Source: Planctomycetaceae bacterium (lineage in GTDB: Bacteria; Planctomycetota; Planctomycetia; Planctomycetales; Planctomycetaceae). Taken from it: a DNA stretch of 35,985 nt. Positions 1 through 35,985 of this stretch are shown one piece after another (within the stretch, counting starts at the first letter, position 1; every line of letters starts with the position of its first letter). A model generated the notes under the pieces. The model worked only from the letters and a program-made list of their open reading frames with translations. It did no database searches and was not told the origin of the DNA. A program made the translations under genes and the position numbers. The stretch lies in the NCBI GenBank assembly GCA_021732995.1, contig JAKFWA010000078.1, forward strand, positions 1-35,985, given 5' to 3'.

Positions 1-373
1 CGCGAGCGTTTGCGTTCGTCCAGCGTTTGCGTTTGTGGTGTGAGGACCTCAGAGTCGCGCTCTCATTCACCCTGCGGTCGATTCTTAACGGCCGTCGCTC
101 AGCACCGGAGTGGGAACACTTCAGTCTGTCCCATTTGATTCAGTCTCAGTCCTTGAGAGACGCAGCTTTTTCAACAGGCTGATAGCCGCCTTACGCTATC
201 GGCGATCAGTTACTGAGGCGACTATCTGGAGTGTGGGCACCTTCGGGGCGTATTACGATCAGCTTAATGGCAACCGACACAGCATCAATTTGAGCCTTCC
301 TCAAACGAGGAACAAGCTCCCGCAGGAGTAGCGATGATGTTCGCGCGAGAGTCGAACAGAAAGGTTGCAGTTC
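1..373. other. Upstream region without a convincing gene
   Basis: I see no gene here. Short open frames lack a ribosome binding site and resemble nothing. A 12-base direct repeat (AGCGTTTGCGTT) occurs at 5-16 and 22-33, 17 bases apart. The stretch just before 374 carries the purine-rich AGAAAGG ribosome binding site of the next gene. Confidence 0.5.
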
Positions 374-2599
374 ATGCTTCGTGATACTCGATTGTTGCTG
401 ACCGGCTGGATGCTCACTCTGATTGCGCAATTCGCAAACGCTGAAGTTGACGCGGTTGGGCTGCGGGTGATTGATACTACTGTCGCCAGCAACGAGGAGC
501 GTCAGGCGTTGTTGAATCAGGTGCGTGAGCAGCAGTGGCAACGACTGCAGGCCGCGAATCGTCAGAGTTCCGCCGAGTGGAAGTCAATTCAATCGTTGGA
601 CGGCTGGAAGCGGCTGCGTCGTGAGAAACTCGATGCGCTCAAAGTCTCGCTGGGGCGTTGGCCGGACGCTCCGCGGCAGATACGAGTCGTCGTCTCCAGC
701 ACCGTCGAGGGCGATGGCTTCAAGGTCGACAACATCTTGTTCGAGTCGCGGCCCGGGTGGTGGGTATCAGCCAATCTCTACCGACCGGACAAGCCCTGCC
801 CGCCGGCGCCGGGGTTCGTTATCTGTCACGCACATCACACTCCAAAAGAACACGGCGAATTGCAGGACATGGGGATGACATGGGCTCGCGCCGGTTGCCT
901 GGTGCTGGTGCCCGATCAGGTGGGGCACGGTGAGCGGCGTCAGCATCCTTTCGCGACGGCGGCGGATTACTCGAAGCCTTACCGAGTCGGCCATGCGGAT
1001 TATTACTTTCGCTATGATAATGCGATCCAGTTGCAACTGGTCGGCGAGAGCCTGGCAGGTTGGATGGCCTGGGACCTCATGCGTTGTGCGGACGTGCTCG
1101 CACAACACAAGCTCGGCGGACCTCAGCACCTGTTCTTGCTGGGATCGGTCGCGGGCGGTGGAGATCCGGCGGCCGTCGCCGGGGCGCTCGACGATCGCTT
1201 CGAGGTCGTGGTGCCGTTCAACTTTGGAGGGCCACAGCCGGAAACGCGCTATCCGTTGCCCGCTGATGCTGAAAACTCTTTCAACTACGCAGGTGGCGGC
1301 AGTTGGGAATCAACGCGCAATTTGAGGAACTCTGCCCGCGATGGATTTTTACCGTGGGTAATTGTCGGTGGAATTGCTCCGCGGCGATTGATCTACGCGC
1401 ATGAGTTCCGCTGGGACGAAGCCCGCGACCCGGTGTGGAAGCGGCTGCAAACGTTGTATCGCTGGTATGATCAACCGGCTGCGCTGGCGTTTACTCACGG
1501 TTCCGGCATGGTGACCGGTCAATCGGCGGATGATACCCATTGCACTCACATTGGCCGCGTGCAACGGGCGTTGATACACACTGCGCTCCGGGATTGGTCT
1601 TATGTCGAGGTTAAGCCCGAAGACGAATACCGCCAGCGCCTGCCGGCTGAGCAACTACGGTGTTGGACCGATGACCTGCGGCGCGAATTGCAACCACAAA
1701 CGCTGGCGCAACAGGTCCGCGGGATCGCCGGGCGGCAGTTCGCTGAAGTGAACGCTTTGCAGGCCAAACTTGCGCCGGCCGAATTCCGACAGGAATTGCG
1801 CCGGCGCTGGACCCAGCGTCTAGGAGCGACCGTCGCGCCGCAGTTGAAGGCAACCGAACGTCGGAGCGTTCAAGTTGAGGGAGACATCACCGTTGAACGC
1901 TGGATGCTGACGACGTCGGACGATCTGCGCGTGCCGGCCTGCGTCGCCATACCTCGGAAGATCGATGGTCCGACCGTGATAGCCGTTTGCTCCAGGGGCA
2001 AGCACGTCTTCTGGAAGGAACGAGCCGCCGACATCGCCAACTGGCTGAAAGCCGGTCGAGTCGTCTGCGTACTTGACCCGCGCGGTATCGGTGAATCGCG
2101 TTTGAGCGACAGTCGTGGTCGGCGCAGCGGCGCGACGAGCAGTTCCGCGACGGAACTCATGCTGGGCGGCACGCTGCTGGGAGAACAACTCAGCGACGTG
2201 CGTGGCTTGCTCAACTGGCTGCGCTCGCGGACGGAATTGCGCAGCACGGCCTTTGAGCTGCACGGTGATTCGCTGGTTCCGCCGAACCCGGCTGATGCCC
2301 TCTTCCGGCAACCGCGTGACAACGACGACGCATTGCCCGCAGTGTCTCAACCCGCCGCTCCGCTGCTGGTGCTGCTCACTGGCCTGTTCGAAGATGACGT
2401 CGCACGGATTGATACTCGCGGCGGCTTCGTCAGTTGGGAGGCAATGCTGTCAAGCTATCTGGTACTGACCGCGCACGACAGCCTCGTCCCGGACGTGTGT
2501 CTGACCGGAGAAATATCAACACTCATTGCAGCACAGCTACCCCACTGCAAAGTCGCGTCTTCCAACGCTGTGGACAGTTGGAATCGCGCGGTGCCGTAG
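374..2599 (+). CDS. Exported two-domain alpha/beta-hydrolase (acetyl xylan esterase-like), nucleophile not evident
   Basis: A protein of about 741 residues with a short hydrophobic signal peptide ending near AQFANA. I chose ATG 374 because AAGG lies 9 bases before it; a TTG at 365 directly abuts the same AAGG. Residues about 100-400 resemble the acetyl xylan esterase branch of alpha/beta hydrolases (FVICHAHHTPKEHGE, VPDQVGHGERR, the FNFGGPQPETRYPLP block, then a late DDTHCTH histidine region). The position expected for the G-x-S-x-G nucleophile elbow reads G-S-V-A-G, so a valine sits where the serine should be. Residues from about 480 look like a second, degenerate hydrolase half (CVLDPRGIGES). 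Polysaccharide or ester turnover in the periplasm is the family expectation, but catalysis is doubtful. It stands alone on the plus strand. Confidence 0.75.
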   Translation: MLRDTRLLLTGWMLTLIAQFANAEVDAVGLRVIDTTVASNEERQALLNQVREQQWQRLQAANRQSSAEWKSIQSLDGWKRLRREKLDALKVSLGRWPDAPRQIRVVVSSTVEGDGFKVDNILFESRPGWWVSANLYRPDKPCPPAPGFVICHAHHTPKEHGELQDMGMTWARAGCLVLVPDQVGHGERRQHPFATAADYSKPYRVGHADYYFRYDNAIQLQLVGESLAGWMAWDLMRCADVLAQHKLGGPQHLFLLGSVAGGGDPAAVAGALDDRFEVVVPFNFGGPQPETRYPLPADAENSFNYAGGGSWESTRNLRNSARDGFLPWVIVGGIAPRRLIYAHEFRWDEARDPVWKRLQTLYRWYDQPAALAFTHGSGMVTGQSADDTHCTHIGRVQRALIHTALRDWSYVEVKPEDEYRQRLPAEQLRCWTDDLRRELQPQTLAQQVRGIAGRQFAEVNALQAKLAPAEFRQELRRRWTQRLGATVAPQLKATERRSVQVEGDITVERWMLTTSDDLRVPACVAIPRKIDGPTVIAVCSRGKHVFWKERAADIANWLKAGRVVCVLDPRGIGESRLSDSRGRRSGATSSSATELMLGGTLLGEQLSDVRGLLNWLRSRTELRSTAFELHGDSLVPPNPADALFRQPRDNDDALPAVSQPAAPLLVLLTGLFEDDVARIDTRGGFVSWEAMLSSYLVLTAHDSLVPDVCLTGEISTLIAAQLPHCKVASSNAVDSWNRAVP

Positions 2600-2632
2600 C
2601 AGAGCAATTGCCGGATGATGGTGTGTCTCCTG

Positions 2633-3112
2633 CTAATCCACTTTAAAGCTGTCGACGCACTTCTTGAGCTTGTCCCCGACGGCTTCCCACTGAGAATCCT
2701 TGGCGGTGCCTGTTACCACATATACTTTTCCGCGCGCGAACTCGGACTTTCCGTAATAGTGCAGTTTCGCGCCCTGCAGATTTCCGGTGTACTCAAAGCG
2801 GTAAACCCGCTCTTCGACTTTCTCACTCAGCATGGTGAACTTCAGAGCTTCCAGTTGTTTCTTCGTGGCTTCCACGTGCTTGGCGACAGTCCCGGGATCG
2901 CGCTGGATCAACACATTCACATTGGGAGCGAAGGATTCACTCGGAGGCAGGAACATCGTGACCGCCACGTGAGCGGGCACATCCGACGTTTCCTCCAGAG
3001 GGCTAATGGAGAAGCCGTAAGTTTTGAACCGGAACAACGCAGCGACTTCTTCAGCCGCGAAGCACGGTATTACCAGACACGCAATCAGGATGAACGGTGC
3101 AGTCTTCCGCAT
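2633..3112 (-). CDS. Small exported protein of unknown function (DcrB/PsbP-like at most)
   Basis: A 159-residue protein with a clear signal peptide (cleavage probably after CFA near residue 19). ATG 3112 follows a GAGAGG ribosome binding site. The mature part has alternating beta and helix-like segments and a regular ending, KLKKCVDSFKVD, that resembles small DcrB/PsbP-fold proteins measuring stress-like domains. That similarity is an impression only. It converges with the esterase gene, with 33 bases between the two stops, so it is a separate unit. No catalytic motif is visible. Confidence 0.7.
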   Translation of the reverse strand: MRKTAPFILIACLVIPCFAAEEVAALFRFKTYGFSISPLEETSDVPAHVAVTMFLPPSESFAPNVNVLIQRDPGTVAKHVEATKKQLEALKFTMLSEKVEERVYRFEYTGNLQGAKLHYYGKSEFARGKVYVVTGTAKDSQWEAVGDKLKKCVDSFKVD

Positions 3113-3245
3113 GGCAATGCCTCTCGTTTGTTTTCGGGGCTGACTCCGTTGACCGCCCGGCTTGTTCTCATACCACAGAGTCAGTGTCAGGCGAACTCAG
3201 CGGCACGTGAGCACGACAGGCGGCATCAGCGACTGCAGCCTTGAA

Positions 3246-3452
3246 TCAACTCACGGATCCGTCCGGCGTCCAGTAGGACCGACGGAGATATTGGATGTCA
3301 ATATACTCAGCAGGGCAGAAAATCACCTTACATGCCTGATAGCAAATTCGATAACTCGGAAACACAACGGAGTTGGCGGGCCCCACCCTCCAGACGAAGC
3401 CCTGCTCGCGAACAACAAGGAAGAAGTAGGCGATCATGTACACCGACGGCAC
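3246..3452 (-). CDS. Possible small membrane protein, start uncertain
   Basis: An open frame of 68 codons from a GTG. The frame stays open upstream to a TAG at 3513-3515 without another good start, adding about 20 codons (ADGEELSKLRVARWTAFILV). One hydrophobic segment (TAFILVPSVYMIAYFFLVV) is followed by a Cys/Tyr-rich tail ending YLRRSYWTPDG. The composition and the R-x-x-Y-W ending recall small planctomycete membrane proteins, so I think it may be real or the remains of a longer gene. No ribosome binding site decides the start, and the frame may be a 5'-truncated pseudogene. Confidence 0.35.
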   Translation of the reverse strand: MPSVYMIAYFFLVVREQGFVWRVGPANSVVFPSYRICYQACKVIFCPAEYIDIQYLRRSYWTPDGSVS

Positions 3453-3585
3453 GAGGATGAACGCCGTCCAGCGAGCAACCCGCAGCTTCGAGAGCTCCTC
3501 TCCGTCAGCTATCTACCTGTCGCGGCTCCTGCCGATTGAGGACATCACGGCTTGTCCCTCTGTCGATTGAACTCGCTAGTAGACG

Positions 3586-4449
3586 CTATGCCTCAAGCAG
3601 TACGTCCTGCACGATCTTGCAGTTTGGCAGAGCAGTCTTGAGCTTCTGCAGGCCTTCGTGGGTAATCTTGGTGCCGCTGAGATTCAAGTACTTCAACTTC
3701 TTCAGACGTCCAAGATAGGACAGGCTGGCATCGGTGACCTGCGTTTTGTCCAGACCGAGGTACTCCAGGTCCGTCAGTTCAGAGAGCCTGACAACGGAAG
3801 GGTCGCCGATGCGGGTTCCGGACAGTTGGAGAGCTTTCAGGCGGTGCAACTGGACAACGTGTTCGATGCCCTGATCTGTGATGGCGTTGTGACTCAGGTA
3901 CAGCATCACCAGTTCCGGCAGACGCTCGATATGACGCAGACCGTCGTCGGAAACTTTTGTGCGGCTGAGCCGCAGCAGACGCAGACTGACGATACCCTCG
4001 ATTTGTTCCAGCTCGCGCTCACCTATATTAGTAAATTGTGAACTGAGTAACAGGAGATTATTCAATGTGCGAAGTTCGCTGAATCCCGCTGCTGAGACCG
4101 GCGTACCGTCCACAATCAAAAAGCACTTTCGCAGATCGCGCAATTCTCGCAGGATATCCGGATCCAGATGGCCGTCCGGCTTCAGGTGCTCCGGAAACAG
4201 CGTGACCATAATCCCGTTGCTGCCGACCAGTTCATCTTCCGTCTCGATGACTTTGCAGCCCGATTCGGTCAAGCGTTCGATCGCCTTCCGCTCAGCCCGC
4301 AACAGAGCGTCCGTGCCGGTCTCGATTGGCTTCGGTCCCTGACCACAGCCCGAGCCACTGAGCGCAACTCCAGATCCCAAAAGTGCGAGTATCAACGACC
4401 GGCGACTCAGCAGTCGCAACTGCGTTCTGCAATAGTTATGGCGGATCAT
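3586..4449 (-). CDS. Leucine-rich-repeat lipoprotein
   Basis: A 287-residue protein with a twin-Arg-containing N-terminal region, a hydrophobic stretch and a lipobox (LSGSGC, Cys35), so it is probably a lipid-anchored surface or periplasmic protein. From about residue 110 to 280 there are regular leucine-rich repeats of about 24 residues, with repeated L-x-L-S-x-T-x-[IV]-[ST]-D/H-x-[GS]-L patterns (for example LRLSRTKVSDDGL and LNLSGTKITHEGL). Such repeats bind proteins; the partner is unknown. It starts 12 bases after the stop of the zinc-ribbon gene, which suggests co-transcription and possibly coupled translation, as no ribosome binding site is obvious. Confidence 0.8.
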   Translation of the reverse strand: MIRHNYCRTQLRLLSRRSLILALLGSGVALSGSGCGQGPKPIETGTDALLRAERKAIERLTESGCKVIETEDELVGSNGIMVTLFPEHLKPDGHLDPDILRELRDLRKCFLIVDGTPVSAAGFSELRTLNNLLLLSSQFTNIGERELEQIEGIVSLRLLRLSRTKVSDDGLRHIERLPELVMLYLSHNAITDQGIEHVVQLHRLKALQLSGTRIGDPSVVRLSELTDLEYLGLDKTQVTDASLSYLGRLKKLKYLNLSGTKITHEGLQKLKTALPNCKIVQDVLLEA

Positions 4450-4461
4450 AAGCGTGAACGA

Positions 4462-5340
4462 TCAGTTACTCTGAAAGGCCAGAGGAATATCATTCGTGCC
4501 GGATTTAACTTCGACATCCTTATCGAAGGGGCGTCCCAGAATGAAGACCTGAACCTTATTGGGCCCGATGACGCCGCCTCGCAGGTCTTTGGTATAGGAA
4601 AGCGAATAGGCTCCCTGGGCGTCGGTTGTCCCATACGACTGAGACCACGAGACAGACTGATTCGGACCCGATCCGGACACGGGCGTGAAGCGCACGTCGG
4701 CGTTGGGGACAAACTTGCCATCCAGTGTGACCACACCGGTTACGATGCCAAGATCCGGATGCTTCGCCTTGTCGCCGATCATTGATGACGAGATCCAATA
4801 CAGTCCAAAGACCAACGCAATCGTCCCCAGGGCGAGCGGCAGGATCTTGTGCGTGATCAGGTACTTCACTTCCGTCAGGTCAACCTTCTGGTTGTCTTCT
4901 TCGGCCTTGATTTCGGCCTGAATCTGCTCCTGCGATTTGTTCTTCTTGCCAGTCTTCGCCAGCAATTTACTGGCGATGTCAGCCGCAGCGTCTTTCGTAT
5001 TGGAGCGTTCGGGTTCCGGCTCCGACTTCTTCGTTTCCGCGACGGGCTTTTTGGCAGGCTCCTTCACGGGCTCGTCATCAAACTTGGGCGCTGCGTATTT
5101 GGGCTTCGTCGGCACCTCGGACATCTTGAAGAAGTCCTTGCCGAAGATGTCGTCCTCTTCCGAGGGCTCACTGGTTTCGCTGGCCGCAGGCGCTTCCTTA
5201 GCCGCCGAGGCGGATCCAGCCTCTGCGGCGGGGATTTTGAACTCCGCCTTGCATTTGGGACACGAGCCTTCCTTCCCCGCGAGTTCGTCTTTGATTTTGA
5301 GGACGGAGCCACAACCGTCGCACTTCACACGGATCGTCAT
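4462..5340 (-). CDS. Zinc-ribbon, membrane-anchored protein with carboxypeptidase-regulatory-like domain
   Basis: A 292-residue protein in three parts. Residues 1-35 form an MJ0042-type zinc ribbon (Cys7, Cys10, Cys27, Cys30). A long charged and Ala/Lys/Glu-rich linker follows, then a transmembrane helix at about 166-188 and, from about 198, a beta-sandwich domain of the carboxypeptidase-regulatory type (GIVTGVVTLDGKFVPNADV, TTDAQGAYSL, GPNKVQVFI), common in exported planctomycete proteins. The ribbon would lie in the cytoplasm and the beta domain outside. ATG 5340 is preceded by GAGGA. It leads the two-gene unit with the leucine-rich-repeat lipoprotein. The function is unknown. Confidence 0.8.
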   Translation of the reverse strand: MTIRVKCDGCGSVLKIKDELAGKEGSCPKCKAEFKIPAAEAGSASAAKEAPAASETSEPSEEDDIFGKDFFKMSEVPTKPKYAAPKFDDEPVKEPAKKPVAETKKSEPEPERSNTKDAAADIASKLLAKTGKKNKSQEQIQAEIKAEEDNQKVDLTEVKYLITHKILPLALGTIALVFGLYWISSSMIGDKAKHPDLGIVTGVVTLDGKFVPNADVRFTPVSGSGPNQSVSWSQSYGTTDAQGAYSLSYTKDLRGGVIGPNKVQVFILGRPFDKDVEVKSGTNDIPLAFQSN

Positions 5341-5372
5341 ACTCGTCCTCGCGTCAGACGGTAACTCTTATC

Positions 5373-5410
5373 AAAAAAGACTCTGACACCGATGAAGGCG
5401 TCAGAGTCTT
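5373..5410 (-). terminator. Rho-independent terminator of the DUF1559 gene
   Basis: Perfect 11-bp stem (5377-5387 AAGACTCTGAC with 5400-5410), 12-base loop, and six T residues on the minus strand at 5378-5373 directly after the stem. It lies 28 bases past the stop at 5438, so it ends the DUF1559 transcript and separates it from the zinc-ribbon gene. Confidence 0.9.
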
Positions 5411-5437
5411 CGATAATCATTCAAACAGCACCGGCAA

Positions 5438-6478
5438 TTAGTTCTGCAGGCTGAAGCCAGCAGGCAGCGGAACGCCTTCGGCGATTGTGCTGAGACGATA
5501 ATACGCGTTGATATCAATGTTCTCTGTCAGAGAACGAGTCGAGCCATCGCCGAACAGGAAGTTCGCAATGCCGCCGGTATGGTCGCTTCCGGCAGAGTCA
5601 AAGAACTGCTTGTTGATGCCGTTCTTGGTACTGAAGGATGTCGCGATGCCACCCCAGGCCCAGCCGTCGCTGTATGTCGCCTGCGGCGTCACTGGCTGAA
5701 GCTTGGGTCGCTGAAGTTCACCCACAACCAGCGTGTTGCTCATTCCGTCCGCGATATCCCGCTCGCGGGTCGCGCTGTTGGGATAGAACGCGCCCATATA
5801 CAGAGGCTGCGGCCCAACCAGGTACAACGGTCCGACGTTGCGGATCTCGTCCGGAGTCAGGTTGTAGCTGGCACGTGAGGTTACATCCCAGCCGGTACCT
5901 CTGCCGATGCATCCTCCGTAGTCGTTGCCGCCTCGCGTCCAGGTGGTATCAACTCGCTTCAAATAGGGATACGTCAGGGGCGCCATATCGCTGCGGCGTG
6001 TCGGGCAGTAGAAACCCGGAATATCACGAATTGGCGGATAGACTCCGGGCGGATTCACGTAGGTCGGATCGCCATTCATGTGCACGTTAAAGTTAAAATT
6101 CCAGGCTTTATACACGTCGCCCTGTTCCAGCTGCGGCAGGATCATCACCATCCAGCTTGAGCCGTGGCTGCCGGGGCTGTTGATCACCGTCGCCTCGGTG
6201 GGGTCGGTGGTGTGGACCTGCTGATTGTTCGCATCGGGCGAAGTGATCGTGAGCGACAATCGCGCAATCTCACCTGGCGGATACGCACCATGCGAAGTGG
6301 AGTAGTTGGCCAGTGCGAGCCCGATCTGCTTCAGATGGTTCAGGCACTGGTTGCGGCGAGCCGCTTCACGCGCCTGCTGCACGGCGGGCAGCAGCAGCGC
6401 CACCAGCACGGCGATGATGGCAATCACGACCAGAAGCTCGATCAGCGTAAAACCCTTGCGGCGTAAGCGCGGCATCAT
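5438..6478 (-). CDS. DUF1559 pseudopilin-like protein (H-X9-DG type)
   Basis: A 346-residue type IV/type II pseudopilin-like protein. The N-terminus MMPRLRRKGFTLIELLVVIA has the prepilin peptidase site (cut between Gly9 and Phe10, Glu at +5) and a hydrophobic helix, followed by the AREAARRNQCLNHLKQIGLA segment typical of DUF1559. The C-terminal signature reads HTGGIANFLFGDGS, one residue longer between His and Asp-Gly than the usual H-X9-DG. I chose ATG 6478 because AAGGA lies 5 bases before it; longer frames lack this. Large paralogous families of this protein occur in planctomycetes; the role is probably surface or secretion related. It is a single gene with its own terminator. Confidence 0.93.
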   Translation of the reverse strand: MMPRLRRKGFTLIELLVVIAIIAVLVALLLPAVQQAREAARRNQCLNHLKQIGLALANYSTSHGAYPPGEIARLSLTITSPDANNQQVHTTDPTEATVINSPGSHGSSWMVMILPQLEQGDVYKAWNFNFNVHMNGDPTYVNPPGVYPPIRDIPGFYCPTRRSDMAPLTYPYLKRVDTTWTRGGNDYGGCIGRGTGWDVTSRASYNLTPDEIRNVGPLYLVGPQPLYMGAFYPNSATRERDIADGMSNTLVVGELQRPKLQPVTPQATYSDGWAWGGIATSFSTKNGINKQFFDSAGSDHTGGIANFLFGDGSTRSLTENIDINAYYRLSTIAEGVPLPAGFSLQN

Positions 6479-6651
6479 TTGATTCCTTAATCGGCTCGGA
6501 CGGACATCTGTTCCGACTCTCAGCAATTCTAGCTGACGGACCCGCAGAACCAATCTATCGGCGATTTTCGACGAGCGTCAAATAGAAACTCAGTCTTCGA
6601 GCAGGTCGCGGGGCGCGGATTCCGCTGGCCAGACGAGGTGCTCTCGCCCGG

Positions 6652-7299
6652 TCAAGATTCCAGATCCTGCGGGATTTCCCGCGCGCTGCGTCTCAGGAAG
6701 ACGAAACAAACTAGATCATAGATCGCATGCGCCGCCATGAGAGACGTCAGGTCGGCATTTGGTACGAGGTACAGGACAGCACTGAAGTATAAACCGATAC
6801 CAAACGCAAAGACGGCATACGTGAAGGTCACCGCGTGCAGCAGACCGAACAGCAGATTCGGCACAATGAGCATGCCCGGAACGCCCAGACCGCGCGACCA
6901 CTCCGCCAACAGTCCGCGAAACACCAGTTCTTCGCTGACGCCAGCTCCCAGCGAGACGGCCACCAGTTCCAGCGTGGTGCATTCCGAGAGGGCGGGACCG
7001 AGTATCTCGTGCACGACTTCAAACAGGCGTCTGATCGGCCGCCAGCGAATCTGCTTCAGTACGAGCAACATGACGACGAGCGGCGCGGCGAGCAGCAACC
7101 CCAGCAGCAACGCATCGGAAGAAGGTCGCAAGCGGGACGCCAAATCGACATCGGTCAGTTCCGCGCCGAGCCAGGCACCGACGACCGAAACCAGCGTGAC
7201 GACGAGCGACGTGCGCAGCAGCGAACTTCGCTCGATCCCGGGATCCCCGCGGCTCATGCGCTCGATCTTCCTGATTCCACCTGCGGGGACACCATTCAC
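6652..7299 (-). CDS. CPBP-family intramembrane metalloprotease
   Basis: A 215-residue polytopic membrane protein. The three motifs of CPBP (CAAX protease/bacteriocin-processing) proteins are present: EE-x3-R at Glu123-Glu124-Arg128 (SEELVFRG), FxxxH at His155 (FGLLHAV) and HxxxD at His191-Asp195 (HAIYD). These residues coordinate metal within the membrane. ATG 7299 follows a strong GGGAGG ribosome binding site. It begins 28 bases after the stop of the giant repeat protein and is probably in the same transcript, so it may process or help anchor that protein; this is inference only. Confidence 0.88.
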   Translation of the reverse strand: MNGVPAGGIRKIERMSRGDPGIERSSLLRTSLVVTLVSVVGAWLGAELTDVDLASRLRPSSDALLLGLLLAAPLVVMLLVLKQIRWRPIRRLFEVVHEILGPALSECTTLELVAVSLGAGVSEELVFRGLLAEWSRGLGVPGMLIVPNLLFGLLHAVTFTYAVFAFGIGLYFSAVLYLVPNADLTSLMAAHAIYDLVCFVFLRRSAREIPQDLES

Positions 7300-7327
7300 G
7301 AGCCTCCCTGTGATCCATAACGCGAAG

Positions 7328-10255
7328 TTACTGAGTCAGAGCGTTCAGTTTCGCCAGCAGCGTTGCCGACAGCACGAACGACTCGTTGATCTCGTTGACA
7401 GCGCCGAAGACTAGATCGCCCGGGTCTTCACCGCCAGCCACCGTGTCGGTGCCGCCGTTGCCGGTCACGATATCGATACCATCGCCGCCCAGCAGCAGGT
7501 CGTTACCGCCGCCGCCAATCAGCGAGTCGTCACCGTCGCCACCGATCGCGGTGTCGTTGCCCATCCCGCCGACGAAGTAGTCGTTACCGTCGCCGAGATC
7601 GACCAGGTTGTTGCCGTTCCCGCCGTCCACGCGGTCATTGCCGTTGCCGCCCGAGATCGAATCGTCGCCGTCATCGCCGATAATAGTGTCGTCGCCGTCG
7701 CGGCCGGTGATGAAATCGTTACCAGCGTGACCACGGATACGATCGCCGCCCGAACCGCCATCCAGAGTGTCATTGCCTGCGGCGCCGAGGATATTGTCAA
7801 TACCCGTTTCACCGAAGACCGCGTCGTTTCCATAGCCTCCGATGATCAGGTCATCGCCCGAACCGCCGTTGATCGTATCATCGCCATCAAGTCCGTCGAT
7901 TGAATCGGCGCCGTCACCGGCATCAATGGAGTCGTTGCCGACGCCGCTATTGACCGTGTCGTCACCGCCGCCGGAGATCACCCGGTCGCGGCCCGTGCCA
8001 GTGGTGATAGTATCGTTGCCTTCACCGCCGATCACGAAGTCGTCACCCAGGTCGTCGGTGAGCATATCGTTACCATCACCGCCATCGATGATGTCACCTG
8101 AACGGGAACCGGTAATCGTGTCGTTGTCCCCGCCGCCGTTGAGCAGCACCTGATACCCGGAAATCGAAGCGTTGACTGCATTGATGGTATCATTTCCATC
8201 GCCGCCATTGAGCGAGAGAAGTGTGCCGCCAGCACCACTGATCGTCGTCACGGTGATTGTATCATTTCCGTCATTCGCGTTGACGGCTACCTGCGGGACG
8301 GAACCATTGACGATCAACGAGTCCGTTCCTTCGGTGATCTTCACATCGCTGCCACTGGCCGAAACGGAAATTACGTTATCACCGTCGGTGAAATTGATCG
8401 TGACGAGGTCGGCGCCACCCACGTTCGTGACTCGATCCGCACCAGAACCGGCTCCGTTCCAGACGACGATGTCGTCGTCGAGACCGCCATCCAGCACATC
8501 GTTACCACTGCTGCCATTCAGCGAGTCGTCGCCGTCTTCGCCATTCAGCGTGTCGTTCTCGGTACCGCCGACGATGGAGTCGTCGCCCAGTCCGCCACGC
8601 AGCGAATCCAGTCCAGCGCCGCCGTCCAGAGTGTCATCGCTCTGACCCGCCAGCAGGGTGTCATTGCCATCGTTGCCGTTCAGAATGTCGTCTTCGATGC
8701 CGCGCGTCGCCACCGGATTCGGAGCTGACGTTGGCGGCGCAGAGGGTTCCGTCTGTCCGGCGGGAGTCGGGTCATCGTCCACGATACGCCCCTCGCCGAT
8801 GTTGTCCAGCAGTGTGGCGTTGCTCGCCTGAGACAGGTCGAGGAAGAAGATCTCCTCGCTCGATTCGTCGAGCACGTCGGAAAGAATCGTTACCGGGATT
8901 GTCTTTGTCGTATCGCCAGCAGCAAACGTGATCTGGCCGGATGACTGCACGAAGTCGAGGTCCGGTTGCGCACTGCCTTGCCGGACTGAATAGCTGACGT
9001 TCACGGGGTCAACCACCGGGCCCGTGACAGTCACGGTGAAGATGGCCGTTTTGGAACCAGTATTACCTTCCAGAACGCTGATATTGTTAATCGAAACCAG
9101 AGTTGGTCGCGAATCGACGCGGTCGTTACCTTCGCCGCCGCTCAGGATATCGAAGCCGGTTCCGCCAATGACGGTGTCATCGCCGGTACCACCGCCTGCG
9201 GTATCATCACCCGCCTCGCCGAAGACAACGTCGTTGTCCGCGCCGCCATCCAGAGCGTCCTTCCCATCGCCGCCGCGGACCAGGTCCCGACCTTCGGATC
9301 CGAAGACGAGATCATTGCCGCCGCCACCGTTCACGGTGTCGTTGTCGGCTGCTCCGTCCAGCGAGTCATTGCCCGTCGAGCCGAAGATCGAGTCATCACC
9401 AGCTTCGCCACTGACGGTGTCATCACCATCGCCGCCATCGACGGTATCATTGCCGCCGCCCGCAAGGATTGAATCAACGCCATTTCCGCCGGAAATCGAA
9501 TCGTTACCCAGTTCGCCGCTGATGGTGTCATTGCCATCGCCGCCGGTCAGATTATCGTTGCTCGATCCACCCAGCAGCGAGTCATTGCCGCCGCCCGCGT
9601 TGATATCATCAATTCCGTTTCCGCCGGACGCGGTATCATTACCCAATCCGGTCACGATGATGTCGCGGCCGTCGTCGCCAGTGACAGAGTCGTTACCGGA
9701 TCCCGAGTCGATCGAGTCGTCACCGTTGCCGCCGGAGACCGTATCCGCGCCCGATCCCAGCAGGATGGTATCATTGCCATCGCCGCCGAAGATTTTCGAC
9801 GCGATGTCCAGCGTCCCGTTGATGGTGTCCGGTCCGTCACCTGCGTTGATCTGCAGGGATGCCAGTCCACCGAAACCGGCACGGGTCATTGCGGAGAGGT
9901 CGACCGTGTTCGTCCCGCCACCGGCGTTGATCACCAGATTCCGGATTGAAGACGCCGCCACATTGCTGAGCGTTGTTCCGGAACCATTTCCGATGGAAAC
10001 CGTCTGATAGGCCTGCCCCGACGTCGCCGCTTCGACGCGAATATTCAGGCCGCTTAAACGAACTCGGATTGCGTCGTTGCCTTCGTTCACCACGTTGATC
10101 GTCATGGTGCGTTCCGCACCGACGTCAGTGACAACCGCGGTTGTGGTCAACAACTGTCGGACTTCCAGTTGTTCGCCTTGAGAAAAGGCCCGGCGAGCCG
10201 AAGCGCGACGCGGCAAACGGTTTGTCCAATTGGCCAACCACGAAGAGATTCGCAT
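7328..10255 (-). CDS. Giant RTX-type calcium-binding repeat protein with Calx-beta domain
   Basis: A 975-residue protein made mostly of hemolysin-type GGxGxDxx nonapeptides (GGNGDDSI, GGDGNDTI and many more) that fold as a calcium-bound beta-roll. They occupy about residues 130-385 and again from 515 to 950. A Calx-beta domain lies between, about 385-495 (ISVLEGNTG to GEGRIVDDDP). The N-terminus has no classical signal peptide but carries GEQLEVRQLLT, a variant of the LEPRxLL motif found at the start of large exported planctomycete proteins. A surface or adhesive role is expected. ATG 10255 has AGGTG 10 bases upstream. The unusually acidic, repetitive coding explains the many spurious open frames opposite it. 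Confidence 0.93.
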   Translation of the reverse strand: MRISSWLANWTNRLPRRASARRAFSQGEQLEVRQLLTTTAVVTDVGAERTMTINVVNEGNDAIRVRLSGLNIRVEAATSGQAYQTVSIGNGSGTTLSNVAASSIRNLVINAGGGTNTVDLSAMTRAGFGGLASLQINAGDGPDTINGTLDIASKIFGGDGNDTILLGSGADTVSGGNGDDSIDSGSGNDSVTGDDGRDIIVTGLGNDTASGGNGIDDINAGGGNDSLLGGSSNDNLTGGDGNDTISGELGNDSISGGNGVDSILAGGGNDTVDGGDGDDTVSGEAGDDSIFGSTGNDSLDGAADNDTVNGGGGNDLVFGSEGRDLVRGGDGKDALDGGADNDVVFGEAGDDTAGGGTGDDTVIGGTGFDILSGGEGNDRVDSRPTLVSINNISVLEGNTGSKTAIFTVTVTGPVVDPVNVSYSVRQGSAQPDLDFVQSSGQITFAAGDTTKTIPVTILSDVLDESSEEIFFLDLSQASNATLLDNIGEGRIVDDDPTPAGQTEPSAPPTSAPNPVATRGIEDDILNGNDGNDTLLAGQSDDTLDGGAGLDSLRGGLGDDSIVGGTENDTLNGEDGDDSLNGSSGNDVLDGGLDDDIVVWNGAGSGADRVTNVGGADLVTINFTDGDNVISVSASGSDVKITEGTDSLIVNGSVPQVAVNANDGNDTITVTTISGAGGTLLSLNGGDGNDTINAVNASISGYQVLLNGGGDNDTITGSRSGDIIDGGDGNDMLTDDLGDDFVIGGEGNDTITTGTGRDRVISGGGDDTVNSGVGNDSIDAGDGADSIDGLDGDDTINGGSGDDLIIGGYGNDAVFGETGIDNILGAAGNDTLDGGSGGDRIRGHAGNDFITGRDGDDTIIGDDGDDSISGGNGNDRVDGGNGNNLVDLGDGNDYFVGGMGNDTAIGGDGDDSLIGGGGNDLLLGGDGIDIVTGNGGTDTVAGGEDPGDLVFGAVNEINESFVLSATLLAKLNALTQ

Positions 10256-10881
10256 GACTGAGTCACCTACGGAGATTGTGCAGTTCAGCGCGCACCGTGA
10301 GCCGGGCGACCGAAACTGCCGCGAACTGCCTGAATAACCTGACTTTCACCAAGCGAAAGTCGGTTGAGAAAACGGGACAAGTGACGTTCAAGGGGACGCA
10401 TCGGTGCCCTTGGCCGGACACCAACGCAGCGCTCCATCACTTCAACTCACGTGGTTCGATAGCAAGGACCAGGCAGCCTCACGTGAGATGCAGGATGCAT
10501 CGTAGGGGCAGGGTTTTCTCATTTGCAAACGTGAATCGGTGACTTCTTAGAACCTGAACGTCGACGCCGCGGGCGGAGTAACGCAACTCCCAATCCCGCG
10601 CGTTCTCTCGCAGGCGGACCTGCGCCACTCGGAGACGCGCTGAATTGATACTGCGATCCAGCAGACAGCATTGTCAGGTCGTAGCGGCTCTCATTGAGAT
10701 CACGGGTGCGTGTGAGTCTCATCGAAAGCACTCAGGCTGGATGACTGAGCCGCTCCACCCGAGCCCGCGTTACGCACGGCAGGTAGGGCGAGCGATCACG
10801 GTTCCCCTGTGAGCCTGCGCATTCGACATTAGCTGGTCTCGACGGTTGGTCTCCGGGCGCGGCAGGCCGTCTGACTGCGAC
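10256..10881. other. Intergenic region upstream of the repeat-protein gene
   Basis: No gene is supported. It contains the presumed promoter of the giant repeat protein. The octamer CTCACGTG occurs twice, at 10446-10453 and 10478-10485, 32 bases apart, the second inside a perfect 10-base palindrome CTCACGTGAG (10478-10487). This could be an operator but nothing else supports it. Confidence 0.4.
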
Positions 10882-12495
10882 TTACTTCGAAGCTGTGGCT
10901 TCGGGGTCGAGCTGATACAGCGGCAGATAGCGGTAGTAGACTTCCAGAGTCAGCGTAGCGATGGCGGTGACCATCACTCGACCGCCGGTCTTGCCGTGCG
11001 GGTCTGGAGTCGGCTGGTTGGGATCCCAACTGCCAACCGCACAGCCATCTTTGACCTGGCTTTCAATCAGTACGCGGCGCATTTCGCGGTTCCAGCGATC
11101 CCATTCGGGGCCCGGCAGGTTGTGCATGACCTGCGTCGCGTAATACCAGTAGTAACAGTTGCGGGCCTTCGGATTCGGCATCTGGGTGAGGAAGTAGTTC
11201 ATCCCTTCGATGACGCGCGGATCGTTACGCTGGGCTCCCAGATACTGCGTGGCTAGCAAGCCGACGGACGACATCGTGGGAGTAGCACCCGAGGCAGGCG
11301 TGTAGGAGAACAGGCCGCCCTTTTGACCCTTCGAGACGGACTTTAGCCACTTCTGAGCACCCGCCAGCGTGGCCGGGTTAACTGTCAAACCAGACATCTG
11401 AGCGCTCTTCAAGGCCATCAACTGCCAGCCGAAGACTGACGTATCGCCACCCTTCTGGCCGGGGCTGTACCACCAGCCGCCGGTCTCCTTGTCTTGAGCG
11501 TTCTGAATGAAGTTGATGGCCAGTTGTGCTGGACCGAGCAGGCGTTTGTCCTTCGTGAGACCAAACGCTTCGCACATCGCGATCGCCGCCAGTCCGTGGG
11601 TGTACATGACCTGAGCGCCGCCAGCCGACAGGTCGCCAGTGGGCTTCTGGTTCTTCACGAGATAGCCGAGACCGCGATCAACGGTGAGTTTGAAGGGACC
11701 TTCCGATTCATGAGTCTGATTGGCCGCGAGGAAGGGCAGCAGCGCAAAGGCCGTCGCCGCGGCGTTCTGCTGCAGGTCGCCTTCGCCACCGCAGGTGCAG
11801 ACGCGGTCCTTGCAATAGTGTTTGTTGAGACTCCAGCTTCCGTCCGGATTCTGGTGACGCGAGAACCACACCAAGCCACCTTGTACGGCCTTCTCGGTCT
11901 GAGCCGTACCGCCGCCACTGGCCAGCATCGCTTTACGCATGCCTTCGCCGCGACCGCCGAAGCCTGAGCCACCAAAACCGCCAGCGCCAGGACCGCCGCT
12001 GCCGAAGCCGGCACCTGTGCCGCCACCGCCACGGACTGCCGGGCCGGAGCCAATCGCGTCGATGTCAAAGCCGCCGAAGCCGCCAATGCTCATCGATTTC
12101 GAGTCAGCCGACGCGCCGCCGCCACGAGTTTCGAAGACTGGATTGTCGTTGTTGATTTCCTCGGTCTGAGCTTCCATCGCGACGGGTTCCATGATCGTCA
12201 GCGATTCAGTACTCAGTTCGGTCGGATCCAGCGGCGGCTCGCCCAGTTCAAATTGTTCAAAGCTGGGCTCCACCACAGCCTGATCGACCTTGGCTTCAAA
12301 CGCGGGTGCTTCCTGCTTGAGCAGTTCCGGGTTCGCCATCGGAATGAAGGCGATGATCAGCAGAATTAGCGCGTGCCCCGTCATGCTGATGGCCATATAT
12401 CGCGAGTCCGACGCCCACCAGACTTGGGCGCGTGTCTTGATATCGCCAATGCTCGGGATCTTCCGCACTTTGAATTGTTCAGCCGGCTTGTTCAC
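10882..12495 (-). CDS. TonB-like membrane anchor fused to a prenyltransferase/squalene-oxidase-type toroid domain
   Basis: About 537 residues. A transmembrane helix at about 34-52 contains S-M-T-G-H (Ser37, His41), matching the S-x3-H pattern that TonB uses to contact ExbB/ExbD. Then come an acidic Pro/Glu-rich stretch (60-115), a Gly-rich linker (about 120-190) and, from about 205, an alpha/alpha-toroid domain with repeats like GLVWFSRHQNPDGSW, GLGYLVKNQKPTGD and AINFIQNAQDKETGGWWY. A cysteine cluster CKDRVCTC interrupts the first repeat. I chose GTG 12495, 7 bases after GAGGAG, rather than GTG 12501, which abuts it. It overlaps the preceding gene by 17 bases and ends the ExbB-ExbD-ExbD operon. 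Toroid domains occur in terpene cyclases and protein prenyltransferases; no catalytic DxDD is visible. Confidence 0.87.
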   Translation of the reverse strand: MNKPAEQFKVRKIPSIGDIKTRAQVWWASDSRYMAISMTGHALILLIIAFIPMANPELLKQEAPAFEAKVDQAVVEPSFEQFELGEPPLDPTELSTESLTIMEPVAMEAQTEEINNDNPVFETRGGGASADSKSMSIGGFGGFDIDAIGSGPAVRGGGGTGAGFGSGGPGAGGFGGSGFGGRGEGMRKAMLASGGGTAQTEKAVQGGLVWFSRHQNPDGSWSLNKHYCKDRVCTCGGEGDLQQNAAATAFALLPFLAANQTHESEGPFKLTVDRGLGYLVKNQKPTGDLSAGGAQVMYTHGLAAIAMCEAFGLTKDKRLLGPAQLAINFIQNAQDKETGGWWYSPGQKGGDTSVFGWQLMALKSAQMSGLTVNPATLAGAQKWLKSVSKGQKGGLFSYTPASGATPTMSSVGLLATQYLGAQRNDPRVIEGMNYFLTQMPNPKARNCYYWYYATQVMHNLPGPEWDRWNREMRRVLIESQVKDGCAVGSWDPNQPTPDPHGKTGGRVMVTAIATLTLEVYYRYLPLYQLDPEATASK

Positions 12496-13753
12496 GGCCA
12501 CTCTCCTCTATGAACCCGTCAGCAGACGCTTGAGATTCGCTTCGTAGAAATGCCGGGACGTCGTTGGAACTGTCAGTTCCGTCCTCTCCCCAGCCTTCCG
12601 GAAATGTTGATGTTGTGCTCGTCAACGCAGGTGCGACGGGGACGTTCGGCTTACCCGCCACGATGCGGAAGACCAGATATCCCAGGAACGCGATACCGAG
12701 TCCACCGCCGACCAGCATCATACTCCAGATATCGTTCGCGGCAGTGGAACCCTCACGAGCCTGACGCAACGGATTCGGGTGCCAGACCAATCGCCCCAGC
12801 ATCAGCGGCGAGATGCGAAGCTTGCTGTCGTGAGCTTCGTACTTCAACTGCTTGAGGAAGTAGGCGTCGACCGTCGCTTCTTCGGCGAGGTTGTTGCCCA
12901 GCGGCATACCCTGCGGCCAGTCCGCAAACACGATCACGTAGGGGTACGGGTTGGAGTCATTGGTGTAGCCCCAGACCTCGTACAGCCACTTGAAGCCGTA
13001 GGGATTCGTGCCAACTTCGTACCGCTTTGAACGGAGCATGTGCAGCTTCAGCCGCACCAGTTTGCCGCGCATCTGATTCGGCCTCTGCACGAAGTCCGTA
13101 AAGGTCGCGTCGCGATCGGATCGTGCGGCCAGCTCCGAGCCGCTCTGGCTCTTCACCCAGTTCAATATGCGCCAGTAGGCGGGCATGTCGAAGTTTTCTA
13201 CGGGCGTTTTGTCCTGAATGAGCTGGAACTCGTATTGCGCCTGCTCCCATTCGATCGGATTCAAGTGCGATGCCTGCGTCTTCGACGGAGGTGTGCTGAC
13301 CTGCTCATCGGCGGCAGCCACCGGCTTCTCTTCGCCGGTCTGCTCGGGGGTTTCTGCGGTCGCCTGAACGGTCGCTGACGTCTTGTCTGCGTCTGCTGCC
13401 TGGGCAGGGGCAGCTTCAGCCTTAGCTGGTTCCTCAATGCTTTGGGCAGTGAGTGGTGTCGGCTGAGAGCTCGTTGATGGTGCGGACTTCGGCTTCTCAG
13501 CCGGCTTGGCGGGAGCATTGGGCTCCTGCGGTGCTGGCAGAGAAGACTGTTGCGCAGGCAGGCTCGCCATAAACTGCGCAGGAGGTCCGTTGCTCGGTTG
13601 CGAGTCGCTGATAACCCACCGCCACATTGAAGCGTCGCGGGCGCGGAAGATGACCAGGGCCACAACGCACAACATCCCCACCATCGACATCAGACGCATC
13701 AGGTCTGACACTCGAAAGCCCGAGGGGCGAATACGTTTGCGAAACCGAGCCAT
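12479..13753 (-). CDS. Two-pass membrane protein of the ExbB/ExbD/toroid operon, unknown function
   Basis: A 424-residue protein. Transmembrane helix at about 21-37, then a long Pro/Ala/Glu/Thr-rich linker (about 55-155), a folded region of about 190 residues (NPIEWEQAQYEFQLIQ, VQRPNQMRGKLVRLKLHM, KWLYEVWGYTNDSNPYPY), a second helix at about 342-366 and a polar tail. The folded part probably lies outside the cytoplasmic membrane with both ends inside. I do not recognise the family. It follows the second ExbD by 53 bases and overlaps the toroid gene by 17, so it very likely belongs to the same machine, perhaps as a linker or cell-wall-contacting part. Confidence 0.8.
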   Translation of the reverse strand: MARFRKRIRPSGFRVSDLMRLMSMVGMLCVVALVIFRARDASMWRWVISDSQPSNGPPAQFMASLPAQQSSLPAPQEPNAPAKPAEKPKSAPSTSSQPTPLTAQSIEEPAKAEAAPAQAADADKTSATVQATAETPEQTGEEKPVAAADEQVSTPPSKTQASHLNPIEWEQAQYEFQLIQDKTPVENFDMPAYWRILNWVKSQSGSELAARSDRDATFTDFVQRPNQMRGKLVRLKLHMLRSKRYEVGTNPYGFKWLYEVWGYTNDSNPYPYVIVFADWPQGMPLGNNLAEEATVDAYFLKQLKYEAHDSKLRISPLMLGRLVWHPNPLRQAREGSTAANDIWSMMLVGGGLGIAFLGYLVFRIVAGKPNVPVAPALTSTTSTFPEGWGEDGTDSSNDVPAFLRSESQASADGFIEESGREQAG

Positions 13754-13806
13754 AGAAACTCGATACGTCAGATCGACGCACTCACACGAGAAAGAAACTG
13801 GGAAAA

Positions 13807-14331
13807 CTACTCTGCGGCGTCAGGCAGTTCGACGAAGCTGAGTTTGGTTAACTTGATGCGGTTACTGGGGTTGTCTGGATCCGGCAAAGTCTGCCTCGTG
13901 CAGACATCGACGACTTTCATCAACTCCTCATATCGCAGCTTGGACCCAACTTGAATGATAATCTGTTGAAAAGGAGTGGTGGGGTCGGCCAGCACGGCAT
14001 TCAGCCTTGCTTCCAGCAGTGGGATGCTGTTTACGCCGCCCTCGCCGACAGCCATCGTTTCAATGCTGCCATTCGCAGTGGACAAGATCGAGACCGTCAG
14101 GGTTTCCAGTCCTTCCGGGGGAGCGGTGTTGGACGTATCGCTGCCCGCTTTTTCGCCGCTGGGAGCCGTCTTGATGGCATCCGGCTTCGGCAGGCGCAGA
14201 GTCACCTGGCCTTCCTGAGGCGGTGTGCGGAACGTGAGGATGAAGAACGTCAGCAACTGGAACGCCATGTCGAGCATCGCGGCCAGATTCAGTTTGACGT
14301 TGTCATCCGCCTTCTTCTTATTACGACGCAT
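13807..14331 (-). CDS. exbD: ExbD/TolR-family proton channel subunit (second copy)
   Basis: A 174-residue ExbD/TolR protein. A basic N-terminus (MRRNKKK) precedes one transmembrane helix, LNLAAMLDMAFQLLTFFIL, with the conserved ion-conducting Asp21, then a periplasmic domain with a disordered Pro/Gly stretch and the terminal IIIQVGSKLRYEELMKVVDVC fold. It starts 3 bases after the stop of the first ExbD, implying coupled translation. With ExbB it would form an inner-membrane motor driven by the ion gradient. It is longer than usual ExbD (about 140) because of an insertion around residues 50-80. Confidence 0.92.
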   Translation of the reverse strand: MRRNKKKADDNVKLNLAAMLDMAFQLLTFFILTFRTPPQEGQVTLRLPKPDAIKTAPSGEKAGSDTSNTAPPEGLETLTVSILSTANGSIETMAVGEGGVNSIPLLEARLNAVLADPTTPFQQIIIQVGSKLRYEELMKVVDVCTRQTLPDPDNPSNRIKLTKLSFVELPDAAE

Positions 14332-14334
14332 CGA

Positions 14335-14769
14335 TTACTTGTCCTTGGCTCGCAGGGCATATTTGCGGAAACCATTGTCCTGGCACGCCGTGATCACCTT
14401 GTTGAGCATCGAGAATGGGGTGGCCACGTCCGAGCGAATGACGACCGTTACCGGCAGTTCGGCACCTTCCGCCAGGTCCGGGTTCTTGTTGCGAACCGTG
14501 TTCGCCTCGGCGTGGATGTAGGAAACCACGTCCTTTTCCAAACCGTAAGCCAGCAGACGTCCCTTCGAATCGATATTCAGAATCAGGAAGGATTCCGTGC
14601 CCTTCGTATCCACCGGCCGCGCGGAACCCACCACGGGCAGGCGCAGACTCAGGTCGAGCGCCTTACCTTTGAAGTCGATCACCAGCATGAAGAATGTGAT
14701 GAGCTGAAACACGAGATCCAGCATCGGCGTGAGATCCGCTTCCGATTCATCGCCACCGCCACCTGACAT
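14335..14769 (-). CDS. exbD: ExbD/TolR-family proton channel subunit (first copy)
   Basis: A 144-residue protein with a Gly-rich start (MSGGGGDESE) and a single helix containing LTPMLDLVFQLITFFMLV; Asp18 is the conserved ion-binding residue. The rest is a typical periplasmic ExbD domain ending in the VITACQDNGFRKYALRAKDK segment. GTGAGG lies 8 bases before ATG 14769. It follows ExbB by 101 bases. Having two different ExbD subunits in one operon is common in planctomycetes and suggests a heteromeric channel. Confidence 0.92.
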   Translation of the reverse strand: MSGGGGDESEADLTPMLDLVFQLITFFMLVIDFKGKALDLSLRLPVVGSARPVDTKGTESFLILNIDSKGRLLAYGLEKDVVSYIHAEANTVRNKNPDLAEGAELPVTVVIRSDVATPFSMLNKVITACQDNGFRKYALRAKDK

Positions 14770-14870
14770 ATCAGAGCCTCACTGAGGTGTTAGACAGCCT
14801 TTGAGATCTTCCGCTGCAATGACCGACGCGGGTTTTCCAGTCGATCGCTGCAGGTTCAGCAGGTTGGGAA

Positions 14871-15761
14871 CTAGGCCTTCGGCGGCTGAGGAGCAGCAGG
14901 GGCGGCCGCAGGAGCGGGAGCCGGTGCCTTCTTACGGGCCGCGTGAGCGAAGTGACGCAGGTAATCATCTGCCTTGGTCAGAGTGTTGACCGAAATCTCA
15001 GCCACGCGGTTCTTGAAGAACGAGAAGAAGAAGATTGCGGGCACTGCCAGCAACACGCCCTCGAACGTCAGCAGCAGGGCTTCCGAAATACCGCCAGCGA
15101 CTTCACTCGCCTTCAACTGCGTATCGCTCATCGCGATGACCGAGAAGCTGGCGATCATACCCTTCAGCGTGCCGAGCAGTCCGATCATGGGACCCAGCGA
15201 TCCCAGCACAGCGAGAATCGCGATCTGCTTCTCATAATTCGTGTGAGCGACTTCGCCGATGCCTTCCATGGTCTCACGAGCCTCGGACAGGCCGTTTTGC
15301 AGTTCGTTAATCCCCGTTGAGAGCATCTTGCTGAACAGTGACGTATCGCTCTTAACGAGATTGAAAAGACCCATGAAGTCTTTCTTGGCGATCAGTTCAT
15401 CGCACTGCTGAACAAGTGCTGGCGGCATCGCGACATCAATCTTCATCGTCATGAAGAATTTGAACACCAGCGACACGAAGTAGATCGACAGCACGAACAG
15501 GAACAAGCCGATCGCACCCGAGGTGTGAACCACCCACCACAGCTTCGCACCGAATCCCTCGTTCACGGTGTGCACGTTGGCTTCACCACCCGCCGCAGCC
15601 GGTGCCGCCGCAGCCGGTTGTTCAGCCGCCGCCGGTGCCGCAGCGTTCTCTTCCTGGGCGTAGCTATTGCCAGTCAGGGTCCACGTTCCCAGTACCATCA
15701 AGACCGTACAGAGGATGGCGAACAGCGAGCGGCGTTTGGCGAACGAACCCGAGACTGACAT
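14871..15761 (-). CDS. exbB: ExbB/TolQ/MotA-family proton channel protein with signal peptide
   Basis: A 296-residue protein. Signal peptide to about residue 35 (cut after SYA), then an Ala/Pro-rich segment, then three transmembrane helices at about 79-104, 180-207 and 228-248. The core GSLGPMIGLLGTLKGMIASF between helix two and its neighbour is diagnostic for ExbB/TolQ. The C-terminal tail is Lys/Ala/Pro-rich. ATG 15761 follows AAAGGG. It is the first gene of the motor operon. The N-terminal signal peptide and linker, absent from E. coli ExbB, are typical of the longer ExbB forms seen in planctomycetes and marine proteobacteria. Confidence 0.93.
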   Translation of the reverse strand: MSVSGSFAKRRSLFAILCTVLMVLGTWTLTGNSYAQEENAAAPAAAEQPAAAAPAAAGGEANVHTVNEGFGAKLWWVVHTSGAIGLFLFVLSIYFVSLVFKFFMTMKIDVAMPPALVQQCDELIAKKDFMGLFNLVKSDTSLFSKMLSTGINELQNGLSEARETMEGIGEVAHTNYEKQIAILAVLGSLGPMIGLLGTLKGMIASFSVIAMSDTQLKASEVAGGISEALLLTFEGVLLAVPAIFFFSFFKNRVAEISVNTLTKADDYLRHFAHAARKKAPAPAPAAAPAAPQPPKA

Positions 15762-16230
15762 GCAAAGCCCTTTCGAAGTTGGCTACCAGGCAGCAAACGT
15801 TGGCGTCGCGAGGCGACCAGAATGGCGAAATATCGGTGGAGACAGCCTTACAAAGGCCCTGAATCAAACAGTTCGTTGTAATCAGGCGACGCGGGACGAA
15901 TTTACCAGGAACGGGAAGACTCTTTCGCCGACGGCCGCCTCCATGGCTGAGCAGAACAGCACCTGCGGCCTCATTCAGCGAACTCAGGATAACCCATGAA
16001 CGTCCTCGTCATGGAACGGCTGGCAATCGAATTTCGAGCCTTTCAGACGCGCGCGTCGAGGCTCCCCAGCAAACTAACAATGCCCCCCGGTCCCAGCAAG
16101 CGCCGCTCCGCAATCGCGTTAGAAGCGGCACGGTTCTTGTGCTGGCTAATCGCTCCAGACTGACACGCCGCCTTCAAAAACCGAACCACCGAGCCCCACA
16201 ATCCACCGGCTTCCTTTCGGGATGACTCGT
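15762..16230. other. Intergenic region upstream of the ExbB operon
   Basis: No gene is supported. It must hold the promoter of the ExbB operon at its left end. Open frames on both strands have no ribosome binding site and no recognisable product. Confidence 0.4.
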
Positions 16231-16832
16231 CTACTCTTCGTACCGCGACCACACCTTGACGTACTCGTTAACCCGCCCAATGCCAGAAATACGACCAACC
16301 TCCTGTCCGACCGCCAGCAGCGATCTGGCCAGGCGCCGAAGGCTGGGCACTTCCGGGTTGCCGAAGGTGAGACGAGCCCTGGCGCTCCACGTTTCGATAT
16401 CAATCGAATAAGAGATGCCATCCATAGAACCGTGCTCGTACGTCTCAAACAGATCCACCCGTCGCAACGCGTCAGCGTCAGGGTCGTTCGGCAATTCAAT
16501 GACGGTCGGCTGCCCCTGCAGCGAAAGTACTGCTTTCCGCCAACCAATCACGGGATGAGCCAAGGGGCGGCCAAGGAGTCGAGCGGATCGTGCCCAAAGC
16601 CCCGGTCGCGGGTCCGCAGCCCCTGCCACGGCTTGGCGCAGGTCACAACTGCCAGGAAGGCGTCAGCGTCAAAGGCCGGAAGGACGCGTGCTCGCCAGAT
16701 GGACTGAATCCAGAAGTCACCATCACCCGCAGGATTTTCACTCTCCGGTGAATGACGGCCGATCCGCAGCTCAGCCAACCCCAGCAAATTGGCGATGGCT
16801 TCGTCCGTCAGTGGGCTGTTCCGTGGATACAT
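16231..16832 (-). pseudogene. Hypothetical protein gene split by an apparent frameshift
   Basis: Two overlapping minus-strand frames look like one gene. The first begins at ATG 16832, 10 bases after GGAGG, and runs to a TGA at 16548 (94 residues, beginning MYPRNSPLTDEAIANLLGLA). The second runs from about 16629 to 16231 (RKAVLSLQGQPTVIELPNDP and so on to WSRYEE). Each has protein-like composition. High GC in third codon positions persists in the first frame up to near its stop, so the shift probably lies at about 16550-16580. Joined they would give roughly 195 residues. I do not recognise a family. It may be a true pseudogene, a sequencing error, or two overlapping genes. Confidence 0.5.
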
Positions 16833-16999
16833 GAGTCGTACGCCCTCCGTCGCCGAATCCTGTTTTGCTATATCGACACATTGGGAACACAGGACCGACG
16901 AGACCTGTCCAACACAACTACAATCGCGAGTGGCCCGAACAATCCCCAGCATCTTACGGCTCTTGCCTCACGCACAGCTCGTCGTCATACGACCACAAA

Positions 17000-17542
17000 T
17001 CAACGCGAGCCGTCATTGTTCCGACCAGGCAAAGATTGGTCATCAACGAGATGCTGAATCCAGGTCGGGACGACGTGCATCGCACCGCGACCGTAGGCCC
17101 AGTCGAGAATTCCTTTTTGCTTCGCAGCCGACGTATTCAAGAATCGCCGATCGGGAACCACTCCGACGCGTCCCAGATCGAGTCGATCGGCATCCCAGCA
17201 ACACTGGATGATGGTGTCGTCGTGATACTTCTTACTGGTGTGCCAAGTGCAGGCAAACTGCAAACGCTCGAAATCAGCATCACTAATATCAAATTGCTGA
17301 CCGCGAAACTGCTCCGCCAGCAAAGCCCCGCGCGATCCATGTTCTGGATCATGGCCTTCATTCGCACGCCGCGAGTCGTGAAATACGGCGAATAACGTAA
17401 TGACATCGCGGCTGACCTTCATTTCATCGCAGAGCCTGCAACCATTTTCAAAAACGCGTGCCCAATGAGCCACGCCGTGCAACCCGCGCGGATCCAATGC
17501 ATACCCCTCAAGCACCACTCGGACGAGCCGCTCAAAGTCCAT
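17000..17542 (-). CDS. HD-domain protein (putative metal-dependent phosphohydrolase)
   Basis: A 180-residue protein. The HD-superfamily residues are visible: His22/His26 in GLHGVAHWARV, the His55-Asp56 pair in FAVFHDSRRANEG, His101 in CTWHTSKKYH and the distal Asp117 in CCWDADRLDLGRVG. This is the pattern of small single-domain HD phosphohydrolases acting on nucleotides or similar phosphoesters; the substrate is unknown. ATG 17542 has GAAGG 10 bases upstream. The neighbours are hypothetical, so the context gives no role. Downstream on the same strand is the frameshifted gene at 16832, 167 bases away. Confidence 0.8.
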   Translation of the reverse strand: MDFERLVRVVLEGYALDPRGLHGVAHWARVFENGCRLCDEMKVSRDVITLFAVFHDSRRANEGHDPEHGSRGALLAEQFRGQQFDISDADFERLQFACTWHTSKKYHDDTIIQCCWDADRLDLGRVGVVPDRRFLNTSAAKQKGILDWAYGRGAMHVVPTWIQHLVDDQSLPGRNNDGSR

Positions 17543-17756
17543 GATGAAGTGCCTTCTTTAAGTTGGGTCGGGTTAGTCAACAGGAACTTTGCCGACGGGC
17601 TTCTCATGAGCAGAACCTTGATCACCACCGACATGGCAACGTCCTCTGGCTTCGCCACTCCGCTGGCCCGAATAAGGGCAGCCGGAGTCACCGACTACGG
17701 ATGTCGAAACGCATTCAATTCACGGACTGACCGCCAGTTGGGTCGTGGCGTTGGTT

Positions 17757-18542
17757 CTATTTTCCGATTTGAAAACGATGCGTAGTCAGGACGAGATTTG
17801 GAACATCCCGACCGGCCAGGTAATTGTCACCATGTTTGGACCACCACTCCTTTGCTTGAACAATGTCCTCCGTTACGGGAACGCGCTGCTGGGATTGTGC
17901 GACGTTAATTGTTTTCCCTCGAATGCCGAGCATCATCAGATGGTCTTTGAGCATTCGATGCACGAAGTGCTCATCAGGCATTTTCTGACGCTCTGTCCGT
18001 TCGGCATAGCGTTGGGTTGCAACGACGTTGGTTTCCAGAAATGCCGCATCGTCGAGCATCCCAACCAGCAAAGGTGTTCCCCACCGACTGGCATAGCAAA
18101 CCGCATTGACTGCGAGGCGGCGATTGGAAACGGAGGGCGATTGTAATTGAGCAATTAGAAAATCGAACGCCTCTGGTGTCGGCACTCTGGCCAGCAGCAT
18201 GATGTGCCGCCGGCGCTCGTTGTAATCGCCATTTGGATTGGACAGGACGTTGATCGCACGCTCGACTGCCTGACAGACCGATTCGGGGGAGTCGAGGTCT
18301 ACCTTCGGTTCGGCAAGCCCGGCAATTCCAGTCAGCAATGTCGGCGGACGCTGTTTCGGGTCAACGACTTTCACAAGTTCCGCAGCCGCAGCCGAGCGTG
18401 ATTGCTCAATCAACTTGGTGCTGAACTCGAACTTCGATTCCGGCTTTCCGGGCTTGGATTCATCAGCGAAGACAGTCTGCACGCAGAGAACAGCGATGAG
18501 TAGCAGGGCAACTATGCGAGGTAAGATCGTCGTTGTCATCAT
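17757..18542 (-). CDS. Exported HEAT-repeat-like protein of unknown function
   Basis: A 261-residue protein with a signal peptide (MMTTTILPRIVALLLIAVLC, cut after VFA near 26). ATG 18542 follows GAGGGAT by about 6 bases; a longer frame to 18659 has no such site. The central part consists of paired helices with a HEAT/PBS-like look (TPEAFDFLIAQLQSPSVSNRRLAVNAV, RWGTPLLVGMLDDAAF), suggesting an alpha-solenoid scaffold in the periplasm. No catalytic residue is recognisable. It lies just downstream of the HEPN gene on the same strand but 195 bases away, with a hairpin between, so it is probably a separate unit. Confidence 0.72.
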   Translation of the reverse strand: MMTTTILPRIVALLLIAVLCVQTVFADESKPGKPESKFEFSTKLIEQSRSAAAAELVKVVDPKQRPPTLLTGIAGLAEPKVDLDSPESVCQAVERAINVLSNPNGDYNERRRHIMLLARVPTPEAFDFLIAQLQSPSVSNRRLAVNAVCYASRWGTPLLVGMLDDAAFLETNVVATQRYAERTERQKMPDEHFVHRMLKDHLMMLGIRGKTINVAQSQQRVPVTEDIVQAKEWWSKHGDNYLAGRDVPNLVLTTHRFQIGK

Positions 18543-18692
18543 GTAGATCCCTCGGTCCAGTGAGATAGCCCAACCAAATCTACTCGCAATGATCCGGAGT
18601 TGCCTGAACAACTTGCTTGCGCCCGAGGGTGTCCGGGTGACCCACCTCTCAAGCGGCACGAGATGAAATGCAGCTTTCTGTGGCTATGGCAC

Positions 18693-18713
18693 GCCGGTAG
18701 CCCGAGTACCGGC
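18693..18713. repeat. Short hairpin after the HEPN gene
   Basis: Perfect 7-bp stem GCCGGTA/TACCGGC with a 7-base loop, about 25 bases past the HEPN stop. No T-run follows on the minus strand, so it is not a standard terminator, though it may mark the 3' end of the cassette. Confidence 0.5.
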
Positions 18714-18737
18714 AATAGATGCCACCCTGCGACTCTA

Positions 18738-19451
18738 CTAAAGGGGGCCGATCATGTTGATATTGAGAGGAATCTTCCGAAAACGCTGATTGCGAAAAGC
18801 GTCGTCTAAGTAGACAATGAGTTGCTCGCAAACGTTGTTGACAGCATCTTCGACAACAACATACTCCGGCTCTTGAATGCCGTTTCGGTGAGTGCCGTGA
18901 GCCACGCCGTTTCGAAGTGTTAGCAAACGCTGGATTGATCCGCTGTGTGCGTCAACAAAACTATGCTCAAGACCAAGCAGGAACAGGTTTCTCTTCAGCA
19001 CCGAAACCTTCAGATTTGATTCTGAATCAATAGTGTCCTCTGGAACAACAACAGGTATTGCATTCAGGCGATCGACCTCTTCCACGAAGTGGCGCCGCCT
19101 CCAACGCGTATGTAGATTAGCATCATCCGGCAAAGCATTAGCAAATATCTTACACTTCGCGTCTCCAGACTGCATTGCCGAGAAAACCTTATCCCACGCA
19201 CCAGCAACAATCGCGGGAATTGCGCTCCTGCAGCTCAGGCCTGCCATATTCACTGCATCGCGATAATGCTGCAGTGCGAGTACACAAAAACCCTCAAAAT
19301 GTGAGTAGAGAAGAACCACCAGCGCCTTACGAAAGTCGTTCCGCCGCACCTCTACTGGTTCTGTCCCGATCAGGTTCTTGAGATGGCGAATCTCGTCGGT
19401 ACGCCATTCCCACTCGCGCTCGAGCTCAGCGAGAAAGTCCTCGCTTGTCAT
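18738..19451 (-). CDS. HEPN-domain putative RNase (MAE_28990/MAE_18760-like)
   Basis: A 237-residue, mostly helical protein. The HEPN active-site motif R-x4-H is present as Arg180-N-G-V-A-His185 (LRNGVAHGTHR). The N-terminal part (FRKALVVLLYSHFEGFCVLALQHY) matches my memory of MAE_28990/MAE_18760-type HEPN proteins, a predicted ribonuclease group. Its ATG overlaps the TGA of the DUF262 gene by 4 bases (ATGA), so the two are translationally coupled. HEPN proteins act as RNA-cutting effectors in toxin-antitoxin and abortive infection systems. Together with the upstream methyltransferase and DUF262 genes it is a probable defence effector. Base composition is AT-richer than the flanks. Confidence 0.83.
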   Translation of the reverse strand: MTSEDFLAELEREWEWRTDEIRHLKNLIGTEPVEVRRNDFRKALVVLLYSHFEGFCVLALQHYRDAVNMAGLSCRSAIPAIVAGAWDKVFSAMQSGDAKCKIFANALPDDANLHTRWRRRHFVEEVDRLNAIPVVVPEDTIDSESNLKVSVLKRNLFLLGLEHSFVDAHSGSIQRLLTLRNGVAHGTHRNGIQEPEYVVVEDAVNNVCEQLIVYLDDAFRNQRFRKIPLNINMIGPL

Positions 19452-20608
19452 AACGCAGCCCTAATCGCACTGGCAACGAGCTCAATTTTCTTTTCGTACA
19501 AGCTCTTGAAGTTCTTTCCGCCGCCTACAGTCAGTTTTGTTAATTCAGGATTTTTCTTGGCAGTCTCCATTGCAGCCTCAATCGCTCGCAACTGTGCGTC
19601 GCTCAGGTGCTCAACCGATACGCCCAAAGAGTCGATAACTTTCGCAACTCCCAGTGAAAATGCCTCGAAGTGGCCCTTGGAGAAACCACCTGAGTAGCGA
19701 TTATTTGCCCAGCGGCAGAAGGCTTTAGTTTCGAGCGTTCGGGATATGACATGAAAAGCATCGGAAAATATACACTCTTCTTTCGCGTAATTGAACTCGA
19801 TGTGATTCGTTGCCTCGCGATCGCTGACTCGCTCCATGTAGTCTGTCAAGAATGGATCGATGTTATGTACGAATTCCGCAAGATTATTCTTGAACGCAAA
19901 AAAGCGAAGCACCAACTCTTGCTCTCCCATTGTCTTGCGATACTCATCGGTAATGTCTTGGATGCATTTCTGGAAGTACTGATTCTTGCTTAGTTTAAAT
20001 ATAAAATCATTAAACTCTGATCCAAGAATTCTGATGGAGCAGTTTCGGATTTCCTGCTCGCTCAGGCTTTCCCCTCCGGTGTTAAGCCTCTTAAACATGT
20101 AGTAAGCAAATCTGGGGTTGCTCTCTCGCCGAACAATTTCCACTCGGAGGGTGGCTCTTCGAATTCGATATTTAAGGGACGTCGGAAGATCCTCGAAAGT
20201 GAATCCGTTCAACTCAGGGACGATGTCGCAGCCCTCAAGGAGAAGAAAGTCCTTGCCCCTCCTGATGGGTGGGTCCCGATCTGGCAGATCCAGCTCACCG
20301 CGTAGATAGAGGTACGTCGACAAGCGTTGCAGGCCATCAATCAATTCAAGGCAGCCATCCTTAACCTCAATCGCGTAGATTGGAGGCACTGGCATTTCCA
20401 ATGCAATTGACTCGATAAAACGTGAACATTTTTCTTCTGACCACCGAAAAATTCGCTGATACTCAAGCGAGATGTTTAGCTCACCTTGCTCGCACATGTC
20501 CGCGAGCTCGTTAAATGACATATCCAACGATCGCGAAAATGCTCGCTTGCGTTCCCGCTCGATCGCTAGATAGAGCTCATCGTGAGTGCACTGCTGCGTG
20601 GTCGGCAT
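19448..20608 (-). CDS. DUF262 (GmrSD/ParB-like N-terminal) domain protein
   Basis: A 386-residue protein. The DUF262 core is clear: EYQRIFRWSEEKCSRFIESI (49-68), PPIYAIE, DGLQRLST (91-98; usually DGQQR) and FKRLNTGG with SEQEIRN (172-189). DUF262 is the ParB/Srx-fold, nucleotide-binding half of GmrSD-type modification-dependent enzymes. The usual C-terminal DUF1524 HNH nuclease is not visible; residues 200-386 are helical, so any cutting probably depends on the HEPN partner or on the DUF262 fold itself. It begins 6 bases after the methyltransferase stop and overlaps the HEPN start by 4. One 60-base sample (19741-19800) is 38% GC by hand count. Confidence 0.9.
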   Translation of the reverse strand: MPTTQQCTHDELYLAIERERKRAFSRSLDMSFNELADMCEQGELNISLEYQRIFRWSEEKCSRFIESIALEMPVPPIYAIEVKDGCLELIDGLQRLSTYLYLRGELDLPDRDPPIRRGKDFLLLEGCDIVPELNGFTFEDLPTSLKYRIRRATLRVEIVRRESNPRFAYYMFKRLNTGGESLSEQEIRNCSIRILGSEFNDFIFKLSKNQYFQKCIQDITDEYRKTMGEQELVLRFFAFKNNLAEFVHNIDPFLTDYMERVSDREATNHIEFNYAKEECIFSDAFHVISRTLETKAFCRWANNRYSGGFSKGHFEAFSLGVAKVIDSLGVSVEHLSDAQLRAIEAAMETAKKNPELTKLTVGGGKNFKSLYEKKIELVASAIRAAL

Positions 20609-20614
20609 ATCTCG

Positions 20615-21850
20615 CTACCCCTTTTTGGAGAACCACAGCACTGTTTCCAATGCGTTCGTATCCTCTCGGTATTTTCTGCTTTTTGTGTTAACGCGACGAA
20701 TGTTTCGAGATGCCTCGTAATCGTGCGACTCTAAAAGATCCCAATGATGGAAAGCACCAAACTCCGTAACGATCTTTGCCAGGTTTGTGTGAATTCCTTT
20801 GTAATAGGAGTCTTGTACGACAATTACCGCCTGGCCGCCGCTTTTCAGACACCTGCCTATCTCACCTATCGACAAGAACAGATCGCTGAAATACTGAAGG
20901 TATGTCTTGTAGTAATACGATTTCGACGCTTTGCTGAAGTGCTCGCTGACACTCGATAGGAATGTAAGACATTCGCTGCCCCAAGATGCTTGCTCCAGAA
21001 TTGATTCTTTGCGAATGGTGCTGGTTCCCGTTGTGATGTCTCGTAATTTGCGAAGACTGAGAGAGCCAATGCCAAGAACAGCGAGTTCAAGGCGTGTCCC
21101 TATTGCATAGTCAATTCGCGTGCAATAGGGAGGGGATGTGAGCACGAAATCTATGCTCTCGGAGGGCACAGGCAGATTTGCTGCAGTGCCGACCTGAAGA
21201 TCCGCGGCTGCCGCGTTTGGTCGATCTTTGCAGAGGGTGATTCGTTCCTGGGCGACCTGGCTTATGAGTAACGAGATCTCTTCGGGGGTAGCCTGAATGC
21301 GTTCAGTAACCTCAGGTGACCTCAACCACGTTGGATTCTTAGTGCGGAATCGACTGCCGAGCCGCACAGCCGCGTCAAAAATGGCCGTCAGCATGAAGCA
21401 GTCAAGATCGGTGAGTTGTTCGATGGTTCTTCGTCCGCGAATAGCACGTTCCCATCGTCGAAAGGCGGACGCCGGTTCTGGCTCAAACCACGCATAGAGG
21501 GGGTCTTCGGAGTCAAGTAGGAGTCTTCCATGCTTCGTAACATGCTTGGCAACGCGTTCAACTTCTGAAGCGATGGAAGTTCGATTTGCTAGACGGCCTC
21601 GAGCCACGACAACCATAGCGGGGTTCACGTCTATACCGGCTGCCCGATGACCTGCATTGATTGCAGCCGACGTCGTCGTTCCCACGCCCAGCCATGGGTC
21701 CAGAATCAGTGAAGAGGCAGGGAGCTTAGCTTTCTCGACGACCTGAGCTGCGAAGTCATCCGAGAACATGGCATAAAATCGATACCAACGCTGATGTGAC
21801 AGCGCCGAAGGACTGCATAGTTTTGGCGATGGCAACACGCTGGCGGACAT
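20615..21850 (-). CDS. DNA methyltransferase (amino-methyltransferase, TSPPY type)
   Basis: A 411-residue class I S-adenosylmethionine methyltransferase. Motif I comes first (ILDPWLGVGTTT, about 49-60, with GIDVNP at 72-77) and the catalytic motif IV TSPPYCTRIDYA lies at 238-249. TSPPY indicates amino methylation, more often N4-cytosine. A helical insert of about 130 residues separates the motifs and may recognise the target. The C-terminal SGGQAVIVVQDSYYKG strand is typical. It is the first gene of the three-gene cassette. ATG 21850 has only a weak GGA upstream. No separate restriction endonuclease or specificity subunit adjoins it, so host DNA marking paired with the DUF262/HEPN genes is the simplest reading. 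Confidence 0.88.
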   Translation of the reverse strand: MSASVLPSPKLCSPSALSHQRWYRFYAMFSDDFAAQVVEKAKLPASSLILDPWLGVGTTTSAAINAGHRAAGIDVNPAMVVVARGRLANRTSIASEVERVAKHVTKHGRLLLDSEDPLYAWFEPEPASAFRRWERAIRGRRTIEQLTDLDCFMLTAIFDAAVRLGSRFRTKNPTWLRSPEVTERIQATPEEISLLISQVAQERITLCKDRPNAAAADLQVGTAANLPVPSESIDFVLTSPPYCTRIDYAIGTRLELAVLGIGSLSLRKLRDITTGTSTIRKESILEQASWGSECLTFLSSVSEHFSKASKSYYYKTYLQYFSDLFLSIGEIGRCLKSGGQAVIVVQDSYYKGIHTNLAKIVTEFGAFHHWDLLESHDYEASRNIRRVNTKSRKYREDTNALETVLWFSKKG

Positions 21851-22584
21851 CAGTATTCCGATAGAACCTTGAGGGAAGAAAAGGAGCGGTTATGAGCCTG
21901 AGGAGTTTCTATGATCAACGGTCTAATGCATTGTCACCATAGAGGTTAGAAAAATACCTCAAGAATGGCTCACATCAAAATGCTGAGTGGCTGGACTGCC
22001 GTTCTCGCTATGGGGGCATAGCATGGGGAAGTTGATTAATTCCATCCACTGGTTAGCGACTTCGGCCAACTATCGCCACTGATGCATTCTCTCCGGGCGG
22101 CAGAGCGACGAGAGGCGTTCTCTGTCGTCGAAGGAATGCGCGGGCCAAGTGATTCAGAGCCTCATCTGGACACTCACGACCAATGAAGGCATCTTCTTCA
22201 AATTAGCCTTATCGCCGATTGCTGCTGATTAGCGCAGTTCAGGACCTCACCTCTGCAGGAGCTTCGCCCGGACAGCGGCTCCGGTCTCGCACCTCGGCGC
22301 TGCCAGGGCTCTTATGTTCATGTGTGGGCCACGCTCGATGTCCTCATCGAGCCCGCATAACCTGCCAGAACGACCTGACCGACTTCACATTACTGATGGA
22401 TCAGGTAAACCATTCCCATAGTTCGGAGATAACGCGCTCAAAATCTTACCGAACCGCTTTACATGGGGAAAACGCCTCGACCCTCGCAAAAAACCTGATT
22501 AATCTCGACGCGACACTTCTTGAAGGTGACTCGCGCTTTGTTGTTTTCTGCCGTTGATTCCCGCGTCAGGATGAATCTTCACCT
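21851..22584. other. Intergenic region between the defence cassette and the kinase gene
   Basis: About 730 bases between divergent genes, so it should hold both promoters. No open frame has convincing composition or a ribosome binding site. A hairpin lies at 22333-22352. I see no tRNA, attachment site or transposon end. Confidence 0.4.
22333..22352. repeat. Perfect short hairpin
   Basis: 8-bp stem GCTCGATG/CATCGAGC with a TCCT loop, in the long region between the methyltransferase and kinase genes. No T-run follows on either strand. The role is unknown. Confidence 0.5.
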
Positions 22585-24075
22585 ATGAGCCTCACTATTC
22601 CCGAGCTCCTCACGACGCTCAGCGAAAGCGGACTCATGTCGGCTGATGAGCTGACGACGATTCATCAGAATCTGTCGGGCTCGGGAGTGGTGCGCACGGC
22701 GGAAGACTTCGCCAAGGAACTGGTTCGGCAGAATCATCTCACCAAACTGCAGGCCGCCGCTGTTTTGCAGGGCAAAACGAGCAACCTCGTCTTCGGCGAA
22801 TATATCGTCCTGGAGAAGATCGGTTCCGGCGGCATGGGTCAGGTCTTCAAGGCCCGCCATAAGCCGACCGGCAAGATGGTCGCGTTGAAGGTGCTGTCCG
22901 CTGATGCCGTCAAGAACAAGCGGCTGGTGGAACGCTTCAAGAAAGAAGCCAAAGCCGTTGCGCGGCTCAAGCATCCGAACATCGTCCGGGCCTACGAAGC
23001 CGGCAAAATCAACCGCATCCGTTATCTCGTGATGGAGTTCGTCGACGGCGAGAACCTGCTGGATCGCGTGAAGCGCAAGCAGCATCTCTCGGTGGATGAG
23101 GCCATCAGCAGCGTGCTGCAGGCCGCTCGAGGTCTCGAATATGCCCACTCCAAAGGCATCATTCACCGCGATATCAAGCCATCCAACTTCATGCGAGATC
23201 GTAAAGGCCGCTTGAAGATTCTGGATATGGGCCTCGCGCACGTTGAAGGCGAAGACGAAGAAGACGAAGAACAGCGCCTGACGATCCCCGGCCAGATGCT
23301 GGGCACCGCGCGGTTCATGGCTCCCGAACAGATTGAAGACGCCCGCAAGTCCGACGTGCGTTCCGATCTGTATTCGCTGGGCTGCACGATGTACTTCCTG
23401 CTGCGCGGCAAGGCACCGTACTCCGGCGAGACCATGGCCCATACGCTGATGGCCCATGTGAGTTCACCGATTCCGGACCTGTGCAAGAAGCGGCCGGACG
23501 TTCCGCAATGGATTGGTGACGTCTTCAAGAAGATGCTGGCCAAGCGACCGGCTGATCGTTTCCAGACGATGGGCGAACTGGTCGACGAAATTCAAAGGCA
23601 TCTCGGCGAAGATCTGTCCAAGCAGGAACACCTGCTGGTCGACGAAGACGAAGAAGGCGACGATTACGTCAAGGTCCTGGCTGGCAAGGGCGACGAGGGT
23701 GCGTCGCTCGAACAGCTCTACAGCGATGACGATGAGCCTGTCGTCGCGCAGGCGGAAGACTTTGAAGCCGGCGAAGACGAACCGCCGCCGGATGGTGCTG
23801 AGGAAGAGGAAGAAGAGGACGAGGATCACCCTGCTTCACAGCCGTCCGATGCCGAAGTACCGGTGCGGCCCGTTGCCGACCCGCTCGTGGCTGCTCGCGC
23901 TGGAGATGCGATTGATGCCGCCATGTTCGTGCAGCAGCCTGATCCCCTGTCTGATCGCCTGAAACAGCGTCGCCAGCAGGATAAGGCGTCCGAATTGAGA
24001 CTGAAGATCATTTCGGCGGTCGTCGGAGTGCTGATTCTCGGCGGCATCGTCTGGGCTGTGTTCCTGCGGAAATAG
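22585..24075 (+). CDS. Membrane-anchored Ser/Thr protein kinase
   Basis: A 496-residue Hanks-type kinase. A helical N-terminal region (1-70) precedes the kinase domain: glycine loop GSGGMGQV (80-87), Lys102, Glu121, HRDIKPSN (194-201), DMG at 214-216 in place of DFG, and APE at 246-248. After about 345 there is a very acidic linker (EEEEEEDEDH) and a C-terminal transmembrane helix (about 472-493, IISAVVGVLILGGIVWAVFL), so the kinase faces the cytoplasm as a tail-anchored protein. No extracellular sensor follows. The N-terminal region appears in many planctomycete kinases. ATG 22585 lacks a strong ribosome binding site. It stands alone. Confidence 0.93.
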   Translation: MSLTIPELLTTLSESGLMSADELTTIHQNLSGSGVVRTAEDFAKELVRQNHLTKLQAAAVLQGKTSNLVFGEYIVLEKIGSGGMGQVFKARHKPTGKMVALKVLSADAVKNKRLVERFKKEAKAVARLKHPNIVRAYEAGKINRIRYLVMEFVDGENLLDRVKRKQHLSVDEAISSVLQAARGLEYAHSKGIIHRDIKPSNFMRDRKGRLKILDMGLAHVEGEDEEDEEQRLTIPGQMLGTARFMAPEQIEDARKSDVRSDLYSLGCTMYFLLRGKAPYSGETMAHTLMAHVSSPIPDLCKKRPDVPQWIGDVFKKMLAKRPADRFQTMGELVDEIQRHLGEDLSKQEHLLVDEDEEGDDYVKVLAGKGDEGASLEQLYSDDDEPVVAQAEDFEAGEDEPPPDGAEEEEEEDEDHPASQPSDAEVPVRPVADPLVAARAGDAIDAAMFVQQPDPLSDRLKQRRQQDKASELRLKIISAVVGVLILGGIVWAVFLRK

Positions 24076-24295
24076 CTCCCGAAAGCGGTTGACCGCGCTG
24101 CACTGGCTAACCGGCAATGAGCGCCGTCGCAGTCTGTCTCAATTGAGGCGAAGACTGAGGTGCTCATTTCGAGATTCAGTCTCGCCAGTGAGCTGATCAT
24201 CGAATCCGGTGCGCTCTTGCTGGGTTCGGGGCAATTCTGGCGGTAGATTCTGCGCGCTTGGACCTGATTCAACCAGACCCGCGAGGATTCGCCCG

Positions 24296-25189
24296 ATGAA
24301 GCACTTGGTTGCCGCGGTGCTCATGACGCTTGGCATGACATCGAGCCTCATGGCTCAAGACATGCCCATTACGCAAGTCCTGGTCGATGGCAAAGGCTGG
24401 GAACTCGTCGGCGAAGGCTATGGGTTTACCGAAGGCCCCGCCGTCGATGCCGCGGGCAACGTGTTCTTCACCGATATCCCCAACGACCGCATCTACAAGA
24501 TTGACCTCGCGGGCAATGTCGGCGTCTTCGTGGAGAACTCGGCCAAGACCAATGGCCTGATGTTCGGAGCTGACGGGCGGCTTTACGGCTGTCGCAACGG
24601 CGAGAAGAAGATCGTCGCCTACAAGCCTGATGGTTCCTTCGACACGCTGGCCGAGGACGTGAACTCGAACGATCTGGTCGTCACATCGAAGGGAACCATC
24701 TACTTCACCGATCCGCCGGGACAGCGCGTCTGGTTCATCGACGGCAAGGGTGAAAAACGCGTCGTCGCCGAAGGCTTCCGTCCGAATGGCGTGATTCTCT
24801 GGCCGAAGGAAGAAACGCTCGTCGTCACTGACGGTGACAAGCCGCATTTGTGGACCTTCCGAGTCGAAGCCGATGGCAGCCTGTCCAATCAGGCTCCGTA
24901 TTATCGACCGCTGCAGATTCCGGCCGGTCGCGATAAGCCGGGGTCAGACGGTATGAAGGTCGATGATGAATACCGTCTCTACGTCGCGACGGCGGCGGGC
25001 ATTCAGATGTTCGATCCGACCGGGCGACTGGGCGGGACCATTCTGAAGCCGGAACCGAAAAAACCGCTCTCCAATCTGGTCTTTGGCGGGCCGAAGTTTG
25101 ACATCCTGTATGCCACCTGCGGCGACAAAGTCTTTCGTCGCCAGGTCAAACCGATCAGCCGACCCTACTTTCTGCGCAACAGCAAATAG
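24296..25189 (+). CDS. Exported SMP-30/gluconolactonase-like beta-propeller
   Basis: A 297-residue protein with a signal peptide (MKHLVAAVLMTLGMTSSLMA, cut before QDM). ATG 24296 follows GAGGA by 8 bases. It has the SMP-30/gluconolactonase six-bladed propeller signature: GFTEGPAVDAAGNVFFTD with metal-binding Glu46, FRPNGVIL with the conserved Asn, and GSDGMKVDDEYRLYVAT with the conserved Asp. The family hydrolyses sugar lactones with calcium or zinc. The metallo-hydrolase gene starts 6 bases after its stop, so the two form an operon; both open cyclic or ester bonds, which fits a carbohydrate breakdown role, though the substrate is not shown. Confidence 0.9.
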   Translation: MKHLVAAVLMTLGMTSSLMAQDMPITQVLVDGKGWELVGEGYGFTEGPAVDAAGNVFFTDIPNDRIYKIDLAGNVGVFVENSAKTNGLMFGADGRLYGCRNGEKKIVAYKPDGSFDTLAEDVNSNDLVVTSKGTIYFTDPPGQRVWFIDGKGEKRVVAEGFRPNGVILWPKEETLVVTDGDKPHLWTFRVEADGSLSNQAPYYRPLQIPAGRDKPGSDGMKVDDEYRLYVATAAGIQMFDPTGRLGGTILKPEPKKPLSNLVFGGPKFDILYATCGDKVFRRQVKPISRPYFLRNSK

Positions 25190-25195
25190 CTCACT

Positions 25196-25981
25196 ATGAT
25201 TACACGTCACGAGTTCTTCCCGCACGTTATTGAATTGAATTTTCAGGCCCGCAAACGGCTGGGCTGTTGCGTCTATCTGGTCTACGACGGGCCAGACTGG
25301 ATGCTCATCGACATTGGCTATGAAGAGACCGTCAACGAGCTGATCGACCTGATCCGCAAGATGGATTTTTCATTGGCGAACTGCCGTTATCTGGTCGCCA
25401 CGCACGCGGATGTGGACCACAGCCAGGGCCTGAAGCGCGCCAAGGAACTGCTGCCTTCCGCTGAAACCGTCGGTCATCCCGAAACGCAGAAGCTACTGAA
25501 GGAAGGCGATCGCATCGTCACCTTCGCCGAGATTTCGGCGCAGGGCATCTCCATCGACATGCCGCCGATTCTGCTCGAACGCACCATCAACGAAGGCGAC
25601 AAGCTGAAGCTCGGTTCCAAAGAACTCGAAGTCTGGAACACGCCCGGCCACACCGGCGGCCAGCTCTCGTTCCGGCTCGGCAACCTGCTCTTCAGCGCGG
25701 ACAACATCTACCGCGATGGCTGCGTGGGTAACATCGATGCCCATCACGGGTCGGACATCCCGGCGTTCATCGAGTCTCTGAAACGCATTCGAGCCAGTAA
25801 CGTCGAATGGCTGCTGCCCAGCCACGGCCCGGCCTTCCGCAAGAACAACAAGCTGCTCGACGAAGCCATCGCGAGACTGGACCGCTACCAGCACATGGCC
25901 GACTTCGGCACCTGCGCCGTCGACTGGCCGCTGCTCGACGAATGGGAAGACGAACTGACCCGCGGGATTATGCCCAAGTAG
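25196..25981 (+). CDS. Metallo-beta-lactamase-fold hydrolase with altered HxHxDH motif
   Basis: A 261-residue cytoplasmic MBL-fold protein. The metal motif reads THADVDH (His70, Asp72, Asp74, His75): the second His of the usual HxHxDH is Asp. The other ligands are present: His152 ([12 protein letters not shown]), Asp169 ([10 protein letters not shown]) and His210 (LPSHGPAF). The altered residue suggests different metal binding at site 1, as in some subfamilies of this fold. It has no signal peptide. It follows the lactonase gene by 6 bases with no evident ribosome binding site, so its translation probably depends on that gene. Confidence 0.88.
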
Positions 25982-25992
25982 GTCTCTCGGAC

Positions 25993-26214
25993 TTGAAACA
26001 CAGAGGAACAGAGGTCACGGAGAAATGCGTCGGTTGGAGAGTTCTAGACTTTCAGACTTGGAGACAGTCAGACAGGGAGATCGCGAAGCGAGATCGCCGT
26101 TTCATGTCTGACAGTCTGAGGAGCTGAGTTCCTCCAAGTGGAGTACGAATGATCTCAAATCCGCCGCTCGCGCCCGCGAACCAGCTCCGTGCTATCTGTG
26201 TCTCTAAGTTTCAA
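25993..26214. repeat. Nested imperfect palindromic element
   Basis: The outer arms 25993-26022 and 26185-26214 match in 23 of 30 positions as inverted repeats (ending CACGGAG/CTCCGTG). Inner arms 26062-26074 and 26105-26117 match in 12 of 13. Between them lies a GATCGCGAAGCGAGATC-like core. The layout is that of a non-coding palindromic mobile or REP-like element sitting after the metallo-hydrolase gene. Confidence 0.65.
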
Positions 26215-26279
26215 ATCTGTCTGTAAAAGACAAATTGAGCCAGAATCGCTCATCGCTCCCTCAGAAATTGCTTCGGCGA

Positions 26280-26312
26280 TCTTAACAATTCCCACACGGT
26301 GAATTGTTAAGA
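26280..26312. promoter_or_regulatory. Perfect inverted repeat before the response regulator gene
   Basis: 12-bp arms TCTTAACAATTC (26280-26291) and GAATTGTTAAGA (26301-26312) with a 9-base spacer, ending 48 bases before ATG 26361. The position suits an operator for a dimeric regulator, perhaps autoregulation, or an mRNA hairpin in the leader. No T-run follows, so it is not a terminator. Confidence 0.6.
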
Positions 26313-26360
26313 CGCTGCCTCGTGGACCTGGTCAGAAACCTTCCTCGAAGACCTGAGACT

Positions 26361-27059
26361 ATGTCGAAGCAACGCATTCTGGTGATCGAAGACGAGCACG
26401 CCTTACAGGACATTTTGACGTACAACCTGCAGGCTGAGGGCTATGAAGTTCTCAGCGCGACCGACGGACAGCAGGGACTCTTGAAGGCTCAAACGGCGTT
26501 GCCGGATCTGGTGGTGCTGGACCTGATGCTGCCCGTTATTGACGGCCTGACCATCTGCCGCCAACTGCGTGGAGATCCCAAAACACGAAACATCCGCGTG
26601 CTGATGCTCACGGCAAAGAGCGAAGAAGTGGACGAGATTGTCGGCTTCAACATGGGAGCCGACGACTACGTGGCCAAGCCGTTCAAGGTGAAGCCGCTGA
26701 TCAGCCGCATCAAGGCGTTGTTGCGTCGTCCGACGACAGACTCCAGTAAGCAGGACGTCGTCGCCGTGCACGGGCTCGAAATTGATCGGCTCAACCATAC
26801 GGCGAAGCTCAACGGCGGCGAATTGGCTCTGACCCCGACCGAGTTCAAGCTGCTGTTCACGCTGGCCCGCCAGCCGGGACGCACCTATTCGCGCCTGGAG
26901 TTGCTGGATCAGGCCCGCGGCGAGGATGCCAACGCTCTTGAACGGACCATTGACGTGCACGTGCGGGCGCTGCGAGCCAAGCTGGGCCCGGCAGCCGACG
27001 TCATCTGCACGGTTCGCGGCATTGGCTACCGCATGGTGGTGGAACGTCCGGCGGAGTGA
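26361..27059 (+). CDS. OmpR/PhoB-family response regulator
   Basis: A 232-residue two-domain regulator. The receiver domain (1-120) has the acidic pair Glu10-Asp11, phosphorylated Asp54 (VVLDLMLP), Thr84 and Lys106 (VAKPFKV). The winged-helix DNA-binding domain (about 135-230) shows LTPTEFKLLFTLARQPGRTYSR and ERTIDVHVRALRAKLG, ending in GIGYRM. ATG 26361 was chosen because the receiver starts immediately; a longer frame to 26304 adds nothing recognisable. PhoB-like phosphate control is possible. No histidine kinase lies in the window, so its sensor is encoded elsewhere. A perfect inverted repeat upstream may be its target. Confidence 0.93.
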   Translation: MSKQRILVIEDEHALQDILTYNLQAEGYEVLSATDGQQGLLKAQTALPDLVVLDLMLPVIDGLTICRQLRGDPKTRNIRVLMLTAKSEEVDEIVGFNMGADDYVAKPFKVKPLISRIKALLRRPTTDSSKQDVVAVHGLEIDRLNHTAKLNGGELALTPTEFKLLFTLARQPGRTYSRLELLDQARGEDANALERTIDVHVRALRAKLGPAADVICTVRGIGYRMVVERPAE

Positions 27060-27218
27060 TCTCCGCCGCAAAAACAGGCTCGCGTGGCAGTTCGTATGGG
27101 TTTGACACGCGGGAGTTTGCAAGATTCTCCGAACACGTCTGGCTTAGGCTCACTCCGATCCGCTCAGATAACTAACCTGAAGGGCACAGTGCCTCGTTAG
27201 TCATCCTGAGTGAACTCC

Positions 27219-28253
27219 ATGCCGCCTCTTGTCTTCGAGCCTTACTACCGACCCCAGCCGTGGGGTGGTCGTCGCTTCGTGGACCTTGGCCGCGATCTGC
27301 CATCAGCGGATCTTTATGGGGAATGCTGGGACCTGAGTGCTCATCGCCATCACTTCAGCCGGGTGGCCGAAGGACCGTGGGCGGGCAGCCTGTTGACCGA
27401 CCTCTGGCGCGAGCATGCCGTCGAGTGGACCGCCAACGAAGCCGCCGCTGACGCCGACTTTCCGCTGCTCATCAAGCTGCTGGATTGCGAGCAACCGCTG
27501 TCCGTGCAGGTGCATCCCGATGATGCTCTGGCGAGCCGTGCGGGACCGCAAGAATCCGGCAAGGCGGAAGCGTGGGTGGTGATGGACGTCGCTCCAACCG
27601 GCCGTGTCTACGCTGGACTGAAGCCTGAAGTCACTGCACACAGCCTGCGAAAACATCTCGACGCGGGCACGGTGGTGGACTGCCTGCATTCGTTCGTGCC
27701 GCAATCCGGCGACTGCATTCTGGTGCAGCCGGGAACTGTGCACGCGATCGCGAATGGCGTGCTACTGGTCGAAGTGCAGCAGACGAGCGACATCACCTGG
27801 CGGCTGTTCGACTGGAACCGCGTCGGCCTGGATGGTCGCCCGCGTGAACTGCATGTCGAAGAAGCCCTGACCGCGATTGACTGGTCCCTGGGGCCGGTCA
27901 ATCCCCTGCGCCGCCGAGCACGCGCGCTGAATCAGTCTTCGCCGTGCTCTGAGCGTCTCGTCGATTGCGAGTATTTCAGTTTGGAACGCTTCCGCAGCCG
28001 AGCGACGTTCGAGATGCCCTGGTCCGATCAGCTTTCCGTCTGGACGGTGCTGGCTGGTTCCGTCTGCCTCAAGCAACGCGGCACGAGTTATCAACGTCGC
28101 TTCCAGCGCGGTGAGACGGTGCTCATCCCCGCGACCTCCGACGTGACGATCTGGGAGCCTCAAGGCGAAGCTGAGTTACTGGGTGTCACGGTGCCGCTGC
28201 TGAACGCTTCACCGCGTCCGCACGCATCAGTTGCCTGCGAACTGAAGAGCTGA
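27219..28253 (+). CDS. manA: Class I mannose-6-phosphate isomerase
   Basis: About 344 residues, the length of the compact class I type found in Bacillus rather than the 390-residue enterobacterial form. The zinc-site cupin motifs are present: LSVQVHPDDALA (95-105), ESGKAEAWVV (112-121) and VQPGTVHAIANGVLLVEVQQ. The enzyme interconverts fructose-6-phosphate and mannose-6-phosphate in the cytoplasm, supplying GDP-mannose for surface sugars or allowing mannose use. ATG 27219 begins the recognisable fold; a GTG at 27210 would add three residues, and neither has a strong ribosome binding site. It stands between the regulator and the MoxR gene, each with its own intergenic spacing. Confidence 0.9.
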   Translation: MPPLVFEPYYRPQPWGGRRFVDLGRDLPSADLYGECWDLSAHRHHFSRVAEGPWAGSLLTDLWREHAVEWTANEAAADADFPLLIKLLDCEQPLSVQVHPDDALASRAGPQESGKAEAWVVMDVAPTGRVYAGLKPEVTAHSLRKHLDAGTVVDCLHSFVPQSGDCILVQPGTVHAIANGVLLVEVQQTSDITWRLFDWNRVGLDGRPRELHVEEALTAIDWSLGPVNPLRRRARALNQSSPCSERLVDCEYFSLERFRSRATFEMPWSDQLSVWTVLAGSVCLKQRGTSYQRRFQRGETVLIPATSDVTIWEPQGEAELLGVTVPLLNASPRPHASVACELKS

Positions 28254-28380
28254 CGAACTGCTGGATCAATTGCGAGCCAGTGTTGTCGGCTGCTCGACCG
28301 CGTTTGAAACAGCTTTTAGAGTAGCCGCGCTGACAGTGCTCGTGACGTACCGGCTGTGACACATCCGAGAAGGACCGCAC

Positions 28381-29394
28381 ATGCTTGAGAACACCGAAGT
28401 CGACGACGAACTGCGCCTCATTCAACAGATCCGTGCGGCGCGCGGCGCCATCATGGCCGAACTCAGCAAAGCCATCGTCGGCCAGAACGAAGCGATCGAG
28501 CAGCTTCTGCTGGCACTGTTTGCGGGCGGTCATTGCCTCATCACCGGCGCTCCGGGGCTGGCCAAGACCTTGCTGGTGAAGTCCGTCGCGGATCTGTTCC
28601 ATCTCAAGTTTCAGCGTATCCAGTTCACTCCCGACCTGATGCCCGCCGACATCACCGGCACCGAAATTCTGGAAACGGACGAAGCGGGTCGCCGTCGGAT
28701 GGTGTTCGTACCGGGTCCGATCTTCGCCAACGTGATCCTTGCCGACGAAATCAACCGCACGCCGCCCAAGACACAGGCGGCCATGCTGGAAGCCATGCAG
28801 GAGCATCAGGTCACGGCAGCGGGCAAACGCTGCAAGCTGGATGAACCGTTCTTCGTGCTGGCGACTCAGAACCCGATTGAAATGGAAGGCACGTATCCGC
28901 TGCCGGAAGCTCAACTCGACCGGTTCATGTTCAATGTGGTCATCGACTATCTGCCCGAAGACGACGAAGTTGCGGTCGTGACACGGACCACGTCCGTCGT
29001 TCCGGAAGCGATCAACGCACTGTATTCGGGCGAGGACCTGCTGAAGTTCCGCGAACTCGTCCGCTCGGTGCCCATTGCCGAGGACGTCGTGCGTTATTCC
29101 GTTCGTCTGGCGGCCGTGTCGCGACCGCATCAAGCCGGCACGCCGGACTTCGTCAATGAATGGGTGAGCTGGGGAGCCGGACTGCGGGCAGGCCAGTTTC
29201 TCGTGCTGGGTGCTAAAGCCCGAGCTCTGCTCAACGGCCATTCGCATGTCAGCCTCGACGACATTCGCGCGGTGGCTCGCCCCGTGCTGCGGCATCGCAT
29301 TCTGATCAACTACCGAGCTGAAGCGGACGGTATCACCACCGAGCAAATCATTGAGAAATTGCTGGCACACGTGCAGCCAGTCACCTCGAAGTAG
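28381..29394 (+). CDS. MoxR-family AAA+ ATPase
   Basis: A 337-residue AAA+ protein of the MoxR group. Walker A GAPGLAKT (56-63), Walker B VILADE (118-123) followed by INRTPPKTQAAMLEAMQEHQV, sensor 1 FFVLATQNPIEMEGTYPLPEAQLDRF, and a C-terminal lid. These ATPases act as chaperones that assemble metal- or von Willebrand-type proteins. ATG 28381 follows GAAGGA. The usual downstream DUF58 and VWA genes are missing: the sequence after the stop is the hairpin array and then an opposite-strand gene. So this copy may work with partners encoded elsewhere. Confidence 0.93.
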   Translation: MLENTEVDDELRLIQQIRAARGAIMAELSKAIVGQNEAIEQLLLALFAGGHCLITGAPGLAKTLLVKSVADLFHLKFQRIQFTPDLMPADITGTEILETDEAGRRRMVFVPGPIFANVILADEINRTPPKTQAAMLEAMQEHQVTAAGKRCKLDEPFFVLATQNPIEMEGTYPLPEAQLDRFMFNVVIDYLPEDDEVAVVTRTTSVVPEAINALYSGEDLLKFRELVRSVPIAEDVVRYSVRLAAVSRPHQAGTPDFVNEWVSWGAGLRAGQFLVLGAKARALLNGHSHVSLDDIRAVARPVLRHRILINYRAEADGITTEQIIEKLLAHVQPVTSK

Positions 29395-29460
29395 TGAATT
29401 GATACGCGGGCACGCCGCTGATACGGATTTCAGGAAATAATTGCGCGTAAGGTCTGAGCC

Positions 29461-29651
29461 GTAGCAGGCACTCTCCGAGTGCCGTGGCCTTTTTGTGGAG
29501 CACGGTTTTATCGTGCTTGTTTTCAGGCACTTTGGAAACGTGCCTCACAATTTGCCGGCAGTTGGCGGATAGGATTGTCCGCCCTTCATCAGGTGGCCCG
29601 AAAAACTAACCTGCCGAGTTCTGCGGACGGCACATGGAATGTGCCTGCTAC
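29461..29651. repeat. Composite hairpin array with terminal inverted repeats
   Basis: Terminal arms GTAGCAGGCAC (29461-29471) and GTGCCTGCTAC (29641-29651) are perfect inverted copies. Each end holds a hairpin with a 3-base loop: GGCACTC/GAGTGCC at 29467-29483 and GGCACAT/ATGTGCC at 29629-29645. Three more hairpins lie between, at 29499-29517, 29525-29545 and 29564-29583. The stretch has no gene. It follows MoxR and precedes the opposite-strand stop at 29695. Confidence 0.85.
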
Positions 29652-29694
29652 TTTGAATGTCAATCCGCCGCGCAATTGCTTGACGCGATCGGTA

Positions 29695-30636
29695 CTACAT
29701 ACCGCCCTCGGCGGGGGCGCCGTTGACTTCCTGGATGTACGTGGCGATGTCCTTAATCAGGCGATCGTCATCCAGCAGATTGCCGAACTGCGAATGCAGG
29801 AACGAGACTTTCAAATAGGCCTCAAGAGGTCCCACACTGGAACTGGTGGCTTTCGAGATCAGAATCGCGAAGAACTGAGCGGCTTCGTCGTCGTACTCCG
29901 GGCGGAAGGCGCGGGCGGCCCGCAGGATGCGGCTCGAATCGACAGTCGCGCGCGCTTGTGCGAGGTCCGCTTGGGGGCTGAGCCATTCCAACACTCGCCG
30001 CCACGCATTGCTGGCGGTTGCAAAGCTCTTGGGATTATTCAGCGCGTCCTTCTTGAAGAGTTCCAACTGCAGCGTCAGCGCGCGTTTGGGATCGGTCTCG
30101 ACCTTCTGCTTCTCAACCGTGATGCGGCCAAAAGACTCGTTCCAATTGGCACTCCGCAGAGCGCGCAGTTCATGGCTTTGAGTGCGAAACGCGCCGGCAA
30201 CCTGACTGCCGATGCCTGAGTCGTAACCATTGCGCTGTCCGCGCGTCACAATGTTTGTGCGGACGAAGGACTCTTCCACACTGTCGCCGGTGGTGATGGG
30301 GACCAGGTCCTTTTCCAGAGCCACCACCAGATCTCCGGTCCGGATCGGGGCCAGTTTTGAATTGGCAAATAGGGATTTCGTGGCGTCCACTCGTTCAAGC
30401 TTTACCACGCCGATCGGGTGATAGACCCGGTTCCGCGCGCGGAAGATGGCCACGGTCTGAAAGTCGTTAACCCGATGGGCAAAGCCCATGTCGATGAAAC
30501 CGAAGCGTTCGTCGGTGGTGCTCACTTCGCCAAACACAAAACCTCGCGTTGACCACGGTTCAGCCTGAGAGTTCGAAATCAGCAGGCTGCTGGCAACCAG
30601 AAACAGGGCGGTGATGACGGTCGAGCGGCGGAACAT
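29695..30636 (-). CDS. Exported protein of unknown function
   Basis: A 313-residue protein. ATG 30636 starts a signal peptide (MFRRSTVITALFLVASSLLI, cut after SQA near 25) and has GGAG 9 bases upstream; the longer frame to 30717 has no such features. The N-terminal third is beta-rich (FGEVSTTDERFGFIDMGF, FRARNRVYHPIGVVKLERVD), the remainder helical. I do not recognise a family. It lies downstream of the wall protein gene in the same direction? No: both run on the minus strand, but the wall gene's terminator at 30766-30803 separates them, so it is transcribed alone. Confidence 0.72.
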   Translation of the reverse strand: MFRRSTVITALFLVASSLLISNSQAEPWSTRGFVFGEVSTTDERFGFIDMGFAHRVNDFQTVAIFRARNRVYHPIGVVKLERVDATKSLFANSKLAPIRTGDLVVALEKDLVPITTGDSVEESFVRTNIVTRGQRNGYDSGIGSQVAGAFRTQSHELRALRSANWNESFGRITVEKQKVETDPKRALTLQLELFKKDALNNPKSFATASNAWRRVLEWLSPQADLAQARATVDSSRILRAARAFRPEYDDEAAQFFAILISKATSSSVGPLEAYLKVSFLHSQFGNLLDDDRLIKDIATYIQEVNGAPAEGGM

Positions 30637-30765
30637 ATCGGTGACTCCGGGATTCAAGGGCAGCTCGAATCTATCAAGACTTCCGCAGCCTGAAAGATCA
30701 GGTCCGGTTGCTGGCATCGCTTTTCAGCCGGAATTCACGGCACGCGCGGCATACCCGGTACAAAA

Positions 30766-30803
30766 GAAAAACGCCCGGCACTGATTGCTCAGGGCCGGGC
30801 GTT
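30766..30803 (-). terminator. Rho-independent terminator of the YTV-type wall protein gene
   Basis: Perfect 10-bp stem AACGCCCGGC/GCCGGGCGTT (30770-30779 with 30794-30803), 14-base loop, followed on the minus strand by a T-run (30770-30766) and further T/C bases. It lies 25 bases after the wall protein stop at 30829. Confidence 0.92.
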
Positions 30804-30828
30804 CGTTGTCATTCAACAATCCGACGGA

Positions 30829-32217
30829 TTAGGCGTCGCCAGACTTAGGAAGAACTGGCTCGGCGCTCGGAACCTTTTCCTCAGCCTTGGGCTCTGCTGG
30901 CGGCAGAGATGGGACTTGAGCATCCGGGGTCGGAGCAACCTTCAGGCTCTCGCGAGCACCAGCATCGGCTGGCGTTCCGCAGGTGCCTGTGGCGCAGGTG
31001 CCGGTTGAGCAACTGCCGAGGTTCTGGCAGACGGTCGTCGGAACCAGACGGCAAACTTCGTATTCCACTTCGCGTGCAACTTGCTTGCAGACCATGCGTT
31101 GATAGGTCACGGGCACCTTCTTCTCCACACAGCGAGCAACTCGCTCCGTGAAGGTGTACGGCACTTGACGCTCAACACAGTACGGAACCTTGCGTGAGCA
31201 GACTTCGGTCACCATGCGGCAGGTGCGAACCGGAATCTTGCGGACGCATTGCTCTTGCACCATACGGCAGGTGCGAACAGGAACCTTCTCGGTCACCACT
31301 TCCTGCACCATTTTGCAGACGCGGTGCGGAACCTTCTCGCAGACTTCCGAGGTCTCGATGCGGCAGACCTTCGTTGGGATCTTCTCGATGATCTCTTCAC
31401 GTTCGTAGCGGACAACCTTCTCCTGCACCTTGCAGCGCACGATTTCAGGCTGGTACGTCGTGCAGGCGACTTCGCGCTCGACGAGGTTCGGGCACCACGA
31501 CTTCTTGCAACCCTTGAAGCCAGGACCTTGAACCAGTGTCAGCATCGGGATGCCAGCACACGGATCGCACTTGAGAGCCAGCAGCGGCAGACCGGGATAG
31601 CAGACTTCGCGAGTGACCCACTGGCCATGATCTTCGCAGACCTTCTTGCAGGTCGTGACTGGCTTCCACTCGGTCTTGCAGACTTCGCGCTCGACGATTT
31701 CTTCAACCGGACGGCAGACCGTGCGGCGGCATTCGCGTTCGACGGTATCCCAGACCTGCTTGCAAACCGTGCGACGCACTTCGCGTTCGCAGGTTTCCCA
31801 GACAGGACGGCAGACCGTGCGCTGACACTCACGCTCGGAAGTCTCCCAGACCGGCTTGCAGACGGTGTAGGCTTCTTCGCGCCAGCTCGTTTCATAGACG
31901 GGACGTTGAACTTCGTAGTTGCACTCACGATAGGCCGTCTCGCGAACGGTCTTCGAGCATTGCACTTCACGAGTATCCCAGACCGTTTCGAAGACCGTCT
32001 TCTCGCAAGCCACTTCCTGTGGCTCCCAGACGGTTTCCATCACGGTCTTCTTGCAGACCTGACGTTCGACTTTACAAGTCGTGTAGCAAGAGGTGGGTTG
32101 ACAGGCGACCGTTGGGCAACAGTTATAGCTCCCAACGCCGCAGTACCCGCCCGCCTCGGCTGAAGCCGCTACCGATGCAGCGACGCAAGCAGCCAATGAA
32201 GCGAACAGTTTTCTCAT
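30829..32217 (-). CDS. Cysteine-rich repeat wall protein, planctomycete YTV type
   Basis: A 462-residue protein with a signal peptide (to about residue 22, cut after AEA). It is rich in Cys, Val, Thr, Arg and Glu. A 16-residue repeat is plain: Cys55, 71 and 87, then Cys120, 136, 152 and 168 with CxPVWETxEREx2RTV units, and in the second half Cys285, 301, 317 and 333 with C[RK]MVxExxxxKxPVRT units. A central insert (about 205-245, YPGLPLLALKCDPC) is different, and the tail is Pro/Glu-rich. It resembles the YTV proteins reported as cysteine-rich cell-wall components of Rhodopirellula (recalled). A GAGGGAGA site precedes ATG 32217. Strong terminator downstream; probably highly expressed. Confidence 0.9.
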   Translation of the reverse strand: MRKLFASLAACVAASVAASAEAGGYCGVGSYNCCPTVACQPTSCYTTCKVERQVCKKTVMETVWEPQEVACEKTVFETVWDTREVQCSKTVRETAYRECNYEVQRPVYETSWREEAYTVCKPVWETSERECQRTVCRPVWETCEREVRRTVCKQVWDTVERECRRTVCRPVEEIVEREVCKTEWKPVTTCKKVCEDHGQWVTREVCYPGLPLLALKCDPCAGIPMLTLVQGPGFKGCKKSWCPNLVEREVACTTYQPEIVRCKVQEKVVRYEREEIIEKIPTKVCRIETSEVCEKVPHRVCKMVQEVVTEKVPVRTCRMVQEQCVRKIPVRTCRMVTEVCSRKVPYCVERQVPYTFTERVARCVEKKVPVTYQRMVCKQVAREVEYEVCRLVPTTVCQNLGSCSTGTCATGTCGTPADAGARESLKVAPTPDAQVPSLPPAEPKAEEKVPSAEPVLPKSGDA

Positions 32218-32778
32218 GAGCGGTCTCCCTCGCGGACTCGGAGTGTGAATGAAGCTTGAGTCGTTCGAATCCCCGCGAACTCAAGCGGTAATGACAATTG
32301 AAGCGCGGCTGCTGAATAGCTCCGTACCGAGCCGCAAGGCTTCGTGCACTCCTTTGCGCGTACCTCCACTCCTGATGGAATTATGGCCCTCAGTATGGCC
32401 CTTGAGCAAAAGGCCGGTCAGCAAATCTAAGCAGGACCTCCCGATCTGTGCCGAACGAATCGATTAACCAGACCTGACAAGATTGTCGCTTTAGCGAAAC
32501 ACCGGCGAACTGGCGAAATGGGTGAAGTTTGAGGCTGTCGGGCCGGCCAACTTTGCCCGGACTCTCATGGCGCCGCGCCACAACGTGACTTCTCGGCACC
32601 TCTAGCAAATCCCGTTCGCACGGATTCACAGTCACGGTCACCCGCGAGCGGCATAACCGGATGCTGAAAATGGAGCGGCGCACAAATCCTTCTCCCCCTT
32701 CGCAAGGGGAGAAGGTGGCCATCAGGCCGGAAGAGGGGGGACGAACCCAGCTTCGCCCCTTATTCCTTACAAGGTTGC
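32218..32778. other. Intergenic region upstream of the wall protein gene
   Basis: About 560 bases without a supported gene. It should hold the wall protein promoter near 32218-32350. A palindromic element lies at 32688-32715. A long minus-strand frame across 32390-32845 has no ribosome binding site and reads through the palindrome, so I leave it out. Confidence 0.4.
32688..32715. repeat. Hairpin element CCTTCTCCCC/GGGGAGAAGG
   Basis: A 12-bp stem with one bulged C and a CGC loop, followed by a small GGCC-ATCA-GGCC hairpin and a G-run. The sequence type (ccttctccccttcgcaaggggagaagg) is a widely scattered bacterial intergenic palindrome. Confidence 0.75.
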
Positions 32779-33630
32779 TCAACCGTTGCTTCGGGCCATG
32801 ATCGCACAACACACATAGGTGCGGGCGACGAACGGCCACAGCCACGGATCAGCAATTTGCAGCGACTGCAGTTGCGGCGCGATACGTTCATCCGTCTGCA
32901 AAGACTGCAACAGGATGCCGGGATTCAGACCGGAGAAGAAATTGTTCGCGTTGATGAGTCGTGTGGTCAGCGCCGCCAGTTGTGACTCCGGAACACTGAG
33001 GATCTCGGGAGCCGTATCGGATGAAACAATTTCGCTGATCAGCAGCACCTGTCCGCCAGCCTTCGTGAGTTCAAACAACTGCCGGAAGTGTTGAGTTCGC
33101 AAGGCTTGAGTGAGTCGCAGAAACCCGGCATGCGCTGTGCCAACGCACTTCGCGGCCAGTTCCACCAGTTGTGAGAGCAGACCAATCGAGGCCACTACAT
33201 CGCACCGGCCCGGCAGTTCGAACGGCGTCAACTGCGGCAATCTGGTCGCGAGATCCGCCACCGTTTCGATTGTTGACGACGGCGACAGTTGAGCCAGTTC
33301 CGTGAACGTTCCTGTGAGGTCGACATCTCCGTGCAACTCGATGTGCGAGTCATCGCCGAGTTGTTGCGCCGCCAACCCGCCTCGCAGCGAGTTCGCATCA
33401 AGATCGACCAGGTGGATACGCCCTACGACTTCCAGCAGGCGATTGAGGTCCACGTCGTTGCAGTTGCCAGCACCGAGGATGCACAGCTCCGACGACTTTC
33501 CTGCAGGAGCCATCTGCAGCAGCAGTTGAGTGACGCGCTCGCGGTGCGGTTGATACAGATCCCAGGCCGAGCGAGAGAGTTCATTGCGACGAAATTGCTC
33601 CTCGCTCAGCGTGTCCATGAGATCTCGCAT
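32779..33630 (-). CDS. Methyltransferase-like protein of unknown substrate
   Basis: A 283-residue protein with a Rossmann-like start: LCILGAGNCNDVDL (49-62) fits a methyltransferase motif I, and RIHLVDLDANSLRGG (71-85) fits the acidic motif II. A motif GQVLLISEIVSSD follows about 130 residues later. This is the pattern of a class I SAM-dependent methyltransferase, but the substrate is not evident. The start is ATG 33630 or ATG 33618 (MDTLSEEQF); neither ribosome binding site is decisive. It begins 13 bases after the peroxiredoxin stop, forming the third gene of the nitroreductase-peroxiredoxin operon. Confidence 0.7.
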   Translation of the reverse strand: MRDLMDTLSEEQFRRNELSRSAWDLYQPHRERVTQLLLQMAPAGKSSELCILGAGNCNDVDLNRLLEVVGRIHLVDLDANSLRGGLAAQQLGDDSHIELHGDVDLTGTFTELAQLSPSSTIETVADLATRLPQLTPFELPGRCDVVASIGLLSQLVELAAKCVGTAHAGFLRLTQALRTQHFRQLFELTKAGGQVLLISEIVSSDTAPEILSVPESQLAALTTRLINANNFFSGLNPGILLQSLQTDERIAPQLQSLQIADPWLWPFVARTYVCCAIMARSNG

Positions 33631-33643
33631 TCAAGACATACAC

Positions 33644-34114
33644 TCACAGCGCGGCCACAGCCTCGGCAACCTCGGTCACATGGCCATCGACTTTCACCTT
33701 CGGCCACGCGCGGGCAATCTTGCCCTGCTTGTCGATCAGGAAGGTGGCTCGCTGCACGCCCATCGAGACTTTGCCGTACATGTTCTTCTCGACCCACACG
33801 CCGTACTTCTCGCAGATCGAATGGTCTTCATCGGCGAGCAGCGGGAAGGGCAGTTCAAACTTGGTCGCAAACTTCTCATGCGATTTGACGTCGTCGGTGC
33901 TGATGCCCAGCACCACGGTGTCGGCGCTCTGGATGCGAGCGATGTTGTCACGGAAGTCGCAGGCTTCAGTCGTGCAGCCCGGCGTGTTGTCGCGCGGATA
34001 AAAGTAGAGCACGACGTTCTTCTCACCCTTGAACTGGCTGAGCTTGATCTTGCCTTCGGGATAGGCGGGCAGATTGAAAGCCGGGGCTGTGGAACCAACT
34101 TCTGGCATGCTCAT
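33644..34114 (-). CDS. bcp: Thiol peroxidase, BCP/PrxQ-type peroxiredoxin
   Basis: A 156-residue peroxiredoxin. The peroxidatic cysteine lies in NTPGCTTEACDFRD: Cys47 with a resolving-type Cys52 five residues later, as in BCP/PrxQ. It reduces peroxides in the cytoplasm using thioredoxin. I chose ATG 34114 because AGGA lies 8 bases upstream; the TTG at 34120 is only 3 bases from it. It is the middle gene of an operon with the nitroreductase (41 bases upstream) and the methyltransferase-like gene (13 bases downstream), which suggests an oxidative stress function. Confidence 0.93.
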   Translation of the reverse strand: MSMPEVGSTAPAFNLPAYPEGKIKLSQFKGEKNVVLYFYPRDNTPGCTTEACDFRDNIARIQSADTVVLGISTDDVKSHEKFATKFELPFPLLADEDHSICEKYGVWVEKNMYGKVSMGVQRATFLIDKQGKIARAWPKVKVDGHVTEVAEAVAAL

Positions 34115-34155
34115 CGACAAAGTCCTGTGTGATTAACGAATGATTTGAAAGGGCA

Positions 34156-34719
34156 TCACGGCAACTCTTGCACGATCTCGGCCACGGGCTTGCGTGACTG
34201 GGTCGGAACCTCAGCGGGGTAACCGTACCACAACATGCCGACGACACGATTCTCCGCCGGAGCCATGTTGAGGATCTGAAAGAACTCGTCGTGACGAGTG
34301 ACATTCCCGGTCGTCCACTTCACGCCGACCCCGTGCGACCACAGAAACAACGTCAAGTTCTGAATCGCACAACACGTCGCCGCGTAGTCTTCGGTTTCCA
34401 GCATGGAATCGTTGCTGCGGGCGCTGGTGACAATCATCCAGCCGGGCACCTGACTCCATTGCTGACGCTTGGCCGCCGCTGCATCGGGACCACTCTTCGC
34501 CGCGATGAGCCGCGCGTTGAGGTCCACAACCTGCGCCGCCGTTTGCGTTCCGAGTAGATGAAAACGCCACGGCTCCGTCACACGATGATTGGGAGCCCAG
34601 CGTGCCACATCGATCGCTTCCAGGATGAGATCTCGCGGCGGCACCTCAGGCTTGAAAAGATGCACTGTCCGCCGCTGCCGAATGACTTCCGCCACGCTCA
34701 ATTCCGCTGGGTCCTGCAT
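34156..34719 (-). CDS. Nitroreductase-family flavoprotein
   Basis: A 187-residue nitroreductase. The FMN-binding start RQRRTVHLF (14-22) and APNHRVTEPWRF (42-53) are clear, followed by a helical core with YAATCCAIQNLTLFLWSHGVGVKW and the C-terminal GMLWYGYPAE strand. The family reduces nitro groups, quinones or similar with NAD(P)H. ATG 34719 has AAGGA 4-5 bases upstream; a TTG extension to 34755 has no clear site. It leads the peroxiredoxin operon. Confidence 0.9.
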   Translation of the reverse strand: MQDPAELSVAEVIRQRRTVHLFKPEVPPRDLILEAIDVARWAPNHRVTEPWRFHLLGTQTAAQVVDLNARLIAAKSGPDAAAAKRQQWSQVPGWMIVTSARSNDSMLETEDYAATCCAIQNLTLFLWSHGVGVKWTTGNVTRHDEFFQILNMAPAENRVVGMLWYGYPAEVPTQSRKPVAEIVQELP

Positions 34720-34790
34720 TTGGTCCTTCGTTCCTTCTGATACCGATCCGATCAATCAGTTATTTAAAGAGCCGCACTCTAACCTGCGTC

Positions 34791-34858
34791 GGGAGGGCGA
34801 GGCTCCTGCCGAGCCGCAGCCGCAGTTTGAGACGGCTCGGCAGGAGCCTCGCCCTCCC
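34791..34858. repeat. Perfect 26-bp palindrome
   Basis: The arms 34791-34816 (GGGAGGGCGAGGCTCCTGCC onward) and 34833-34858 are perfect inverted copies around a 16-base loop. It lies between the DUF6807 gene and the nitroreductase gene, both on the minus strand, so it may end the former's transcript. No T-run follows. The same sequence type is scattered in many planctomycete genomes, as I recall. Confidence 0.9.
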
Positions 34859-34904
34859 AAACTGCGTCGCACAGTTCTTTCCTGCGATGCGTATCAGATG
34901 CGTA

Positions 34905-35825
34905 TCAGTTGCCGGACTTCACATAGTTCTTGTAGGCCGTGCGGATTTCATCCACCGGCGCGTCTCCGGCGTGGATGAACGCGGCGTAGCGCAAACGGAG
35001 CGCTTTGCCGGGGGCTAGAATATCCATCGCTTCGGGTTGCTGGCCGTTGGTGTAGGCCTTCTCGCCAAATGGACTGACTGAGAACAGGCCGTAGTCGCGC
35101 ACGTGATACCGCGACGGGCGGAAGTTCTTGGGATGGTCGAAGAGCGCCACTCCGAAGCTCTTGCCTTCCACCTCGCCCACATAGTCCACCCATTCGGAAG
35201 GCTTGCCCCAGCAGTCCTTGGTGCCTTTCAACCCTTCGGCGTTGGTGACTTTGCCGCCCTGCTTTTCACGCATCGTGTCCACCATGCGGAAGCCGAACAG
35301 ACCTTCCTTGGTGTCACCAAACGGCACCGGGTCCGAACCTCCCGCCGTGAAGTTGATGTCATAAGCAATCAGGCGGTTGTCGAAGATGCTGACGAACGTG
35401 GTTTCGGTGACGACCGGTTTGCCGTCCTTGCCGACCCAGTCATTCACAACCTTGAACTGAGCGGGGTTGCCTTCTTTACCTTCGGCTTTGATCATGTCCA
35501 CTGACCGCGTGGCAATCTTGCCCTGCTCAGCCCAGAACTTGATTCCAGCCACTTCATCCACGGCCACCCAGATGCCCTTGTGGTGCGGATGGTCGCCCTC
35601 TTTGGCATTCTTGATGATGGGCCGCGTGAGGATGGTTTCATCCGCTCCGCGCACCGGCCACATGTAGGGCTTCGGCAGTTCGTTGCCGAAATGGAAATCG
35701 CAGAAGGCCTTGCCATCGACCGTGACGGTCACCGTGTCCGATCCCGGTTGCAGTTTCACATCCGCCTGAGCGATCGAACTCACGCAAACTGTCAGCAGCA
35801 ATGCCGACCAAAGATTTCGCAACAT
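34905..35825 (-). CDS. Exported DUF6807 (PmoA-family) protein
   Basis: A 306-residue protein. ATG 35825 starts a signal peptide (MLRNLWSALLLTVCVSSIAQ, cut after AQA) and is preceded by GGAGGA; the longer frame to 35942 is not supported. The family motif GDHPHHKGIWVAVDEVAG (78-95), the beta-rich core and the closing LRYAAFIHAGDAP match DUF6807, annotated as methane oxygenase PmoA-like but of unknown function and unrelated to real methane monooxygenase. Planctomycetes carry many copies, often near sugar degradation genes. It is transcribed alone, with the palindrome behind it. Confidence 0.85.
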   Translation of the reverse strand: MLRNLWSALLLTVCVSSIAQADVKLQPGSDTVTVTVDGKAFCDFHFGNELPKPYMWPVRGADETILTRPIIKNAKEGDHPHHKGIWVAVDEVAGIKFWAEQGKIATRSVDMIKAEGKEGNPAQFKVVNDWVGKDGKPVVTETTFVSIFDNRLIAYDINFTAGGSDPVPFGDTKEGLFGFRMVDTMREKQGGKVTNAEGLKGTKDCWGKPSEWVDYVGEVEGKSFGVALFDHPKNFRPSRYHVRDYGLFSVSPFGEKAYTNGQQPEAMDILAPGKALRLRYAAFIHAGDAPVDEIRTAYKNYVKSGN

Positions 35826-35949
35826 GGTTAGTGTTCCTCCAAGTCTGAGTTCGGGACGCGGAATGCGAATTCTCCGATGCCTCGGCGAACTCGCCGGCAT
35901 CCCGCGCCGCGTTGATTGATGGGAAGCCCGATCCAATAACATACTCGCT

Positions 35950-35978
35950 CCCCTAGCCCCGCGTTGCGGGGAGAGGGG
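35950..35978. repeat. GC-rich hairpin at the window edge
   Basis: The arms CCCCTAGCCCCGC (35950-35962) and GCGGGGAGAGGGG (35966-35978) pair in 11 of 13 positions around a GTT loop. It is part of a G-rich end that runs out of the window, so its full length cannot be seen. It is the CCCCGC...GCGGGGAGAGGGG type common between bacterial genes. Confidence 0.75.
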
Positions 35979-35985
35979 CTGGGGG

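What the first reader, a model, noticed from the sequence alone, without database searches (positions are those of the whole stretch)
18738..21850. Methyltransferase-DUF262-HEPN cassette, a probable defence system
Three coupled genes on one strand: amino-methyltransferase (TSPPY), a DUF262 protein lacking a visible HNH half, and a HEPN protein with R-x4-H. The first gap is 6 bases and the second is an ATGA overlap. Hand counts of 60-base samples in the cassette give 38% and 45% GC, against 58% in the kinase gene beside it. There is no ordinary restriction endonuclease. A plausible reading is DNA marking by the methylase, sensing by DUF262 and RNA cutting by HEPN.
Basis: partly seen in the sequence, partly recalled or inferred. 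Interest (0 to 1): 0.7.

Follow-up and report, generated by a model that had tools for sequence, protein, structure and literature searches.

The report
Methylase–DUF262–HEPN defence cassette
Three neighbouring genes (a DNA methylase, a DUF262 sensor-like protein and a probable RNA-cutting HEPN protein) form a cassette that recurs in many bacterial phyla and probably defends against phages by telling own DNA from foreign DNA and then cutting RNA; such a trio was listed in print in 2013, but I found no study of it.

Summary
Window 18738-21850(-) encodes an amino-methyltransferase (MT, PF01555, TSPPY), a DUF262/GmrSD_N protein without an HNH half, and a HEPN protein (PF18735/PF18737, R-x4-H), with a 6-base gap, an ATGA overlap and low GC (48-52% against 58.6% outside). 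It is a conserved module: of 88 DUF262 relatives (the nearest ones, not a random sample) 85 have HEPN next, 33 have this MT family directly upstream, and 31 have all three, in nine phyla. Seeded by the MT, 9 of 12 evaluable viral-collection loci have all three genes, one has a distant DUF262 plus an R-x4-H protein, two have neither. The MT family forms one clade but accompanies divergent DUF262-HEPN pairs, in one genome in another order, so it changes partners. Motifs are near-invariant. The pair alone resembles PD-T4-2, a tested anti-T4 system; a 2013 HEPN survey lists HEPN with ParB nuclease and DNA methylase. Best reading: R-M-like, with an RNase effector (0.45). Chief evidence against self-marking: 55 of 88 lack the MT upstream, and 8 of 11 MT-less genomes checked hold no MT relative. 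New member of a known kind; function untested.

The parts
20615..21850 (-). DNA amino-methyltransferase (MT), 411 aa; motif I-like LDPWLGVGTT at residues 50-59, motif IV TSPPY at 238-242; first gene of the cassette
   Evidence: PF01555 3e-11; SPPY in 31 of 31 and DPWxGxGT in 30 of 31 aligned relatives
19448..20608 (-). DUF262 (GmrSD_N, ParB/Srx-like) protein, 386 aa; IDGLQR at residues 90-95; no DUF1524/HNH half
   Evidence: PF03235 5.2e-22; PADLOC NsnA 7.2e-57, PD-T4-2_A 3.9e-36; D91 G92 Q94 R95 invariant in 73 rows; model pLDDT 93, top Foldseek match SspE E 7.6e-3
18738..19451 (-). HEPN protein, 237 aa; RNGVAH (R-x4-H) at residues 180-185; likely RNase effector
   Evidence: PF18735 1.4e-22, PF18737 5e-22; R180 and H185 invariant in 71 rows; all-helical model pLDDT 95
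20609..20614 (-). 6-base gap between MT stop and DUF262 start
19448..19451 (-). ATGA overlap of the DUF262 stop and the HEPN start

Best explanation
An immune cassette that works like a restriction-modification system but with an RNA-cutting effector. The methyltransferase puts an amino-methyl mark (m4C or m6A) on host DNA; the DUF262 protein is a nucleotide-dependent DNA/modification sensor that keeps the HEPN protein silent; DNA lacking the mark (incoming phage or plasmid) switches the sensor, and HEPN cuts RNA, stopping translation and phage growth. Shown here: gene content, order, recurrence, conserved active-site motifs, no DNA endonuclease found in the cassette or the five neighbouring ORFs scanned, exchange of MT partners. 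Inferred: target of the mark, sensing, silencing, RNA target, phage protection.
For: Recurrence: of 88 DUF262 rows, 85 have HEPN within 500 bases downstream and 33 have the MT directly upstream; 31 have both. MT-seeded search: 9 of 14 loci full trio, 1 variant trio, 2 with neither, 2 cut by the locus end. In 392 planctomycete genomes the four best MT matches (own, G194, G164, G238) all lie in the cassette. The MT family is one clade (SH-aLRT 98) and accompanies divergent DUF262 lineages (L090, L100; L095 with an integrase ORF between), another gene order (L116) and a second DUF262'-HEPN' type (L097, L120): repeated association argues for a functional link. Active-site motifs near-invariant. 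The DUF262 proteins GmrSD, BrxU and SspE read DNA modification (review passages); the model's best fold matches are SspE, then ParB-family proteins. R-M-linked HEPN proteins were proposed to be reversibly silenced RNases (PMC3710099 section 10).
Against: 55 of 88 DUF262 rows lack the MT upstream, and only 9 of 80 DUF262-seeded viral loci have it. In 8 of 11 MT-less genomes checked no MT relative was found at E<=1e-10; the other 3 have weak matches, best 1.9e-28. One Roseomonas mucosa record has the MT in two ORFs beside an intact pair, though two other records have it in one piece. Two MT genes have no DUF262-HEPN beside them (L122, L130). Pearson agreement of MT and DUF262 tree distances over 30 rows is 0.245 (156 of 2000 permutations as high); it is 0.629 without L090 and L100, and Spearman over all 30 is 0.531. 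No fold match is significant at 1e-3. Nothing shows anti-phage activity of the trio.
Confidence: 0.45

Rival explanations
1. Type IV-like system: the DUF262-HEPN pair senses foreign DNA modification (as GmrSD and BrxU do), and the MT is an accessory, for example sharpening specificity or shielding host sites.
For: 55 of 88 DUF262 relatives have no such MT directly upstream; PD-T4-2, a DUF262+HEPN system, acts on T4, whose DNA is hypermodified (recalled); GmrSD and BrxU recognise modified cytosine.
Against: Does not by itself explain why one MT family repeatedly joins divergent DUF262-HEPN pairs.
Confidence: 0.22
2. PrrC-like guard: MT and DUF262 hold HEPN inactive in a complex; a phage anti-restriction factor, or loss of the complex, releases the RNase.
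For: Proposed for R-M-linked HEPN proteins in general (PMC3710099 section 10); coupled genes with an ATGA overlap.
Against: No restriction enzyme to be guarded was found; pairs without MT exist, so MT is not a general silencer.
Confidence: 0.2
3. Toxin-antitoxin-like module in which the methyltransferase modifies RNA, the ribosome or HEPN itself rather than DNA.
For: HEPN toxins occur with a modifying partner (MNT-HEPN modules, passage); the substrate of this MT family is unknown.
Against: Its matches are mainly DNA methylases (PF01555; PADLOC type II MTases; mostly DNA methylases in the PDB, over short stretches).
Confidence: 0.06
4. Chance neighbours: the MT merely lies in the same defence island.
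For: Defence genes cluster (established knowledge).
Against: Same order and tight spacing in nine phyla; re-association with divergent partners.
Confidence: 0.02

Closest known systems
MAE_28990-type HEPN operons (Anantharaman et al. 2013, PMC3710099, Table 1: 'In operon with a ParB nuclease and DNA methylase genes')
   Same: Three matching kinds of gene: HEPN of the MAE_28990 family, a ParB-type protein (which I take to be the DUF262 protein; [quoted passage not shown]
   Different: In the passages and section I saw, the trio is one table line without a system name, gene order, mechanism of its own or test; figures and supplements were not seen.
PD-T4-2 (Vassallo et al. 2022, PMC9519451; review PMC10952713; passages seen)
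   Same: DUF262 plus HEPN, given as PF18735; the window's DUF262 matches PADLOC PD-T4-2_A at 3.9e-36.
   Different: The passages seen name no methyltransferase for it; PADLOC's better match is NsnA; no PADLOC model matched the window HEPN at E<=1.
Menshen (that NsnA is a Menshen gene is recalled, not from a call)
   Same: DUF262 protein; NsnA 7.2e-57.
   Different: Menshen's DUF262 gene goes with a predicted OLD nuclease; here HEPN and MT.
GmrSD / BrxU type IV restriction enzymes
   Same: DUF262 half.
   Different: DUF1524 HNH half absent; a separate HEPN gene instead.
SspE (SspABCD-SspE)
   Same: DUF262 fold, top structural match though not significant at 1e-3; SspE senses a DNA mark.
   Different: No DUF1524 domain; a methylase gene instead of phosphorothioation genes.
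PrrC/PrrI
   Same: R-M component plus HEPN RNase in one locus.
   Different: PrrC has an ABC-type NTPase fused to HEPN and a complete type Ic R-M system.

Membership tests
MAE_28990-type HEPN operon (2013 survey) | HEPN domain of MAE_28990 type with conserved R-x4-6-H | tested here: met
   PF18737 5e-22, cut-off passed (PF18735 scores slightly higher); R180/H185 invariant in 71 rows
MAE_28990-type HEPN operon (2013 survey) | operon with a ParB-type protein and a DNA methylase | tested here: met
   window, reading DUF262 as the ParB-type protein; 31 of 88 relatives have all three genes
PD-T4-2 | DUF262 subunit (PD-T4-2_A) | tested here: met
   3.9e-36; 73 of 73 aligned relatives match, but all 73 match NsnA too
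PD-T4-2 | HEPN partner | tested here: inconclusive
   PF18735 1.4e-22, the family the review gives, but no PADLOC model matched the window HEPN and none of 71 HEPN rows matched a PD-T4-2 model at 1e-3
PD-T4-2 | anti-T4 activity | not testable with these tools
   needs experiment
Type II restriction-modification | DNA methyltransferase | tested here: met
   PF01555, SPPY; activity not tested
Type II restriction-modification | cognate DNA endonuclease | tested here: not met
   none in the cassette or the five neighbouring ORFs scanned
GmrSD type IV restriction | DUF1524 HNH nuclease | tested here: not met
   no such Pfam match; DHIYP-like pattern in 1 of 73 rows
Menshen | OLD-type nuclease partner | tested here: not met
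   none among the cassette and five neighbouring ORFs scanned

The most novel reading that the evidence does not exclude
A dispersed class of RNA-cutting restriction-modification: one methyltransferase family supplies the self mark and is traded among interchangeable DUF262-HEPN modules (at least two very divergent types), so that self/non-self discrimination on DNA is wired to an RNase instead of a DNA endonuclease.
Probability: 0.33. Interest if true: 0.75.

Novelty: new member of a known kind. Interest (0 to 1): 0.45.

Why it matters
If the methylase sets the self mark and DUF262 reads it, this would be a simple three-protein system in which a DNA mark controls an RNase, and it would make testable how DUF262 proteins sense DNA state, which the review leaves to future work for PD-T4-2, Menshen and Dazbog. 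The natural MT-bearing and MT-less versions and the partner exchanges give ready comparisons.

Tried and rejected
Chance juxtaposition: rejected by recurrence and re-association. A replacement methylase beside MT-less pairs: 93 of the 96 flanking genes listed were scanned (L071:6958-7383, L095:5206-5607 and L095:7519-8094 left out); only the first 25 of 125 families are shown, so single DNA methylases may be hidden, but no DNA methylase family matched two or more genes; restriction endonuclease XhoI matched 2. The distant control set was not scanned. A few pairs on plasmids and phages do lie near other methylases (L002, L004, L113, L114). MT in trans: 8 of 11 MT-less genomes checked have none at 1e-10 (11 of the 51 MT-less genome loci, mostly the Lachnospiraceae-type group).

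Insertion scar: around the kinase orthologue the same-genus genome G829 shows none of the window's other genes; in G812 (a 4,688-base contig) there is one partial match to window ORF 5438-6553; the remaining matches are ORFs overlapping the kinase gene. The 300-aa neighbour has no match at 1e-10 in 40 other family genomes. So no empty site could be shown; horizontal gain rests on GC alone.

HEPN fold search: HEPN toxins occur in the list but no match is significant. PDB sequence search: DUF262 weakly to DUF262 entries 20yv/20yw, HEPN none at 0.1. PADLOC on 71 HEPN rows: only isolated weak matches (RTasHEPN 2 members, four others 1 each, best 4.9e-4). The meaning of NsnA was not found: searches for NsnA/NsnB/NsnC and Menshen/NsnA (listings of 20 and 15) showed no paper defining it.

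Rows left out of the 88: L003 (DUF262 at the record end); L008, L009, L011, L021 (by identical lengths and scores the same loci as L033, L056, L101, L012); L013-L020 and L022 (more distant planctomycete DUF262: HEPN model matched in 4 of these 9, MT in none). The motif counts used 31 of 33 MT rows, 73 of 88 DUF262 rows and 71 of 85 HEPN rows, short and redundant ones left out.
Full report
What is there. On the minus strand of a contig of a 9.39 Mb genome (window = G000:C86; nearest tree relatives are Planctomycetota) three coupled genes run MT (20615-21850), DUF262 (19448-20608), HEPN (18738-19451). The MT has PF01555 and a TSPPY motif, the second is PF03235 without DUF1524, the third is PF18735/PF18737 with R-N-G-V-A-H. 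Spacing is 6 bases and a 4-base ATGA overlap. The cassette's GC is 48-52% by gene and its GC3 53-55%, against 58.6% GC outside and GC3 of 71-79% in seven other window genes; the 300-aa and 180-aa ORFs beside it are intermediate (GC3 60 and 59). The own genome has one DUF262 match at 1e-3, the cassette's.

Is it a unit? In 392 planctomycete genomes, 14 (own included) have a DUF262 match at 1e-20 and 9 have an MT match at 1e-15. The own genome, G194, G238 and G164 have MT-DUF262-HEPN in order; the other MT matches are at most 30% identical, with no DUF262 or HEPN model match in their six short loci. With the window, two more genome loci and five plasmids that makes 88 DUF262 rows: 85 have HEPN within 500 bases downstream, 33 have the MT directly upstream, 31 have both. 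Two MT-less rows (L055, L061) are cut by contig ends; L095 has the MT upstream with an rve integrase ORF between. Of the three rows without HEPN, L052 has a transposase gene next, L057 ends 136 bases on, and L078 is unexplained. By the labels the full trio occurs in nine phyla: Planctomycetota, Acidobacteriota, Bacillota, Pseudomonadota, Bacteroidota, Thermodesulfobacteriota, Myxococcota, Actinomycetota, Deinococcota; a Cloacimonadota contig (L057) has MT and DUF262 before it ends.

Reverse test. Searching viral contigs with the MT profile gave 14 loci: 9 have DUF262 and HEPN next (L125/L126 and L121/L128 are near-copies), L120 has a distant DUF262 and a 216-aa protein, L122 and L130 have neither, L123 and L131 are cut at the end. 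A DUF262-seeded viral scan kept 80 of 112 relatives: 75 have HEPN next (three of the other five end at or just after the DUF262 gene) and 9 have the MT just upstream. In 398 genomes drawn from the phylum of G396 (the genome of L040, Pseudomonas corrugata), 3 have an MT match at 1e-30: the cassette of G396 itself, a DUF262-HEPN-MT order in G757 (DUF262 only partly inside the short locus), and a distant MT in G798 with no DUF262 or HEPN match in its locus. In ten genomes with the trio (of 29 genome-collection loci with the MT) the MT profile finds one match each at 1e-20.

Exchange of partners. On the DUF262 tree (88 rows, quick method; L095 labelled as lacking MT) presence of the MT needs 6 changes, at least 4 by well-supported branches, against 26.5 for shuffled labels. 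On the MT tree (52 rows) the family is one clade with support 98 against seven distant methylases; inside it lie, in different places, the MTs of L090, L095 and L100, whose DUF262 genes branch outside or at the edge of the main group, of L116 (other order), and of L097 and L120. L097 and L120 share a second cassette type: MT, a DUF262 protein with VDGQQR (37% identical to each other), and a small protein (28% identical, E 1e-14) with R-N-Y-F-G-H in L097 and R-H-F-Y-A-H in L120, an R-x4-H pattern; Pfam gave no match for the L097 one, and the L120 one was not scanned. The trees are quick, with long branches, and single placements are uncertain. Pearson agreement of tree distances over 30 rows: MT-DUF262 0.245, HEPN-DUF262 0.862, HEPN-MT 0.338; without L090 and L100: 0.629, 0.484, 0.748; 10 to 12 of 27 splits are shared by each pair of the 30-row trees. 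So, apart from the exchange cases, the three genes have moved together to a fair extent, not perfectly.

Active sites and folds. SPPY is in 31 of 31 MTs and DPWxGxGT in 30 of 31; DGLQR in 72 and DGSQR in 1 of 73 DUF262 proteins; R180 and H185 are invariant in 71 HEPN rows. In the MT the least conserved blocks are 181-225 (0.26-0.32) and 91-120 (0.32-0.33), both between motif I and motif IV, against a mean of 0.49: candidate target-recognition regions, so targets may differ between members (inference). The DUF262 model (pLDDT 93) matches SspE first (E 7.6e-3), then Noc, ParB and PadC, in line with a ParB-like fold, but no match reaches 1e-3. The HEPN model (pLDDT 95) is almost all helix, with no significant PDB match.

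Literature. Seen: passages of PMC3710099 and its section 10; passages of PMC10952713, PMC9519451, PMC12839542 and PMC13092281; search listings otherwise. Table 1 of PMC3710099 lists MAE_28990 HEPN 'in operon with a ParB nuclease and DNA methylase genes', which I take to be this trio. PD-T4-2 is listed with DUF262 and HEPN PF18735, and defends against T4 natively and in K-12. I found no paper that studies the trio: searches, of open-licence PMC papers only.

Mechanism. Committed reading: methylase marks self DNA, DUF262 senses DNA lacking the mark, HEPN cuts RNA (0.45). The strongest point against it is that the pair often lives without this MT and, in 8 of 11 genomes checked, without an MT relative elsewhere; so MT-less sensors must read something else, or the MT is an add-on. 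The repeated joining of one MT family to different DUF262-HEPN pairs is the strongest point for a functional link. Nothing here shows phage defence, methylation or RNA cleavage by this locus.

Verdict. The window locus is a new member of an association already listed in 2013; the partner exchange, the other gene order and the second DUF262'-HEPN' cassette type are what I would follow up.

Noticed in passing
L097 8916-11922 (-): A second cassette in the same Myxococcales locus as a DUF262-HEPN pair: MT, distant DUF262 (VDGQQR), small R-x4-H protein; same type in viral contig L120 2046-5064.
   Followed up: partly
L116 1495-4229 (-): Other gene order, DUF262-HEPN-MT, in G757.
   Followed up: partly
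L001 2650-3950: In one Roseomonas mucosa plasmid record the MT reads as two ORFs beside an intact DUF262-HEPN pair; two other records show it in one piece.
   Followed up: partly
L052 5995-8173: Bradyrhizobium cassette with a DDE transposase gene directly after a short DUF262 ORF; HEPN not found.
   Followed up: partly
L114 2462-5891: Terrisporobacter phage TVCOM_ph1 carries a DUF262-HEPN pair followed by an Eco57I-type methylase.
   Followed up: partly
L113 140-2015: P2-like phage P2_4B2 carries a DUF262-HEPN pair (DUF262 28% identical to the window's) near its genome end.
   Followed up: partly
window 17757-18659 (-): A 300-aa HEAT-like neighbour (sub-threshold Pfam match) with no match in 40 other genomes of the family and GC3 of 60%; it may belong to the same acquired patch.
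   Followed up: partly
L073 7148-8407: HEPN ORF of 419 aa in a Lachnospiraceae bacterium, nearly twice the usual length: possible fusion.
   Followed up: no
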